The notes under the pieces were generated by a model. That model worked only from the letters and a program-made list of their open reading frames with translations, searched no databases and was not told the DNA's origin. From assembly GCF_006228385.1 (NCBI RefSeq), contig NZ_CP039852.1, forward strand, positions 3,674,001-3,738,000: a stretch of 64,000 nucleotides of DNA, in the 5' to 3' direction. Below are positions 1 to 64,000 of the stretch, piece by piece. A program made the position numbers and the translations under genes. The stretch is from Salinimonas iocasae (lineage in GTDB: Bacteria; Pseudomonadota; Gammaproteobacteria; Enterobacterales; Alteromonadaceae). Positions within the stretch are counted from its first letter, which is position 1. Every line of letters begins with the position of its first letter.

Positions 1-578
1 AGAAAGTTAGTCAGTGTTCGGTTATGTCCCCAGTATTGATTCTGACGGTCGCTGAGTACGACAAAGCTGAATTGCGATAATGCCTGTCTGTAAAGGTGGC
101 TGGGCAAATCGTCGAAAAAACCTGCAATGGCTATGTCGCAATCCCCGTTCTCCAGTGCTTTAGCGGGTAACTCTCCTGTGGTATTTCGCACTACAATTCG
201 CACATGGGGAGCAACTTCCTGTACCCGCCGAACCAGGCGGGGTAATAGCATCAGCTCCATGAAATCCGTGGAGTACAGTTGGACTGTGTCGGTGCGTGAA
301 GCCAAGTCATCTTCGCTACTTCGCACATAAAACCGCTCAAGCGAACGCATCAGCGTACATACCTCTTCTGCCAGACCGTCCGCTTTGGGTGTTGGGGTCA
401 GGCCCCGACCGGTTCTGACAAAGAGCGGATCATCAAACTCGCTACGCAGCTTTTTCAGTTTGTGACTTAACGCTGGCTGACTCAGATTCATCCGAAGCGA
501 TGCCCGACTAAGGCTGCGCTCTTCATATAACACCGTAAACAGCATGAGCAGATTAAAGTCTTTTGATGCGATATTCAT
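1..578 (-). CDS. LysR-family transcriptional regulator, C-terminus cut by window edge
   Basis: The reverse strand reads without a stop from an ATG at 578 to the left edge, giving about 192 residues. The first 60 or so carry a LysR winged helix-turn-helix (MNIASKDFNLLMLF, then SLSRASLRMNLSQPALSHKL), followed by the linker helix and the start of a substrate-binding domain. LysR proteins are usually near 300 residues, so roughly a third is missing off the left edge. It is divergent from the Old Yellow Enzyme gene at 745 with 166 bp between, the usual arrangement for a LysR regulator and its target. Regulation of that gene is inferred, and the ligand is unknown. It was identified by translating the edge-truncated frame by hand. 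Confidence 0.9.
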   Translation of the reverse strand, partial: MNIASKDFNLLMLFTVLYEERSLSRASLRMNLSQPALSHKLKKLRSEFDDPLFVRTGRGLTPTPKADGLAEEVCTLMRSLERFYVRSSEDDLASRTDTVQLYSTDFMELMLLPRLVRRVQEVAPHVRIVVRNTTGELPAKALENGDCDIAIAGFFDDLPSHLYRQALSQFSFVVLSDRQNQYWGHNRTLTNF

Positions 579-744
579 AATTTGGAACAGCTTTATTCAA
601 AACATTCATTTTTTATATTCTGAATCATCCCTATTTCCGTAAGGTATAGCAAGATGTCTCTTGCTCACCTTAATAACCCGGGCTACAGCGCTATGTAAAT
701 GCGCGCTTAGTACCTTCAGTTTAATAAAGAAGGAATACCTGTCT

Positions 745-1851
745 ATGTCAGCATTGTTCGACACATTTGCCCTCAAAGATATCACCCTGCGTAACCGTAT
801 CGCCGTTCCCCCAATGTGCCAGTACAGCGCCGAAGACGGCTTTGTAAACCAGTGGCACGAAGCAAACTATCAGTCATTCGCCCGTGGCGGCGCGGGTCTG
901 GTGATTGTTGAGGCCACGGCGGTATCACCGGAAGGCCGGATTTCTCCTGAAGATCTGGGTATCTGGAAAGATGATCATGTGGCAGGTTTAGCCAATGTGG
1001 CTCAGCGTATCAAAGATCAGGGAGCGGTAGCCGGTATTCAGATTGCCCACGCGGGTCGTAAAGCCTCTGCCAACAGTCCCTGGAACGGTGATGACCACCT
1101 GGCTGAAGACGATCCTAAAGGCTGGCCAATCATTGGTCCTTCAGCGGTACCGTTCGGCGCTAATTTACCCCGTACCCCTGATGCCATGACTAAGTCCGAT
1201 ATTGAGCGGGTTAAAGCCGACTTTGTGGCCGGGGCAAAACGTGCGCTGGAGGCCGGCTTTGAATGGCTGGAGCTGCATTTTGCTCATGGCTATCTGGCGC
1301 AGAGCTTTTTCTCTAAACATGCCAATATCCGTAACGACGAGTACGGCGGCGATGCCGAAGGCCGGGGCCGTTTTCTGCTGGAAACGCTGGAGGCCGTGCG
1401 TGAAGTATGGCCAGACTATCTGCCCCTGACTATTCGCTTCGGGGTGATTGAATATGATGGCGATGACGAGCAGACGCAGGCTGAGTCTATTGAACTGGTG
1501 AAACAATTTAAAGCCAGAGGTGCTGATTTTGTCAGTGTGAGTGTTGGCTTTAATATACCTGACGCTAACATTCCCTGGGGTCCGGCCTTTTTGGCACCGG
1601 TTGCTGAGCGGGTACGCCGCGAAGCCGATATCCCGGTCGCTACAGCCTGGGGGGTGGATACCCCGGAACTGGCTAACGAAACGGTTGAAAAAGAGCAACT
1701 GGACCTGGTCATGGTCGGCCGCATGCATCTGACAAATCCTCACTGGGCATACTTTGCGGCCAAAAAGCTGGGCGTAGAGAAGCCATCATGGGTCATGCCA
1801 GCGCCTTATGCGCACTGGCTACAGCGCTACGCGCCGTCTGACGAACGTTAA
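745..1851 (+). CDS. NADH:flavin oxidoreductase, Old Yellow Enzyme family (YqjM-like)
   Basis: This is a 368-residue FMN-dependent ene-reductase of the Old Yellow Enzyme family, predicted to reduce activated C=C bonds with NAD(P)H in the cytoplasm. The start is the ATG at 745 (MSALFDTF), preceded by AAGAAGGA; the frame stays open further upstream but those residues do not look like family sequence. The N-terminal PPMCQYS carries the Cys and Tyr typical of the YqjM/thermophilic-like class. HAGRKA, the ligand-binding LHFAHGYLAQSFFS and the NDEYGG segment are all present. Length matches the class (about 340-370). It is divergent from a LysR regulator and followed by a UUCG-loop terminator. The physiological substrate is unknown. 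Confidence 0.93.
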   Translation: MSALFDTFALKDITLRNRIAVPPMCQYSAEDGFVNQWHEANYQSFARGGAGLVIVEATAVSPEGRISPEDLGIWKDDHVAGLANVAQRIKDQGAVAGIQIAHAGRKASANSPWNGDDHLAEDDPKGWPIIGPSAVPFGANLPRTPDAMTKSDIERVKADFVAGAKRALEAGFEWLELHFAHGYLAQSFFSKHANIRNDEYGGDAEGRGRFLLETLEAVREVWPDYLPLTIRFGVIEYDGDDEQTQAESIELVKQFKARGADFVSVSVGFNIPDANIPWGPAFLAPVAERVRREADIPVATAWGVDTPELANETVEKEQLDLVMVGRMHLTNPHWAYFAAKKLGVEKPSWVMPAPYAHWLQRYAPSDER

Positions 1852-1906
1852 TTGTCAGGTCAGCGGCATGATGCCCTGATCGGGAGATAACACAGAGAAA
1901 GTAAAT

Positions 1907-1934
1907 AAAACGCTACCTTCGGGTAGCGTTTTTT
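1907..1934. terminator. Bidirectional Rho-independent terminator
   Basis: A perfect 7-bp stem CGCTACC/GGTAGCG (1911-1917 with 1922-1928) closes on a stable TTCG tetraloop. It is flanked by AAAA on the left and TTTTTT on the right. It lies between the convergent oxidoreductase (745-1851) and LysR gene (1941-2840), so it can end both transcripts. Confidence 0.9.
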
Positions 1935-1940
1935 ATGCCG

Positions 1941-2840
1941 TTATACCTGATCCAACTGCGTTTGTAACACCGGTATCAGGGTATGCATACGAGCGGGCAA
2001 GTCCCGGTCACTGCGATAAATCAGGTACAGCGGCTCTTCAATCAGCGGAATATTCCCCATGACGCTTAACGCGCTTTGATACGCGCTTGCCTCAAGCACG
2101 CTGCGTGGCAGTACAGTAAACCCCAGCCCCATAGACACCGGTAGCAAAATCTCATGAATCTGGTTAACAAAACTCATGGTCGGTATTTTGTTAAACGGCA
2201 CCGCCCGCAGAGTATCCGATTCACTATGGCTTAGATATAAGCTGGTGTAATAGTCGCTGTCTGGATGACGTACCATCCCTAAATCAAACAGGTAGTCCGC
2301 CAGGTTTTGTGCGCCCTGGGGCCGGTTTGCCGGAACAATAATAGCGATGGATTCACGCCCGATTTTTTTAGCCTCAAAGCTTAATGAGTCCGGCTTTTCT
2401 GTCACGATCCCCAGATCAATCTGGTTCTCTTTTAACGCATTAAGCACACTTTGATAGGGCGCTGCCTGCAAGTAAATACGCAGCCCCGGATAAGTCTGTT
2501 GCTCCTGTAACAACCTGCTGTAAAGTCGTATCGCACTTGAACCGGAACAGGCAATGCGGCATGTCCCACTATACGGGTCTTCTGCGCCAAGCTGCGCGAG
2601 TAATTGTTGCTCATTATCTTCAAGTGTTCTGGCATAGGTATACAGTTTTTCGCCTTGCATCGTTACCGTGAAGGTTTTGCCAGAACGCTTTATTAACGGG
2701 TACCCACAGGCGGATTCCAGTTTTTGAATATGTTGACTGACTCCGGGCTGGGTCATAAACAACTTTTCAGCAGTGCGGGTAAAGTGCCCTGTGTCCACTA
2801 GTACGCAGAAGGTGCGCAACCACACCGGATTAATCTTCAT
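1941..2840 (-). CDS. LysR-family transcriptional regulator
   Basis: This 299-residue protein has the full LysR length. The N-terminal helix-turn-helix is at residues 5-65 (HFTRTAEKLFMTQPGVSQHI), and the periplasmic-binding-like effector domain runs from about residue 90 to the end, with the IDLGIVTEKPDS segment typical of this fold. The ATG at 2840 is 98 bp from the divergent VOC gene at 2939. The gap is AT-rich and contains related TTATCAAAATAAG and TTATCATTTTAG stretches that could be binding sites. Control of the VOC gene is inferred from the arrangement only, and the effector is unknown. Confidence 0.92.
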   Translation of the reverse strand: MKINPVWLRTFCVLVDTGHFTRTAEKLFMTQPGVSQHIQKLESACGYPLIKRSGKTFTVTMQGEKLYTYARTLEDNEQQLLAQLGAEDPYSGTCRIACSGSSAIRLYSRLLQEQQTYPGLRIYLQAAPYQSVLNALKENQIDLGIVTEKPDSLSFEAKKIGRESIAIIVPANRPQGAQNLADYLFDLGMVRHPDSDYYTSLYLSHSESDTLRAVPFNKIPTMSFVNQIHEILLPVSMGLGFTVLPRSVLEASAYQSALSVMGNIPLIEEPLYLIYRSDRDLPARMHTLIPVLQTQLDQV

Positions 2841-2938
2841 AATTTAAATTTATCAAAATAAGAAAAAACCATAATTTATCATTTTAGCGCTGACCACGTA
2901 ACCTTGCTCATGAATTCATCACATACCGGAGCAAAATC

Positions 2939-3448
2939 ATGAGTAAACAAACACCATTCCCCAGAACGTTTTCACATATCGGCCTTTCAGTGCCTGACCT
3001 GGACGCTGCAGTGAAATTCTATACCGAAGTGCTTGGCTGGTATCTGATTATGGAGCCAACCAACATTGAGGAAGATAACAGCGCCATCGGCGAGATGTGC
3101 ACTGATGTCTTTGGAGCAGGTTGGGGAGAGTTCCGTATTGCTCACCTTTCGACCGGGGATCGCATTGGGGTTGAGATTTTTGAATTCAAAAATCAGGAAA
3201 ACCCGGAAAATAACTTTGAATACTGGAAAACCGGTATTTTTCATTTCTGTGTACAGGATCCTGATGTAGAAGGCCTCGCTGAGAAGATTGAAGCGGCAGG
3301 CGGTAAACGCCGTATGCCCAAGCCACGCTATTATTATCCGGGCGAAAAGCCGTTCCGGATGATTTATATGGAAGACCCCTTTGGCAACATTCTGGAAATT
3401 TATAGCCACAGCTATGAGTTAACGTATTCAGCCGGTGCTTATTCATAG
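2939..3448 (+). CDS. VOC-family protein (glyoxalase/dioxygenase superfamily)
   Basis: This 169-residue protein of the vicinal oxygen chelate superfamily has two beta-alpha-beta-beta-beta modules. The first begins FSHIGLSVPDLDAAVKFYTE, the classic VOC opening with a metal-ligand His. The second contains GIFHFCVQDPDVEGLAEKI and ends DPFGNILEIYSHSYE with the final metal-ligand Glu. Members include glyoxalases, extradiol dioxygenases and resistance proteins, and the sequence does not decide which reaction is catalysed. The start ATG at 2939 is preceded by a GGAGC element. It is a single gene divergent from a LysR regulator, which suggests an inducible catabolic or detoxification role (inference). 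Confidence 0.88.
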   Translation: MSKQTPFPRTFSHIGLSVPDLDAAVKFYTEVLGWYLIMEPTNIEEDNSAIGEMCTDVFGAGWGEFRIAHLSTGDRIGVEIFEFKNQENPENNFEYWKTGIFHFCVQDPDVEGLAEKIEAAGGKRRMPKPRYYYPGEKPFRMIYMEDPFGNILEIYSHSYELTYSAGAYS

Positions 3449-3452
3449 ATAC

Positions 3453-3480
3453 AAAAAAGCCCGCCATACAGTGGCGGGCC
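3453..3480 (-). terminator. Strong hairpin after VOC gene; T-run only on the minus strand
   Basis: The stem GCCCGCCA/TGGCGGGC (3459-3466 with 3472-3479) is 8 bp and perfect. The A-run at 3453-3458 makes a U-run only for minus-strand transcripts, and on the plus strand the hairpin is followed by AAACTC. It may still stop or stabilise the VOC mRNA. The rest of the 3449-3748 gap is AT-rich, and I see no further gene in it. Confidence 0.6.
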
Positions 3481-3748
3481 AAACTCATCACCATGAGAAA
3501 GTGATAAACGAAGGAATAACAATAAGAGTCGATGCGCTTAGTGATAGCACGACTATTCACTGTCTAAATACAATACGGAAAGAGCATTCAAAAAAGTTTA
3601 ATTAAATTTTAAAAAAAGTAGCAAAAAATCGAGACTACGCATAAAGCAAAGACGAGATCACAAAGTCAAAATTATAATTTGCATTTATCGTTGGAGAATA
3701 TATATTGAAGCCGCCTTTTTGTGGCAGATTGATTATTAAGGGACTTCA

Positions 3749-4108
3749 ATGAAAGCAAAACTAATCGGACTAGCACTCGCTACTGCGGCACTAACTTCAG
3801 GTTGTGCTACTATTCTTACCGAAGACAACTACAAAATGAACGTTACAACATCTAACGGCCAGCAAACCACGGTGGCGGTAGATGGTCAAAATCAGACCGT
3901 ACCTGGCGTAGTTACAGTCAAAAAAGAAAACAAAGATAAAGTACTGGTAGCTCAGGATGCTAATTGTTCGGACGTAGCACTTAACAAAGAGATTGAAGGT
4001 GCATTCTTCATCAACTTATTAAGTGGCGGCGTATTCGGCTCTTCAACTGATTACGGCACAGATAAAATGTGGCGTTATCAGGAATCAGTGACAGTACCTT
4101 GTAGCTAA
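3749..4108 (+). CDS. Small secreted lipoprotein of unknown function
   Basis: This 119-residue protein begins with a signal peptide ending in the lipobox LTSGCAT (Cys at about residue 19), so it should be lipid-anchored after processing by signal peptidase II. The mature part is Thr/Asn/Gln-rich and beta-prone, with a Gly-rich patch (LLSGGVFGSSTDYG) and two further Cys residues, one near the C-terminus (VPCS), that could form a disulphide. The ATG at 3749 lies shortly after a GGGAC element. I do not recognise a characterised family. The next gene starts 8 bp after the stop, but a terminator lies inside that gene's start, so this lipoprotein is probably expressed at a higher level than its neighbour. 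Confidence 0.8.
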   Translation: MKAKLIGLALATAALTSGCATILTEDNYKMNVTTSNGQQTTVAVDGQNQTVPGVVTVKKENKDKVLVAQDANCSDVALNKEIEGAFFINLLSGGVFGSSTDYGTDKMWRYQESVTVPCS

Positions 4109-4115
4109 CACCTGC

Positions 4116-5951
4116 ATGAGAACTGCCCGATTCAAAGGAAGCCTTCTGGCTTCCTTTTTATATTGTTTTCTCTTTTTTCTTCCAGCCATTTCTCAAGCTT
4201 CAGCGCCCGATAAAAATCATCTCGTCCATCAGCTCGACATTCAAAAGGCAGCCAGCTCACCCGTTTGGCAAAGTTTGTTGCAGTTAAAAGGTAACAAACC
4301 GCTTAATGCTAATTATAAAGGGTATTTATCGAACCCCATTTCAGCGCGAGCTGAACTTACCGCAACCATCGACCTGATATACTCATCGCCGCAGCAAGCG
4401 TGTCAGTATCCAGCCCGAAAGCAGTTTATTGAAACTCTCTTACAGCTACCATCAGGCTCATTGTCGCTCCAACCTTGTACAGATTATGAGGAATTCAGAC
4501 AACGCGTTCCTACTGATGAAGCTTTTTTGGTATTCGCTGCTGAGAATGTGACATCCGCCAGCTCCATGATGGGCCATATCATGCTGCGGTTTGACGGCAC
4601 AAACGCAGACAACATTAATGTTCAGCACGGTGTGACATTTTTTACCGAATTAGACACGCTCAATATTCCTGCTTTGCTTTACGAAACACTTATTGAAGGA
4701 AAACCCGGTATATTTCAGGTCGCGCCTTACGCCCCGTTTCAGCAGCACTACCGGCAAAAAGAGCAGCGAAATGTTTGGGAGTACTCATTAGCTCTGAGTC
4801 CGCAGGATAAAGCGCTTATCGCCGGAATGATTTGGGAGTTAGGCCAGTTCAGCCCCGATTATTTCTTTCACTCATATAACTGCGCCACTGTAACCCAACT
4901 ACTGCTGACGCTGGCTCGTCCGTCAAAGTTAAATGAAATGGATGCCGTGGTGACGCCTGCAGATGTTGTTCGGTTTGCTATTGCGCAAAATCTGGTAGCC
5001 AAAACCCGCCTGCTCCCCTCACATAAATGGAAGGCGCAGGCGCTTAGCGAAACCGTAGGTAAAAACGCAGCCGAAGACATTCGCCAGCATTTGGAAAGTG
5101 GAGAAAGTACTGACCTGACATTCGCGCGTACATCCGACAGTTTCATGCGTTTTGAGTATGCAACGAGCCTGAATCGCTTACTTCGGCAGAGAAACTTTAT
5201 TGATGAAAACCGATATCAGAATAATGCTGCGTATCTGGCGTCACGGCGCCCGCAATTTAAGCATATGGCGCTGGATGTTAGTGAGTACAAAAACCCGGTT
5301 AACACCAGTAAAGAAGCGCTTATTGCCATTGGCTTAGAAGACTTTAGAAGCACGCAATCGCTGGTGTTTCGCTTTTTTCCCGTCGCCAGTGATATTGACT
5401 CCGATAACCGCAACTATTCGGGGGAAACCGCATTGTCTCTGGCAGATATCAAAGTGCGTTATACGCCACAAAAAAACACACTGCACCTGGATCAGCTGTG
5501 GTTGTACAACATGACGTCAAGGGTTCCTTACCATGATGTTACCGGTGATATTTCAACCGGACTGAAAGTGGGATTAAACCGCGTATTCGACGACAACTTG
5601 CAGCGAAACCTTGTAGCAGAGGCTGAATTCTCTGCAGGTTATACGTTTCCGGTATCAAAGATTGGCGGCGTATTTGCCGAAAGTGGCCTGGGGATTAGCG
5701 CTGACACGCACAGAATTCAGGCGTATGCAGAACCCCGAATCGGGGCTTTCGCTTATCTGCGCAACAATACCAAGTTACGCATTGAGGCTGCGTGGGGCCT
5801 GAATAAATATGCGGGGAGTAATGTAAAACGATTTGAAACGCATCTGACTCATTATCTGAACAATGCATGGTCGGTCAACGCACGATTGAAACGGCTTCTG
5901 GCAAAAGAGGATGAGACGTTTACATCCTTCAACCTGCGTTACAGGTTTTGA
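4116..5951 (+). CDS. DUF4105 (Lnb N-terminal periplasmic domain) protein with C-terminal outer-membrane barrel
   Basis: This 611-residue protein has a signal peptide at residues 1-29 (hydrophobic run LLASFLYCFLFFLPAI, cleaved near QASA). Residues about 120-320 match the DUF4105/Lnb periplasmic domain, with SSMMGHIMLRFDG and FHSYNCATVTQLLL. The conserved His and the Asn-Cys pair resemble a permuted papain-like fold, though hydrolase activity is only an inference. Residues about 400-611 are rich in amphipathic beta strands and end FNLRYRF, with a terminal Phe as in outer-membrane barrels. It starts 8 bp after the lipoprotein stop without a clear Shine-Dalgarno. A terminator hairpin sits within codons 7-15, suggesting attenuated read-through expression. 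Confidence 0.85.
   Translation: MRTARFKGSLLASFLYCFLFFLPAISQASAPDKNHLVHQLDIQKAASSPVWQSLLQLKGNKPLNANYKGYLSNPISARAELTATIDLIYSSPQQACQYPARKQFIETLLQLPSGSLSLQPCTDYEEFRQRVPTDEAFLVFAAENVTSASSMMGHIMLRFDGTNADNINVQHGVTFFTELDTLNIPALLYETLIEGKPGIFQVAPYAPFQQHYRQKEQRNVWEYSLALSPQDKALIAGMIWELGQFSPDYFFHSYNCATVTQLLLTLARPSKLNEMDAVVTPADVVRFAIAQNLVAKTRLLPSHKWKAQALSETVGKNAAEDIRQHLESGESTDLTFARTSDSFMRFEYATSLNRLLRQRNFIDENRYQNNAAYLASRRPQFKHMALDVSEYKNPVNTSKEALIAIGLEDFRSTQSLVFRFFPVASDIDSDNRNYSGETALSLADIKVRYTPQKNTLHLDQLWLYNMTSRVPYHDVTGDISTGLKVGLNRVFDDNLQRNLVAEAEFSAGYTFPVSKIGGVFAESGLGISADTHRIQAYAEPRIGAFAYLRNNTKLRIEAAWGLNKYAGSNVKRFETHLTHYLNNAWSVNARLKRLLAKEDETFTSFNLRYRF
4134..4159 (+). terminator. Rho-independent terminator/attenuator inside the DUF4105 signal-peptide codons
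   Basis: A perfect 10-bp stem AAAGGAAGCC/GGCTTCCTTT (4134-4143 with 4148-4157) has a TTCT loop and runs directly into TTTTT (4155-4159). It is placed as expected for the end of the lipoprotein transcript, 26 bp after that stop, yet it falls within codons 7-15 of the next gene. Read-through would therefore be needed to express the DUF4105 protein. Confidence 0.8.
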
Positions 5952-5969
5952 CATTGTGACACCAGTAAC

Positions 5970-5997
5970 AAAAAAGCCGGGTACTTGCTTCCCGGCT
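5970..5997 (-). terminator. Terminator for hslO (convergent intergenic)
   Basis: The stem AGCCGGG/CCCGGCT (5975-5981 with 5991-5997) is perfect, with a 9-nt loop. The A-run at 5970-5975 gives a U-run on minus-strand RNA, so it mainly ends the hslR-hslO transcript. On the plus strand only ATTTAC follows. Confidence 0.78.
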
Positions 5998-6016
5998 ATT
6001 TACCTAAGAGTGAACG

Positions 6017-6919
6017 TTACTGTTGATTATCCGGCGCTTTCTCAAAATGTCCGGCGTGAATGGCTTCAATATCAATGGTATCGAAGCGGTACTCGGTATG
6101 GCAGTACTGACAATTCATCTTAACTGCACCTTCCTCTTCAATGACCTGCAGTAGCTCTGCTTTTTCAACATTGCGTAGTGCTTCGGCACTCCTGCTGCGC
6201 GAGCAGGTACAGGCAAAACTAACAGTGTGGGGGTCGAAAAGCTCAACCTCCTCTTCGTGATACAGTCGATAAAGGATATCCTCTACCGGCAGCCCGAAGA
6301 TTTCTTCTGCGCGTAATGTTTCAGCCAGCTTACTAAGATGTTCAAACTCCGTATCCTGCGAAACATTAGTATTTTCTGCCTGAGTGGGCATTACCTGAAG
6401 CAGCATACCTGCTGCTTTTACCCGCTCAGGATCACTTAAATCAGTATACAAGCGAACCTGAGTGGCCAACTGCTCTGACTGTGCAAAATAGTTTTCGATA
6501 CATTCGGCCAGTGTTGGCTTATCTAACGCCACAACGCCCTGGTACCGCTCACCGTCCTGCGGTGTGATCGTAATAACCAATACACCTTTTTCCATCAGGT
6601 CTTCAAAGCGCTCGGGTAACGATGCCGCTTCTTCATCCCAGCGGGCCACACCACGCAACGTATAATCGTGCGTAGCGTTTACCACTGCATATTTCACCGC
6701 ACCCTGCCCCTGGATTTGCAGGCCGATCTCGCCTTTGAATTTGAGAATGGCGGTAAGCAGGCAGGTCGCAGCAGCCATTTCACCCAACAATTTCTGAACC
6801 TGCACCGGATATTCATAACTATGAACAATATGTTGCAGACTATCGTCGAGCCGGGCAATTTCGCCACGAACATTGGCTTTATTGATTAAGAATCGATGTA
6901 ACTGATCAAAATGCGTCAT
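6017..6919 (-). CDS. hslO: Hsp33 redox-regulated chaperone
   Basis: HslO is a cytoplasmic holdase activated by oxidation: a C-terminal zinc centre releases zinc, disulphides form and unfolded proteins are bound. At 300 residues it matches the family (about 290). The four zinc ligands are visible as C237-x-C239 (ACTCS) and C270-x-x-C273 (NCQYCH). The N-terminal domain contains the GEIGLQIQGQG and LRGVARWDEE segments typical of Hsp33. It lies 21 bp downstream of hslR on the same strand, the same pairing as in Escherichia coli, so co-transcription as a heat-shock unit is likely. A terminator follows at 5970-5997. Confidence 0.97.
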   Translation of the reverse strand: MTHFDQLHRFLINKANVRGEIARLDDSLQHIVHSYEYPVQVQKLLGEMAAATCLLTAILKFKGEIGLQIQGQGAVKYAVVNATHDYTLRGVARWDEEAASLPERFEDLMEKGVLVITITPQDGERYQGVVALDKPTLAECIENYFAQSEQLATQVRLYTDLSDPERVKAAGMLLQVMPTQAENTNVSQDTEFEHLSKLAETLRAEEIFGLPVEDILYRLYHEEEVELFDPHTVSFACTCSRSRSAEALRNVEKAELLQVIEEEGAVKMNCQYCHTEYRFDTIDIEAIHAGHFEKAPDNQQ

Positions 6920-6940
6920 ATAGTTTTTCCTGGCAACACA

Positions 6941-7345
6941 TTAACTGTGTTTAAGTTTAATAATTTCTCGGCGCTGTTTCTTGTCCGGGCGGCCGTCAGG
7001 TTTAGGGCTGTGAAAGGAGCTGAGCTTGCGCGCAAGCTGATTCTCTTCGCGCTTATCGGCACTAGCCTGAGTTTCACTGTAAAGTTCCTGTGCCAGCGGT
7101 GCGCCCAATCGCTTCTCGCTAAGTTTGAGCACTTCCACTTCTTTGTGGTCCCAACCAGCGGGAATTTTTATCATGGCACCGATTTCTACCTGCCTGCCCG
7201 GTTTGGCACGCTGACCGTTGTACTGAACTTTGCCAGACTGGACCATGTCTCTGGCCAGCGCACGGGTTTTAAAGAACCGCGCTGCCCATAGCCACTTGTC
7301 TAGTCTGACATTTTCCGATGATTTGGCTTGTTTGGATTCGCTCAT
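6941..7345 (-). CDS. hslR: Hsp15, S4-domain ribosome-associated heat shock protein
   Basis: This 134-residue protein has an N-terminal S4 RNA-binding domain (residues about 10-70: VRLDKWLWAARFFKTRALA, then VQYNGQRAKPGRQV) and a basic Lys/Arg-rich tail. In E. coli, Hsp15 binds the 50S subunit carrying a stalled nascent chain and helps recycle it. The start ATG at 7345 fits the family. It is the first gene of an hslR-hslO pair and is divergent from the gspC promoter. I did not find a convincing sigma-32 promoter by eye in the 122-bp gap. Confidence 0.95.
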   Translation of the reverse strand: MSESKQAKSSENVRLDKWLWAARFFKTRALARDMVQSGKVQYNGQRAKPGRQVEIGAMIKIPAGWDHKEVEVLKLSEKRLGAPLAQELYSETQASADKREENQLARKLSSFHSPKPDGRPDKKQRREIIKLKHS

Positions 7346-7376
7346 GTAATATTTTTGTCACTCTTTCGTTTTAGTG

Positions 7377-7406
7377 TTGTGGCCCCCACGCTGACTAAGC
7401 TATGAT
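7377..7406 (+). promoter_or_regulatory. Candidate sigma-70 promoter for the gsp operon
   Basis: TTGTGG (7377-7382) and TATGAT (7401-7406) are separated by 18 bp and lie about 60 bp before the gspC ATG. The -10 is a 5/6 match and the -35 is moderate. It is the only good match I saw in the divergent hslR-gspC gap. Confidence 0.45.
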
Positions 7407-7467
7407 GGTTCAGCTAACGCCCGGTTTACCAAATTTTAACTAATAAAAGCAGTACCTCGTTGACAGC

Positions 7468-8409
7468 ATGACCTTTAATAAATTCAATTATAGCGCCCTG
7501 ACCGCTCAGCTAGTGCGACACCAAAAAGTGTTGCGCCTTGTGGTCGTTGTGCTGTTAAGTCTTTACCTTATTGCATTCGCTGCCCGACTTTTCTGGCAGC
7601 TATGGCCACAACCTGACCAGACAGCGCCCCCATCTGCAACTAACGCAGTGGGAACGACAACCACGTCTTCGGCGCAAAATGGGGTCAACATCACCCGTTT
7701 ACAACAGCTGAATCTGTTTGGTGTCCGATCTGAGACGCCTGAAGCACCGAAAGAGCAGGTGACCGACGCGCCCCAAACCTCCCTGAACCTTACGCTTACC
7801 GGTGTTGTTGCCAGCTCTATTGTAGAAGAAGCCGCGGCAATAATCGAAAATAAAGGTACGCAGATGGTATACGGGCTGGGCGAGAAAATAGAGGGTACCA
7901 ATGTGACCCTGCATCAGGTGCAGAACGACCGCGTGATCATAAAAAATGGCTCACGTAACGAAACGCTGATGCTGGACGGCCTTGACTATGAAAAAGCGAA
8001 TAAGCAGCGTCAACGTAATGCAAACCCACCACGTGAAATGACACCCAGTAATCCGCCCCCGGGCCGGGAATCTTCGACTTTGAGTCGGGAAGCAGCAGAA
8101 GCAACCGCAGCGTTAAGAGATGAACCTGCCAGCTTTACCGATTTTATTTCCATTTCGCCAAAAAGCGCCGATGGACAGTTAGTGGGCTATCAGGTCCAGC
8201 CTGGTAAGAACCCTTCACTTTTTCAGTCTGCCGGGTTACAAAGCGGCGATGTGATTGTGCAAATCAACGGGTATGATTTGACCGATTCGCAGCAAACCAT
8301 GACAGCCATGAATGAATTACGCAGTGCACAATCTATCGAGCTGACCCTGGACCGAGGCGGCGAGTATCTTACGGTTTATCTGGATATGCCAGAAGCCGGT
8401 GCAGAATAA
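7468..8409 (+). CDS. gspC: Type II secretion system inner-membrane protein GspC
   Basis: GspC connects the inner-membrane platform to the GspD secretin. This 313-residue copy has a short cytoplasmic N-terminus, one membrane span at about residues 21-43 (VLRLVVVVLLSLYLIAF) and a Pro/Ser/Thr-rich linker. A homology region at about 75-150 (LNLFGVRSE, then LTLTGVVASS) follows, and a C-terminal PDZ domain spans about 215-305 (GLQSGDVIVQINGYDL). It is the first gene of a twelve-gene gsp operon and is followed 18 bp later by gspD. PDZ-bearing GspC is the form found in Vibrio and relatives. Confidence 0.95.
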   Translation: MTFNKFNYSALTAQLVRHQKVLRLVVVVLLSLYLIAFAARLFWQLWPQPDQTAPPSATNAVGTTTTSSAQNGVNITRLQQLNLFGVRSETPEAPKEQVTDAPQTSLNLTLTGVVASSIVEEAAAIIENKGTQMVYGLGEKIEGTNVTLHQVQNDRVIIKNGSRNETLMLDGLDYEKANKQRQRNANPPREMTPSNPPPGRESSTLSREAAEATAALRDEPASFTDFISISPKSADGQLVGYQVQPGKNPSLFQSAGLQSGDVIVQINGYDLTDSQQTMTAMNELRSAQSIELTLDRGGEYLTVYLDMPEAGAE

Positions 8410-8427
8410 TACAGGAATATAAGAATT

Positions 8428-10479
8428 ATGAGGCGAGCCAGTCGTACTTTGCTATCTAAACTTACCGCCGCAGCCTGCGCCGCGCTGTTAAGTATCAGCG
8501 TTTCTGTTACCGCTGCAGAGTATATGCCGAACTTCAAAGACACCGATATCAACGAATTTATCAATGTTGTCGGCAAAAACCTGCAAAAAACCATCATTGT
8601 TGACCCGAATGTACGCGGCAAAATCAGTGTTCGCAGTTACGACATGCTGGATGAAGAACAGTATTACCAGTTCTTCCTGAACGTTTTGCAGGTATACGAC
8701 TTTGCAGTCGTTGAAATGCCTAACGGAGTGTTAAAGATTGTCCGTTCAAAAGACGCCAAAACATCGAATATACCGGTGGTTGAAGGCTCACTGAAAGACG
8801 GCGATGAAATGATTACCCGCGTGGTTCCGGTATATAATGTTCCGGTACGCGAGCTGGCTCCTATTCTGCGCCAGCTAAATGACCAAGCCGGCGGCGGTAA
8901 CGTGGTGAGCCACGACCCGTCAAATGTAATGATGCTTACCGGTCGAGCGGCGGTGGTCAATCGCCTGGTTGAGATAATTGAGCGGGTTGATAAAGCCGGC
9001 GATGAAGAGGTTGAAATCGTTAAGCTGCGTTATGCATCAGCGTCTGAAATGGTACGCATCGTTGATAGCATCAACAGCTCCCAGGGCAAAAATGCGGCAA
9101 ATGGCAAGTCGGCGCCCCGTGCAGTAGCCGATGACAGAACCAACTCGGTGATTGTCAGTGGCGAAGAAAAGGCCCGTCAGCGTATTGTTAACCTGATAAA
9201 GCGCATGGACCAGGAGCTGGAGTCCAACGGTAATACTCGTGTCATCTTCCTGAACTATGCCAAAGCAGAAGACCTGGTCAAAGTACTACAGGGTGTGTCG
9301 GCCAGTATTCAGGCCGAAGAGAGCAGTGCCGGAAACAATGCAGCGCGCCGTCAAAGCAGCGCAAATCGCGATATCTCGATTGATTCACATAAAGACTCAA
9401 ACGCGGTAGTGATCACCGCCGAACCTGACATGATGCAATCGCTGGAAGAAGTCATTCGCCAGCTTGATGTCCGCCGTGCACAGGTTCAAGTTGAGGCCAT
9501 TATTGTAGAAGTCTTTGAAGGTGACGGCACGACTCTGGGTGTGCAGTGGGTGTCAGAGGAAGGCGGCGGCACACAGTTTAATAACGGTGTTGTTCCTGTA
9601 GGTTCACTGGGCGTTGCGTTAAGACAGGCAGAAGATCGAACCGTTGATGAATCCTATGTGACCGAAGAAGGAAATGTGGTTCAGCGTGAGCGTACCGTTG
9701 AAGGTAACCTGACACCACTGGCAAACCTGTTAGGCGGGGCCAATGGCCTGATTGCCGGTGTGATTGAAAATGGCTGGGGCGCCGTGGTTCAAGCCGTGAG
9801 TACCGATACCAATTCAAATGTTCTGGCCACACCCCACCTGACTACTATGGATAATGAAGAAGCCTTTTTCATCGTGGGTCAGGAAGTACCGATTATTACC
9901 GGTACCACCACCGGTGATAACAACTCCAATCCGTTCCAGACCGTTGAGCGTCAGGAAGTCGGCATTAAGCTTAAAGTTACGCCACAAATCAATGAAGGCG
10001 ATGCGGTACAGCTGACTATTGAGCAGGAAGTTTCCAGTGTCAGTGGTGCCACCTCTGTTGATATTTCTATTAATAAGAGACAAATCAAAACCACGGTTAT
10101 CGTTGATGATGGCGGCACTATCGTTTTAGGCGGCCTGATAGACGAAGACGTTCAGGAAAGTGTATCCAAGGTGCCGCTGCTGGGTGATATCCCTATTCTG
10201 GGGCACCTGTTCAAAACAACCTCCACCAGCAAGCGTAAACGCAACCTGATGGTGTTCCTGCGTCCTAAAATTGTACGTGATGGCGTGACCATGAATGAAA
10301 TCAGTCATCGCAAATATAACTTTATTCGCGCCCAGCAGATTCGCCACCAGCAGAAAGGCGAAACCTTCCTGGATGCGAATGAGCAGCCGTCTATGCCAGA
10401 GTGGGATGATGCGCTGGCTCTGCCACCGACCTTTGAAGAATATATTCTTGAGCAGAATAGAAAGGAAGATAACGACTAA
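8428..10479 (+). CDS. gspD: Type II secretion system secretin GspD
   Basis: GspD is the outer-membrane channel of the type II system. The 683-residue protein has a signal peptide (cleaved near TAAEYMPNF), the N0 domain ([15 protein letters not shown]) and repeated N1-N3 domains (including [10 protein letters not shown]). The secretin core starts from about residue 430, with [17 protein letters not shown], the [11 protein letters not shown] gate segment and [14 protein letters not shown]. No S-domain pilotin tail is obvious. The final stop shares one base with the gspE start (TAATG). Confidence 0.97.
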
Positions 10480-12035
10480 TGGCAGAGCACGATGAGCAAC
10501 TTCAACAAGCCGCCATGCTGGCTCAGGAAGATACACTGGATGCAGAACCTGAAGAGCAACAGGCGGATCCGCGCCAGCTGAGTTTCGGCTTTGCCAAGCG
10601 CAACAAAGTGCTGCTTGAAACAAACACCGAGCCTGCTGTGCTCTACTACACCGCGGCCACACCTTTTACCGTTTTTGCAGAAGTTCGACGCTTTTTCGGT
10701 GAACCTTTTACGCTCACTGAAATCGATGATGAGAAGTTCGATCATCTGTTAACCCAGGCGTTTCAGCGTGATTCGTCGGCGGCCAAACAGCTTATGGAAG
10801 ATTTGGGTAATGAAAGTGATTTGTTTGCGCTGGCAGACGAACTACCGGACACCGAAGATCTGCTGGACAGCGAAGACGACGCCCCCATTATCAAGCTGAT
10901 CAATGCCATGCTGGGCGAGGCGATAAAAGAAGGCGCGTCGGATATTCATATTGAGACCTTTGAAAACCAGCTGATTGTGAGGTTTCGGGTAGACGGTGTA
11001 TTGCGTGAGATCCTGCGTCCAAACCGTAAGCTTTCCTCCATGCTGGTTTCACGTATCAAGGTTATGGCAAAACTGGATATTGCCGAGAAGCGCGTGCCAC
11101 AGGATGGCCGTATCACTTTGCGCATTGCCGGGCGCGCTGTTGATGTGCGGGTTTCGACCATGCCTTCCAGTCATGGCGAGCGCGTCGTATTACGTTTGCT
11201 GGATAAAAACAATGCACGATTGAATCTTGCTGATTTGGGAATGACCAAAGCGAACCGTGATAAGTTCGATGACCTGATTCGAAAGCCCCACGGCATCATT
11301 CTGGTGACGGGCCCGACAGGTTCCGGTAAAAGTACCACCCTGTATGCAGGCCTTTCTGAGATAAACAGTAAAGACCGCAATATTCTGACCGTTGAAGATC
11401 CTATTGAATTTGATTTGGCTGGGATTGGTCAGACCCAGGTGAATCCTCGGGTTGATATGACCTTTGCGCGCGGACTTCGCGCGATACTACGTCAGGATCC
11501 TGATGTTGTGATGGTAGGTGAGATACGTGATGCTGAAACGGCGCAAATTGGTGTTCAGGCCAGCTTGACGGGCCACCTGGTATTATCAACGCTGCATACC
11601 AACACCGCCGCAGGCGCGATTACCCGTCTTGAGGATATGGGTATAGAGCCATTTTTGCTGTCTTCAAGTTTGCTGGCGGTCCTATCACAGCGTCTGGTCA
11701 GAACACTTTGCCCTGAATGTAAGGAATCTCACCAGCCCACCACTCAGGAAGCCGAGGTGCTTGGCGTGAGTGATCTGGCATCATACCCTGACATTTATGC
11801 ACCTAAAGGCTGTGCGGCCTGCAACCAAACCGGCTATCGCGGCCGGACCGGTATTCACGAACTGCTTACCATTGATGAAACCATTCGCGAGCTGATGCAT
11901 GAAGGTAAAGGGGAACAGGCCATTGAGCGCTATGTTCGGCGTACTACCCCAAGCATACGCGAAGATGGCTGTCGAAAAGTACTGGCCGGCATGACCTCAT
12001 TGGAAGAAGTACTGCGGGTCACGCGGGAAGATTAA
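10479..12035 (+). CDS. gspE: Type II secretion ATPase GspE
   Basis: GspE is the cytoplasmic hexameric ATPase that powers pseudopilus assembly. In 518 residues it has an N-terminal GspL-binding domain (about 35-110), an N2E domain ([20 protein letters not shown]) and a RecA-like C-terminal domain. The latter carries Walker [11 protein letters not shown], the Asp box, Walker [13 protein letters not shown] and the His box [12 protein letters not shown] tetracysteine zinc motif (CPEC, then CAAC) precedes the end. All catalytic signatures are intact. gspF starts 2 bp after its stop. Confidence 0.97.
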
Positions 12036-12037
12036 TT

Positions 12038-13255
12038 ATGGCAGCATTTTCCTATAAGGCGGTCAATCATAAGGGCCGTAATAGCAGCGGCGTTATTGAG
12101 GCAGACAATGCCCGTCAGGTAAGACAGCAACTGCGGGAAAAAGGCCTGATTCCTGTTCAGGTGGAACAGGTTGCTGAAAAAAACAAACAACAAAAATCAG
12201 GGTTTCAATTTTTCGCCCCCCGAGTTTCCGCCTCAGAACTGGCGTTGATGACTCGCCAGCTGGCTACACTTGTCGAATCTGCGCTGCCAATTGAAGAAGC
12301 GCTTCTGGCAGTTGCTGATCAAAGCAGCAAACCTACCCAGCGCAATATGATGATGGCGGTACGCAGTAAGGTGGTAGAAGGCCATGGGCTGGCAGATGCC
12401 ATGGGTGAGTTTCCCAGTGTGTTTGATGATCTCTACCGTGCTATGGTGGCCGCAGGCGAAAAGTCAGGTCACCTGGATACCGTATTAAATCGTTTAGCTG
12501 ACTATACAGAGCGGCGCCAGCAAACCCGCAGCCAGATTATCCAGGCAATGGTATACCCGTCACTGATGATGTTTTTCGCCGTTGCCATCGTTGTGCTGCT
12601 GTTAACCATCGTTGTACCCGAAATTGTCGGGCAGTTTGATAACATGGGTCAGGAACTTCCGGCGATTACACAGGTACTAATCAGTACCAGTGAGTGGTTA
12701 CAGAATTACGGCCTGTATCTGGCTGTTTTTATCGTGTTACTGATTGTCGGCATTCGTCAGGCACTGAAAAACCCTGCGCTGAGGCTTAAATATCACAAAC
12801 TGATATTAAAAACGCCTCTGCTGGGAAAAATTTCAAAAGGCCTGAATACATCACGTTTTGCACGCACTCTGAGTATATTGACCTCCAGCGCAGTACCGCT
12901 GCTGGAAGCAATGCGTATATCCGGCGATGTGCTGGAGAACCGCTACATGAAACAGCAGATTGAAGCAGCAACAATTAATGTGAAAGAAGGGAGCAGTCTG
13001 CGCGCCGCGCTGGACCACACCAAGATGTTTCCGCCCATGATGATGCATATGATTTCTTCGGGCGAGAAGTCCGGTGAATTACAAAATATGCTTGGCCGGG
13101 CAGCGGATAATCAGGACAGGGAATTTGAGTCGCTGGTCAATGTGTCACTGAAGACCTTTGAACCGCTTCTTATTGTGACAATGGCAGGCGTGGTACTGTT
13201 TATTGTATTGGCAATCTTGCAGCCCATTCTGGGCTTAAATCAAATGGTGAGTTAA
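12038..13255 (+). CDS. gspF: Type II secretion platform protein GspF
   Basis: GspF is the polytopic inner-membrane platform protein that couples GspE to pseudopilin movement. The 405-residue sequence shows two repeated GspF cytoplasmic domains, beginning ASELALMTRQLATLVESALP and TSRFARTLSILTSSAVPLLE. Three membrane spans are seen, at about residues 170-195 (MVYPSLMMFFAVAIVVLLL), 225-245 and 375-395. Length and repeat structure match the family. It starts 2 bp after the gspE stop, and gspG follows after 2 bp. Confidence 0.97.
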   Translation: MAAFSYKAVNHKGRNSSGVIEADNARQVRQQLREKGLIPVQVEQVAEKNKQQKSGFQFFAPRVSASELALMTRQLATLVESALPIEEALLAVADQSSKPTQRNMMMAVRSKVVEGHGLADAMGEFPSVFDDLYRAMVAAGEKSGHLDTVLNRLADYTERRQQTRSQIIQAMVYPSLMMFFAVAIVVLLLTIVVPEIVGQFDNMGQELPAITQVLISTSEWLQNYGLYLAVFIVLLIVGIRQALKNPALRLKYHKLILKTPLLGKISKGLNTSRFARTLSILTSSAVPLLEAMRISGDVLENRYMKQQIEAATINVKEGSSLRAALDHTKMFPPMMMHMISSGEKSGELQNMLGRAADNQDREFESLVNVSLKTFEPLLIVTMAGVVLFIVLAILQPILGLNQMVS

Positions 13256-13257
13256 TA

Positions 13258-13707
13258 ATGAAATACATGTCTCGTTCTTCAGGCTTCACGCTTATTGAGG
13301 TCATGGTTGTACTGTTTATTATTGGAATTATGGCTGCGTTTGTAGCGCCTCAGATTCTGGGCGAATCCGACAATGCACGTTTGCAAAAAGCAGCCATTGA
13401 CATTCGTCAGCTGGAAAACGCATTACAAATGTACAAGCTGAAAAACAGCCGTTATCCCACCACCGAGCAAGGGCTTGATGCATTGGTAACTGCCCCCACG
13501 ATTGAGCCGATTCCTCGTAATTATCCGCCAGAAGGTTTTCTTAAACGTCTTCAAAACGACCCGTGGGGTAATTCCTATGAGTTGATGAGCCCTGGTGAGA
13601 TGGGCACCATCGATATCTACTCAAATGGTCCGGATGGTCAGCCTGGTACCGATGATGATATTGGTAACTGGAACATGCACGAGTATCTGGGCAACTCTGC
13701 CGGCTGA
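13258..13707 (+). CDS. gspG: Major pseudopilin GspG
   Basis: GspG is the main subunit of the periplasmic pseudopilus. The 149-residue precursor has a short leader ending in Gly before the prepilin peptidase site (SSG/FTLIEVMVV) with the conserved Glu at mature position 5. A hydrophobic alpha-helix follows, then a globular C-terminal domain whose acidic loop GPDGQPGTDDDIGNW matches the calcium-binding site of GspG proteins. The cognate prepilin peptidase is not encoded in the window. The stop TGA overlaps the gspH ATG by one base. Confidence 0.97.
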   Translation: MKYMSRSSGFTLIEVMVVLFIIGIMAAFVAPQILGESDNARLQKAAIDIRQLENALQMYKLKNSRYPTTEQGLDALVTAPTIEPIPRNYPPEGFLKRLQNDPWGNSYELMSPGEMGTIDIYSNGPDGQPGTDDDIGNWNMHEYLGNSAG

Positions 13708-14348
13708 TGATGGCAGCAGCAGCACAATATCAGCACCCGGTTAGGGTGCGCGGGTTCACCCTGCTGGAAGTAATGATCGTGTTGCTACTAATGGGACTGG
13801 CTGCAAGCTATGTCGTATTTAATGCGGTAGGCACAGAGCCTGCCGATGAGCTGGAAGAGCAGGTTCGCCGCATACAGGTTGTTACCGATATGGCTTCTGA
13901 TTATGCGGTAATGAATCAGAAGCAGATGGGGATCCGCTTTGAACCTGACGAGGGTGTTTATTACTTTGTCTTTCTGAACGAAGAAAATGAATGGCAACGC
14001 CTTGAAGAAAACGACATTTACGCCGAGCGTCAGCTTCCTGAACCCTTTTACTTCACTTTGAATCTGGACGATTTACCCTGGGAACAGGATTCTTTAATGG
14101 CCGACCGGGAAATCTTTGACGAAGATTTTGCGCTGGGCGATGCCCAAACCGACATTGGTAATGAAGAAGACAAGCGTCTGCCTCCCCCGCAGGTGCTGAT
14201 TATGCCCAGCGGTGACATCACCCCCTTCCTACTGACCTTTCACTATGAGCCTGGGTTTGGCAGCGATTTGCCTGTCTACTACCAGCTTAAAAATGAAGAT
14301 TTACCGCCGCTGGAACTGGACGGTCCGCTGGAGCAGGTGCCGCAATGA
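13707..14348 (+). CDS. gspH: Minor pseudopilin GspH
   Basis: This 213-residue minor pseudopilin is part of the pseudopilus. The leader is about 16 residues long and ends RVRG/FTLLEVMIVLLLMG, with the conserved Glu5 present. The C-terminal domain is acidic and beta-rich, with several Asp/Glu stretches (DEDFALGDAQTDIGNEEDK). Family members vary widely in this domain. The start ATG (MMAAAAQ) overlaps the gspG stop by one base, and the 3' end overlaps gspI by 4 bp (ATGA), so these genes are translationally coupled. Confidence 0.93.
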   Translation: MMAAAAQYQHPVRVRGFTLLEVMIVLLLMGLAASYVVFNAVGTEPADELEEQVRRIQVVTDMASDYAVMNQKQMGIRFEPDEGVYYFVFLNEENEWQRLEENDIYAERQLPEPFYFTLNLDDLPWEQDSLMADREIFDEDFALGDAQTDIGNEEDKRLPPPQVLIMPSGDITPFLLTFHYEPGFGSDLPVYYQLKNEDLPPLELDGPLEQVPQ

Positions 14349-14773
14349 AGCCAGCGGTATCGTTCAAATCAATGGCATCGAGCCGCGGTATGACACTGCT
14401 GGAGGTAATGATTGCCTTATTCGTGTTCGCCCTGGCAGGCACTGCTGTCATGAAAGCTGCCTCATCACACCTTAACAGTATATCTCAGATAGAGGACATT
14501 ACGTTTGCGACCTGGGTGGCATCAAACCGGCTAAATCAGTTAAAGCTTGATGACACGTGGCCACCCAAAAATGACCAGAAAGGCTCGATGGAGATGGCGG
14601 AGCGCACCTGGTACTGGCAACAGAAGGTTGAGAAAACCAATGATGATACATTGCGTCAGGTTGAAATTACTGTAGGACTGGATGAACTGTATTCCTCTTC
14701 AGTGACCAGTGTAAAAACCTTTGTGACCAAGCCGGCGCAACGCGGCGCTAATAGCGGTGCTGATAATGGCTAG
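14345..14773 (+). CDS. gspI: Minor pseudopilin GspI
   Basis: This 142-residue minor pseudopilin forms, with GspJ and GspK, the tip complex that starts pseudopilus assembly in studied systems. The leader ends SSRG/MTLLEVMIALFVFALAG with Glu5 present. The GspI-type downstream stretch ASNRLNQLKLDDTWP follows. The ATG at 14345 overlaps the gspH stop in an ATGA junction. Confidence 0.94.
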   Translation: MKPAVSFKSMASSRGMTLLEVMIALFVFALAGTAVMKAASSHLNSISQIEDITFATWVASNRLNQLKLDDTWPPKNDQKGSMEMAERTWYWQQKVEKTNDDTLRQVEITVGLDELYSSSVTSVKTFVTKPAQRGANSGADNG

Positions 14774-15398
14774 GATATCGCGCGGCTTTACGCTGATTGA
14801 GATTCTGGTCGCTATGTCGATATTTTCGCTAATCGGTCTGGCATCTACCGGTATTCTTACCTCGGTTATCGACAGTGACGAAATCTCACAGGAGCGGTTT
14901 CAGAAATTGCAGTCGCTGCAGCGCGCAATGCTTATTATTGAACGTGATATGTTGCAGGCAATTCCCAGGCGCGTGCGGTTTGACGGTGAACGCACCGAGA
15001 TCGTTATGAAAGGTGGCATGACCGAAGACAGCGACGCTGATGGTGTCGGATTTGTCCGGGGAGGCTGGCAGAATCCACAGTTGATGCTGCCAAGAAGCAC
15101 GCAGCAGTTTGTAGCTTACCGCCTCAATGATGAGAAGCTTGAACGGGTCTATTCCAATTACGTTGACAATGTCATTGGCTATGAGCCGAAAGTGAGGGTG
15201 TTGTTAGATAATGTCATTGACCTGAACATTGAGTTTTATGTGCAGGCTGAAGATGATTCGGGGTTTGGCGATAATAGTCTCAACTGGAATGAAAGCTTCA
15301 CCGGCGCCAAACTTCCCCGGGCTGTAGCGTTTGAAATTGAAACCCGTGACTTTGGCATACTGCGCCGCGAGTTCGCGCTATCGGGAAATGGGTCATGA
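14766..15398 (+). CDS. gspJ: Minor pseudopilin GspJ
   Basis: This is a minor pseudopilin of the tip complex. I place the start at the ATG at 14766 (MARISRGF), giving 210 residues; a GTG nine bases upstream is an alternative. Both overlap the end of gspI, and neither has a clear Shine-Dalgarno. The prepilin site is RG/FTLIEILVAMSIFSLIG with Glu5. The downstream segment RAMLIIERDMLQAIPRRVR is characteristic of GspJ. The stop overlaps the gspK start (ATGA). Confidence 0.94.
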   Translation: MARISRGFTLIEILVAMSIFSLIGLASTGILTSVIDSDEISQERFQKLQSLQRAMLIIERDMLQAIPRRVRFDGERTEIVMKGGMTEDSDADGVGFVRGGWQNPQLMLPRSTQQFVAYRLNDEKLERVYSNYVDNVIGYEPKVRVLLDNVIDLNIEFYVQAEDDSGFGDNSLNWNESFTGAKLPRAVAFEIETRDFGILRREFALSGNGS

Positions 15399-16381
15399 AA
15401 CGCCTGAAGCAACAACAGGGAGTCGCCCTGTTAATTGTAATGATGATAGTGGCACTGGTCACAATCATCGCGACCCAGATGGGTACCCGACTGCAGCTGC
15501 AAATTCAGCGTACCGCTAATCTGAAAGAGAACAATCAGGCTTATTGGTATGCCATGGGCGCTGAAGCATTTGCGCGTCAGTCGCTGAAAAAACTGATGGA
15601 AGAAACGTCCGATAAAATAACGCTCAATCAGCCGTGGGCGCAGGAATTTGCCTACCCGGTTGACGGCGGTACGATAGAAGCCCGGCTAGAAGATATGTCC
15701 AGCTGTTTTAACTTAAATGCGATGCTCGGATCGGCCCCAAACGATCGTCAGTCGCAAAACAGCGATGCTATGGATGCATTTCACCGCATGCTGTTAATGG
15801 CTGAGATTCAGGACATGACAAGTTATGATGCTGATACGCTCAGGGACAGTCTGGCAGACTGGATTGATGAAGATAGCCAGATGCGTCCCTACGGCGCCGA
15901 AGACAGCGAATATGAATCCAGACCGTCTCCCTACCTGGCAGCTAACGGCCCTATGACAGCGCAGTCTGAGATTCGCCTGGTCAACGGTATGAAGCCCGGT
16001 TGGATCAGAAAACTTCTACCGCTGGTTTGTGTCGTCCCTGATGTCACTGAGCTTAGCATTAACGTTAATACAGTGGATGAAAGCAAGGCTGCTCTCCTGG
16101 CAGGTGTGACTGGTTTATCCATGGCACAGGCGCAAAATATAATTGGTTCGCGGCCAGCCGATGGATGGGAATCTGCCGAGGACTTTCTGCAAGATCCGGC
16201 AATATCAGCGCTCGATCTGACAGAAACCCAAAGAGGCTGGTTTAAAGTCACCACAGAACATTTTCTTTTGCATACAAAAGCTCGCTACAATGAAGCATCA
16301 TTTTCGATGACATCCGTACTTCAGGCCTCTGAGGCTGCGCCGGCAAAAGTCCTGCGACGTGAGTTTTTAGGAGTAGACTAA
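15395..16381 (+). CDS. gspK: Pseudopilus tip protein GspK
   Basis: GspK is the large minor pseudopilin that caps the pseudopilus. The 328-residue protein has leader MKRLKQQQG/VALLIVMMIV and lacks Glu at mature position 5, as expected for GspK. A large inserted domain (about residues 80-310) contains SAM-like helical regions, including ELSINVNTVDESKAALLAGV and the LNAMLGS segment. The ATG overlaps the gspJ stop, and the stop overlaps the gspL ATG by one base. Confidence 0.95.
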   Translation: MKRLKQQQGVALLIVMMIVALVTIIATQMGTRLQLQIQRTANLKENNQAYWYAMGAEAFARQSLKKLMEETSDKITLNQPWAQEFAYPVDGGTIEARLEDMSSCFNLNAMLGSAPNDRQSQNSDAMDAFHRMLLMAEIQDMTSYDADTLRDSLADWIDEDSQMRPYGAEDSEYESRPSPYLAANGPMTAQSEIRLVNGMKPGWIRKLLPLVCVVPDVTELSINVNTVDESKAALLAGVTGLSMAQAQNIIGSRPADGWESAEDFLQDPAISALDLTETQRGWFKVTTEHFLLHTKARYNEASFSMTSVLQASEAAPAKVLRREFLGVD

Positions 16382-17580
16382 TGGAACATTTGGTAGTGCG
16401 CCTGGGCGCCCGGTATGAAGATCCGGTTCAATGGCTGGTTCTGGATACAAACAGCAAAGAGGTTATGTCGTCGGGCGAACTGGATTCGGCAGGCGCACTG
16501 GACACACTGACAGAGCGCACGGGGCATCATACTGCCATCGCGCTGGCACCCGGTAGTGAAATTTTGCTGACCTGGGTGACGTTACCGCCTCGGGCCGGCA
16601 GAAAGATAATCAGTGCGATTCCCTATATGCTTGAGGACGAGCTGGCTTCAGATATCAATGAGCAGTTCTTCGCTCTGGGGCCTAAAGTTGGCGATGAGCA
16701 GGCTGTTGCTGTTGTCAGTCGTAGTTTGCTGAAAGAATGGCTGCAGTGGCTCAGTGAAGCAGGCATACAGTGCCATCACATGTTACCCGATGTATTGGCA
16801 GTGCCGCACAATGAAAATGGCTGGACGCTGGTCGCTATTGGAGAACAGCTGATATTGCGCGAAGATCGCTGGAAAGGTATGCAGGGTGAAGGCACCTGGA
16901 TTCTGCCAGCCTTTAGCCACATGGCCAAGCAACAGGAAACCCCGGTACAGCTAACTACCTACAGCGATATGTCACTGGAAAACCTGCCTAATGTCCACGC
17001 TCAACAGGCCCAGTTAGAATTACCTATGCAGGTGCTTGCTATAGAAGCGACGCAATCTGACATGAACCTGCTTCAGGGTGAGTTTAAAGTTAAACGGCAG
17101 CGCTCGGGGGCGCTCAGGCAGTGGGCGGTGGTTGCAGTGCTTGCTGTAGCGGTTCTGGTCACTGCTCTGGTCGATAAGGGAGCAATGCTGTATCAGCTGG
17201 AGCAGGACACTGCTGCCCTGGATACGCAAATTGACGAATTAGTCGAGCAGGCATTTCCTAATATGGGTACTTACCGGGATGTCAGACGAAAAATTCGCAG
17301 TGAACTGGCCCGACTGCAACAAGGTGGCGGTGGCGCATCAATGCTGGTAATGCTTGAACAGCTTCAGCCGGCATTCAATGGCTCCAGCGTGCGTCCACAA
17401 ACACTGCGTTTTGATGCCAATCGAACCGAAATTCGCATGCAGGCACTGGCGGGTAATTTCGAAGCACTGGAAACCTTTCGCAGGCAAGCAGAACAGGCTG
17501 GATTTACCGTTGAACAGGGTGCCATTAATAATCGGGATAACGCAGTGATTGGCAATGTGACCATCAGGAGTGAATCGTGA
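16381..17580 (+). CDS. gspL: Type II secretion platform protein GspL
   Basis: GspL is a bitopic inner-membrane protein that anchors the GspE ATPase. Residues about 1-240 form the cytoplasmic actin-like domain, beginning MEHLVVRLGARYEDPVQWLV. The single span is at about 245-265 (WAVVAVLAVAVLVTALV), followed by a periplasmic ferredoxin-like domain to residue 399. The gene is embedded in the gsp operon, and its TGA overlaps the GTG start of gspM. Confidence 0.95.
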   Translation: MEHLVVRLGARYEDPVQWLVLDTNSKEVMSSGELDSAGALDTLTERTGHHTAIALAPGSEILLTWVTLPPRAGRKIISAIPYMLEDELASDINEQFFALGPKVGDEQAVAVVSRSLLKEWLQWLSEAGIQCHHMLPDVLAVPHNENGWTLVAIGEQLILREDRWKGMQGEGTWILPAFSHMAKQQETPVQLTTYSDMSLENLPNVHAQQAQLELPMQVLAIEATQSDMNLLQGEFKVKRQRSGALRQWAVVAVLAVAVLVTALVDKGAMLYQLEQDTAALDTQIDELVEQAFPNMGTYRDVRRKIRSELARLQQGGGGASMLVMLEQLQPAFNGSSVRPQTLRFDANRTEIRMQALAGNFEALETFRRQAEQAGFTVEQGAINNRDNAVIGNVTIRSES

Positions 17581-18056
17581 ATATTATCACTGAAAAGTTT
17601 AAGGGCTTATCCGACAGGGAACAAAAGCTGGTTTTACTATGCGGTGTATTTCTGGTCATCTGCATTTTCTACTTCGCTGTCTGGAATCCGCTCAATCAGG
17701 GAATCGCCCAGGCACAGGCTAAAAAGGACAGCCAGCAGGAACTACTTGTCTGGATTAAACAAAATGCTGCTAAAGCCCGTCAGCTTCGTCGCTCCGGTGG
17801 TGGAGCCACGCAGTTTTCCGGTTCCCTTGCCCAGGCAGTGAGTCAGTCAGCAGCACGTTTTGATATTCCGGTATCGCGTATGCAACCGATCAACGACGAA
17901 ATACAGGTCTGGGTTGAGCAGGCGCCGTTTAACGCTGTGTTAGCCTGGCTTAACCAACTTGAAGAGCGCGGTATCTCAATTCTTCAGGTCGATATTAGTG
18001 AAACAGATGAACCCGGCCTGATAAAAATACGTCGCTTACAGCTAGGAGCATCATGA
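17577..18056 (+). CDS. gspM: Type II secretion platform protein GspM
   Basis: This 159-residue bitopic protein partners GspL. It opens with a short cytoplasmic stretch (FKGLSDREQKLVLL), then a span at about 20-40 (LCGVFLVICIFYFAVW) and a periplasmic ferredoxin-like domain. The start codon is GTG at 17577 with CAGGAG at 17566-17571, overlapping the gspL stop. Its 3' end overlaps the gspN ATG (ATGA). Confidence 0.94.
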   Translation: MNIITEKFKGLSDREQKLVLLCGVFLVICIFYFAVWNPLNQGIAQAQAKKDSQQELLVWIKQNAAKARQLRRSGGGATQFSGSLAQAVSQSAARFDIPVSRMQPINDEIQVWVEQAPFNAVLAWLNQLEERGISILQVDISETDEPGLIKIRRLQLGAS

Positions 18057-18808
18057 AAGCAAAAATTGGATGGATAATCGGTGGAATACTGGTTTTCCTG
18101 TTTTTCCTTATAGCCTATATTCCGGCCAGCCAGGTTACTACCCGAGTGTCGCTACCAGAGAATGTGTCACTGTATGGTGTGTCAGGCACAGTATGGGAGG
18201 GCAAGGCTGAACAGGTCATCGTTGATGGCCTTCCTGTAAACAATGTTCGATGGGATGTTCACCCGTTATGGTTGCTGATTGGCGATCTACATGTTTCCCT
18301 TAAAGGCGGCAATATCCGCTCCGCTGATGCAATATCCTTTTCCGGGCCACTTACCACAGGATTATTCTCAACCGATCGTATAAGCGTCAGCAATTTTTCG
18401 GCTTACGTACCGGTAGATCGTGTATTAGCTCAGGTCTCCCTGCCGTTACCGGTAAACGCATCCGGACGCTTCAAACTAACCATTCAGACGCTTGATTACG
18501 ATGGCCAGTGTAATGAATTAAATGGTCAGGGCAGCTGGCTAAACGCGGCGGTAGCCGGCACCCAGGGACCCATCGACTTTGGCAGTTACGATGCCGCATT
18601 GACCTGTACCGACGGCAAGTTTATCGTTAATGTTGAAGAGCCCAATAAGCTGGGTTTATCCATGCAGGCACAAGCTGATGCGCAGTTTAACGATATTTCC
18701 GTACAGGGGCGCTTCAAGCCAGACGCTGATTTGCCCAAAGAAGTGCATCAGGCCGCCAGATTTTTTGGTCAGCCAAACAGTAATGGTTATACACAATTTA
18801 AACTGTAG
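18053..18808 (+). CDS. gspN: Type II secretion protein GspN
   Basis: GspN is a 251-residue bitopic inner-membrane protein found in only some type II systems, and its exact role is unsettled. One span lies near the N-terminus (IGWIIGGILVFLFFLIAYI). The periplasmic part includes the family-typical GVSGTVWEGKAEQ, NNVRWDVHPLWLL and FSGPLTTGLFSTD segments. It is the last gene of the operon. A gspO prepilin peptidase and gspA/B are not linked here, so pilD elsewhere is expected to process the pseudopilins. Confidence 0.94.
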   Translation: MKAKIGWIIGGILVFLFFLIAYIPASQVTTRVSLPENVSLYGVSGTVWEGKAEQVIVDGLPVNNVRWDVHPLWLLIGDLHVSLKGGNIRSADAISFSGPLTTGLFSTDRISVSNFSAYVPVDRVLAQVSLPLPVNASGRFKLTIQTLDYDGQCNELNGQGSWLNAAVAGTQGPIDFGSYDAALTCTDGKFIVNVEEPNKLGLSMQAQADAQFNDISVQGRFKPDADLPKEVHQAARFFGQPNSNGYTQFKL

Positions 18809-18963
18809 TTCTCCCGTGTGTAGCCTTAACTAAAAGTAAATGCTACAGCGGCACTTCTGGCGGCTTAACAGGTGAAGTTTTGGGTGTTTTGCCGGTAGAT
18901 TACTGACTAATATATCCGGAATTGGTGATAGCAACGCCGCCATTCTGCAGCACTAATCAGCAC

Positions 18964-18999
18964 AAAAAAGCGCGCTACCGATGAGGTAGCGCGCTTTTT
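18964..18999. terminator. Bidirectional Rho-independent terminator between gspN and the ALDH gene
   Basis: A perfect 11-bp stem AGCGCGCTACC/GGTAGCGCGCT (18969-18979 with 18985-18995) has a 5-nt loop. A-run 18964-18969 lies on the left and T-run 18995-18999 on the right. It lies between convergent transcripts, 16 bp from the ALDH stop and about 160 bp after gspN. Confidence 0.92.
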
Positions 19000-19014
19000 A
19001 TTACTTCATACCTT

Positions 19015-20394
19015 TTACTGGTCGGCGATAAAGATAGTTTTGATGTTGACGAACTCCTTTATGCCAAACCCACCGTGCTCTCGACCATAACCACTTTCTT
19101 TAACGCCACCAAATGGCAGGTTAGGCTGAGCGAGTGAGTAGCCGTTGATGTTGACCATGCCGGTATCAAATTCAGTGCGGGCAAGTTCGATAGCGCGCTC
19201 CTGGTCTGATGAAAATATACCACCGCCCAGTCCGTATCGAGAGTCATTGGCAATTCGCATAGCATCGCCATCATCTTTGGCGCGAATAAAAGACGCAACC
19301 GGACCGAATAGCTCATCATCATAAGCCGGCATACCTGGCTTCACATCTTCAAGAATCGTTAACGGATAATAGTAGCCGGTGTCGCTATTCATGTCGCCAC
19401 CCAGCGTGCAGGTTGCCCCTTTTTTGATAGACTCCTGAACCTGATCATTCAGTTTGTCTCGCAGGTCCTTACGGGCCATTGGGCCTACGTCGGTATCTTC
19501 TGCACGTGGGTCACCGACTTTCAGGTTTTTGAACTGCTGCACATAGGCATCACGAAATTTATCGTAGATTTTATCGGTAATAATGAATCGTTTAGCAGAA
19601 ACGCAGGTTTCGCCATTGTTGATAACACGGCCCTGAACACACGCTTCCACCGCTGTTTCAATATCAGCATCTTCAAGTACAATAAATGCATCGTTACTGC
19701 CAAGCTCCAGAACACTTTTCTTCGACTGGCTACCGGCATTTTCGCCAACTTTCTTACCGACTTTATCTGAGCCAGTAAAGGTTACGCCGCGCACTTTGTC
19801 ATGCTGAATCAATTCGCTGGCGGTCTCTCCACTGATAAGCAATGACTGGTAGACATTCTTCGGAAAACCGGCCTGTTCATAAAGGTCCTGAATCATCTCT
19901 GCCATGCCAAAAACATTATCGGCATGTTTAAGAACGGTTGTATTACCGGCCATAATATTAGGAACGCTATAGCGAATCACCTGATAAAGCGGGAAGTTCC
20001 AGGGCTGGATGCCCAGAATTACACCAATTGGCTGGTAGGAAATGATGGCGTTTCCACCCTCATATTCACGTTTTTCGTCTGCTAACTGACTTTCTGCATT
20101 TTCAGCAGTGTAACGACAAATCCCTGCGCACAGCTCAACTTCCTGATAGCCCTGAGCTTTAACTTTGCCCATTTCCTCAATCATTAATTCAACGATTTCG
20201 TCTGCGCGCTCGTCAATCTTATCTGCCAGTGCATTGAATAGCTTGCTGCGCTCTGCCAGCGATGTTTTACGCCAGCTGGTAAAGGCTTCATGTGAGGCAT
20301 CTACAGCCTTTTTAGCGTCATCTGTACTAAGAAGTGTATAGCTTTTAAGAGTTTGCTCCGTTGCCGGATTAATTGTTTCCACAGTGTTCGACAT
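19015..20394 (-). CDS. NAD(P)-dependent aldehyde dehydrogenase, succinate-semialdehyde dehydrogenase (Sad/YneI)-like
   Basis: This 459-residue ALDH oxidises an aldehyde to the acid, and its overall sequence is closest to the Sad/YneI semialdehyde dehydrogenase group (family-level inference). Visible motifs are the Asn of the oxyanion hole (GIQPWNFPLYQ), the cofactor-binding FTGSDKVGKK, the general-base Glu in LELGSNDAF, and the nucleophile Cys in NNGETCVSAKRF. The usual ELGG motif reads ELGS here. An excellent AGGAGG precedes the ATG at 20394. It appears monocistronic, with a terminator downstream. Confidence 0.85.
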   Translation of the reverse strand: MSNTVETINPATEQTLKSYTLLSTDDAKKAVDASHEAFTSWRKTSLAERSKLFNALADKIDERADEIVELMIEEMGKVKAQGYQEVELCAGICRYTAENAESQLADEKREYEGGNAIISYQPIGVILGIQPWNFPLYQVIRYSVPNIMAGNTTVLKHADNVFGMAEMIQDLYEQAGFPKNVYQSLLISGETASELIQHDKVRGVTFTGSDKVGKKVGENAGSQSKKSVLELGSNDAFIVLEDADIETAVEACVQGRVINNGETCVSAKRFIITDKIYDKFRDAYVQQFKNLKVGDPRAEDTDVGPMARKDLRDKLNDQVQESIKKGATCTLGGDMNSDTGYYYPLTILEDVKPGMPAYDDELFGPVASFIRAKDDGDAMRIANDSRYGLGGGIFSSDQERAIELARTEFDTGMVNINGYSLAQPNLPFGGVKESGYGREHGGFGIKEFVNIKTIFIADQ

Positions 20395-20588
20395 TATTGC
20401 CTCCTGATTTGAACATGTGTTCCAGCAGGTGCAACATCAGCGCCAACTACCTGGTTTTAGTATATTCGCTGATGGATCATGACGTTATCTGCAGTGAAAT
20501 GGTGGGTAACTATCAATTTGTTACATCTCGTTAAAGCACAAATTGCACGCTGGTGAGGCAGAATTTCATAGCCTTTTTTTATTAAGAC

Positions 20589-21134
20589 TCAAATACCGCC
20601 ATACAGCTCAGGATGATTAAATTTTGCTAATCCGAGAATAAGCGCCATTTCGTAAACTGACTGGCGGGTAGCCAAATTGTTGGTTAGCAAACTTATTGCA
20701 CCACCTTTTTGCTTTATATTGCTGGTATCAAATACATCATCCATCACATCGCCCAGCTCGCGACCGGCCTGTAATGCTTCGTAAATGACGCCGGGTAGTG
20801 GCATATTGGCGCTACGATTGATTGCCCAAAAGCCATTATGATAAATGGCAACATAGGCAAACGTCGCAGGCCCATCGGCAAAGTCATCAACACCCCCCTC
20901 AATAGCAATAAACCAGCTGGTTTCTCTTTCATGCTCGCTGGCCATATCTATACAGGCTTTCACACGGTTTATCGCACCCTGCCGGGTTTCAGCTTCAGTC
21001 ATTGGCTGGTCAGCCACACCACTGGGTACCGAACGGGCGCTTGTCGTCACCGACTCATTTAACGATTGCTCCAGTGCATGTCTGGCGGCGTGAAGCTTAA
21101 CCGGGTTTTCCGATCCCACTACACAATAAATCAT
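20589..21134 (-). CDS. yjjX: Non-canonical purine NTP phosphatase (inosine/xanthosine triphosphatase)
   Basis: This 181-residue protein of the YjjX family hydrolyses ITP and XTP, preventing incorporation of deaminated purines. Family features are the opening YCVVGSENPVKLHAA, ARSVPSGVADQPM, and IAIEGGVDDFADGPATFAY. E. coli YjjX is about 170 residues. The ATG at 21134 overlaps the yrfG stop (ATGA), so the two are translationally coupled and both act on purine nucleotides, a coherent sanitation pair. Confidence 0.92.
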   Translation of the reverse strand: MIYCVVGSENPVKLHAARHALEQSLNESVTTSARSVPSGVADQPMTEAETRQGAINRVKACIDMASEHERETSWFIAIEGGVDDFADGPATFAYVAIYHNGFWAINRSANMPLPGVIYEALQAGRELGDVMDDVFDTSNIKQKGGAISLLTNNLATRQSVYEMALILGLAKFNHPELYGGI

Positions 21135-21835
21135 GTTGGATTACTCCGGTTGTCGCTACTGACCGGTGCGGCCAGGATAGCATCCAGAAGCTTTGTGTAA
21201 TCGGTCACCGCCGGGAATGCATCAATCACAGTGGCAGGCTGCTTACTATCAGGGTTAGCAACAGCAAGCAGATGAGCAATACCGAATTGTTTTGCAGCCT
21301 GCAATATCGGCAAACTGTCGTCGACAAAAAGCGTACGCGCGGGATTAAATGCCAATCTGGAATGTAATTGTCGCCACAACGACTGAGATTCTTTGGTCAC
21401 ACCGAACTCATGTGTGGAAATCAGCGTATCTATGTGGGCATCAAGGTTTGTACGCTCTACCTTAAGCGCCAGTCCTTCCGGATGTGAATTAGTGACCAGC
21501 ACAACGTCACGACCAGAACGTTTCAGCGCATCAAGAAACGCAATTGTATCCGGACGAAGGGCGATAAGATGAGCGATTTCGCGCTTAGCGGCCATGATGT
21601 CGAGATTGAGTTGTTCGGCCCAGTAATCAAGACAGTACCACTGGATTTGACCACTGACCCGTTCATAATGATTCATCATCTGAGCTTTACACTCTGACAA
21701 AGGTTGCCCGGTCGCCTGTGCAACCGTACGGGGCAGATGAATAAGCCAGAAATGGTTATCGTAGTGCAGGTCAAGCAGAGTACCGTCCATATCAAGCAGG
21801 ACAGTATCAATTTCGTGCCAGGGCAGGTTCGGCAA
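21131..21835 (-). CDS. yrfG: HAD-family GMP/IMP nucleotidase
   Basis: This 234-residue HAD phosphatase resembles E. coli YrfG, which dephosphorylates GMP and IMP. The HAD motifs are I: DTVLLDMDGTLLDLHYDN; II: VLVTNSH; III: Lys in the GVTKESQS segment; IV: FVDDSLPIL. The start is a TTG at 21835 (MPNLPWHEID) with AAGGAA six bases before it; no ATG fits. It is divergent from nudE with a 68-bp gap, and is followed by the overlapping yjjX. Confidence 0.9.
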   Translation of the reverse strand: MPNLPWHEIDTVLLDMDGTLLDLHYDNHFWLIHLPRTVAQATGQPLSECKAQMMNHYERVSGQIQWYCLDYWAEQLNLDIMAAKREIAHLIALRPDTIAFLDALKRSGRDVVLVTNSHPEGLALKVERTNLDAHIDTLISTHEFGVTKESQSLWRQLHSRLAFNPARTLFVDDSLPILQAAKQFGIAHLLAVANPDSKQPATVIDAFPAVTDYTKLLDAILAAPVSSDNRSNPT

Positions 21836-21903
21836 GCGCGTTTCCTTCTATTGCGATAAGCTTTAGACTAATCACATAATAGCGAAGAATAGCCACGATA
21901 AAC

Positions 21904-22467
21904 ATGAGTAAAGTAGATCCAGCCAAAGTATTACCGCAGATTCACCACCGGGAAATAGTGGCCAGAAGCCGCTTATTTAAAGTAGAGCGTCTCGATCTAG
22001 AGTTTTCCAATGGCGCAACCCGGCAGTTTGAGCGGATGGCCGGCACCTCCCATGGCGCCGTAATGATTGTTCCCATGTTAGACGACGACACTATGATTCT
22101 GGTGCGCGAATATGCAGCCGGTAATCATTCTTACCAGCTGGGGTTCCCCAAAGGCCTTATCGACCCAGGCGAAGACGCAGTCCAGGCCGCTAATCGTGAA
22201 CTTCAGGAAGAAGCAGGTTATGCGGCCAAAGACTTGCAGGAAATTCACAAGGTGAACATGGCACCTAATTTTTTCAATTCTGAAATGCGTATTGTGGTGG
22301 CCAGAGATCTTTATCCGCAGCAGCTCGAAGGGGATGAACCTGAGCCGTTGGAAGTAGTGAAGTGGAAAATGAGTCATGCCGCATCACTGCTCACCCGGGA
22401 CGATTTTATTGAAGCGCGGTGTATTGCCGCTTTGTTTTTAGCGCAACAGTGGTTAAAGGAGCGGTAA
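21904..22467 (+). CDS. nudE: ADP compounds hydrolase NudE (Nudix)
   Basis: This 187-residue Nudix hydrolase of the NudE type cleaves ADP-ribose, AP3A and NADH in E. coli. The Nudix box reads GLIDPGEDAVQAANRELQEE, followed by AGY, with all consensus Gly and Glu residues. The surrounding SYQLGFPKGL and NMAPNFFNSEMRIVVARDLYP are NudE-like. It is 4 bp upstream of cysQ in the same orientation, the arrangement seen in other gammaproteobacteria, so they form an operon. Confidence 0.94.
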   Translation: MSKVDPAKVLPQIHHREIVARSRLFKVERLDLEFSNGATRQFERMAGTSHGAVMIVPMLDDDTMILVREYAAGNHSYQLGFPKGLIDPGEDAVQAANRELQEEAGYAAKDLQEIHKVNMAPNFFNSEMRIVVARDLYPQQLEGDEPEPLEVVKWKMSHAASLLTRDDFIEARCIAALFLAQQWLKER

Positions 22468-22471
22468 CACT

Positions 22472-23299
22472 ATGCCTGAAGATGACAGAAAGAAACTACT
22501 GGAACTAGCTAAAGAGGTTGCAGTCGAAGCAGGTAGAGAGGTGCTCTCTATCTACGACACAGGTGAGTTCAATGCCTACCAGAAAGACGATGACTCTCCG
22601 GTTACCAGTGCCGATTATCTTGCCAATGACATTATTAATAAACGTCTGCAGGCCGCTACGCCCGACATCCCCATTTTGTCTGAGGAAAATAAACACGCGA
22701 GCCTGGCCGAGCGTGAGACATGGCCACGTTACTGGCTAATTGACCCAATTGACGGAACCCAGGAATTCATTGCTCGCAGTGGCGATTTTGCGATCAATAT
22801 AGCGCTGATTGAAAACAATGCCCCCACTATCGGCGTTATTTTCTGGCCGCCCGGGCAATCCCTCTACTATGCAAGCAAAGGTGAGGGGGCTTTTAAAGAG
22901 GCACCGGGTGAGCACCGCCGGATTCAGGTACGTAAACTCGATGATCCCCACAACAGCGTGGTGATGATCGCGATTAGTCGTCGCCAGTCCCGTGACAAAA
23001 TCATGTCCCGTATGACTGCTAAACGGGTTTACCAAACCCTACCATTGGGTAGTTGTTCATTAAAATCCTGTTTTATTGCCGAAGGCAAAGCTGACGTATT
23101 CATGCGAATCGGCATTACCGGCGAGTGGGATACCGGTGCATCACAATGCATTGTAGAGGAAGCTGGCGGACGTATTCTGGCGGCTAACTTTGAACCTCTC
23201 ACCTATAATCAGCGAAAAACGCTGGAAAATCCTGACTTTGTGGTAATGGGCGACCAGCGCGTCCCGTGGCAGGAAATTGTTCAGTATGAAAAGGAGTAA
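22472..23299 (+). CDS. cysQ: 3'(2'),5'-bisphosphate nucleotidase CysQ
   Basis: CysQ removes the 3'-phosphate of PAP made during sulfate assimilation and sulfation. The 275-residue protein belongs to the inositol-monophosphatase fold. Metal-binding motif 1 is LIDPIDGTQEFI, the upstream acidic segment is ILSEEN, and the second motif is EWDTGASQCIVEEAGG. It lies between nudE and the YceI gene in a plus-strand cluster, whose next Shine-Dalgarno (AAGGAG) overlaps the cysQ end. Confidence 0.95.
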   Translation: MPEDDRKKLLELAKEVAVEAGREVLSIYDTGEFNAYQKDDDSPVTSADYLANDIINKRLQAATPDIPILSEENKHASLAERETWPRYWLIDPIDGTQEFIARSGDFAINIALIENNAPTIGVIFWPPGQSLYYASKGEGAFKEAPGEHRRIQVRKLDDPHNSVVMIAISRRQSRDKIMSRMTAKRVYQTLPLGSCSLKSCFIAEGKADVFMRIGITGEWDTGASQCIVEEAGGRILAANFEPLTYNQRKTLENPDFVVMGDQRVPWQEIVQYEKE

Positions 23300-23303
23300 C
23301 ACT

Positions 23304-23876
23304 ATGCGTAAAACTATTCTGACCAGTCTTGGGCTGCTGCTTTCAATGCCTGCCACTGCCGCATGGCAACTGGATGAAACTGAATCGACCATGCATTTTC
23401 TGTCGACTAAAAATGCACAGATTACTGAGCTGCATACATTTGAATCGCTTTCCGGCACCATCAGCGACAGCGGTGAGCTCACTGTCACCATCCCATTGTC
23501 TTCGGTGAATACGAGTATCGAAATTCGCGATACCCGCATGAAGGAAAAGCTGTTTGAAACCAGTCAGTACCCAAAAGCGGTATTTTCAGCTTCGCTTAGC
23601 CAGGATATTCTTGGTATGGCAGCTGGCGAATCAGGCATCTATACTGTTGAAGGAGCCATTGATTTACACGACCAGAATGTTGCGACAACGTTCAATGTTG
23701 CGGTTTCGCGTTTAGATGATGCTACCTTCCGCGTTACTACTGTCGCACCTACTCTGCTTAGCGCCGGAGATTTTGGTCTGGCAGACGGTGTCAAAACCCT
23801 TCAGGCTATTGCCGGACTTGATAGTATTTCAATGACAGTACCGGTGACCTTTTCTGTCGTTTTTGACAAGCAGTAG
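23304..23876 (+). CDS. YceI-family periplasmic protein
   Basis: The start is the ATG at 23304 with AAGGAG seven bases before it. The frame is open further upstream inside cysQ, but that is not the start. The protein has 190 residues, with a signal peptide MRKTILTSLGLLLSMPATAA and a lipocalin-like YceI domain that binds isoprenoid lipids in characterised homologues. Recognisable parts are AWQLDETESTMHFLSTKN, SIEIRDTRMKEKLFET and YPKAVFSA. It is the last gene of the nudE-cysQ cluster and convergent with opgH. Confidence 0.9.
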   Translation: MRKTILTSLGLLLSMPATAAWQLDETESTMHFLSTKNAQITELHTFESLSGTISDSGELTVTIPLSSVNTSIEIRDTRMKEKLFETSQYPKAVFSASLSQDILGMAAGESGIYTVEGAIDLHDQNVATTFNVAVSRLDDATFRVTTVAPTLLSAGDFGLADGVKTLQAIAGLDSISMTVPVTFSVVFDKQ

Positions 23877-23901
23877 TCGTCGATCACTCTGCCCTTCCTC
23901 G

Positions 23902-23930
23902 TGCCTGTAGCGATTATCTTGCTACAGGCA
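23902..23930. terminator. Hairpin between convergent YceI and opgH genes
   Basis: A perfect 10-bp stem TGCCTGTAGC/GCTACAGGCA (23902-23911 with 23921-23930) has a 9-nt loop and contains the opgH stop codon. No strong T-run follows on either strand, so terminator function is plausible but not certain. Confidence 0.5.
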
Positions 23931-25854
23931 ATGCACTTCGCTTCGGCAATGGCTTCTTTTTAAAATCCTGTACTGGCATTGCCTGATGACGCTCAGTTGG
24001 CAAAGCGGGGACAGGTGCATCATTTCCTGAAAGAGAAAACGATTTCATATCTTTTCGCACTCTCACCAGACTGCTGTTTTCATGATGCTCTTCGGCAATA
24101 ACAAAGATGCCCAGTCGGCGGCATGTCAGTCCGAATCTTTCACTACTGGTGAGACGAATTACCGCTGCGCCAATGAACATTCCGGTCAATACCGGTAATA
24201 ACCACAAAAACAGGGTCGGTGTATACCAGGCTGTAACAGCGCCCCATACCGTGGCAAGCAGCGTCATCCAACGCGTATAAACAAACGCATCTTTCCACGG
24301 CACCATGCGCCCCTCTCGGGCCTGTGCATCCCACCTGACCTTATGCCCGATCAGTACGCTTAGCACAAAGTAACTATGATAAAACATCATTATCGGTGCG
24401 ATCAGTACAGCCATAAATAATTCAACTGTACCGCCCTTGAATAGCGCAAATACGCCACCAAAGTCTTTTCGACGCTGTATCATCGCCAGCAAAATTCCCA
24501 GAATTTTAGGCAAAAACAGCAGTGCTATAGTGCCCCACAGTGTCCACAACATCATCTTTTCTTTTGCGATAGGCCAGTCGGGAAATAACTGATACCGGGA
24601 GGCAAAAAAGTCTGGCAGTGTAGTCGCCCTGATAATGGCGTCAGCGGTGCCCAGCATCAGTACTGCAAACAGGATAATTGATGATATATAAGCAAACGCG
24701 CCAAACAGAAAATGCATCCGGTTGGTGGTTTTTAGCCCCCTGATACCCAGCAGTCCTAGATGCTGAATATTGCCCTGCACCCAGCGCCGGTCCCGGATAG
24801 CATAGTCAATCATATTCGCTGGTACTTCTTCATAACTGCCATCGGTGTCGGTAATCAGATAGCATTGCCAGCCGGCGCGGCGCAGCAGCGCCGCTTCTAC
24901 AAAGTCATGACTGAGAATGTCACCACCAAAGGGAGCGCGCCCGGGCACCTGTGGTAATCCGCAATGCACCATAAAAGGTTCAACACGAATAATAGCATTG
25001 TGCCCCCAGTAGTTAGCACTATCGGTTTGCCAGAAAGACAAACCGGTGGCGAGCATTGGGCTATATAAATGTGCGGCGAACTGCACAAACCGACCGAAGA
25101 ACGAATGCTGGCGCACCGGCATAGGAATGGTCTGAATCAGCGCAACATCGTCATTTAATTCAAGGCGTCGGGCTAAATCACGCATGCGAGAACCTGACAT
25201 AACACTGTCAGCATCCAGAACAATCATGCCCTCATACTGCGCGCCCCAGCGCTCGCAAAAGTCGGTTACATTACCCACTTTTCGACCGGTATTCTTTTCC
25301 CTGCGCCGGTAAAACAACCTATTTTTGGCTTCATGAAGCCGTTCGGTAAGCGCTTGCCATCCATCGCGCTCTGCTTTGGAAAGGTCAGAGTCCCGGGTAT
25401 CGGATAGCATATAAAAATCGAATTTATCAGCATCCGGCGTTGCCAGTATTTCCCTGACACATGCTTCAAAGCCCACCATGATTCGGCGGGTGTCTTCATT
25501 GTACACGGGCATGATGATGGCGTGACGCTTGGTCAGCAGGTCGGCGGTTGCGGCAGGCTTAAGTTCTCTGCGCAGACTTAACGGGTCAATGTGTAACAGC
25601 TTCAGAACAAAGCCAATAATGGCTGTCCAGAACGCCATGGACAACCAGACAAACAATGTTACTGCAAGAATCAACTGGCCGGCTTCCAGCGCCGTCAATT
25701 GGTTTGGTCGGAATATCTCAAACAAGCTGTAAGTGGCCAGTGCTGCGGTGGGTAATACCAGCAACAGCATGATAATTAATCGGAAGCGTCGGGCCCGGGT
25801 AAACAGCTTATTTGGATTTTTCCTGTCTGCCGCCTTACTGTGGCTGGTAGACAT
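23914..25854 (-). CDS. opgH: Glucan biosynthesis glucosyltransferase H
   Basis: OpgH (MdoH) is an inner-membrane family 2 glycosyltransferase that makes the beta-1,2-linked backbone of osmoregulated periplasmic glucans. The 646-residue protein has two N-terminal spans (about 27-48 and 60-85) and a cytoplasmic GT2 domain with AIIMPVYNEDTRR, the metal-binding IVLDADSVMSG and the product-site DRRWVQGN. Several C-terminal spans follow. It is much shorter than E. coli OpgH (about 847), mainly because the long N-terminal cytoplasmic region is missing. The start overlaps the end of opgG by 20 bp. Confidence 0.93.
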   Translation of the reverse strand: MSTSHSKAADRKNPNKLFTRARRFRLIIMLLLVLPTAALATYSLFEIFRPNQLTALEAGQLILAVTLFVWLSMAFWTAIIGFVLKLLHIDPLSLRRELKPAATADLLTKRHAIIMPVYNEDTRRIMVGFEACVREILATPDADKFDFYMLSDTRDSDLSKAERDGWQALTERLHEAKNRLFYRRREKNTGRKVGNVTDFCERWGAQYEGMIVLDADSVMSGSRMRDLARRLELNDDVALIQTIPMPVRQHSFFGRFVQFAAHLYSPMLATGLSFWQTDSANYWGHNAIIRVEPFMVHCGLPQVPGRAPFGGDILSHDFVEAALLRRAGWQCYLITDTDGSYEEVPANMIDYAIRDRRWVQGNIQHLGLLGIRGLKTTNRMHFLFGAFAYISSIILFAVLMLGTADAIIRATTLPDFFASRYQLFPDWPIAKEKMMLWTLWGTIALLFLPKILGILLAMIQRRKDFGGVFALFKGGTVELFMAVLIAPIMMFYHSYFVLSVLIGHKVRWDAQAREGRMVPWKDAFVYTRWMTLLATVWGAVTAWYTPTLFLWLLPVLTGMFIGAAVIRLTSSERFGLTCRRLGIFVIAEEHHENSSLVRVRKDMKSFSLSGNDAPVPALPTERHQAMPVQDFKKKPLPKRSALPVAR

Positions 25855-27472
25855 AATTCCATACCTCGCTGATTTGCTTATCCTGATGATTCAGGAACAA
25901 CCGCATATCGACAGGCTTCTGCGAGTCCGGCATAAGAAGAAATGTCGCCCGCATTTCACTGTTGCCGTTTACTTTAAAAATTCGGGCCTGCTTCACTGAA
26001 CCGCGATTTACATCCAGTATCAGGTCAATTTCATCAGTGTCCAGACTAAAACCACTGGGCAACGTGAAATCAACGACAAATCGTCTGACGGTCTGCTCAT
26101 CAGACGACTCAAAACCTGGCAGATGACTTACCCCCTGACGCGTTCTGACGACGACCGCTTTGTCGTATAGCTTGGGCTCCTGATCTACAGTACGAACCCG
26201 GTAAGAAAAATAGCGACTTTGCCCTTCTTCCATCGATTGCTCTGGTACCCAGTAGGCAACAATGTTGTCGTGTATCTCAGCGTCCGTAGGGATTTCTACA
26301 ACCTCAAGTTTACCTTTGCCAAAGCCCTCTTTCGGGACTACCCACAGGCCGGGGCGAGCATGATAATTGGCTTCTGCATCCAAATAGCTATTAAAACTAC
26401 CATCGCGCTGTAACATGCCAAAGGCCTGCGGTGCGGTGTCACTTAACGCTGTAATTTGCAGTCTGGACGGGTTAGTCAGAGGTCGCCAGATTTGCTCTCC
26501 CTTTTCAGTAATCATCAGCACGCCATCGCTGTCATGTACTTCCGGACGATAATCATCGTGCCGCTTTTCGGTATTTTCGCCATATAAAAACATGCTGGTA
26601 AAGGGGGCGACACCCAGCTTGTTAATATCAGCGCGGGCAAAAAGCCACGCCTGAACATCGGCTTTAGTCGACTCACCCGGATAAAGCGTGAAGGCAAAGG
26701 CGCCTGCTACTGACTGGCTTTCCAGTCGGGCGTAAATCGTAATGGACTTATCATCACCAGGCTTTATCAGCCAGAATTTGGTAAAGCGGGGAAACTCTTC
26801 CCCTTCAGGCAAGGCAGTATCAATTGCCAGCCCCCGGGCGGAGATCCCGTACACCTGGTTTTTACCTATCAGCCGGAAATAAGATGCGCCCTGAAAAACG
26901 GCAAACTCGTCTTTATATTCACTATCATTCAGAGGGTAATGAATGCGAAAGCCGGCGAAGCCACTTTTTTTATTGGTCAACCCTTTGACCTTTTTGGCCT
27001 TTTTCTCATAACGGAACATATTGGCGTCAAAGGGCAGTGCGGACGTACTGTTATCGCGTTCTACTACAGTAACTGAGACCGGCTCATCGTATAAAAAACC
27101 CGGATGAAAAAACTGCACCTCGTAGGGGCTCTTGTTTTTCCACAACGCTTCTTTGGGTTTGAAGTGGATAGCCTTGTAGGCCTGATAATCCATATTCTTG
27201 AGCTTTTCGTCCAGACCATGGTCATTGGCCTGAAAGTCACTTTTTGCTGACTCTCTGGCTTCTGCTATAACCGATTCCAGGATAGGCTTATTCTGAGGTA
27301 AATTTGTTTCATCAACTTTCTGCGCCAGCGCCGGTGTGCTGCACAAGAGCAGGCCTGAATACACGGATGCAGAAACTTTTATAACGCTTTTACTCAAACG
27401 TTTCAGGGAAGCTGGAGTCGAATAAACACCCCCTACAACACAGAAGAAAGGGGACAAGCGACGTAGCAGCAT
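25835..27472 (-). CDS. opgG: Glucan biosynthesis protein G
   Basis: OpgG (MdoG) is a periplasmic protein needed for osmoregulated periplasmic glucan synthesis or branching. I choose the ATG at 27472, which has CGGAG seven bases before it, giving 545 residues; an upstream in-frame start adds 19 residues and lacks such a site. An N-terminal signal region ends near STPALAQKVDE. Conserved stretches include SPYEVQFFHPGFLYDEPV, GFAGFRIHYPL and FPRFTKFWLIKPG. opgG precedes and overlaps opgH, as in other proteobacteria. Confidence 0.93.
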   Translation of the reverse strand: MLLRRLSPFFCVVGGVYSTPASLKRLSKSVIKVSASVYSGLLLCSTPALAQKVDETNLPQNKPILESVIAEARESAKSDFQANDHGLDEKLKNMDYQAYKAIHFKPKEALWKNKSPYEVQFFHPGFLYDEPVSVTVVERDNSTSALPFDANMFRYEKKAKKVKGLTNKKSGFAGFRIHYPLNDSEYKDEFAVFQGASYFRLIGKNQVYGISARGLAIDTALPEGEEFPRFTKFWLIKPGDDKSITIYARLESQSVAGAFAFTLYPGESTKADVQAWLFARADINKLGVAPFTSMFLYGENTEKRHDDYRPEVHDSDGVLMITEKGEQIWRPLTNPSRLQITALSDTAPQAFGMLQRDGSFNSYLDAEANYHARPGLWVVPKEGFGKGKLEVVEIPTDAEIHDNIVAYWVPEQSMEEGQSRYFSYRVRTVDQEPKLYDKAVVVRTRQGVSHLPGFESSDEQTVRRFVVDFTLPSGFSLDTDEIDLILDVNRGSVKQARIFKVNGNSEMRATFLLMPDSQKPVDMRLFLNHQDKQISEVWNYVYQPQ

Positions 27473-27783
27473 GATGAATCTCCGAAAAATCAGCAGGACA
27501 ATAAGAAAAGTGCTGTAGAACAACAACAAGATATGTAATTTTCGACCAGTCAGATCAGTTCCCGGCAGGGTTCAGGTAAACCAGTTTGATACTAACAAGT
27601 CAGAAAAGTGTCTGAGATTTCAGACAGATATAGAGAATACCGGATTGAACTCTCCACGGGCCCATCCTGGCACTTACGCTGTAAGCCTTATAACACAAGC
27701 GCTAAGCATATACTTTCTACTTTTGGCAAACATGTTGCAATACTCAGCTCATGTTGCAAAAAGTAGTAAAAAAAGGATTCATT

Positions 27784-28323
27784 ATGCAAAAACGTTTACC
27801 TGTCATCGCTGCACTGGTTTTCAGTGCGTTCGCGCCCACTACACTTGCAGCCGTCAACTGGCAGTTTGTTGAGGGTGGTTACAGCGATCTGGATGCCGGA
27901 TACACCGATGCTGACGGATTTACGATTGCAAGCAAGTATTTGATGGACAACAACATCTACCTTAATGGTGATTATAAGCATTTTGACGAGTCTGACGCGG
28001 ATTTCAGCATGCTGACCTTAGGTGGTGGTTATCGCATGCCATTAAGCAGTCAGACAGATGCGTACTTTGGCGCTAACTTTGAACGCATCGACTCTGATGG
28101 CTACGACGATAACGGATTCAGCCTGAATGCCGGTGTGCGTTCGATGGTACTGCCGGAATTAGAGCTGGCTGGTCAAATAGGCTACTACGATGTGAACGAT
28201 GGTGATTTTACGATGAAAGTCAGTGCCAATTATTATTTTGCGCCACGTTGGGCGGTTGGTCTGAGTCATGAAGAGCTGGATAATTTCGATATTACTCAGC
28301 TGACTGCACGCTACACTTTCTGA
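27784..28323 (+). CDS. Small outer-membrane beta-barrel protein
   Basis: The start is taken at the ATG at 27784 (MQKRLPVIAAL), preceded by AAAAGGA. The 179-residue product has a signal peptide cleaved near TTLAAVNW, then alternating amphipathic beta strands with Asp/Tyr/Gly turns, and ends ARYTF with the C-terminal Phe recognised by the Bam complex. It resembles the small porin-like barrels of about 160-200 residues, but I cannot assign a specific family or cargo. It is divergent from opgG and ends before a good terminator. Confidence 0.82.
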   Translation: MQKRLPVIAALVFSAFAPTTLAAVNWQFVEGGYSDLDAGYTDADGFTIASKYLMDNNIYLNGDYKHFDESDADFSMLTLGGGYRMPLSSQTDAYFGANFERIDSDGYDDNGFSLNAGVRSMVLPELELAGQIGYYDVNDGDFTMKVSANYYFAPRWAVGLSHEELDNFDITQLTARYTF

Positions 28324-28366
28324 TAAACGCGATTTCTCCCGCTATACTCCCGTTGGGACAGTGTTG

Positions 28367-28391
28367 AGCAGGCCTTGTGCCTGCTTTTTTT
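28367..28391 (+). terminator. Rho-independent terminator after the outer-membrane barrel gene
   Basis: The stem AGCAGGC/GCCTGCT (28367-28373 with 28379-28385) has a CTTGT loop and is followed by seven Ts. It sits 44 bp after the barrel gene stop and 14 bp before the RlpA-like start. Confidence 0.88.
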
Positions 28392-28404
28392 GTAGAGGCA
28401 AACG

Positions 28405-28788
28405 ATGTTTAGAACTGTCAGCCTGGTATTTTTCACAATAATTTTAAGTGCATGTACGTCAGTACCCGCTCGCACACCAAATCATTTGCTTGGCTATTCA
28501 CAAAGCGGAACAGCCAGTTACTATGCGATGAAATACCAGTTCCGCAGGACGGCGAGTGGTGAAATGCTTAACAATCTGGCAAACACCGCAGCACATCGCT
28601 CGTTGCCGTTTGGCACACTTGTGAAAGTGACGAATCGGGAGACCGGTGAAAGCGTGGTGGTTAAAATTAACGATCGGGGGCCATTTATAAAAGGCCGTAT
28701 TATCGATCTGACCCGCTCAGCGTTTTCGTCCATCGCTGATACCCGGGAAGGTATAGTGCCAGTGGTTATTGAGGTGGTTGCTCAGTAG
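28405..28788 (+). CDS. Short RlpA-like lipoprotein (double-psi beta-barrel)
   Basis: This 127-residue lipoprotein has lipobox LSACTS (Cys at about 17) and a double-psi beta-barrel domain of the RlpA type. Visible features are [40 protein letters not shown] and the catalytic-region [19 protein letters not shown]. RlpA proteins are lytic transglycosylases acting on denuded septal glycan, and this copy lacks the SPOR domain of canonical RlpA. Its 3' end overlaps the convergent yheU gene by 23 bp. Confidence 0.9.
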
Positions 28789-29017
28789 ACTCTTCGGCAC
28801 TGGGGTCGTAGCTGTCGGCAGGTCGTATATCAACAGTTTCATGTAACTGAGAATAAACCAGCACAGCCTCACCGCTCTTCAGGCGGGCAATAACATCGTC
28901 TACCTTTTCCTCAAAGCTAATCTCAACTTCGCCGTAATCTGTCCCTTCTCGCAATACAAAGCCTTCAGCAATACTTCTTATCGTATCTCGTTCAAGCTCA
29001 GATAACGGTATAATCAT
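28766..29017 (-). CDS. yheU: YheU-family protein
   Basis: This 83-residue protein of the YheU family (UPF0270) has unknown molecular function. It matches E. coli YheU across the whole length, notably [29 protein letters not shown] and [14 protein letters not shown]. It lies 38 bp downstream of yheT in the same orientation, as in E. coli, and its 3' end overlaps the convergent RlpA-like gene. Confidence 0.93.
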
Positions 29018-29055
29018 AGTGACTCCTAAAATATACTGACCCAGCGCTGACAGGT

Positions 29056-30072
29056 CTAATCACTGCCCGGCATGAATTGCTCAAGAAAGTGCCTGACCCG
29101 GGACTGCAGCCAAACCTGGGGTCTTAAAATATTGCCCTGCATGAATCCAACATGACCTCCGCGGTCGCTTAATTCAACCGTCACAGCTTCGGCCAGCTCT
29201 TCCTGCTGCGGCACAATCAAATGATTCATAAAAGGGTCATCAATGCTGTGCAGCACCAGTGTCGGACAGTGAATAGCGCTGAGGTAGTGAAAGGCACTGC
29301 ACTTTTGATAATAGTCTTCTGCATCAGAGAAGTCGTGAAGCGGGGCTGTTACCCGTTCATCAAACTGTCTGAAGTCCTGAATTTTATCTACATCGTCAGG
29401 GTTAAGCTGTATCAGCTTGCGATAATCAATAAACGCCATTTTCTTTTTCAGCGTCGCTTTCATACTGCCCAGCAGATACTTCTGATAAACCTTGGAGAAG
29501 CCCTGATTGATGCTTCGGGCACACTCACTAAGCTTTAAAGGCGCTGAAATCGCCACCGCAGCGTTCAGCCATTTTTGAGCCGGATTTTCACCCAAAAGCT
29601 TCAATAGCATATTCGCTCCCAGGGAGAAGCCAACAGCCACTTTGGGTAAGTCAGGAAAACGCTTATTCAGAAGGTCGAGAAAAAATGCCGGATCTTCAGT
29701 TTCGCCCGAGTGGTAAGCGCGGGGTAAACGGTTAGGCTCTCCTGAGCAGGATCTGAAATGCATCATTACTACCTGCCACCCGCGCTGACTCAACGCTGCC
29801 ATCATATCGTTGGCATAATGTGAGCGAATACTTCCCTCAAGCCCGTGAAACATCGCAACAATACCCGTCGTTTTTTCAGGTTTTGGCCCCCAGGCTAAAT
29901 CCAGAAAGTCACTGTCGGGAAGCGTAACCCGTTCCCAGGTATAGTTCAGAGGCAGGCGTTTTTGGATAAACCGCGGCCAGATGGTTTGTAAGTGTCGGTT
30001 TTTCGCCCACCAGGGCGCTGTGAAGGCGCTTTTTACTATCTTTCCGTGAAGCAGGTTCTTTCTGTGCGTCAT
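29056..30072 (-). CDS. yheT: YheT-family alpha/beta hydrolase
   Basis: I place the start at the ATG at 30072 ([11 protein letters not shown]), giving 338 residues against 340 in E. coli YheT; the frame is open further upstream into the preceding gene. It is an alpha/beta-hydrolase. The oxyanion region is FHGLEGS, the nucleophile Ser lies in VGFSLGAN, the acid in HSIDDPF and the His in [27 protein letters not shown] is a family hallmark. The substrate is unknown (esterase-like). It lies in a minus-strand series yheS, TIGR02444 gene, yheT, yheU. Confidence 0.92.
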
Positions 30073-30079
30073 AATACGT

Positions 30080-30568
30080 TTAAACGCTTTCCTTGATGAT
30101 TTGACGTATATCAGCGATGGCTGCGGTATTATCCCGCAGGTTATAGGCGTGTATAAACGCCACAACGCTGGCGTTGATTCCCGGAATGTCGGTCGTATCA
30201 ACGGTCATGTTGTTATAGGCGCTGACCAAATCAGCCTGTTGCTGTGCCTCCAGTTCCAGTTCAGATGCTTTTAGCTGTGCGTATTGCGCATGCTCTTCAC
30301 TAACATCATGACGCGCGGCGCGGCGGCGTTGGCGGTGTTGCTGTAACTGATGTTCGCTGTGGGCGATGGCCGCTTTTAATGTATGCCACTGCTTTAACAC
30401 GACCAGGCGCTGATGTTTCAGGCACCAGCATAAAAACAACAGCATATTGACGTTTACACCGGCGTTATCCTGCAAACGCAAACACAGCGCGGCAATCGCC
30501 GGGTCACTATAAAGACGGGTAGAGAACGCCCAGAAGTCGGATGCGGTTAAATCATAGGTTGCTGTCAT
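30080..30568 (-). CDS. TIGR02444-family protein, function unknown
   Basis: The start is the ATG at 30568 (MTATYDLTASDFW), giving 162 residues; the frame stays open upstream inside yheS. It is a helical, Gln/Ala-rich cytoplasmic protein whose conserved N-terminus (DFWAFSTRLYSDPAIAALCL, then LFLCWCLKHQR) matches the TIGR02444 family typically found beside yheS. The function is not known. It overlaps the end of yheS by 17 bp and ends 7 bp before the yheT start, so it is translationally coupled. Confidence 0.85.
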   Translation of the reverse strand: MTATYDLTASDFWAFSTRLYSDPAIAALCLRLQDNAGVNVNMLLFLCWCLKHQRLVVLKQWHTLKAAIAHSEHQLQQHRQRRRAARHDVSEEHAQYAQLKASELELEAQQQADLVSAYNNMTVDTTDIPGINASVVAFIHAYNLRDNTAAIADIRQIIKESV

Positions 30569-32453
30569 AGTCCTGCCTTGCCTGTTCAATTGCCTCCTGG
30601 GCTTCCATCCAGGCCATTTCTGTTTCTTCCTGCGCGGCGGTAAGTTGCTTTTGCTCATTCAGCAGCGCCATCAGTTTTGCTTTATTATCATCATTATAAA
30701 GCTGCGTATCTGATAAACGCATCTCAAGGCTGGAAAGTTCAGCAGATAATTTTTCCAGCTGCTTCTCATGCTTCTGCAACGCTTTGGTGTAAGGCGCGAT
30801 AGCTTGTCGAAACTCTGCATCTTTGCGTTTCTGTGCTTTACGATCATCCTTAGGACGACTTTCTTTAGCCGGCTTTTGCTCGCCCTGCTGGCTTAAAATC
30901 CACTCACGATAATCATCCAGGTCGCCGTCAAACGGCGCGGCATGACCACTATCGACCAGATAAAAGTCCTCACACACTGAGGCCAGTAAAAAACGGTCGT
31001 GCGATACCAGCACCATAGCACCATCAAACCCCTGTAACGCCATATTCAGTGCATGCCGCATTTCTAAATCAAGGTGGTTCGTAGGTTCATCCAATAACAG
31101 TAAATTAGGTTTCTGATAAACAATTATAGCAAGCACAAGCCGGGCTTTTTCGCCGCCGGACATGGGGGCCACTGACGCCAGGGCGGCATCTCCGAAAAAG
31201 CCAAAGCCGCCCAGAAAGTCGCGTAGTTGCTGCTCGGTAGCTCGACTATCCAACCGTTGAAGGTGCAATAGTGGCGAGGCTTTCGGGTCAAGATACTCAA
31301 GCTGATGCTGAGCAAAATAGCCTACTTTTAACCCCTGCGCTGTCGTAAATTCACCTTTTAAAGGGTTTAGCACATCTGCCAATAATTTGATTAATGTAGA
31401 TTTACCCTGACCATTTCGCCCCAGCAAGCCAATTCGGCTGCCGGGCACCAGGTTGAGTTTTACCTCATTTAAAATGACTTTTTCACCATACCCCAGCTGA
31501 ACATGCTCCATGCGAATGAGCGGATTCGGCAAGTCTTCGGGTTCAGCAAAAGAAAAGCTGAAAGCGCTGGCAGAATGGGCCGGCAAAATAGTTTCCATAC
31601 GCTCAAGCTGTTTGATTCGACTTTGCGCCTGTTTTGCCTTACTCGCCTTAGCTTTAAACCGGGTTATGAATGACTCAAGGTGCGCGATTTTATCCTGTTG
31701 CTTTTCATACTCGATATTCTGCAAGCGTATTCGCTCGGCACGCTGTGTTTCGTAAGCGCTATAGTTACCGGTATAAGCAACAAGTTGTTGCTGCTCCACG
31801 CTAATAATCTGCGATACCGTAGCGTCAATAAAAGCTTTGTCGTGAGAAATCAGCATCAGCGTACCTGTGTACCGTTGTAACCACTTTTCCAGCCAGATAA
31901 CCGCATCCAAATCAAGGTGATTGGTGGGCTCATCCAGCAATAACAGGTCAGAGGGGCACAACAGGGCCTGCGCAAGATTCAGTCGCATTCTCCAGCCACC
32001 GGAAAAATCGGTCACCGGCGCCTGCAACTGCGTATTGCTAAAGCCCAAACCTGCCAGAATAGTTGCCGCGCGCGCTTCCACATCATACGCCCCGGCCTGA
32101 TCCAGCGAATCATGCAGTGCCGCAATACGCTCACCCTCGTGCTGCGCTTCCGCCTCTGCTAACTCACTTTGCAATTGTCTGAGGTGTTTATCGCCATCAA
32201 TGACATAATCGATCGCGCTGCGGGATACAGCAGGCGTTTCCTGGGCAACGCTGACAATTCGCCAGTGTCCGGGCACCACGCAATCGCCGGCATCCAGTGA
32301 TATTTCGCCACGCAGCAATGCAAACAGGCTGGACTTCCCACAGCCGTTGCTGCCGATAAGGGCCACTTTATGGCCCGGAAAAATTTGCGCCGATGCTGAT
32401 TCCAGCAATATTTTACTGCCCCGCATCAACGTAATATCTGAAAGCTTGATCAT
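30552..32453 (-). CDS. yheS: ABC-F family ATPase YheS
   Basis: This 633-residue ABC-F protein has two ATPase domains and no membrane spans; ABC-F proteins act on the ribosome rather than in transport. The start is the ATG at 32453 (MIKLSDITLMRGSK). Walker A motifs are GSNGCGKSS (about 35) and GRNGQGKST (about 345). ABC signatures are DFSGGWRMRLNLAQAL and PMSGGEKARLVLA. Walker B motifs are LLLDEPTNHLD in both halves. The C-terminal coiled-coil arm (about 540-630) is Lys/Gln-rich. E. coli YheS is 637 residues. Confidence 0.96.
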   Translation of the reverse strand: MIKLSDITLMRGSKILLESASAQIFPGHKVALIGSNGCGKSSLFALLRGEISLDAGDCVVPGHWRIVSVAQETPAVSRSAIDYVIDGDKHLRQLQSELAEAEAQHEGERIAALHDSLDQAGAYDVEARAATILAGLGFSNTQLQAPVTDFSGGWRMRLNLAQALLCPSDLLLLDEPTNHLDLDAVIWLEKWLQRYTGTLMLISHDKAFIDATVSQIISVEQQQLVAYTGNYSAYETQRAERIRLQNIEYEKQQDKIAHLESFITRFKAKASKAKQAQSRIKQLERMETILPAHSASAFSFSFAEPEDLPNPLIRMEHVQLGYGEKVILNEVKLNLVPGSRIGLLGRNGQGKSTLIKLLADVLNPLKGEFTTAQGLKVGYFAQHQLEYLDPKASPLLHLQRLDSRATEQQLRDFLGGFGFFGDAALASVAPMSGGEKARLVLAIIVYQKPNLLLLDEPTNHLDLEMRHALNMALQGFDGAMVLVSHDRFLLASVCEDFYLVDSGHAAPFDGDLDDYREWILSQQGEQKPAKESRPKDDRKAQKRKDAEFRQAIAPYTKALQKHEKQLEKLSAELSSLEMRLSDTQLYNDDNKAKLMALLNEQKQLTAAQEETEMAWMEAQEAIEQARQDYDSNL

Positions 32454-32612
32454 ATCTGCCGCTTTTACCCTAAACAATTGCGCGCGATATGGTAGCAAAA
32501 AAGCACAGCACTCGCTTGTATTACGCGCCTTTAACTAAACAGACTAAACAGCACGGCAGCGATTGCGTTACAATACGCAGTACAGTTAACTTTTACCGAT
32601 TACGAGGCACTT

Positions 32613-32819
32613 ATGACCAACCGGGAACGCCGCCGCTTTATTGCCGGTGCTATTTGCCCAAAATGTAACGCCATGGATACCATCATGCTGTACTTTGAAA
32701 ATAACGTTGAGAAGTTAAAGTGCGTGGAATGTGACTATCAGGAATCGCAGACCGACGACTCAGTGAAAGAGCAGAGTAAAGGCAGCGATAACATTATCGG
32801 CGTGTTCAAACCTGAGTAA
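32613..32819 (+). CDS. yheV: YheV-family putative zinc ribbon protein
   Basis: This 68-residue protein has two CxxC pairs, GAICPKCNAMD and KCVECDYQ, forming a likely zinc ribbon. The N-terminal RRRFIAGA and the C-terminal NIIGVFKP match E. coli YheV. The function is unknown. It is divergent from yheS across about 160 bp, conserving the E. coli neighbourhood. Confidence 0.93.
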   Translation: MTNRERRRFIAGAICPKCNAMDTIMLYFENNVEKLKCVECDYQESQTDDSVKEQSKGSDNIIGVFKPE

Positions 32820-32980
32820 AAATTACGCTGTTGGAATTTTACTTTGTAAGTTTATACCTCCCAATATATCGTCACCTTTGGAAAATTTCGCAAGCTATTG
32901 ATTTTAAAAACAAACCTTGCTTGCTGTTTGTGGCATAAAACTTTCACCATCTTCGTCTCGCCTGAATAAAGAGAAGAGCT

Positions 32981-34144
32981 ATGGGAAAGCGAACAAAACG
33001 AACTACCTGGTGCATCGTCACCGTAATTGCAGTACTACTGCTCATTCGTTTTTCCCTGCCGTATGGCGCACAATGGTATATCAACCGTACCCTTGAAGCA
33101 CCGGGTGGCTATTCAGGTCATGTCGGAGACGTCGATTTGATGCTGTGGCGCGGTGCGTACAGCCTGGAAGATATTACGATAATTCAGGATGGCGGCTCCA
33201 CAGAACGTCCACTTTTTAAAGCTCAGGAAATTGAATTCAGTTTGCTCTGGTCTGCATTGATGGACGGTGCCATTGTTGGCGACATTCTTCTTACAGCGCC
33301 TGAAATTAATTTTATTGACTCACAAAAAGACGATTCAAAAGATCAGACTGGTGAATCCGAAAACTGGCTTAATCTGGCGGACCAGCTATTTCCCCTTAAG
33401 GTCGATCATCTACAAATTATTCGCGGTAAAATTGCGTTCTACAACCCTGATTCAGTACCACCTATCGACCTTGCAGTTCACGACATCAATGGTGAGGCAC
33501 GTAACCTGGTCAATAGCCGGGATCTGTCTAAAAATCTGGTGGCAACTTTTGATGCATCAGCCCAGACTGCGAAGCAGGGTACGCTAACCATTGCTGCATC
33601 GCTAAATCCCAGTACTAAAAAACCGACCTTTGATATGGATGTTCAGGCCAACGATGTCGCTCTGGTGAACTTTGAGAATCTTCTGGATACCTATGCACCT
33701 TTTGACTTAGAGGCTGGCACGCTTGAACTGGCGTTGGAAATAGCCAGTGATGATGGCTATGTAGAAGGCTACATTAAACCTATTTTGAAGGATGTCACCG
33801 TGTTCTCCTGGAAAGGTGATATTGAGGAAGATAACGATGGATTCTTTGAGGGTATGGTGGAAATGGCATCCGCTTTTATTACCGAATTATTCGAAAATCA
33901 GTCAAAAGACCAAATCGCTACCCGAATACCCATTGAAGGACAGCTTAACGAGCCGGAAACAGCGTTGCTACCGGCTATCGGTGCGGTACTGAAAAATGCA
34001 TTTATCGCCGCAATGAAGGGTGACGTTGAAAAAAGCATTGAGCTGAAGGACGCAACCCGCCAAAAGCAGGAAGCAAAGCAAGATGCCGCCGAAGATAACG
34101 ATACTGAAAACAATACGATACGCGGCGAACAAACACCCTTTTAA
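32981..34144 (+). CDS. DUF748 (AsmA-like) inner-membrane-anchored periplasmic protein
   Basis: This 387-residue protein has one N-terminal span (WCIVTVIAVLLLIRFSLPYG) and a long periplasmic beta-rich region typical of DUF748/AsmA-related proteins. Typical elements are GGYSGHVGDVDLMLWRGAYS, IEFSLLWSALMDG and the LVNSRDLSKNLVATF segment. The last 50 residues are charged and low complexity. AsmA-like proteins are linked to lipid transport to the outer membrane; a role here is inferred from fold only. It ends 4 bp inside the convergent slyX stop. The preceding 160-bp gap shows nothing beyond AT-rich DNA. Confidence 0.82.
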   Translation: MGKRTKRTTWCIVTVIAVLLLIRFSLPYGAQWYINRTLEAPGGYSGHVGDVDLMLWRGAYSLEDITIIQDGGSTERPLFKAQEIEFSLLWSALMDGAIVGDILLTAPEINFIDSQKDDSKDQTGESENWLNLADQLFPLKVDHLQIIRGKIAFYNPDSVPPIDLAVHDINGEARNLVNSRDLSKNLVATFDASAQTAKQGTLTIAASLNPSTKKPTFDMDVQANDVALVNFENLLDTYAPFDLEAGTLELALEIASDDGYVEGYIKPILKDVTVFSWKGDIEEDNDGFFEGMVEMASAFITELFENQSKDQIATRIPIEGQLNEPETALLPAIGAVLKNAFIAAMKGDVEKSIELKDATRQKQEAKQDAAEDNDTENNTIRGEQTPF

Positions 34145-34380
34145 TAATGGGGAGGCGGTGTTTCTTCGCTTAGTCTGGCTACATTTGAAGGCTCCATGGC
34201 TTTCAGCTTATCCAGCAGATGGCGGGTTTGTACCTGCAGCTTTTCAATCTGATACTGCTGACCAGTAAGCGCATCGTTAAGCTCTTCTATCGTGTGGTCC
34301 TGAAAGGCAACTTTCGTCTGCAATTCCGCTATGGCCTGTAGTGCGTCAGACAGTGAATGTATCTCGTTATTCTCACTCAT
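34141..34380 (-). CDS. slyX: SlyX family protein
   Basis: This short coiled-coil protein (79 residues from the ATG at 34380) is of the SlyX family, function unknown. The heptad-rich middle (ELQTKVAFQDHTIEELNDAL) and the C-terminal ETPPPHY are diagnostic. A TTG six bases upstream is possible, but the ATG has GGGA at good spacing. The start overlaps the end of the WD40 gene by 8 bp, implying coupled translation. Confidence 0.93.
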   Translation of the reverse strand: MSENNEIHSLSDALQAIAELQTKVAFQDHTIEELNDALTGQQYQIEKLQVQTRHLLDKLKAMEPSNVARLSEETPPPHY

Positions 34381-35368
34381 GGTCAAATTCCCATAATTCG
34401 GCTAAACCGCTGCTGCTTTCAGAAAGAATGTGTCCGGGACCGGTAAATCCGACCGCATAAACTACGGCACTGGGCGGTGACGCGCCTTCTTTTGGCGTAA
34501 CCTTCCACTCCTGCACCGGTTCACCGGTAGCAACACGCCACAGGTCTACACTTCGGGTAGGCGAACCTGTTAGTAGGTACTCACCATCTTTTGAAAACAC
34601 AGCATCTGTAAAGATTTTCTGGCGCGCAATATACTGTAAGTTAGACACCGGTGCACCCGTTTGTGCATTCCAGATCTGAGATTTCTGCTGACTATCGGCA
34701 GTAAATACGAACCGGCCCTGGTCGTCCAGTGCCACTAATGTCACGCGGCTGGGATGGTTAAAAGTATGGATAATCTGACCATTATCGGTACTCCACAGGT
34801 AAGCGACATAGTCATTCGAGCCGGTCAGCGCATACTTGCCGTTAGGAGAAATATCAACGCTGTTAATTTTCTCCTGGTGACCGAAAAACTCCAGCCGGCG
34901 ACCAGTCTCAGGCTCAAAATACATGGCCTTACCGTTTGACCGCCCCACCAGAATGCCTTTTCCACTATTTGCTACCGCAATACCTCGAATCGTTGATTCA
35001 TCAATGCGCCAGAACCCTACCGGCTCTCCGGTCTCCAGATTCCATAACGCAAAAGCTTCACGATCACTGGTAACGACTGCCTTTTTGTCGGCCGAGATAT
35101 GTACCGCGTTAACCAGATTGGCCGCCTCGCCCTGATGCGACCAGTGGTACAATGGCTCGCTACTTTTCGCTCGCCACACATTAATTCCGTTGTTCGCACC
35201 AGAGACCACCGATAATTCACCATCCGGGGAGATATCAGCGGCAAATGCCCCTTTCTCTGCATGTATCCACTGTTTATCAGGGTCAAGATCAGCGCCCGTG
35301 CAGGCAATGTTCAAACAGATACAAAGGCCCAGGAAAGTCAGGCGATGGAACGATTTTAACAAGCTCAT
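34373..35368 (-). CDS. WD40-repeat lipoprotein
   Basis: This 331-residue protein has a signal peptide ending in a lipobox-like CLNIACTG (Cys at about 23), followed by six to seven WD40-type repeats. Each repeat carries SxDG or SPDGE/NGK turns and a terminal W-(N/S) strand end, for example ADISPDGELSVVSGANNGIN and ISPNGKYALTGSNDYVAYLW. It is predicted to be a periplasm-facing beta-propeller scaffold. The partner is unknown. It overlaps slyX and is divergent from fkpA; a link to envelope folding is a guess from that context. Confidence 0.85.
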   Translation of the reverse strand: MSLLKSFHRLTFLGLCICLNIACTGADLDPDKQWIHAEKGAFAADISPDGELSVVSGANNGINVWRAKSSEPLYHWSHQGEAANLVNAVHISADKKAVVTSDREAFALWNLETGEPVGFWRIDESTIRGIAVANSGKGILVGRSNGKAMYFEPETGRRLEFFGHQEKINSVDISPNGKYALTGSNDYVAYLWSTDNGQIIHTFNHPSRVTLVALDDQGRFVFTADSQQKSQIWNAQTGAPVSNLQYIARQKIFTDAVFSKDGEYLLTGSPTRSVDLWRVATGEPVQEWKVTPKEGASPPSAVVYAVGFTGPGHILSESSSGLAELWEFDHE

Positions 35369-35552
35369 GTCGAACAGTTTTTCCTTTTAACAGCTTGAAA
35401 TACCATAGCATGGCGAAAAGTAAATCGCGTAAAAGTCTTGTAATCGACCTATTGCGCCTACACAGTATACATAAATAATATGCGTTTACGGGTTCGTACG
35501 GACTAAACAAAAACCGACTCGCTACTCAATTTACTTAAGATGGAGAATCATT

Positions 35553-36344
35553 ATGCGTAAGTCACTTGTCGCATTGTCGACAGTTGCCGCGCTTGGCTTG
35601 TTTGCCTGCCAGCCGGACACAGCAGAAAAGAACACTACGAACAACAATGAAGAAACCGCGTCATCTGATGTGTCTAAATCGAATGATGATATGACCGATG
35701 CTCAAAAGCATGCTTACGCTATGGGCGCGAGCATGGGCCTTTTTGTCAGCAACCGTGCTGAGCAACAAGAGCAACTGGGTGTGCCTATGGACCAGGATGC
35801 GCTGAAAAAAGGCTTCGAAGATGGATTGAACGATTCACTTAAATACAGCCAGGAAGAAATTCAGAAACTGGCTCAGGAAGGTGAACAGGTCCTACGCGAG
35901 AAACAGCAGGCACAGGCTCAGGAACAAGCTGAAGAAAATGTTCAGAAAGGCAAAGACTACATGGCAGAAAACGCTAAGAAAGAAGGCGTTAAAACTACCG
36001 AGTCTGGCATTCAGTACGAAGTCCTTGAAGAAGGTGATGGCGAAAGTCCATCAGCAGAAGATACTGTTCAGGTACACTATCGCGGTACTCTGATTGACGG
36101 TACTGAGTTTGATTCATCATACAAGCGTGATGAACCGGCAACTTTCCCGCTTAATCGTGTTATTCCGGGCTGGACTGAAGGTGTGCAGCTGATGCAGGAA
36201 GGCGCTAAGTACCGTTTTGTTATTCCACCAGAGCTGGCTTATGGTGAGCGGGCAACTGGCGCAATTACACCAAACTCAACGTTGATTTTCGAAGTTGAGT
36301 TGCTGGATGTGGTTGAAGAAGAAGCGCAGGAAGATACTGAATAA
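35553..36344 (+). CDS. fkpA: FKBP-type peptidyl-prolyl isomerase FkpA-like
   Basis: This 263-residue periplasmic prolyl isomerase and chaperone has a signal peptide ending in a lipobox-like LFACQP (Cys at about 19), so it may be membrane-anchored, unlike E. coli FkpA. An N-terminal dimerisation domain lies at about 45-140 ([17 protein letters not shown], then Gln/Glu-rich helices). The C-terminal FKBP domain spans about 150-255 ([19 protein letters not shown], then [12 protein letters not shown] and [14 protein letters not shown]). A terminator follows 16 bp after the stop. Confidence 0.93.
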
Positions 36345-36360
36345 GTATGTTTCAGGCGTA

Positions 36361-36391
36361 AAAAAGCCGATGCTGTTGCATCGGCTTTTTT
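36361..36391. terminator. Bidirectional Rho-independent terminator after fkpA
   Basis: A perfect stem GCCGATGC/GCATCGGC (36366-36373 with 36378-36385) has a TGTT loop and is flanked by AAAAA and TTTTTT. The remaining gap to 36580 holds only a weak second hairpin (36464-36468 with 36479-36483 followed by TTTT). Confidence 0.92.
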
Positions 36392-36580
36392 GTATGTAAC
36401 GGCAAATCCGTGCCTGCCTTTGTTCCATCGTGCATAAACATTGAACGTGGTTTATAAGCGCGTGCCCGGATAGTAATACGGGCTTTTCAATTGGTTGTCT
36501 AATCGACTCTTTAAGTATAGACACCGGCTTAAATCCTGCCACTGCCTGCTCAAACCGATTTGGAACAAAAAACAAATGGG

Positions 36581-36850
36581 TTATAGCTTTAAATGATTTC
36601 GGCGCTCACGCTTTACGCGGTTGGTGGCACAATGGCGTAATACAATACCGCCCGCCTTATACAGAAAGAGTCCGCCTATCAGGTATAACGCTGTTGAAAG
36701 GTGTTCAATTACTTTGAAAACCTCTATGACACCCACTGCTAAAAGCATCGCACCGGTCATAAATAGCAATAATCCCATAATTGTCAGCCCGAATTTGCTG
36801 GGTACTGACGACTTATGATAATTAACCACTTTAACACTCTCACTGACCAT
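36581..36850 (-). CDS. Hypothetical two-span membrane protein
   Basis: This 89-residue protein has two predicted membrane spans, about 22-45 (LTIMGLLLFMTGAMLLAVGV) and 53-70 (ALYLIGGLFLYKAGGIV), and a basic C-terminus (NRVKRERRNHLKL). An AAGAGAG element precedes the ATG at 36850. I do not recognise a family. It is divergent from greB and convergent with fkpA. Real coding is supported by the start signal and the clear hydrophobic pattern, but nothing indicates function. Confidence 0.6.
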   Translation of the reverse strand: MVSESVKVVNYHKSSVPSKFGLTIMGLLLFMTGAMLLAVGVIEVFKVIEHLSTALYLIGGLFLYKAGGIVLRHCATNRVKRERRNHLKL

Positions 36851-37025
36851 AACGTTGCTCTCTTTAAATCATATCCATTGATATGGATAATAATAAGACC
36901 ATTTCCTGTACAGGTTGGTTCATTTTTACCCGGGGCAACACAGATTTCCATGATTACGGCCACGCCGTGAGTCATGCTGAGTTGCTTAATTAATAGTTTA
37001 AAATCATAACTTTGGCAAATAAACG

Positions 37026-37511
37026 TTGAAAACTCCTCTGATAACCCGTGGCGGATACCACAAACTTAAAGACGAGCTGGATTATCTGTGGCGCGAAGAA
37101 CGTCCTGAGGTCACTCGTAAAGTCACCTGGGCAGCGAGTCTTGGTGACAGAAGCGAAAATGCTGACTATCAATACAATAAAAAACGACTGCGTGAGATAG
37201 ATCGCCGGGTGAGATATCTGCGTAAATGCTTAGAACGATTGAAAGCCATTGACTACAACCCGGAGCAGGAAGGCCGGGTATTTTTCGGCGCCTGGGTCGA
37301 GATAGAAAATGATGAGGGAAAGACGCTAACCCTGCGCATCGCCGGTTACGATGAGATATTCGGTCGCAAAGATTATATCTCAGTGGACTCACCGATGGCG
37401 CGAGCCCTGTTGGGCAAGTACCCTGATGATGATGTGGTAGTTCGCACCGAAGCAGGAGTATTTGAGTGGTGGATAAATCGTATTTGGTACGATACAACAG
37501 ATAAATTATAA
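37026..37511 (+). CDS. greB: Transcription elongation factor GreB
   Basis: GreB rescues backtracked RNA polymerase by stimulating transcript cleavage. This 161-residue copy has the N-terminal coiled coil whose tip carries the acidic pair in SLGDRSENADYQYNKKRLRE, and a C-terminal FKBP-like domain (VFFGAWVEIENDEG, GYDEIFGRKDYISVDSPMA). The start must be the TTG at 37026: a TAA lies two codons upstream, no ATG fits, and the sequence from TTG (MKTPL) matches GreB proteins from residue 1. TTG starts are rare and may lower translation. Confidence 0.96.
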   Translation: MKTPLITRGGYHKLKDELDYLWREERPEVTRKVTWAASLGDRSENADYQYNKKRLREIDRRVRYLRKCLERLKAIDYNPEQEGRVFFGAWVEIENDEGKTLTLRIAGYDEIFGRKDYISVDSPMARALLGKYPDDDVVVRTEAGVFEWWINRIWYDTTDKL

Positions 37512-37586
37512 CCTGCAGGCTGCGCCACTACGCGCTGATATGTCATGCCATGGACAGGCCTGTGCCAATAAAAAGAAGGACATAAA

Positions 37587-38408
37587 ATGATGAAGTTTCG
37601 TCACGTGCTATTAGGTGCAGGATTGGTGATGGGCGCGTCGCTCCCCGCTTCCGCTCATGATTTCTGGTTGTCACCCGCTAAATATCAAATTTCGCCCGCC
37701 GCGACGGTCGCGGTGCAGTTCAAAGTCGGCCACAATGATAGCGCTGAAGACTGGAACCTGCGCTGGGATAAAGTGGTCGCTTTACGAAACTATACCCCTG
37801 ACGGCGTAGCCGACTTGTCAGCCAGTATTATCCAGAAATCTGATTTACTGCCTGGTGCGGCCAAAACGCAATCACTTGAAGCCGGAACCTATGTTATTGG
37901 ATTGGAAAGCTATCACAGTGTGAGTGAACTTAGCGCTGAGCCCTTTAACAACTATGTTGAGGAGGAAGGACTCACTGCGATCCACGATTACCGCCAGCAA
38001 AAAGGGCTGACCGGCACAGCAGGGACTGAGCTTTACTCACGCAAAGCCAAAACCATCATTCAGGTTGGCGACAAGCTGACAAAAAATGCCGTCCATCCTG
38101 TTGGGCATACCCTTGAAATTATTCCTGAGTCTCACCCTTACGATTTAGGTGAAAAAGCCGCGCTTCCCGTTAAAGTACTATTCAGAGGCCGTCCATTGGA
38201 AGGAGCGCTTATCAAATCCAGCGCGCTGAAGGGAGCCAACCACAAAGCGCAGTCGGTCAAAACAGACAGCGATGGCAAAGCGACAGTGTCGTTTGACGAA
38301 AAAGGGCCGGTAAAATTAAGTGTTGTATGGGGCGAGCCTCTGTCAGGTAACCCACGTGCAGATTTTGAGACTTATTTTTCAAGCCTGACATTTTCGGTAA
38401 ACAATTAG
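37587..38408 (+). CDS. DUF4198 periplasmic protein (NikM/CbiK-like fold family)
   Basis: This 273-residue secreted protein has a signal peptide cleaved just before HDFWLSPAKY, leaving His at or near the mature N-terminus as is typical of DUF4198. Two Ig-like beta domains follow, with LPVKVLFRGRPLEGALIKSS and SDGKATVSFDEKGPVKL. DUF4198 proteins are often found beside metal uptake systems, and the N-terminal His could bind metal (inference). No transporter lies adjacent. AAAAGAAGG precedes the start. Confidence 0.85.
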   Translation: MMKFRHVLLGAGLVMGASLPASAHDFWLSPAKYQISPAATVAVQFKVGHNDSAEDWNLRWDKVVALRNYTPDGVADLSASIIQKSDLLPGAAKTQSLEAGTYVIGLESYHSVSELSAEPFNNYVEEEGLTAIHDYRQQKGLTGTAGTELYSRKAKTIIQVGDKLTKNAVHPVGHTLEIIPESHPYDLGEKAALPVKVLFRGRPLEGALIKSSALKGANHKAQSVKTDSDGKATVSFDEKGPVKLSVVWGEPLSGNPRADFETYFSSLTFSVNN

Positions 38409-38600
38409 CGGGTTAGTCCTTTCGTGATAGTAAAAGTAGCGGCAAACTCATATTGGCAGAGAAAGCCGCTCTGCTAATAAACAATGGTTTGCAGATTATG
38501 TAAGCTTCTCAGTATTTCCCGTGTTGTGATTGAAGAAATTAATGCCTAACGTGCATTTTTCCTTCCTGGTGCTTTATTCTCGAGGTACTTCAGCACCGGA

Positions 38601-38628
38601 GCTCGCCTGCTAAAAGAAAGCGGCGAGC
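38601..38628. terminator. Hairpin downstream of the sulfatase gene
   Basis: The stem GCTCGCC/GGCGAGC (38601-38607 with 38622-38628) is perfect with a 14-nt loop, 16 bp beyond the sulfatase stop. There is no T-run on the minus strand, so it is a weak or Rho-assisted end at best. The rest of the 38409-38644 gap shows only another T-less inverted repeat. Confidence 0.35.
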
Positions 38629-38644
38629 ATGTACTTGGTTATTT

Positions 38645-40201
38645 TTACCGATTAATGTTCTGTGAATTTATAAATTCGCTGACATTGGACACCTGTGCTG
38701 AAAAGCTCTTCTGGGTTGGTGGAAACTTTTCAAAGCTTTTAACGAACTCTGCTATTTGATTGCCAGCAGGTCCAAGGGTCCAGGAGCGATTTTCTGCCCA
38801 CTCATCATAACCTCTTGCTTCAATGAACCGCTCGAATGGATCCAGTTTCAGATTAATAATATAAGGTGTGGTCATTTCCTGCTGGGAGGCGCGGAACCAC
38901 TCTTCCTGATCGATGAACAAAAACTTCCAGTCTCCATAGCGCATGCCGTGGAAAGTTGTTTCTGTAAAATAATAAAACTCTTTTCGATTGGAAGGCCCCT
39001 GATTTAAGAGGATATCTGTTTGATCATAGCCATCAAGATGCGCTGTTTGCGATTCACCATCAACCTTCATTCCTGTTAGTAGTGACTCTTTGACGTTCTT
39101 ATCACCAACTATAGACATTAACGTGGGTAGCCAATCCTCCATTGTTATAAACTCCCCGGTGTGCGTGCCGGCTGGAATGTTGCCGGGCCATTTAACAAGC
39201 ATAGGAACCCGGAAGCCGCCCTCCCAGCCGCCAACACCTTTTTCGCCGTGAAATGGCTGATTGCCACCGTCTGGCCAGGAATTGGAAGCAGCACCATTGT
39301 CAGTAGAAAACATCACAATGGTATTGTCTGCTATCTTCAGCTCATCAAGCAGATCAAGCAACTCCCCAACGTCATCATCCAGCTCCATCATGCCGTCAGC
39401 ATAGATACCATAACCGCTCTTGCCTTGATATTCCTCGTTCAGATTAGTGCGATAATGCATACGCGTAGTGTTATGCCATACAAAGAAGGGCGCATCTTTT
39501 TTGGCTGCTTCACGAATAAAACGCTTAGATTCCTCCAGAACATCCTGATCGAGATTACGCTGCACTTCCTGTCCAAAAGAACCTAGATCTTCTATTTGCT
39601 GCGTGCCATCAGGTAAGGCCTTAGAATGGATAATGCCGCGCATTTTCAGGTTAAGTTTTTCCTGTGCATCTTCTTCTTTTGGATAGTCGTATTGCTCTGA
39701 ATATTCACCTGCATTGAGATGATAAAGAATGCCATAAAACTCATCAAAACCATGATTCGTTGGCAGGTGTTCGTCTCTATCGCCCAAGTGATTTTTGCCA
39801 AACTGGCCGGTGATGTAACCTTTGTCTTTAAGCATTTCCGCCAGTGTGGGAACATCCTCCTGTAAGCCTTGTTCAGCACCGGGCAGGCCCACAGTGCTCA
39901 GCCCGATTCGAATAGGATACTGCCCGGTCAAAAATGCTGCGCGCCCGGCGGTGCAAGAAGCCTGAGCATAATGGTCCATAAAAATCATGCCTTCCTGCGC
40001 AATGCTATCGATATTAGGTGTAGACCCGCCCATCATGCCACGGTGATAAGCACTAATATTCCACATGCCGACATCATCCCCCCAAATAACAAGAATATTG
40101 GGTTTGTTGTTATCTTGTGCGACAGAAATTGGAATTGTTAGGAGGGCAAAGAAAGAAATGAGAAAACTACGCAATAAAATACTTCCAAAGAGGCGATTCA
40201 T
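38645..40201 (-). CDS. Secreted arylsulfatase (formylglycine-dependent, Cys type)
   Basis: This 518-residue type I sulfatase has a signal peptide (RSFLISFFALLTIPISVAQ). The calcium site begins LVIWGDDVGMW. The active-site motif SCTAGRAAFLTGQ puts the Cys at residue 83, which a formylglycine-generating enzyme would convert. GQFGKNHLGDRDEHLPTNHG and STDNGAASNSWPDGGNQPFH are further family signatures. The CxAxR form is common in marine sulfatases, whose substrates are often sulfated polysaccharides or aryl sulfates; the substrate here is undetermined. The gene stands alone, without a maturation enzyme, transporter or glycoside hydrolase next to it. Confidence 0.9.
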   Translation of the reverse strand: MNRLFGSILLRSFLISFFALLTIPISVAQDNNKPNILVIWGDDVGMWNISAYHRGMMGGSTPNIDSIAQEGMIFMDHYAQASCTAGRAAFLTGQYPIRIGLSTVGLPGAEQGLQEDVPTLAEMLKDKGYITGQFGKNHLGDRDEHLPTNHGFDEFYGILYHLNAGEYSEQYDYPKEEDAQEKLNLKMRGIIHSKALPDGTQQIEDLGSFGQEVQRNLDQDVLEESKRFIREAAKKDAPFFVWHNTTRMHYRTNLNEEYQGKSGYGIYADGMMELDDDVGELLDLLDELKIADNTIVMFSTDNGAASNSWPDGGNQPFHGEKGVGGWEGGFRVPMLVKWPGNIPAGTHTGEFITMEDWLPTLMSIVGDKNVKESLLTGMKVDGESQTAHLDGYDQTDILLNQGPSNRKEFYYFTETTFHGMRYGDWKFLFIDQEEWFRASQQEMTTPYIINLKLDPFERFIEARGYDEWAENRSWTLGPAGNQIAEFVKSFEKFPPTQKSFSAQVSNVSEFINSQNINR

Positions 40202-40724
40202 AGGAAATCCTGACTAGGTTGAAAAAGTTTTTACAGCATGAGTATTTTAAAACCTAGTGTATAATTTTCGTTCAGGCAAATGATTATTTGCTTTTTAATG
40301 TAATGCCTGCGCTAAGCAGCCTGATGGTTATTAATGGAAGAATATTTTTTCTCACACAGGCAACGTTCACCAACTATTATGGCTCGAAACCGTCAAGGGT
40401 AGGTGTCAAATAAACAGGTGGGCAATTGGCAGAACTGGTGAAGAATGCGCGATTATTTTGTGTCGTGGCTTGAGTTAAATCGTTATCCGGCAATCTGCGC
40501 GTCGATTTTAAAATCTATTTCTCGAAATGAACTTCACTGTTACTCCCACTAGAAAACAATCAGCTTGTATAGCTTAATAAAAGAAAGTTCAACTGCGCTC
40601 GTTTCACGTAGGTAGAGCTCTACCGATAGGCCTTTCTCAAAACCATTTTATAGTCTCTTATATCGTCTTGTAGTGTTGATGTTCAACACGATTCTGCCAA
40701 TCACCATCGTAGATACAAAAAGGG
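40202..40724. other. Non-coding stretch between sulfatase and small membrane protein
   Basis: About 520 bp with no convincing gene on either strand; all frames are broken by stops. It must hold the sulfatase promoter. It includes a perfect 14-bp palindrome GGTAGAGCTCTACC at 40611-40624 and an inverted repeat GTGTTGA/TCAACAC at 40673-40679 and 40683-40689, either of which could be a protein-binding site or hairpin. Confidence 0.6.
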
Positions 40725-40868
40725 TTAGCTCCAAGCTAAGACAATCATCTCTATCACACCGTTTACAATAAAAACCGCCGACACGCCAATCATTAGCCCT
40801 GATACAAAAACGCGTCTTATGTCGCAACGTGAAAAATCGGCACTATCACATTTTTTCGTAAAAAGCAC
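40725..40868 (-). CDS. 47-residue single-span membrane protein, candidate bacteriocin immunity protein
   Basis: Hand translation of the minus strand gives a 47-codon frame starting with GTG at 40868 and ending TAA at 40725. A perfect AAGGAG (40875-40880) stands six bases before the GTG. The product has a charged, Cys-containing N-terminus (MLFTKKCDSADFSRCDIRR) and then one hydrophobic span (VFVSGLMIGVSAVFIVNGVI) to the end. It lies 62 bp downstream of the double-glycine peptide gene on the same strand, separated by a hairpin. Small membrane proteins immediately downstream are the usual immunity determinants of class II microcins. That role is inferred from position and topology; no sequence homology is claimed. 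Confidence 0.55.
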   Translation of the reverse strand: MLFTKKCDSADFSRCDIRRVFVSGLMIGVSAVFIVNGVIEMIVLAWS

Positions 40869-40884
40869 ATCCTACTCCTTTTTG

Positions 40885-40906
40885 ACCCGCTTCAAGAGAA
40901 GCGGGT
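40885..40906 (-). other. Stem-loop between bacteriocin-like gene and small membrane protein gene
   Basis: A perfect 9-bp stem ACCCGCTTC/GAAGCGGGT (40885-40893 with 40898-40906) has a 4-nt loop, 24 bp after the precursor stop and just before the Shine-Dalgarno of the 47-codon gene. No T-run follows on the minus strand, so it more likely tunes mRNA stability or differential expression than terminates. Confidence 0.55.
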
Positions 40907-40930
40907 ATTTACCGGCAGTATTGGCCAATA

Positions 40931-41194
40931 TTAAGGCCAATTGTGGTACAAATAAGAACCTGTAAGAGCCAGACTAGTACCGATGAAAAGAGCTGCACCG
41001 AAAGGGGCAAGCACCGCTCCTGCAGCGTAAAGCCCGACTCCAGCACCGACGAACCCCATCTGCGCTCCAATTTGAGTTGACTGGCTAATTCCCCCATTAA
41101 CTGCTGCCATCTCATCGCTATTCAAAACAATGACTGAAGAGCCATTTTTGTTATCCTCTGAAGTATGATTAGTCTCGCTATAATCCTTCAGCAT
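40931..41194 (-). CDS. Putative double-glycine leader bacteriocin/microcin precursor
   Basis: An 87-residue peptide starting at the ATG at 41194, preceded by AAAGGA. Residues 1-35 form an acidic, Ser/Asn-rich leader ending VIVLNSDEMAAVNGG, which fits the LxxxEMxxVxGG consensus cut by C39 peptidase-ABC exporters. The 52-residue core is hydrophobic and Gly/Ala-rich (nine of each), has GxxxG-like spacing (GFVGAGVGLYAAG) and no Cys, and ends SYLYHNWP, resembling pore-forming class II bacteriocins. A small membrane protein gene follows. No exporter or peptidase is in the window, so export would rely on a distant locus. It could alternatively be a secreted signalling peptide. Confidence 0.7.
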   Translation of the reverse strand: MLKDYSETNHTSEDNKNGSSVIVLNSDEMAAVNGGISQSTQIGAQMGFVGAGVGLYAAGAVLAPFGAALFIGTSLALTGSYLYHNWP

Positions 41195-41789
41195 AGAAAG
41201 TCCTTTTCGTTTAATTTAAAAACACCAAAAATGTATTGCTTTGTTGATGATATCTTAATTGCGTATCATCAGGATTAACCTTCGTATAAGAAGCGGTTTC
41301 AGCACACCTGTATTCACGAACAGATTATATGACTCAATATGCCCTTGTCTGTTCTAAGGTGTGCCCCGAAAACACCATCAATGTCTTGTGTTCCATTCTG
41401 CAGTTCAACAGTTACAAGGAAGAAACCGAGGGTTCACAGAAGCAGACTAGTACTATTTAGTTTTCAACGCACGATTAACAATATGATTTTTTGGAAAAGG
41501 CGTACTTGCCACCAACCTGATATCGCCCAAAATCGAATGATTCATCCCCTTCCTCATTTTTTAGCACAACTACGATACCTGCCGCATAGAAATGAGATGT
41601 TGAGGTGTAGTACAGAGTAAGAGGAAAAGCTCCTTGCCCATTAGCTTGTGCAATCAATCTGTAACTGTTTTCGTTTAAAGATATTTAAAGCGGCAATTGT
41701 GGTGAGGCATTTACTCCCTTACAGTCAACCAGATTCAAGTGACAAAGAAATAGGCCTATTGTTGAAGGCCGGAATATCTTAAGGAAGAT
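41195..41789. other. Region upstream of the bacteriocin-like gene: possible promoter and gene debris
   Basis: About 600 bp without a well-supported gene. An inverted repeat GATGATA/TATCATC (41246-41252 with 41264-41270) lies 52-76 bp before the precursor start and may be an operator. On the minus strand a frame is open from 41684 to 41475 and reads as protein-like (LTLYYTSTSHFYAAGIVVVL, then GRYQVGGKYAFSKKSYC), but it has only a TTG start at 41657 and no Shine-Dalgarno. A second protein-like stretch without a start (VTVELQNGTQDIDGVFGAHL) lies between about 41450 and 41310. These could be remnants of decayed genes or chance. Confidence 0.35.
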
Positions 41790-42200
41790 CTAAATAATCT
41801 TCTTGCGCAATTGTTTACGCTCACCTTGCTGTTTCTTGGCCTTAATTCGCTTTTCCTTGGCACCTTTACTGACTTTAGTTGGCTTTCGCGTCTTTTTCAC
41901 CACCAGCGCCTGTGCAATCCACGCGACCAGACGCTCCTGCGCATCAAAGCGGTTTTGCTCCTGCGTACGATAGTTCTGCGCCTTCAGCACAAAAACACCG
42001 TCAGTATTAATCCTACTGTCGGGCTTACTCAGTAATTTTTCTTTAACGTGGTCCGGCAGCGAAGATGCTGCAATATCAAATCGTAGATGAATCGCAGAAT
42101 TCACTTTGTTTACATTCTGACCTCCAGCACCCTGTGCGCGGATTGCGGTCATCTCTACTTCACTTTCATCGATTTGTATCGACGAAGAAATGTTTATCAT
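41790..42200 (-). CDS. arfB: Alternative ribosome-rescue factor B (peptidyl-tRNA hydrolase)
   Basis: ArfB (YaeJ) releases peptides from ribosomes stalled on non-stop mRNA without needing a stop codon. The start is the ATG at 42200 (MINISSSIQIDESEVEM), giving 136 residues against about 140 in E. coli. The catalytic GGQ is at about 26-28 within RAQGAGGQNVNKVNSAIHLR. The C-terminal Lys/Arg-rich tail (KEKRIKAKKQQGERKQLRKK) that enters the empty mRNA channel is complete. It is a monocistronic minus-strand gene. Confidence 0.95.
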   Translation of the reverse strand: MINISSSIQIDESEVEMTAIRAQGAGGQNVNKVNSAIHLRFDIAASSLPDHVKEKLLSKPDSRINTDGVFVLKAQNYRTQEQNRFDAQERLVAWIAQALVVKKTRKPTKVSKGAKEKRIKAKKQQGERKQLRKKII

Positions 42201-42434
42201 ACGTTGTCTTATACTCTTACTTATTAATAAAAAAGGTACCATTTTGCTCTTTTGGTAATGGCGACTTAGCCTCTACGTACGAGCATACCTACCGTATCAG
42301 ATGCATCTGCTACACATTATTACCAGTCTCTTTTTTACATCACACCTAAGCACCCGTATTATCTGACGGTTAGGTAAAAATACGTATCCACATGGTGCAA
42401 ACGAACGTATATTATCATTGATTCGTATTTTCTT

Positions 42435-42451
42435 TTCCCACGGAGTGGGAA
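42435..42451 (+). other. Small hairpin in the leader of the pseudo-HPt gene
   Basis: A perfect 7-bp inverted repeat TTCCCAC/GTGGGAA with a 3-nt loop lies about 33 bp before the ATG at 42485. It could be an RNA hairpin or an operator. The rest of the 42201-42484 gap shows no gene. Confidence 0.35.
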
Positions 42452-42484
42452 GTCTTTGTTCCAGCACGGTTTCAGGGGGCACAC

Positions 42485-42865
42485 ATGGTTGATATGACGA
42501 AAGTACCGGAATGTGAGTTATCCCGCCGCCTCGGTGGTGATAGTACCCTTGTCAGAAAGCTGCTTTGTCGCTTTTCAGCCAATTTACCTATTCTGATTGT
42601 ACGCCTGTCTCTGGCTATCAAAAGTAATGACGCATCGCGCGCCAAATCGCAAATAACAATGCTCGAAGAGGTCGCCAAGTCTATCGGTGCTGCTGATTTA
42701 GAAGATCAGTTATCTATGCTCAGAGTACAGCTGGCAGATTTGCCGGCAGAGAACCCGGGGCTATTGCAAACAGATGTTGAAACCATTGCGGTAAACTTTC
42801 GTCAGCACCTTGAAAAGCGTTTTGCGATTACCCCGGAAGACCGGCCTGACTCTACAGTTCTGTAA
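42485..42865 (+). CDS. HPt-like protein lacking the phosphoacceptor histidine
   Basis: This 126-residue, mostly helical protein has a middle region (SLAIKSNDASRAKSQITMLE, then EVAKSIGAADLEDQLSMLRV) that aligns by eye with the histidine phosphotransfer core, pattern A-H-x-L-K-G-x-A-x-x-I-G-A. The His position is Thr or Ile depending on register, and the Lys-Gly is Glu-Glu, so it should not accept phosphate. IGAADLEDQLSMLR keeps the second helix. It may be a non-catalytic adaptor. It lies upstream of tex on the same strand with a 128-bp gap. An in-frame ATG at 42494 is an alternative start. Confidence 0.65.
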   Translation: MVDMTKVPECELSRRLGGDSTLVRKLLCRFSANLPILIVRLSLAIKSNDASRAKSQITMLEEVAKSIGAADLEDQLSMLRVQLADLPAENPGLLQTDVETIAVNFRQHLEKRFAITPEDRPDSTVL

Positions 42866-42993
42866 GACAATTCCACTGTCTCACAGGCTCAACGATGCTA
42901 TACTAACGACCAATTTTCCGTTTAATTTTTCTATTTGCAGCAGAGCCTGAAAAGGTCTTTTGCTGACAAGCTTCTGAGTACCGCATTGATATT

Positions 42994-45321
42994 ATGATTA
43001 CTAAGACTATCGCGAATGAACTGGCGGTCAATCCCGCCCAGGTTGAAGCTGCTGTCTCATTACTGGACAGTGGTGCCACAGTACCTTTTATTGCCCGCTA
43101 CCGTAAAGAAGCCACACAAGGACTGGACGATACCCAGTTACGCAATCTTGAGCAGCGTCTCACTTACTTGCGCGAGCTGGATGAACGCCGAAATGTCATT
43201 TTAAAATCCATTGATGAGCAGGGTAAACTGACAGAAGAACTCAAGCAGCAAATCACCGGCGCAGACAGCAAAACCACGCTGGAAGATCTTTATCTACCGT
43301 ACAAACCACGTCGTCGTACCAAAGGCCAGATAGCTATTGAAGCAGGCCTTCTTCCCCTTGCCGACCAATTGTTTGAGGATCCCTCAAAGTCACCCGAGCA
43401 GGCAGCTGAGCCTTTCGTTGCTCCGGATAAAGGCGTTGCCGATGTCAAATCCGCACTGGAAGGGGCGCGTTATATTCTGATGGAACGCTTTGCCGAAGAT
43501 GCAGCGTTGTTAGGTAAAATTCGTGGTTACCTTACTGACCATGCCTTTATTGATAGCACCGTAGTGAAAGGCAAAGAAAACGATGCGCAAAAATATAAAG
43601 ATTATTTTTCACATTCAGAGAAACTGAAAAATGTACCTTCTCACCGGGCGTTGGCCATGTTTCGCGGGCGTAATGAAGGGGTTCTGCAGATACAGCTTAA
43701 TGCTGACCCTAAAAATGAAGATCCCAAAGCGCCCTCGCACTGTGAGCATATAATTGCCGAGCATTACAACATCGCTAATCGGGGTCGTCCGGCTGACGCA
43801 TTTATGCAGCAGGTTGTGCAGTGGACCTGGAAAATAAAAATTGGCCTGCACATGGAAACAGAACTCTTCAGCGCGTTGCGCGATCGTGCTGAAGAAGAGG
43901 CGATTACAGTATTTGCTAAAAACCTGAACGATTTGCTGATGGCAGCTCCTGCTGGCGCGAAAACCACAATGGGTCTGGATCCGGGTCTTCGTACCGGGGT
44001 TAAAGTTGCGATTGTTGATAGCACGGGCAAAGTGGTTGCCACGAATACCATTTTTCCTCACGCACCACAAAACCTGTGGGATAAAGCCGCCCGCACGCTA
44101 GCCACATTGTGCAAACAACATAAAGTTCAGCTTATCAGTATTGGTAATGGCACCGGCTCTCGTGAAACCGACAAACTGGTGGCAGAGATGCTGAAAGCTA
44201 ACTCTGATATCAATGCACAGAAAATTATGGTTAGTGAAGCTGGCGCTTCTGTTTATTCGGCATCAGAGCTGGCGTCTAAAGAGCTGCCGGGCATGGATGT
44301 TTCCCTCAGAGGCGCGGTATCCATTGCCCGCCGGCTGCAGGACCCGCTGGCAGAGCTGGTAAAAATTGAGCCTAAGGCGATTGGTGTAGGTCAGTATCAG
44401 CACGATGTCAGCCAAAGCCAGTTAGGTAAATCACTGGACCGGGTTATCGAAGACTGTGTTAACGCCGTTGGCGTTGATTTGAATACTGCCTCACCTGCAT
44501 TGTTAAGCTATGTTTCAGGTCTCAATAAAACACTTGCGCAGAATATAGTGCAATTCCGTGACACTAACGGCGCCTTTGACAATCGTAAGGCTCTGTTAAA
44601 CGTTGAGCGTCTGGGCCCTAAAGCCTTCGAACAAGCGGCAGGATTCCTTCGAATCTATCAGGGTAACAACGCGCTGGATCAGTCAGCGGTGCACCCTGAA
44701 TCTTATACCGTTGTCGATGCTATCGTGGCAAAAACCGATGTGGCAGTGAATGATCTTATTGGCAACACAGCGTTGCTCAAAGCGCTGTCACCAGAAGAAT
44801 TTACCAGTGACGAATTCGGTCTGCCCACCGTCAAAGACATTTTGAAAGAGCTGGATAAGCCGGGCCGTGATCCTCGGCCTGAGTTTAAAACAGCCTCATT
44901 TAAAGAGGGCGTAGAAACCATCAGCGACCTCAAGCCGGGTATGATACTGGAAGGCGTAGTGAGTAACGTGGCTAATTTTGGCGCATTTGTTGATGTTGGC
45001 GTGCATCAGGATGGGCTTGTCCATATCTCAGCGCTGACTGATAAGTTTATCTCCGATCCTCGCGATGTAGTAAAGGCGGGCGATATCGTTAAAGTAAAAG
45101 TGATGGAAGTAGACACGGCGCGTAAACGAATCTCGTTTTCTATGCGACTTGATGATACTCCCGGTGCACCGGCTAAGGGTAACAACCCGGGCTCAAGAGG
45201 GAAGGGTGCTGCGAATAAGTCTGGTGGCAAAAAACAGCGGGCAGAAAAGTCGTCTCAGCCGGGAAATCTGGCCATGGGTAATGCTTTCGCCGATGCGTTT
45301 GCTAAGGCAAAGCAAAAGTAA
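42994..45321 (+). CDS. tex: Tex/YhgF-family RNA-binding transcription accessory protein
   Basis: This 775-residue Tex protein has the N-terminal helical domain ([20 protein letters not shown]), a YqgF/RuvC-like domain ([17 protein letters not shown]), helix-hairpin-helix repeats ([18 protein letters not shown]) and a C-terminal S1 RNA-binding domain ([20 protein letters not shown]). The tail is Lys/Gly-rich. Length matches E. coli YhgF (773). Tex influences transcription and stress tolerance and binds nucleic acid. A terminator follows within 40 bp. Confidence 0.97.
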
Positions 45322-45330
45322 AACAAGCTT

Positions 45331-46089
45331 TTAGGCGCTGGCCTGAAAGCCGGCGCTTTTAGGTGTGTATGCCTGATGATAAACGTGTTGAATGCGGTCA
45401 ATGCGCGATGCCAGCGGATTTAGCTCAGAAGCATTTTGCGTATCTGACTGTTCTGATGCCTGTTCGCTTTTCGCACGATTAATGGCCTGCGTTGCCTCGC
45501 TGGCCACCTTTAAGTCCTGCGCCGAAGGCTCTGCCGGAGCTAACGCCGCTTTTCTGACCTGCTCCATTTTCTGGATAGTTTTAGCCGGAGTAGCAGCTTC
45601 ACTGACATCTATGCTCACTTCTCCGTCAGTCACATAACGTTTGTTATCGGGCCCGGTTGTATATTCATAGCTAGGCGCCGACGCATATTGTCCCCCGGCG
45701 GCGCGATGCGCTTCTTCATGAGTCTGAACTTCTCTGTCGCGCTTTTCCAGCGCTTCAATCTCTTTTGCCTGCGCTTGCTGTTTTTGCTCAGCTTGCTCAC
45801 GACCTGCACTCTCCTACTGCCCCGCATCAGACTGGTCTGCACTTGTTGATGAGTCAGCTACAGAGGGTTCGGCGGTGGTCGGCCGTTCATAGGTTGCAGT
45901 ATTACTGTTGCCTGCTGTCTGCCTGGCGCGGTCAGATTCTGCGCCCAAACCTTGTCCACCCGAGCCTTTATCCGATTCGGCTGATTGTGGGATGGTCTCA
46001 CGCATCACATTATCACGCCGTGCAGCCTCAGTATTGATATTACTGGTGGGGGTAGCTAACACAGACAGCGTAGGGGTAGTGATATTCAT
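45331..46089 (-). pseudogene. SprA-related putative metalloprotease interrupted by an in-frame TAG
   Basis: The minus-strand frame from the ATG at 46089 to the TAA at 45331 would give about 250 residues but contains one TAG at 45814-45816, after codon 91. Before it lies a Ser/Thr/Ala-rich low-complexity region (ending TSADQSDAGQ). After it, in the same frame, the conserved SprA-like domain continues intact: EALEKRDREVQTHEEAHRAA carries a HEEAH zinc-peptidase motif, then SAPSYEYTTGPDNKRYVTDG, GEVSIDVSEA and ALAPAEPSAQD. No ATG, GTG or TTG precedes the motif after the stop. It could be a recent nonsense mutation (CAG to TAG), a read-through gene or a sequencing error. It starts 2 bp after the mini flagellar-like gene. 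Confidence 0.8.
45335..45360. terminator. Terminator for tex, inside the 3' end of the SprA-like frame
   Basis: The stem GCGCTGGC/GCCGGCGC (45335-45342 with 45349-45356, one G-T pair) with a 6-nt loop is followed by TTTT at 45357. It overlaps the last codons of the convergent SprA-like gene. Confidence 0.7.
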
Positions 46090-46091
46090 AA

Positions 46092-46337
46092 TCAGGCCAG
46101 TGTGTCGATGAGATAGCCCACGGTGTCATCAGATACGCGAAGTACAGTGGCTGATGCCTGGTGATAGGTGGTATTAGTCTGAAGCGAAATAAGGTTTTCG
46201 GTAATGTTTGCGACCGGTTTATTGCTATTGTTAGCAATCGCACCCGACGCCTGGGTTACATTGTCGGATGCTTGCTGCATGCCTGCACGCGCGTTACTGA
46301 TAGCCGACATTGCGCCAGCATTGATTCCGTTTATCAC
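46092..46337 (-). CDS. Mini flagellar rod/hook-like protein (D0-type termini only)
   Basis: This 81-residue protein starts with GTG at 46337. The N-terminus (INAGAMSAISNARAGMQQAS, then DNVTQAS) resembles the D0 helix of flagellar rod and hook proteins. The C-terminus (LISLQTNTTYHQASATVLRV, then SDDTVGYLIDTLA) resembles the NLxxxQxxYxANAKVIxTxDEMLxTLL end of FlgE/FlgG/FlgC. The middle domain is absent. No other flagellar genes lie nearby. It sits 2 bp upstream of the SprA-like gene, so the pair is an operon; the function is unknown. Confidence 0.65.
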   Translation of the reverse strand: MINGINAGAMSAISNARAGMQQASDNVTQASGAIANNSNKPVANITENLISLQTNTTYHQASATVLRVSDDTVGYLIDTLA

Positions 46338-46414
46338 TGCTTTGCCTACCTATCTTATCCTCAACCCCATCTATGATTAATTATTAAACATTTTCTATAA
46401 AAAGTAAAAAAGTA

Positions 46415-47215
46415 CTAGTTTTGGACCCGCGTCGCCATAAAGCGTTGAATGATACCGGCAGTTTGCTGCGGATGAGAAATGAAAGGGGCATGAGATGCTT
46501 TTGAGAGTACGACTGCATCGGACTGAGGCTGCAGCTGACAAATGTTATCAATTGCCGTTTTAGGCACCAGGCTATCCAGTCTGCCGAAGATGCGTAAAGT
46601 AGGTTGTCGTATCTGACCAATCACTGGGCGAAGATCCTCATCAGACAAAAGCTGCAAAGCCGCAGCCAGCGCATCCGGTGAAGGATCAGGATATGTAGTC
46701 ACACTGCTCTTTATCTTCTTAACATCCTGGCGCGCTGTTTCACTGCCCATAGCCTGAATCGATAAAAAGCGGTCTAACGTCTTCTGGAAGTTTTCACCCA
46801 ATTCCTTTTGAAACTGACTCAGTATTGCCGGATCGATACCCGGCCAACCGTTTGCCGATACGAACCTGGGCGATGATGCAATGGTGATCAAACCGGTCAC
46901 TTTGTCGGGGGCGCTTAATGCCAGTTGCTGAGCGACCAGTCCCCCCAGAGACCACCCTGCCACTACACAATTATCAGGCAGTGCCGGCCTAATCATTTCA
47001 GCCAGACTGGCTACCGAGTATTTATCAGGAACAACGTTACGATTATTACCAAAGCCGGGTAAATCGACCACGGTGACGGTAAACTCTTCAGACAGTAAAG
47101 GTGAAAATTCGGTAAATACCCCGCTGTTCATGCCCCAGCCATGTAAAAAAACCAGATCTTTTCCTGTGCCATGTGAACGGGTGACCAGACCATTGTTTTG
47201 AGTACTATGTTGCAT
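46415..47215 (-). CDS. bioH: Pimeloyl-ACP methyl ester carboxylesterase BioH
   Basis: BioH hydrolyses pimeloyl-ACP methyl ester, ending the pimelate stage of biotin synthesis. This 266-residue alpha/beta-hydrolase has HGWGMNSGVF at the oxyanion hole, nucleophile Ser89 in VAGWSLGGLV, Asp in GRLDSLVP and His in KASHAPFISHP. The divergent neighbour gntX/comF (47276) and the nearby nfuA reproduce the E. coli bioH-gntX-nfuA neighbourhood, which supports the assignment over other hydrolases. Confidence 0.93.
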   Translation of the reverse strand: MQHSTQNNGLVTRSHGTGKDLVFLHGWGMNSGVFTEFSPLLSEEFTVTVVDLPGFGNNRNVVPDKYSVASLAEMIRPALPDNCVVAGWSLGGLVAQQLALSAPDKVTGLITIASSPRFVSANGWPGIDPAILSQFQKELGENFQKTLDRFLSIQAMGSETARQDVKKIKSSVTTYPDPSPDALAAALQLLSDEDLRPVIGQIRQPTLRIFGRLDSLVPKTAIDNICQLQPQSDAVVLSKASHAPFISHPQQTAGIIQRFMATRVQN

Positions 47216-47275
47216 TAGTTGTCCTTTTTCAGCCCCAGCGAATATCGGCGCATTACGGTGATTGTGCGAAAGACT

Positions 47276-47947
47276 ATGAATCTGCTTAACTATTCCTGCT
47301 TACTTTGCCGGCAGTACAGTTGTCAAAAGATATGTGAACACTGCAAAAACGATACCCGCTTTTTCTCGCAGAAAAATGAGACGAACCTCTTGTTAAGTCC
47401 GGCCATTGCCCGGCACATCAGACATACGCATTATACGGCACTGTTCGCCTGTGGATATTATGAGTGGCCATTTGACCGGATGATAAGAGCACTGAAATTT
47501 TCCCATGACCTGCGCTACAGCAGCGAACTGGCAAAGTGGTTCTACACGCATTGTTGCGAAAACGCCACATCTCTGCCTCAGGTATTACTGCCGGTGCCTT
47601 TACCGGCTAACCGGTACTGGTCAAGACAGTTTAATCAGGCCGGAGAGTTAAGCCGCCAGATAAGCCGGCTCAGTGGCATACCCACATACGCTCCCTGGGC
47701 AATGCGCCGCGGTGGAAAAGCCCAGCATACCCAGAACCGGGCCCAGCGCCTGATAAACCTGCGCCATGCATTTGATATACAGGCGCTTCCCCCAGTCGAG
47801 CGAGTCGCTATCGTGGATGATGTTATTACTACCGGGTGTACGGCAGACGCGCTCGCCACCCTTATACATCAACAGGCGCCCCGTATGCAGATACAACTAT
47901 GGACTATTGCCGTTACACCTGCACCGGGAAAACGCTTATCTATTTAA
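47276..47947 (+). CDS. gntX: ComF/GntX family phosphoribosyltransferase-like protein
   Basis: The start is the ATG at 47276 (MNLLNYSCLLCRQ), giving 223 residues; an upstream TTG in frame is unlikely. The N-terminus has a zinc-finger-like CLLC/CEHC pattern. The C-terminal type I phosphoribosyltransferase fold carries VAIVDDVITTGCTADAL, the PRPP-binding loop. ComF proteins function in DNA uptake in competent bacteria, while the E. coli homologue GntX/YhgH is also tied to DNA utilisation. It is divergent from bioH, and its end overlaps the convergent M14 peptidase by 8 bp. Confidence 0.9.
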   Translation: MNLLNYSCLLCRQYSCQKICEHCKNDTRFFSQKNETNLLLSPAIARHIRHTHYTALFACGYYEWPFDRMIRALKFSHDLRYSSELAKWFYTHCCENATSLPQVLLPVPLPANRYWSRQFNQAGELSRQISRLSGIPTYAPWAMRRGGKAQHTQNRAQRLINLRHAFDIQALPPVERVAIVDDVITTGCTADALATLIHQQAPRMQIQLWTIAVTPAPGKRLSI

Positions 47948-50552
47948 GATGCACCGACTGATAAATAGCGTTACTCATCAGTTTGTCCGTGCCGCGCCAG
48001 TAGCCTCTGAAGTGAATATCATCGACAAAGCCTATCACGACACCCTGACCAAGCTCATCCGCCACAACAGCAGCAGTCTGGCCAATCATTTTGGTCAGTT
48101 GCGGTGCACTGTAACCGGCCATAAGTGGCGATTTGGCATACGTGGCCGGGGTAGTAAATGGGGAGTTATCCGTTTCTACAATCATGTTTGTTGTTTTAAA
48201 CATGGGCAGCTGTGACTGGTCGTAGCCGAAAAAGACTGGGTGGGTCGGATCGATATTTGTTTTATACACCGAACCTGCAATCAGCTTTTTCGCATACCGG
48301 GCACCTCGATCGGCGAAGTTTAGACCCTCAGTAGGAAATGCTTCATCAATCTTTTCCTTTTCCATGATACTAAGCGGTAACCATTCCTGCTCTGCAAATA
48401 AACGCAGTGCAGTACGCACTCCTATCAGTGTGCCGCCACCTTTTACCCACTGACGAACTGATCTTCGTGCCTTCTTATTTAAAGACTTATAATTTCCGCT
48501 GGCGAAAATTATATGGGTATAGTCATTCAAATTGATGCCGGCCAGGCGGTGGTCTTCTACCAATGTAGCAGCAATACCAACACGCGTATCCAGGTAGTGC
48601 CATATTTCGCCCACCTCATATTCGCTTGACGCACGTCCTCCAACTAACAGAACCGATGGTGCATCCACAGGCATCATTGAACGGCTGCCTAAATCTATTC
48701 CGGCCGTGGTGTGCCCTGAGCCTATTGCATAAACCGGCACTTCCAAATCTGTCTGAATACCGCTTAACAGTGTTTGCAGCGTCTCCGGCTGCTCCAGGCC
48801 AGTGGGGATAATTACCGTTCCGGCTGCAAAGTCATGGCTTTTTTGGTCTGACAAAGAGGCCGTGAATGATTCGGCGGCAGAGCGCACTTTTACACCCGCC
48901 TCAAGCAAGCGTTGCAGTGCCGCCGGCGTATAGTAATGCTGCCAGTCCAGTGCATAGGCATAAGCATCATCAGCTACCGGTGTAAGATCTTGTTGCTGTG
49001 GCGCTTTACCGGCTTCCACCTGTCCGGCTTTGCGTTTTGTCACAGGCGCATAATCTACATTAAACGCCAGTGGCAGATTCCAGTTAGACACATCGTAAAA
49101 CGTGTTGTCTGCAAAATCGGTTCGGGTTGAAAACAACGATTTAACCAGGCGATATGCTTGTTGGTCTACAGGCACATAAATACTGTTGCCCGCCTTAAAA
49201 CGGGATTTATTGATTTTGATGTCTTCGGCCAGCCACGAATACGCAATTTTGTGCTGATCTAACAAGCTGATGAGTGCATCAAACCGGCCATGGTCATCAG
49301 GTCTTGCCATCACATAACCGGCAGTATCATCGTCACTGATGAGCTTTTGCGTATTTTGCGCAAACTCACGCTGGTAATTGAGGATCGCGGGTTTGTTTGC
49401 CAGTGCGCCTTTAAATGTGCTCAGCGACGTTGTGACCTGGTTAGCGATAGTATCTGCAAAGGTCAGCTCACCATTAATGGTGTCCTGCACGTGACCGCGG
49501 CTACTCGCCTGCTCAAACAAAATCCCAATACTGCCTAGCGAATCCGGATAGGAAGAGCCCTTGCCATAATAAAAGTCATCAAAGCCTTCTTCTGAAAAAT
49601 ATAGCTGGCCTTGCTTATCAAACGCTTCTATATGAAATTCTGCCAGCGCTTCTGTCAGGCGAACATTGCCCTCCGGCGTGTTGGGGTTTTTCCGGCTGGG
49701 TACCCCTGGCTGGAAAAAGTAAGAGCTGTTAGAGCCCATCTCGTGAAAGTCTGTGAGTACATGCGGACGCCAGCGCTGCATTTGCGTTATGCGGGCGCGG
49801 GATTCTGGATGCGTCAGCAGCAGCCAGTCACGATTCAAGTCAAACCAGTAATGGTTAGTCCGGCCTGATGGCCAGCCTTCTTCGTGCTCCCGGTGTTCAG
49901 GATCTGCGACCAGTTGCTTACCTTTGTGCATATTGGCCCACTGGGCAAAGCGTGACAGACCATCGGGGTTGAAAGACGGGTCTAACAGTACAATATTGTC
50001 TTTCAACAACGCGTCAACAGTGTCGCCCTGACCTGCAGTCAGGTAATAAGCTATTAGCATTGAAGCATTTGCACCTGAGGGCTCATTACCGTGAATACTG
50101 TAGCCCATGTACAAAATAAGAGGCGCACCCTTACTGTCCGCCTGACCTTTGTCCAGGTTACTTAAGTGCTGCTGACGCAGTGTATCTATATTTTTATGGT
50201 TAGACGGTGCGGTAATAGTCAGCAATACCAAAGGTCGGTTTTCATGGGTACGACCGGTTTCAGTAAGCGTCACCCGGTCCGATTTTTGGGCCAGCAGGCG
50301 CATGTAACCAACCAGTTGATCGTGGCGAACGTGCCACGTACCGACATTGGCTCCCAGATAGGACTCAGGGGTGGGAATACTTGAGTTGTATTGGGTATTT
50401 TCGGGCAAATAGCCGGCGGCGGGTCTGCCCTGGCCGTCGTCTGCCGAAATTTTGTCAATGACTGCATTTGCTGAGCTGCACACCAGCAGCGCAAACATTG
50501 CTAATGTTGTTTTAAGCGCCGTGTTACTTAGTAACGCAAATACTTTTTGCAT
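47940..50552 (-). CDS. Secreted M14-family zinc carboxypeptidase
   Basis: This 870-residue exported protein has signal peptide TTLAMFALLVCSSANAV and an M14 carboxypeptidase domain at about residues 55-400. The first zinc ligands are in YSIHGNEPSGANASM (HxxE), the third in LTDFHEMGSNSSYFF, with the substrate-Arg region in GRTNHYWFDLNRDW. The remaining 450 residues form a large C-terminal region with a class I glutamine-amidotransferase-like beta-alpha stretch (HIIFASGNYKSLNKK, then GGTLIGVRTALRLF), as seen in marine M14 proteins. It likely digests external peptides. It is inserted between gntX and nfuA, which are adjacent in E. coli. Confidence 0.88.
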   Translation of the reverse strand: MQKVFALLSNTALKTTLAMFALLVCSSANAVIDKISADDGQGRPAAGYLPENTQYNSSIPTPESYLGANVGTWHVRHDQLVGYMRLLAQKSDRVTLTETGRTHENRPLVLLTITAPSNHKNIDTLRQQHLSNLDKGQADSKGAPLILYMGYSIHGNEPSGANASMLIAYYLTAGQGDTVDALLKDNIVLLDPSFNPDGLSRFAQWANMHKGKQLVADPEHREHEEGWPSGRTNHYWFDLNRDWLLLTHPESRARITQMQRWRPHVLTDFHEMGSNSSYFFQPGVPSRKNPNTPEGNVRLTEALAEFHIEAFDKQGQLYFSEEGFDDFYYGKGSSYPDSLGSIGILFEQASSRGHVQDTINGELTFADTIANQVTTSLSTFKGALANKPAILNYQREFAQNTQKLISDDDTAGYVMARPDDHGRFDALISLLDQHKIAYSWLAEDIKINKSRFKAGNSIYVPVDQQAYRLVKSLFSTRTDFADNTFYDVSNWNLPLAFNVDYAPVTKRKAGQVEAGKAPQQQDLTPVADDAYAYALDWQHYYTPAALQRLLEAGVKVRSAAESFTASLSDQKSHDFAAGTVIIPTGLEQPETLQTLLSGIQTDLEVPVYAIGSGHTTAGIDLGSRSMMPVDAPSVLLVGGRASSEYEVGEIWHYLDTRVGIAATLVEDHRLAGINLNDYTHIIFASGNYKSLNKKARRSVRQWVKGGGTLIGVRTALRLFAEQEWLPLSIMEKEKIDEAFPTEGLNFADRGARYAKKLIAGSVYKTNIDPTHPVFFGYDQSQLPMFKTTNMIVETDNSPFTTPATYAKSPLMAGYSAPQLTKMIGQTAAVVADELGQGVVIGFVDDIHFRGYWRGTDKLMSNAIYQSVHLK

Positions 50553-50611
50553 AAATAAATTCCGTTATTGAGTCGTCGTAAGGCGAATGACCTGATAGGT
50601 AAAATGCATCA

Positions 50612-50636
50612 ATACTTGACTGTTTTACTCAGGTAA
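50612..50636 (+). promoter_or_regulatory. Candidate IscR type 1 binding site overlapping the nfuA promoter
   Basis: The 25-bp element opens ATACTTGACT and closes ACTCAGGTAA, matching from memory the IscR type 1 site seen before isc operons. Its TTGACT (50616-50621) doubles as a near-consensus -35; a TTGTTA at 50639-50644 is 17 bp on. IscR-[2Fe-2S] repression of nfuA would fit its Fe-S role. Confidence 0.6.
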
Positions 50637-50682
50637 ATTTGTTATTATGTGGTCCAAATACGTTACAACGCAGGACTTGCTC

Positions 50683-51261
50683 ATGATCACTATATCAGAA
50701 GAAGCACAGGCACATTTTGCAAAATTGCTGGAAAAACAAGAATCCGGGACGAATATTCGGGTCTTCGTTATCAATCCAGGAACGTCTGCTGCTGAGTGTG
50801 GCGTGTCCTATTGCCCGCCCAATGCAGTAGAAGACAGTGACCACAAATTTGAATTCAACGGCTTCAACGCAGTAGTGGACGATGAGAGCGCCCCCTACCT
50901 GGAAGAAGCTGAGATTGACTATGTTACTGACCAGATGGGCTCACAGTTAACGCTGAAAGCGCCTAATGCTAAAGCCAGAAAAGTGGCTGACGATGCGCCA
51001 TTAGTAGAACGGGTTAATTACATGATTGAATCAGAAATTAACCCACAACTGGCCAGTCATGGTGGACAGGTTGTATTGACCGAAATTACCGAAGAAGGCT
51101 TTGCAGTGCTGCAATTCGGCGGCGGCTGTAATGGTTGCGCCATGGTTGACGTTACGCTTAAGGAAGGCATTGAGAAACAAATGCTTGAGGAGTTTGCGGG
51201 TGAACTTAAGGGCGTTAAAGATGCCACTGAACATCAGGCCGGTGAGCACTCTTACTACTAG
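50683..51261 (+). CDS. nfuA: Fe-S biogenesis scaffold/carrier protein NfuA
   Basis: NfuA carries and delivers [4Fe-4S] clusters to target apoproteins. The start is the ATG at 50683 ([16 protein letters not shown]), giving 192 residues; the in-frame ATG at 50647 overlaps the promoter. An N-terminal degenerate A-type domain ([20 protein letters not shown]) precedes the C-terminal Nfu domain with the cluster-binding CxxC in [20 protein letters not shown]. It matches E. coli NfuA (191 residues) end to end, including the GEHSYY C-terminus. A 90-residue membrane protein gene follows 12 bp later. Confidence 0.97.
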
Positions 51262-51273
51262 CGTTGAACGCTG

Positions 51274-51546
51274 ATGGCCTCGCTTCGTGAGCATTTCACC
51301 GACCCCCAGCGATGCTGGCGTCGCTTTATCGCCGGGCTGGTGATTTTTATTGTGGGTGCCGGACTTCTGTTTGGCACTGCACACCTCTCCCCCGCGCTGC
51401 TTTATCACCCCGTGCTGTACTGGTTTTCCGCAGGGGTACTGCTTACAGGGTTTGCACTGGCCATGTCAGGTTATCTGGGTATCTTTATCCAGCGCTTTAC
51501 CGGGTTAAATAAGGTTAAGAAGCGATCACGCGGTGGCGGTGATTGA
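51274..51546 (+). CDS. Hypothetical two-span membrane protein
   Basis: This 90-residue protein has two hydrophobic spans, about 19-37 (IAGLVIFIVGAGLLFGTA) and 47-70 (VLYWFSAGVLLTGFALAMSG), and a basic C-terminus (NKVKKRSRGGGD). It starts 12 bp after nfuA and is probably co-transcribed with it. No family is recognised. Its last 32 bp overlap the convergent MATE gene. Confidence 0.65.
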   Translation: MASLREHFTDPQRCWRRFIAGLVIFIVGAGLLFGTAHLSPALLYHPVLYWFSAGVLLTGFALAMSGYLGIFIQRFTGLNKVKKRSRGGGD

Positions 51547-52843
51547 GCCACACCAGCAATCCGCCCAAACTTAGCCCCCGAGCGAGTAAAAAGCCAAGTA
51601 GCGCATACCATAGCGCTTCATTCCCACTGTCCCGAAATAGCCACCAGAGTGGAAAGAAGACACCCACGGCGCTGAAAATCATTGTATCGCGCATCGCGCC
51701 AGAGCGTGTCAGCCCGACAAATACCCCGTCAAAGAGAAAGCACCAGTGCCCTACCAGTGGCAGCCAGATCATCAATGGCAAATAAGGCAGTGCTGCTTCA
51801 AACAATGTCGGTAAATCGGTCAGCAGCCCGATGATATTGCTGCCAAACAGCCAAAAGCCAATTGCGTATAACACAGCAAAGACTGACGACCAGAGCAAAC
51901 CCCGCCATGTTTGCTGTATCACCTGCTCACGCTGGTTTTTGCCTGCAGCTTCACCCACCAGCGCCTCTACAGCATATGCAATACCATCAAGTCCTAGCGC
52001 GATTAATACAAAAAATTGCATCAGTATCGCGTTAACGGCGGCAGCCGTTTCTCCGTATCGCGCGCCCTGCAGCGTTAGAAATGCCAGACACAACTGCAGC
52101 GCCAGGTTGCGCAGCAGCATATCGCCATTGAGCTTGAACAGAATTCGACGGGCGGCTTTATTAAACCACCGAGCATGCGGACGAATGCCGTGGCACATTT
52201 TCAAAGCAACGCCGGCTGCCAGCAGCGCCATGGTGTATTCAGCAAAAACGCTGGCCAGCGCGACGCCCTGTACCGACATATCCAGGCCCAGTACAAAAAA
52301 GAAATCTAATCCTGCGTTTAGCAGGTTGCCCACTATCTGGATAGCCATGACCGCACGGGTTTTCTGCTGCCCCACTAACCAGCCTATGAGCGCCAGATTC
52401 AGCATTGCGGCAGGTGCTCCCCACACCCTTACCGAAAAATACGCGTCGATATACTGGCTGACCTGCTCACTGGCACCGGCCAGATAGATTCCCGCCGTTA
52501 AGACAGGATATTGCAGCGCAAATACCATCACGCCTAAAATCAGTGCCATGGCACTACTTTGATAAAAAACCTTAGCAGAGGACACCGTATTTTCGGCCTG
52601 CCCCCGTGCTTGCGCACTCAGGCCGGTAGCCGACATTCGCAAAAACCCACAAACCCAGTAAATCTGGGTAAGAATCAGCGCGCCGATGGATGCACCGGCC
52701 AGCATTGCAGGGGAATCCATATGCCCCATTACGGCCGTATCAACGAGTCCCAACAGGGGTGTGGTAACATTGGCCAGAATCATCGGCGCTGCCAGCGTGA
52801 GCATTTGCCAGTGAGCTGGCCATCCTTTCTGCGGTGTTTGCAA
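51515..52843 (-). CDS. MATE-family efflux transporter, DinF-like
   Basis: This 442-residue protein has about twelve membrane spans and the MATE pattern: ILANVTTPLLGLVDTAVMGH at the start of the first half and ALGLDGIAYAVEALVGEAAG opening the second. The DinF-like features are GFLRMSATGLSAQARGQ and VGQQKTRAVMAIQIVGNLLN. Such proteins export organic cations or drugs in exchange for H+ or Na+. The substrate is unknown. Its 3' end overlaps the preceding plus-strand gene, and its start is 52 bp from the divergent deacetylase. Confidence 0.92.
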   Translation of the reverse strand: MQTPQKGWPAHWQMLTLAAPMILANVTTPLLGLVDTAVMGHMDSPAMLAGASIGALILTQIYWVCGFLRMSATGLSAQARGQAENTVSSAKVFYQSSAMALILGVMVFALQYPVLTAGIYLAGASEQVSQYIDAYFSVRVWGAPAAMLNLALIGWLVGQQKTRAVMAIQIVGNLLNAGLDFFFVLGLDMSVQGVALASVFAEYTMALLAAGVALKMCHGIRPHARWFNKAARRILFKLNGDMLLRNLALQLCLAFLTLQGARYGETAAAVNAILMQFFVLIALGLDGIAYAVEALVGEAAGKNQREQVIQQTWRGLLWSSVFAVLYAIGFWLFGSNIIGLLTDLPTLFEAALPYLPLMIWLPLVGHWCFLFDGVFVGLTRSGAMRDTMIFSAVGVFFPLWWLFRDSGNEALWYALLGFLLARGLSLGGLLVWLNHRHRVIAS

Positions 52844-52895
52844 TTTCCGGGTCCCTGTTTATTTGCTAATAGAGAAAAATGTTGTGGAGTGTAAC

Positions 52896-53966
52896 ATGAT
52901 AAAAAGTCTGTATATGTCTACCATAAACGCATTGCTGATGTTATCAGGCCTGACTATTCCCGTGCTTGCACAGGCGGAGCAAAGCAGCGCGCCTGTATTG
53001 CTCTATCATCATGTTTCTACTGACACCCCGGCCAGCACCAGCGTAACGCCACAGACTTTTTCAGAACATATGGCGTATATCGCAAAAAATCATACTGTGC
53101 TGCCCCTTAGCCAGATCGTCGAAGCAGCCCGCAACAATAAATCACTACCGGAAGATGCCCTGGCAATCACGTTTGACGACGGCTACGCGAATATTTTGGA
53201 AAATGCACACCCCATTCTTCAAAAGCATGGCTTCCCTTATACGGTTTTTATCAATCCCGAAACCATTGATGCACGAGCCGACCAGCTGACGTGGCAACAG
53301 GTAGAGGATATGTCGGAAGAGGGTGTCACTTTTGCCAATCATACTTTAGACCATTTACACATGCTTAATCGCAAAAGCGAAGAGAGTGATGAGGACTGGC
53401 TGAAGCGTGTCTGGCAAAACGTGGAGCAGGCGCAGCAAAAACTGGCCTCACACATTGATAACCCTGAACAGTATCTGGCGTATCCGTTCGGCGAATATAA
53501 TCAGCAGCTGGCGCAGAAAGTTGCACAGTCCGGCTATACCGGATTTGGCCAGCATTCAGGCGCGATTGGTCCACACTCTGATTTTGCTGCACTACCTCGC
53601 TTTCCGTCCGCAGGTCCCTACGCCAATCTGAAAAGTCTGAAGACAAAGATGAACAGTCTTGCTATGCCGGTGTCTTCATCGACGGTCACTAATCCAGAGC
53701 TCGCCCGCGATGAGCAGCCTGAAACGGTATCACTAACTATTGATGGTGACGATGTAAGGCTTAGTCAGGCTACCTGTTATTATAACGGTGAGGCTATTGA
53801 TACACGGGTTGATGAAAAAACGCTGACCTTTACCCTGCAATCATCAATTCCAACCGGCCGCTCACGGGTAAATTGCACGGCGCCTTCAACGAAGCATTCA
53901 GGTAAATATTACTGGTATTCGCAACCGTTTTTTAAAAGTGAGAAATCGGGGAATTATCCTGATTAA
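52896..53966 (+). CDS. Secreted polysaccharide deacetylase (NodB domain)
   Basis: The start is taken at the ATG at 52896 (MIKSLYMSTINALL) with GGAG seven bases before it, giving 356 residues. The signal peptide ends near VLAQAEQ. The NodB domain (about 30-235) has APVLLYHHVS, motif 1 ITFDDGYANIL (catalytic and metal Asp), motif 2 NHTLDHLHML (metal His residues) and YLAYPFGEYN. The C-terminal 90 residues look like a small beta domain with two Cys (TCYYNGEAID, then RVNCTAP). It is predicted to remove acetyl groups from an envelope or environmental polysaccharide. Confidence 0.88.
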   Translation: MIKSLYMSTINALLMLSGLTIPVLAQAEQSSAPVLLYHHVSTDTPASTSVTPQTFSEHMAYIAKNHTVLPLSQIVEAARNNKSLPEDALAITFDDGYANILENAHPILQKHGFPYTVFINPETIDARADQLTWQQVEDMSEEGVTFANHTLDHLHMLNRKSEESDEDWLKRVWQNVEQAQQKLASHIDNPEQYLAYPFGEYNQQLAQKVAQSGYTGFGQHSGAIGPHSDFAALPRFPSAGPYANLKSLKTKMNSLAMPVSSSTVTNPELARDEQPETVSLTIDGDDVRLSQATCYYNGEAIDTRVDEKTLTFTLQSSIPTGRSRVNCTAPSTKHSGKYYWYSQPFFKSEKSGNYPD

Positions 53967-54162
53967 TAGGGCAAATAGCTGGACTTTTTATAGAAATACT
54001 ACAAGCTAGGGACTTACGAGTCTTGACCTGAAGCTTAAGGGAGATAAGTTGCATAACCATTGAATGCACTAAAATAGCGAATTTTGCGTAATAAACAAAG
54101 AATTAAACTATCAGGATCTTTGTGATATTTCAAAGCCGCTAAATCTGAAGGGACCTAGATTA

Positions 54163-56157
54163 ATGTCGGAAGCACGGGATAAAGTGGAATTATACCTCGA
54201 TACCGCCAACGCACTGCATTATTTACTTCTTAAGATAAGTCGGGGCTGTACCGTTTTTTTTGATAAGAATGGCTGCAAAAAAGAAGACCCTATCCTCAAG
54301 CAAACAAATGGTAATTACGCTCTGGTTCCCAGAGAGCTTCCTAAAGCGCTATTACAAGAAATTAGTGGTTACTATCTTACACGGCCGAGAATTGTCGACT
54401 TTGGCCAACTTGAACAATTTCACAGTATTATTTCACCCACCTTCGATGATGATTATCCTTGGCAGCTAACGGTATGCCCCAGTGCCGGTTATCTGACTCG
54501 TATCGTCGAGGAATTACCAATTGGCATTATTAGTGTAAACCACCTTTGGAATGCCACTTATGTCAACGGCTCTTGCGCGGAACTCATGCGTACAGATGTG
54601 AACGCTCTCATGAGCAGAGGCTGGACGCGAAATTTCAAAGATAGTGATTTGCGTAAGCTTCATCAGCACATGAGCAATAATGAAGAGTACGGCAACTCAA
54701 TTAAGCTGAAAACACAACTACTCACACCTTTGGGTTCCCTTTGTGTATTCTCAGTGCACGCTGTAGGTCACTTCGATGAAGAGAACAACTTCATCAGTGC
54801 TATTTTGGCAATATCTGATATAACAAAAGAGCATGAAGCAGAAAAAAAACTCCAATATATAGCTGACCACGATAAATTAACTAGTCTATACAATCGCTCA
54901 AGCTTTTTACGCTTAGTCGAAGAGCTTGAAGAAAAAGCGTTTGAAAGAGTACTGTTCATCTTTATAGACTTGGATAAATTTAAACAGATTAATGATAATT
55001 ATGGTCATAAGTTTGGTGACAACATACTTGAGATAACTTCTCAAAGAATTAAAGCTTCGGTGCGCGAAGCCGATTTAGCAGCCCGATTCGGCGGTGATGA
55101 ATTTGTGATAGGTATGCCATCCATCCCCAATGAAGAAACAGCGACTACCCTGGCAAAGAAACTGACACAATCATTGAATCGTACAGCTTGTATCCAAGGG
55201 GTGGAACTTGAATTACGTAGTAGTATTGGTGTTGCCTGGGCACCGACCCTCGAACTAGAACAATACACCATCCGCGCTGATAAAATAAAAGCGCTTTTAG
55301 ACGCTGCAGATACTAGTATGTACGAAGCAAAGAGAAATCAGCACACTAAACAGCATTTTCGTATCTTTGACGCCAGCTTGAGAGACCAAACTAACCTTCT
55401 TCAGAAGCAACGTGCAGAAATAGAAGCCATTCTCAAAAATGATTTGCTGCAGATTGCTTTTCAACCTATCTATGATGAAAATCATAATATTACAAGTTTG
55501 GAAGCACTGGCTCGTTTAAGAGGGTGTAATAATATCTTTAATCAAATCGAAGAGTTGATTAATGCAGCGAAAGAAAGTGATTATGACATACAAATTTTTA
55601 ATATTTGTCTTTACCAGTCAATTGCAGGCTTTGCAGAAATAAGACACTACTCACCGAAGTTAACATTAAACTTGAATGTGGATTTATCGCAGTTAGAAAA
55701 CACAGAATTTTTAGAAAAAATTACTGCGTTATGTGAAAGGTATCAGCTCCCTTCAAATAGTATTTGCCTGGAGCTAACTGAAAAAGTGCTGGAACATAGT
55801 GACGACGTTTGCACTACTTTGATTCAACGTCTTTTACAACATGGCTTCCTTATTTCTATGGACGACTTCGGTACCGGATACAGCTCTCTTAAGCGCTTAA
55901 TGTGTTATGACTTTCATCAATTGAAAATTGATAAGTTTTTTATACATAGTCTGTTTGAGTCTAAAAAATTTAAAAAGGCGTTAAAAGCAATTATCGCAAT
56001 AGGACATAGTCTGAATATGCGCGTGCTGGCAGAGGGTATTGAAACGCAAGAGCAATACTTTTTATGTAAATCAATGGGTGTGACCGAATTTCAGGGTTTT
56101 TACTTAAATAAGCCACTACCTCTTGATTCGGTAATAGACATTGTTAAAAGTCATTAA
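54163..56157 (+). CDS. PAS-GGDEF-EAL cyclic-di-GMP signalling protein
   Basis: This 664-residue soluble protein has a PAS-like sensor at about 105-225, an intact GGDEF domain at about 230-400 and an intact EAL domain at about 420-660. RFGGDEF (about 308) is preceded by the RxxD inhibitory site (READ), so a product-inhibited diguanylate cyclase is possible. The phosphodiesterase residues are all present: SLEALARLR, NLNVDLSQLE, ELTEKVLE, SMDDFGTGYSSLKRL, KIDKFF and LAEGIETQEQ. Net activity cannot be predicted. It is the first of three AT-rich signalling genes, 29 bp before the CheB-CheR gene. Confidence 0.94.
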   Translation: MSEARDKVELYLDTANALHYLLLKISRGCTVFFDKNGCKKEDPILKQTNGNYALVPRELPKALLQEISGYYLTRPRIVDFGQLEQFHSIISPTFDDDYPWQLTVCPSAGYLTRIVEELPIGIISVNHLWNATYVNGSCAELMRTDVNALMSRGWTRNFKDSDLRKLHQHMSNNEEYGNSIKLKTQLLTPLGSLCVFSVHAVGHFDEENNFISAILAISDITKEHEAEKKLQYIADHDKLTSLYNRSSFLRLVEELEEKAFERVLFIFIDLDKFKQINDNYGHKFGDNILEITSQRIKASVREADLAARFGGDEFVIGMPSIPNEETATTLAKKLTQSLNRTACIQGVELELRSSIGVAWAPTLELEQYTIRADKIKALLDAADTSMYEAKRNQHTKQHFRIFDASLRDQTNLLQKQRAEIEAILKNDLLQIAFQPIYDENHNITSLEALARLRGCNNIFNQIEELINAAKESDYDIQIFNICLYQSIAGFAEIRHYSPKLTLNLNVDLSQLENTEFLEKITALCERYQLPSNSICLELTEKVLEHSDDVCTTLIQRLLQHGFLISMDDFGTGYSSLKRLMCYDFHQLKIDKFFIHSLFESKKFKKALKAIIAIGHSLNMRVLAEGIETQEQYFLCKSMGVTEFQGFYLNKPLPLDSVIDIVKSH

Positions 56158-56186
56158 CGGCAAGTTAATTCGTTAAGGAAAGCGTT

Positions 56187-58703
56187 TTGCAGAGAAAAGT
56201 TACTACAACAGATATTACCTCTTCTACTACAACGAAATTGGTAGGTATCGGTGCATCAGCTGGCGGCTTAGAAGCACTACAGGAATTACTTGAATACTTA
56301 CCTGCTAATTTAGATATTTCTTACATTATTGTACAGCACTTATCGACTGACTTTAAATCTACTAGAGGTGAGCTTTTGGCCAAGCACACTTCTATGCAAA
56401 TCAAAGAAGCCTGTGAGGCAGAGGAAATACGTCCCAGAACAATTTATCTAATTCCCGTAGGTAAATTACTACGTGTTACAGAAGGCAAAATCTATTTATC
56501 TGATTTTCCCCCAAACATTAAGGTTAACTTACCTATTAACGAGCTTTTCCGCAGTATGTCCGAGGAAAGAGACAGCAGTTCAATAGGTATAGTACTCTCA
56601 GGTACAGGATCGGATGGAAGCCGGGGTGTGCAATTTCTAAAGCAGAGCGATGCGCTGGTCATCGTCCAAAATCCTGAAGAAGCAAAATTTGATGGAATGC
56701 CTAAAAGTGCCATTGATACAGGCGCGTTTGACCACATTTTAAATATTAAAGATATTCCCGCTCAAATAGAAAGCTTTTTTAGTCAACCAAAGGCAGAAAT
56801 TGAAGATAAAAGGTTTCGAGAGCATCTTTCGAAAAACGGGAAGGTTGTTGATGACATCCTTGATCTAATTTACAAACATACAGATCTCAATTTTCGTGCT
56901 TATAAAGAGTCCACGGTATCGCGTCGTATTGAGCACCGGATGAGTATTAATAGAAAAAGTGATTTATTGGAATATTGGCAATACATCAATGATAATAAAA
57001 AAGAAATAATTCTTTTAAAACAAGATCTATTAATAGGTGTGACCCAGTTTTTTAGGGATTGCACCGTATGGGACATTATTTACACAGACATAGCACAAAC
57101 GTTATTAAAGCAAACAGGTAAAAATAAAACACTGCGAATCTGGTGCCCAGGTTGCTCTACCGGCGAAGAAGCATACTCATATGCAATCCTCTTTACAAAA
57201 GTAGCTGAGGAATTAGACATTGACAAGAATATAACTGTATTTGCCACGGATATTGACGAAGCGGCCATAAACTACGCTGCTGCAGGTACTTATCCATCAA
57301 ACATCTCCGATGAAGTACCCCAAGACTATCTGACCCGCTATTTTACCGAGTTAGATGACGGCAGCTATCGTGTAAATAAAGAGATTCGCAATAACGTTGT
57401 TTTTGCAGTTCATAATTTAATTCAGGATCCCCCATTTTCTAATATGAACTTAGTGAGCTGCCGGAATACGCTTATATACATGCAAAACAGCGCTCAGCAA
57501 AAAGTGATGACCTATTTTCATTTTTCTTTGCAGCTTAACGGTGTTTTAGTTTTGGGTAGTGCAGAATCCTTGGGCCCCTTCAGTATCTATTTTGACAGCC
57601 TCGATCAAAAAAATCGTTTGTACCAGAAAAACAAGGATATGAAAGTTCCTTCTCCAATAAGAAATAGCGCGTTATTTACTAAAATGAATAGCAAAACGCC
57701 TCCTTCACTTAGACGCTTTACCCCATCTACTCGGAGATACGAAAAGACAAAGCAAAAGTCCATGACTATTGGTCAAAAAACTATTACTGAGGAATATTTA
57801 CCCCCTACACTCATTACCAACAATAAACTTACCGTGTTATATAGCTATGGCGATACATCAGCATTTACTCGAAAACTTGAAGCAGGCCAAGCTTCTTTCG
57901 ACCTTGCCAAATTGTTAGATAGAGATATTTCTGGTCAAGCTATATCAGCAGCTAATGAATCTTTAAGGAAAAAGAAAGCTGTTTTGATGAGGAATATTTA
58001 TTCAGAAAAGGGGACTAGCTGGGATTTACGTTGTATTAGTTTTAAAGAAGATAGTGAAGAAAATTATGTTGCAGTAAGCTTCATACCTTCACATGACCCA
58101 AAAACCTCCGAAGACGAAATTGTTTATGAAAAAGATGCGCATGCTCAAAAGCGTATCGAGGAACTTGAGAAATCCCTTATTGAGTCACAACAATTGCACC
58201 GTCAAGCCCTAGAAGACTTAGATACCACCAGTGAAGAGTTGCAATCTAGTAACGAAGAGTTAATTTCGGCCAATGAGAAGCTTCAGTCAATAAATGAGGA
58301 ACTTCAGTCAGTTAACGAGGAGCTTTATACCGTTAACAGTGAATATCAGCAAAAGATAACTGAATTGACTGATATAAACAGTGACCTCGAAAATTTAATG
58401 CTTGCTACACATTTAGCAGTATTATTTTTAACCAGCGATTTAAAAATCCGCCGCTTTACCGGCCCAATGCGGCAATACTTAAATATCATCGACTTTGACA
58501 TAAACAGAGATTTCAGAGATCTTTCGTTTAATTCGCCATTAGAAAAACTGCCCGACCTTGTACTAGATGTAAAAAACTCTGAAAAAACAACCAGACAGGA
58601 AACGTTTGGATCGGATGATAATAAGCTAGAAGTCACAGTAAGTCAGTATACAAGCAAAGAAAAAATTAGCGGCTTCATTATCTCAATCGTAGAGTGTCCA
58701 TGA
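56187..58703 (+). CDS. CheB-CheR fusion protein with PAS-type C-terminus
   Basis: This 838-residue fusion starts with TTG at 56187, with AAGGAA before it. Residues 15-200 form a CheB methylesterase without receiver domain: Ser in GIGASAGGLEALQ, His in VQHLSTDF, Asp in SGTGSDGSRGVQF. Residues about 215-475 form a CheR methyltransferase, with the SAM site LRIWCPGCSTGEEAYSYAIL and TVFATDIDEAAINYA. A long Glu/Leu/Ser coiled coil follows (LQSINEELQSVNEELYTVNS), then a PAS-like domain to the end. Many homologues continue into a histidine kinase, which is absent here. Its stop overlaps the next gene (ATGA). Confidence 0.93.
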   Translation: MQRKVTTTDITSSTTTKLVGIGASAGGLEALQELLEYLPANLDISYIIVQHLSTDFKSTRGELLAKHTSMQIKEACEAEEIRPRTIYLIPVGKLLRVTEGKIYLSDFPPNIKVNLPINELFRSMSEERDSSSIGIVLSGTGSDGSRGVQFLKQSDALVIVQNPEEAKFDGMPKSAIDTGAFDHILNIKDIPAQIESFFSQPKAEIEDKRFREHLSKNGKVVDDILDLIYKHTDLNFRAYKESTVSRRIEHRMSINRKSDLLEYWQYINDNKKEIILLKQDLLIGVTQFFRDCTVWDIIYTDIAQTLLKQTGKNKTLRIWCPGCSTGEEAYSYAILFTKVAEELDIDKNITVFATDIDEAAINYAAAGTYPSNISDEVPQDYLTRYFTELDDGSYRVNKEIRNNVVFAVHNLIQDPPFSNMNLVSCRNTLIYMQNSAQQKVMTYFHFSLQLNGVLVLGSAESLGPFSIYFDSLDQKNRLYQKNKDMKVPSPIRNSALFTKMNSKTPPSLRRFTPSTRRYEKTKQKSMTIGQKTITEEYLPPTLITNNKLTVLYSYGDTSAFTRKLEAGQASFDLAKLLDRDISGQAISAANESLRKKKAVLMRNIYSEKGTSWDLRCISFKEDSEENYVAVSFIPSHDPKTSEDEIVYEKDAHAQKRIEELEKSLIESQQLHRQALEDLDTTSEELQSSNEELISANEKLQSINEELQSVNEELYTVNSEYQQKITELTDINSDLENLMLATHLAVLFLTSDLKIRRFTGPMRQYLNIIDFDINRDFRDLSFNSPLEKLPDLVLDVKNSEKTTRQETFGSDDNKLEVTVSQYTSKEKISGFIISIVECP

Positions 58704-59701
58704 ACAAGTTACAGCCCACTGGGCGAGTCCATCATTATCTGGAAGACGAACTGCATAGCCTTTTACAACACGATCGGCTCATTTTTGAGTTTTTTCAATC
58801 TTTGCTTGTTGATGGGTTGTGGTACTGGGACATAACGAACCCTGAAGAAGAGTGGATGAGCCCGGCATTCTGGTGGACGTTTGGTTATGACCATGAATTT
58901 AAAGCTCATAAAGCTACAGAATGGCAAAATATTATTTTTGCTGAAGATTTGGTATCAACCAAAAAAGCACTCAACCTGCATTTGCAAAATCCCAATATAC
59001 CCTATGATCAGACTCTCAGATACCACCATAAAAACGGTGATACAGTATGGATACGTAGCAGGGGCGTAGCACTTTATGACGATAACGGTACTCCAACACG
59101 CATGCTCGGCTGCCATATTAACGTAACTGACATAATGAGGCATCAGAATGCATCTTACCGTTTAAAAGTCAAAAACGAGCATCTCGAACGCCAGTTTAAT
59201 GAGCTGAAGCATAAAAGCTTTCAGGAAAGAGAGATGCAAGACGGTCTTCAACAACAGTTATTGCTCAATAGAATTCGTGACGATAATGGTTTTTGTGGAG
59301 AGTTGTTTTTCCTGGAGCAAGTTAAGCTTCTTATAATACTAGCAAAGCGACTTAAAATCAGCATCACGGTTGTCAGTGTTATTCAGGATTCTCGCAGAAA
59401 TACAATTACTGAACAGCAAGAAATAAATCAATTCATCCGTCAAAAAATATTACCGCTTATTCCAGAAGCTCCCGTTTTTCGTTTCGATGTTAAACTGGTC
59501 GGTTTAATCGCAGTAGGTCTAGATTATACTGAGCTTAATACACTAAAAGAATCTAGCACCGATGCACTTACCCATTTCATGTGGTTGGTAGGGCGGCCTT
59601 CTATCGCTATACGTTATTCAACTTTTGATAATCTTGAAGATATTTCGGTAGACGAATTGGACATAGAAGGACTCAGACGTATTTTTGCACTTACTGATTA
59701 A
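58700..59701 (+). CDS. PAS-domain protein with degenerate GGDEF-like C-terminus
   Basis: The ATG at 58700 overlaps the CheB-CheR stop (ATGA), giving 333 residues. A PAS-PAC module at about 28-155 has WYWDITNPEEEWMSPAFWWT, YHHKNGDTVWIRSRG and RMLGCHINVTDI. After a coiled-coil linker, residues about 200-330 follow the GGDEF order of elements (FFLEQVKLLIILAKRLKISI, then VVSVIQD, then SIAIRYSTF), but the GGDEF loop reads FDVKLVGLIAVG. No cyclase activity is expected, so it may be a sensor or adaptor for the two upstream genes. The GGDEF relation is my by-eye inference. Confidence 0.8.
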   Translation: MNKLQPTGRVHHYLEDELHSLLQHDRLIFEFFQSLLVDGLWYWDITNPEEEWMSPAFWWTFGYDHEFKAHKATEWQNIIFAEDLVSTKKALNLHLQNPNIPYDQTLRYHHKNGDTVWIRSRGVALYDDNGTPTRMLGCHINVTDIMRHQNASYRLKVKNEHLERQFNELKHKSFQEREMQDGLQQQLLLNRIRDDNGFCGELFFLEQVKLLIILAKRLKISITVVSVIQDSRRNTITEQQEINQFIRQKILPLIPEAPVFRFDVKLVGLIAVGLDYTELNTLKESSTDALTHFMWLVGRPSIAIRYSTFDNLEDISVDELDIEGLRRIFALTD

Positions 59702-59781
59702 TAACTTCAAGGGTTGATCGCTATCTCTACCGTGGCTTAAAACTCATTTTACTTTTCAATATGCAACCTCTTTATTTCCAC

Positions 59782-60246
59782 CTAATCAAAGTGAGTGATG
59801 GTGGAAGGCAGGTGAGCATTTAAGTGGCGGCAGAAGCTGACATAATGTGATGGCGGAAAGCGAAAATCCCGCGCTCTGCCAAAGGGAGTGAAATTGAGTG
59901 GCAGTGAAAAACGCCCTTCACCGTTACTTAAATCAAGTGTTACTTTCCTTACTATGTCTATTTTAATCCTGTCACGACCTACATACATATAACCGTCGGA
60001 AAACGATACATGCGCCACCGGGTCAGAAATGTAATGTCGGCAGGATAGATAATTGATAGCCAGTGGTACTGCTACCAGACACAGTGTGATAACAATAGTG
60101 TTGATATCAAAACCAGCGCCGGAAATCAGCAGCCAGGTAAGATAAAAAAGCGTAGCGGTATGCCATATCAGCAGCCACAGTCCGCGTTTTTTTGTGTCTA
60201 CATTATCGCTGTTCAGTAAATAAGTGGATATTTTGTCAATGTTCAC
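59782..60246 (-). CDS. Hypothetical membrane protein (two spans plus soluble domain)
   Basis: This 154-residue protein starts with GTG at 60246. Two spans lie at about 22-42 (GLWLLIWHTATLFYLTWLLI) and 48-68 (INTIVITLCLVAVPLAINYL). A soluble beta-rich C-terminal part (DGYMYVGRDRIKIDIVRKVT, then FGRARDFRFPPSHY) resembles a PH-like domain, but I cannot assign a family. It is the last gene of the minus-strand cluster, 38 bp after the GNAT gene. Confidence 0.65.
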   Translation of the reverse strand: MNIDKISTYLLNSDNVDTKKRGLWLLIWHTATLFYLTWLLISGAGFDINTIVITLCLVAVPLAINYLSCRHYISDPVAHVSFSDGYMYVGRDRIKIDIVRKVTLDLSNGEGRFSLPLNFTPFGRARDFRFPPSHYVSFCRHLNAHLPSTITHFD

Positions 60247-60283
60247 GCTTCCATCACCGATTTATTATTGTTATTTATTTTTT

Positions 60284-60880
60284 TTATTGGGGTGACACAC
60301 CTTTAGCCATTTGCAGAAAGGTTGCCACTGCCTGGCGGACTTCAAAGCCCTGCGCAGCATAAAATGCCATCGCCTGAATATTAGATTTATGTACATCCAG
60401 TACGATGGATAATTTTTGTAATTCTCTGGCGTAGCTTTCAATAAAGTTTATTAATGCCGTAGCAACGCCTACCCGACGATACGTTGGGTCCACCGCCAGA
60501 TGCCCCAGAGCCAGTTCTTTCACCAACGGCGGATGTAATGCCGCTGTGACTTGCTGGCTGCGTATAATCACTTCCATCGCACCATCCAGCCCATAAAAAT
60601 GAGTGATAGACGACATCGTCTGGCGGTCAAAATCTTGCGGAAGGCTATCGTGCCAGCAGGTGATTAGTCCTGCGATCTGCCCGTCACACTCCGCAACCCA
60701 GTGATTAGCATATCCATACTGCCCCTCACCTCTCGACCAGGCGCTCATCAAAAACCGTTCAGCTTGTTCCTTGTTTTCAAGGCCAAATATTGGCACCAGC
60801 AACGCTTCTCCTGCTGACAACAACAAAGGCACCGCTTGCCCGCCGTCCTCACTGACAGCCTGGCGAACTTGTATCTTCAT
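60284..60880 (-). CDS. GNAT-family N-acetyltransferase
   Basis: This 198-residue protein has the GNAT acetyl-CoA site at about 130-150 (LALGHLAVDPTYRRVGVATA) and the following strand LSIVLDVHKSNIQAMAFYAA. The N-terminal region (IQVRQAVSEDGGQAVPLLLS) is typical of GNAT openings. The acceptor substrate is unknown. The ATG lies 2 bp after the SCO stop, so it is co-transcribed with the oxidase assembly genes, although a functional link is not evident. Confidence 0.88.
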   Translation of the reverse strand: MKIQVRQAVSEDGGQAVPLLLSAGEALLVPIFGLENKEQAERFLMSAWSRGEGQYGYANHWVAECDGQIAGLITCWHDSLPQDFDRQTMSSITHFYGLDGAMEVIIRSQQVTAALHPPLVKELALGHLAVDPTYRRVGVATALINFIESYARELQKLSIVLDVHKSNIQAMAFYAAQGFEVRQAVATFLQMAKGVSPQ

Positions 60881-60882
60881 AT

Positions 60883-61542
60883 CTACTTCTTCGCGATTAT
60901 GGCGGGCAAGTCGCTTAGGATATGCTTCGGATCTGCTACTGCAAGCTTACCTGGCGTGGCCTGGGGCTTGAACCGCCCGACCACCTCCGCATCCGGTCCA
61001 ACTAAAATAATAGATGCACTGTGGTCAACAAGATAACTTTCGTGGTCTGTGCTTTGTGGCATTGAATACATCAGACCAAAACTTCTGACCAACGGAAACA
61101 GCTGGTCATGCCCACCGCTCGCAGCGATGAACTCCTCATTAAAATGAGATTTATAACTTGCCAGACGTTCGGGTGTATCACGTTTTGGGTCGACAGATAA
61201 AAACATGATCCTGACCGGATAATCGCTGTCTATTTTCTGAATCTGAGGATAAATTTGATTCAAAGACGCCATAGTCGTCGGGCAAACATCAGGACAAAAT
61301 GTATACCCTAAAAAAACTAACGTCCACTGATCTTTCAGATCTTGTGTTGTAAATTCGCCCTCATCGCCCCGATACAACGTAAACGAAGGCAATGCCCGGC
61401 GCTGCGGATAGTGCTGAAAATAGGTAGCCTCCTCCGCCTGCGTACCCAGATTACTTTCAGGAGGCGCTACATTAATAGCCGCCCAAATACCGGCAACAAA
61501 GGCGAGCGCCAGGACAACGCCAACAAGAGTCTTCTGCTTCAT
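60883..61542 (-). CDS. SCO family copper chaperone for cytochrome c oxidase
   Basis: This 219-residue membrane-anchored thioredoxin-fold protein of the SCO1/SenC family delivers copper to the CuA site of cytochrome c oxidase or acts as a thiol reductase. It has an N-terminal span ([20 protein letters not shown]), copper ligands CxxxC in [12 protein letters not shown], and the distal His in [13 protein letters not shown]. Its ATG overlaps the cyoE stop (ATGA). Confidence 0.95.
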
Positions 61543-62456
61543 AAACTAACGGGAACATAATGATCGAGCAATAATACAACAAACAATATCATGAGATGGA
61601 TGATTGAAAAGCGAAATGTTTTCATCGACCAGCCCGGTTCATCGTTAAATTTCAGCTTCCAGGCATAATACAGAAATGCGGTATTGAGTAATGTTGCACC
61701 AACCAGATAAATTAGCGCCGACATCCCCACCAGATAGGGCAGAAAGCTCACCAGCATCAGCAGAAATGTATAACCGAGGATCCAGGTTTTGGTAAAGTTG
61801 ATACCGTGGGTTACCGGCAGCATAGGCACATTGGCTTTAGCATAATCACGCTCTCTGTGAATAGCCAGCGCCCAGAAATGCGGCGGCGTCCAGGTATAAA
61901 TAATCAGTACCAATAATAACGCGTGAGCGTGAATACTCCCCGTCACAGCGGTCCAGCCCAGTAGTGGAGGTGCTGCCCCGGCCAGTCCGCCAATAACGAT
62001 ATTCTGCGAGGTGGCGCGCTTCAAAAACATCGTGTAAACCACCGCATACCCCACCAGAGAAGCAAGCGTCAGCCAGGCAGTAAGCGCGTTAATCCACAGA
62101 TATAAAATGCCGAATCCTAAAACGCCCAGTGCTGCAGCAAAGTAGAGTGCACTGGCTACCGGTACTCGTCCTTTGGCGACCGGCCGGTTAAAGGTTCGGG
62201 CCATGATACTGTCGATACGATGATCAACGACATGATTAATAACCGCAGCGCTGCTGGCCAGCAAACCAATCCCGGTCAAGCCGCCAATCAGCACACTGGC
62301 AGGGATCCAGCTTTGCGACGCCAGACACATGCCAACCAGTGCGGTCAGTAATAGCAGCATTACTACGCGAGGTTTAGTGAGTTCATAGTATTCGCGCCAG
62401 CGGGGAATTTTTCCTACCGATTCTGAATAGTCCCGTGCATCAATAGATTTAGCCAT
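61539..62456 (-). CDS. cyoE: Haem O synthase (protoheme IX farnesyltransferase)
   Basis: This 305-residue polytopic prenyltransferase of the UbiA family farnesylates haem B to haem O. The conserved Asp-rich site appears as [20 protein letters not shown], and the second conserved region as [20 protein letters not shown]. About nine membrane spans are seen. It overlaps ctaA upstream by 8 bp and the SCO gene downstream, which places it in cytochrome aa3 assembly (ctaB role); the symbol ctaB is equally used. Confidence 0.95.
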
Positions 62457-63438
62457 TTGCCCTCCGCTGCATCATAGAAAGGTTGAAGGTAATCCACACC
62501 ATAATGAGCAGGAGCATGGCGGCAACAAAGTTGTGAGCAACAGCAATGGTCAGTGGCAGGCTCATAACCACATTACTGATTCCCAGTCCGACCTGGGCGC
62601 TTAGCACGGTAATGAGCGCAACCCCTGCGGTATTCATCAGTTTTGACTGAACTCTGAGCAGCCAGATTCCCAGTGTCAGTAAATAGGCAAAAGTGACCAG
62701 TGCACCCGCCCGGTGAATGATGTGCATCGTCATACGAGCAGGGTAATCGTGTACACCGAATTCATAGTTTTCAGCGTGAGGAACGCTGTAGGCAGAAGGG
62801 ACATCAATCTGCGTCCACCATTGTCCCTCGCAAACTGGAAAGTTTGTACATGCCAGTGCAGCATAATTCGCGGATGTCCAGCCACCCAGCGCTATCTGAC
62901 AGCCCAGTATAATCATTCCCACAAACGCAAATCCCAGCATGCGTTTGGCAGACTTGAGTTTATCGCGGCACATATTAGGGCTGAGCCTCAGGTATAACAC
63001 GAACAGGCAGGTCAGCACGCCAAATCCGCCAAGCAGGTGTCCCATCACCACCACCGGCAACAAGTTCAGTGTTACCGTCCACATGCCCAGTGCAGCCTGA
63101 AAGATCACCAACGCACACAAAAACAGCGGTAGTCCCAGTGGCATTCTTGCGTCGCGACGTATGGCAGCCCAGGCCGCGATTGCGAAAATCATGAGGCCCA
63201 GGGCACCTGCAAAGTAACGATGTATCATCTCGCTCCATGCCTTACTGGCTTCCACCGGGCGATGGGGAAATGCGCTATTTGCCGCATTAACCTTGTCGGC
63301 GGTTGAGGGTACAAACAGTTCACCATAACAGCCGGGCCAGTCAGGACACCCCAGGCCTGCGTCAGTAAGCCGTGTATAAGCGCCCAATACGATGACAAGA
63401 ATCGCCAGCATCAGACTACAAAAAATTAGTTTTCTCAT
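62449..63438 (-). CDS. ctaA: Haem A synthase (CtaA/COX15)
   Basis: This 329-residue inner-membrane protein of about eight spans oxidises haem O to haem A. COX15-type signatures include [53 protein letters not shown] and [17 protein letters not shown], whose His residues ligate haem. Two Cys residues follow the first span in CPDWPGC. The gene precedes cyoE, as in other alteromonads, and starts 16 bp after the next upstream gene. Confidence 0.95.
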
Positions 63439-63454
63439 GGCGCCAGCCTCCGTG

Positions 63455-64000
63455 TCAGCCTATGCGGGATAATTTCATTAACTTTTTCACATCAGCCAGC
63501 ATGTCCCGACTGTTAAGGATCGCGGTTTCTCTGTCTGCACTGACCTCGTATCTGAGCATTGCCTGATTCAGCGTATCTACCAGATATACCGTATTGTCCC
63601 CAAACTTATGCAGACGTTTATCCTGTGAAACCGATTGTGCATTAACAATGTTCAGTGGACCGCGTTGCTCTAACTGGTTGATTGCACTGCGATCGCTATC
63701 TTCGGTGACGATCAGTGTTGCCTGTGCCCGATCTGTTTCCCGACCTAACGCCAACCAGACCTGCTGAATGCTGTAGATAGCATTCTTACACTGACTATCG
63801 CACCGGGCGGGGACCCGGTACACTAATCGCCACTTCGGGGGCTGCTTTTGCAGTGCGGCACTAAAATCAACTACGGGCTGTATGAGCTCTCCTTTGTTTG
63901 TCGTCCCGCGGTTGAACCAGTTGTTATCCAGTGCAACTTTGGCCACCAGCACGGGAATAACGAACGCTGCCAGAACACCGAAAAAAGTCAGACGTTTAGA
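63455..64000 (-). CDS. Hypothetical membrane-anchored protein of the cytochrome oxidase cluster, 5' end off window
   Basis: The minus-strand frame is open to the right edge, so the true start lies beyond 64000; the internal GTG at 63952 is not the start. At least 181 residues are visible. A span near the N-terminus (LTFFGVLAAFVIPVLVAKVA) is followed by a soluble domain with a paired Cys (RCDSQCKNAIYSIQQVWLAL) that looks like a thioredoxin-like or SCO-like CxxxC site. The NRGTTNKGELIQPVVDF segment matches the uncharacterised protein usually found between surf1 and ctaA in this group (recalled). A role in oxidase assembly is inferred. Confidence 0.8.
   Translation of the reverse strand, partial: SKRLTFFGVLAAFVIPVLVAKVALDNNWFNRGTTNKGELIQPVVDFSAALQKQPPKWRLVYRVPARCDSQCKNAIYSIQQVWLALGRETDRAQATLIVTEDSDRSAINQLEQRGPLNIVNAQSVSQDKRLHKFGDNTVYLVDTLNQAMLRYEVSADRETAILNSRDMLADVKKLMKLSRIG

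Follow-up and report, generated by a model that had tools for sequence, protein, structure and literature searches.

A microcin-like pair of precursor and small membrane protein genes in Salinimonas iocasae, probably served in trans by a single distant C39 exporter

The window, a 64-kb stretch (64,000 nucleotides) of the Salinimonas iocasae genome, contains a pair of small genes that is best explained as a microcin-like precursor/immunity cassette without an exporter of its own, probably served in trans by the lone C39 exporter of the genome. In the proposed mechanism, the 87-aa precursor would be recognised by the only C39 ABC exporter of the genome (G000:C1, near 504 kb), cut after the Gly-Gly motif, and the peptide would pass out of the cell by way of this exporter, the HlyD protein next to it and a TolC-type channel. 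The Gly/Ala-rich core of 52 aa would target the inner membrane of related bacteria, and the 47-aa single-span protein, encoded behind a hairpin on the same transcript, would guard the producer. The pair would thus be a self-contained accessory cassette travelling without its exporter. Co-transcription, cleavage, secretion, killing and immunity are what we infer for this pair. The features of the window referred to below are as follows.

40931-41194, minus strand: precursor gene, 87 codons, ATG start
41090..41194, minus strand: leader, 35 codons, ending L-12 ... M-7 .. V-4 N G-2 G-1
40934..41089, minus strand: core, 52 codons, Gly/Ala-rich, Cys-free
41201..41207, minus strand: precursor Shine-Dalgarno site AAAAGGA, 6 nt upstream of the ATG
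40725-40868, minus strand: small membrane protein gene, 47 codons, GTG start, 62 nt past the precursor stop
40875..40880, minus strand: Shine-Dalgarno site AAGGAG of the small gene, 6 nt upstream of the GTG
40885..40906, minus strand: 9-bp G+C-rich hairpin between both genes, no T run after the stem
41308..41323, minus strand: CTGT-N8-ACAG, candidate LexA-like operator, touching TATAAT at 41324-41329
37511-41793: variable interval between greB and the RF-1-domain gene
41487-41796, minus strand: broken remnant of a beta-lactamase-family serine hydrolase gene, next to the pair

An earlier sequence-only reading had described a gene with a double-glycine leader and a Cys-free core, followed on the same strand by a gene for a one-span protein, both with strong Shine-Dalgarno sites; its coordinates are exact and both sites are present. 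The precursor leader terminates in ...LNSDEMAAVNGG, and its end, L-12 N S D E M-7 A A V-4 N G G, is of the canonical double-glycine type and agrees with the C39 signal pattern given in PMC11494933. The ATG start occupies the same place in all four close copies of the gene, and an in-frame TTG at codon 24 has no visible Shine-Dalgarno site. Glycine and alanine each account for 17.3% of the core, and glycine for 13.8% of the whole precursor; the unmodified core has a calculated mass of 5217 Da. When all six frames of the 64-kb window were scanned with a single GG-leader pattern, the precursor ORF was the sole match. An AlphaFold model of the precursor predicts helices at residues 38-58 and 62-85 with low confidence (mean pLDDT 67.4, pTM 0.26); such a two-helix core would fit membrane action, of which it is no proof.

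The 47-aa protein, comprising one hydrophobic span and encoded next to the precursor gene, is a candidate immunity protein. All 12 core-family loci whose downstream DNA was read encode, 10-89 nt past the precursor stop, a partner of 37-59 aa that has a single strongly hydrophobic stretch, the partner start being unsure in L038; since the loci were found via the precursor alone, the pairing is an independent observation. The stretch [RK]-x-F-[VI]-[SA]-G-x-x-I-G is common to the partners of the window group, L034, L040 and L074, the last of which belongs to another taxonomic family. The partners of L036 and L037 match it more loosely, in those of L035, L038 and L039 it is not obvious, and the partner homologues vary much in length and tail. 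A model of the partner (A6) gave five strong matches in 395 genomes, which confirm nothing because they are the same five loci that were used to build it; no further strong free-standing partner was found by this model in these genomes. Three weak A6 matches (L071-L073) had no GG peptide alongside and were taken as chance. The window also contains a 26-nt direct repeat (77%), with one copy (40785-40810) within the small gene and the other (40696-40721) just behind it.

The stems of the hairpin between the two genes are matched in the three other close copies. Strong stems of unrelated sequence occupy the same intergenic place in L035, L036, L037, L038 and L042; the stem lies further downstream in L039, and merely weak ones are present in L034 and L040. 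A standard terminator was considered and rejected for the window, where no T run stands behind the stem. For this reason the hairpin is more likely to be an RNA-stability or partial read-through element, which could set the ratio of toxin to immunity protein.

The same two genes in the same order are present in Salinimonas profundi (L002), 'Alteromonas indica' (L003) and Salinimonas chungwhensis (L004), which bears out the two-gene unit suggested by the sequence-only reading. Identity to the window is 78, 69 and 66%, respectively, for the precursor and 74, 60 and 60% for the small protein. When the close copies are compared pairwise (six pairs), 2-6 first, 0-5 second and 15-29 third codon positions of the core differ, with dN of 0.017-0.095, dS of 0.53-2.4 (values above 1 being rough) and dN/dS of 0.03-0.11. 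For the leader and the small gene, dN/dS amounts to 0.14-0.80 and 0.14-0.39, respectively. The last 16 core residues are identical across the four close copies. These comparisons indicate strong purifying selection, which acts on the core rather than the leader. Since the pair recurs in three related genomes with purifying selection on the core, both the precursor and the small gene are evidently real genes. Their presence is patchy, with close copies in four of 32 genomes sampled from the genus.

Searching with 12 aligned sequences revealed a family of 47 protein clusters, one of which is that of the window. Alignment A7 comprises the window sequence and 41 of the 47 matches, leaving out P0001 (identical to the window), P0033, P0041, P0042, P0044 and P0045. 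The double-glycine motif is kept throughout these relatives: the leader ends in GG in 37 and in GA in 5 of the 42 aligned sequences, followed by a core of 48-71 aa. Hydrophobic residues are found at all of positions -12, -7 and -4 in 38 of the 42 homologues, and at -4 and -12 in 40. The commonest leader is 15 aa long (28/42), and leader codons 1-20 of the window represent an extension absent from these 28 homologues; a leader of 35 aa is seen solely in the four close copies, that of the window included, and the annotation of one metagenome ORF gives it a leader of 47 aa. Named holders of the family include Salinimonas, Thalassotalea, Psychrosphaera, Pseudoalteromonas, Shewanella and Phyllobacterium. 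Precursor matches were found in 19 of 395 genomes of the taxonomic family, 12 of them at E < 1e-5; the seven weaker ones (E above 1e-5) may represent other GG families. An order-wide sample gave matches at E 1e-5 in three of 394 genomes, two of these in the genus of the window. Judged by these searches, the precursor family is rare and patchy. No relatives were found by tblastn against plasmid and phage collections, nor in viral contigs. No description of the precursor family was found in the available text of the literature on microcins, GG export, GG surveys and Salinimonas bacteriocins (including PMC8749424), which leaves its absence from print unproven.

The sequence-only reading had made the pair dependent on a C39 peptidase-ABC exporter elsewhere in the genome, and one unlinked C39 ABC exporter with an HlyD-type membrane fusion partner was indeed identified. 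Of the grounds for refutation named in that reading, neither a genome devoid of C39 exporters nor a loss of the leader motif was encountered, the 42 aligned sequences all having GG or GA. The genome (G000; 4.16 Mb in 2 contigs, 100% estimated completeness) contains a single C39 match (C1:504220-504606), located within a 721-aa ABC exporter. The precursor lies at C1:3714934-3715194, about 0.6 Mb from the exporter if the 3.81-Mb contig is circular and 3.2 Mb otherwise. Cys28, His101 and Asp117 of the exporter align with PCAT1, in which these positions are reported to constitute the catalytic triad (PMC10233263). Proteins of the OEP/TolC family are also encoded (PF02321 above its cut-off, 12 domain matches). 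Encoded next to the exporter are an HlyD protein of 417 aa, a GG peptide of 62 aa whose leader ends in VNGG, and an ATP-grasp enzyme, a relative of peptide maturases that scores 138 bits with TIGR04187, below the cut-off of 350; a LuxR-type ORF lies there too. This arrangement could represent a graspetide-type cluster with a GG leader. The LuxR-type ORF, 129 aa long, overlaps the end of the exporter gene (locus L005 6507-11408, minus strand).

A second unlinked GG unit is present in the same genome at C1:3053948-3054175 (L042 8943-9131, minus strand) and consists of a 62-aa precursor, a strong hairpin and a 57-aa protein. Taking together the GG peptide beside the exporter, this second unit and the precursor of the window, the one exporter faces at least three candidate precursors. 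C39 matches also occur in the three close relatives, one each in L002 and L003 and two in L004, all on contigs other than that of the pair. The second match in S. chungwhensis is a 245-aa frame; this species retains the full-length exporter and HlyD, and neither an ATP-grasp relative nor a GG-pattern ORF was found in the 17-kb stretch of its exporter region. This fits retention of the exporter for substrates that would be located elsewhere.

Across the 395 genomes, C39 is present in all 19 precursor-positive genomes and in 250 of the 376 others (Fisher p 5.5e-4, uncorrected for phylogeny); outside the genus the co-occurrence has a Fisher p of 0.009, likewise uncorrected. A C39 match is found in 31 of the 32 same-genus genomes listed. 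The mere presence of C39 is therefore weak evidence, and its co-occurrence with the precursor within the genus is uninformative because it is near-universal there. Three core-family precursors (L034, L036 and L039), and likewise the remote relative L044, are located beside C39-ABC and HlyD genes. Another eight core-family loci have no linked exporter, namely the window, L002-L004, L035, L037, L038 and L040, a count that leaves out L041 (contig end) and L074 (short locus). The 18-kb stretches of L035, L037, L038 and L040 contained no exporter match, and where C39 is listed for these genomes, it is on a different contig or separated by at least about 85 kb; the genome of L040 (G046) has a second C39 match whose place is outside this listing. 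In L034 (2497-11878, minus strand), HlyD and a complete C39-ABC gene, along with a second ABC match that is partial, have six GG-pattern ORFs nearby, the homologue of the window precursor among them.

The pair resides in the variable interval between greB and an RF-1-domain gene, which we take to be arfB-like. In the window and in L002, this interval contains a DUF4198 gene, a sulfatase gene, the gene pair and the beta-lactamase-family gene, the last broken in the window and whole (447 aa) in L002 (6447-7790). The regions around tex were read in five relatives (L089-L093). In L090 and L091 the interval is closed, the aligned ends of greB and the RF-1-domain gene being 8-20 bp apart; in L092 and L093, greB adjoins tex and no relative of the RF-1-domain gene was found. 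The interval of S. chungwhensis (L089) contains the DUF4198 gene and other cargo, and the gene pair is located elsewhere; in all, the pair lies outside the greB interval in two relatives. Around the pair, about 1.0 kb is common to L003 and L004, which diverge beyond it save for short repeat matches. No repeats bracketing the pair were found, and short repeats are present. Taken in this setting, the cassette is accessory. PADLOC and PHROGs searches gave nothing relevant, and Rfam and tRNA scans of the window gave nothing.

Upstream of the precursor, the LexA-like operator candidate makes SOS control of the locus a lead only. CTG-N10-CAG is kept at -124 to -129 in all four close copies, and the adjoining TATAAT is, by eye, absent from the other three. 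CTGT-N8-ACAG occurs 75 times in the 4.16 Mb of G000, compared with 29 for the reversed control. CTG-N10-CAG was found within 300 nt of three of 14 distant precursors and of none of the exporter-locus genes tested (both); the nearest site before lexA is merely similar to a LexA-like box, and a promoter scan for LexA-like sites found 2, compared with 3.0 in shuffles. An inverted repeat in the 5' UTR folds no better than shuffles in three of the four copies and was dropped.

Several observations count against the preferred reading, among them the near-universality of C39 in the genus, family models that all stay below their cut-offs, the weakness of seven of the 19 genome matches, the rarity of the family and the poor visibility of the partner motif in L035-L039. 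The exporter has its own GG peptide and ATP-grasp enzyme alongside, and may be specific for them. The core is also more conserved than the partner, which is not what one would usually expect of a toxin and an immunity protein that diversify jointly. This strong conservation of the core is the chief reason why the main rival is a secreted GG peptide that is not a toxin, serving as a signal or matrix component; it would use the same exporter, and the small membrane protein would be its receptor or helper. The GG peptides reported to be involved in biofilm formation in Synechococcus (PMC4997328) are a precedent for such a role, and the very strong purifying selection on the core, up to the invariant last 16 residues, is in line with it. 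We consider it unlikely all the same, given the patchy presence of the pair in the genus, the multi-precursor exporter clusters in relatives and the cassette-like placement.

Three further explanations are less probable still. Both products are small and hydrophobic, as in a two-component bacteriocin whose second active peptide or export helper, rather than immunity protein, would be the 47-aa product; the small protein has no GG motif, however, and its homologues differ much in length and tail, which makes this reading improbable. Decay of an unexpressed leftover from a lost exporter cluster would agree with the broken serine hydrolase gene and the lack of a nearby exporter, and is nonetheless very improbable in view of the preserved open frames, start codons and Shine-Dalgarno sites, with both genes showing a dN/dS well below 1. 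A toxin-antitoxin pair acting at the membrane from inside the cell could have equally tiny hydrophobic products, but its GG motif would be there by chance; the motif is GG or GA in all 42 aligned homologues, hydrophobic residues at -4 and -12 are nearly constant and some homologues reside in C39/HlyD clusters, so that we regard such a pair as very unlikely. A microcin-like cassette exported in trans has the best support.

A broader proposal, which we advance tentatively, is a hub-and-spoke microcin economy in Alteromonadaceae-type bacteria, in which one chromosomal C39 exporter would serve several unlinked, separately mobile cassettes of about 0.5-1 kb, each consisting of precursor, hairpin and immunity gene. 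If this is true, strains could gain or lose a weapon, or immunity alone, without moving the exporter. Closeness to an exporter is among the criteria of one microcin search (PMC11494933), which, like that of PMC9746304, takes ten E. coli and Klebsiella microcins as its starting point. Cassettes that lack an exporter are easily missed outside these bacteria. With its 47 clusters, recognisable partner and both linked and unlinked members, the family makes export in trans and the travel of bare cassettes testable. Exporter sharing within one cluster is known; in the available text of the sources consulted, we found no description of a cassette that has unlinked relatives in several genera and lies hundreds of kilobases from its exporter.

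According to PMC10233263, PMC11494933 and PMC9746304, class II microcins have leaders of 15-18 aa, cores of 60-90 aa and immunity proteins of 51-216 aa (the latter two for verified systems), and an exporter that is usually nearby; in PMC9746304, an exporter in the same assembly, such as this genome has, suffices as a criterion and the adjacency of components is not always neat. The class II assignment of the sequence-only reading stands in part. The GG leader with hydrophobic V-4, M-7 and L-12, the glycine content (12-26% in the class), the C39 exporter with its triad and fusion partner, and the TolC-type outer-membrane factor (PF02321) agree with it. The 35-aa leader, the 52-aa core and the position of the exporter, near the precursor in L034, L036 and L039 and not in the window, do not. 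The partner is adjacent and hydrophobic like an immunity protein of the class, and its 47 aa with one span are below the published size range. Because leader length, core length, partner size and exporter proximity are outside the published norms, the pair is described here as microcin-like, in the sense of probably working like one, and is not filed as a member of class II.

Bacteriocin models, which the sequence-only reading had proposed for the precursor, did not support a family assignment, as no family model reached its curated cut-off with the window precursor or any relative tested. The MccV model gave no match to the window precursor at E<=1, and weak matches (E 0.04-0.07, 14-15 bits vs 27) to three of the eight precursors scanned. 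Bacteriocin_IIc (PF10439) scored 20.3 bits against a gathering cut-off of 27.1 over residues 23-68 of the window precursor, and TIGR03949 (lactobin A/cerein 7B) scored 20.3 bits against 21.5 on L036; NCBIfam gave only weak, unrelated names for the window precursor. The resemblance to the Bacteriocin_IIc and TIGR03949 families, which are mainly Gram-positive, is in the leader type, and the scores remain below the curated cut-offs.

Like class IIa microcins of the microcin V type (CvaC/Cvi/CvaA/CvaB), the pair combines a GG leader, a Gly-rich hydrophobic core and an adjacent small membrane protein, and a C39 ABC, HlyD and TolC-type route is available in the genome; it differs from them, as they are described in the sources above, in leader, core and partner size and in its non-adjacent exporter. 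The mcbABCI locus of Moraxella catarrhalis, as reported in PMC2761928, likewise consists of a GG peptide gene followed by a tiny immunity gene, with export by an ABC transporter and fusion protein, and strains differ in whether the predicted McbC has an additional 24 N-terminal residues ahead of the leader, resembling the extension in the window. Its four genes are transcriptionally linked and those for precursor and immunity overlap, whereas the window has a hairpin between the two genes and no linked exporter; this comparison was made without sequences. Microcins H47 and M are encoded in one gene cluster, unlike the window precursor, which lies at least 0.6 Mb from its putative exporter, and their shared export, as described in PMC10233263 and PMC13101503, resembles the arrangement proposed here in that more than one GG precursor is handled per exporter.
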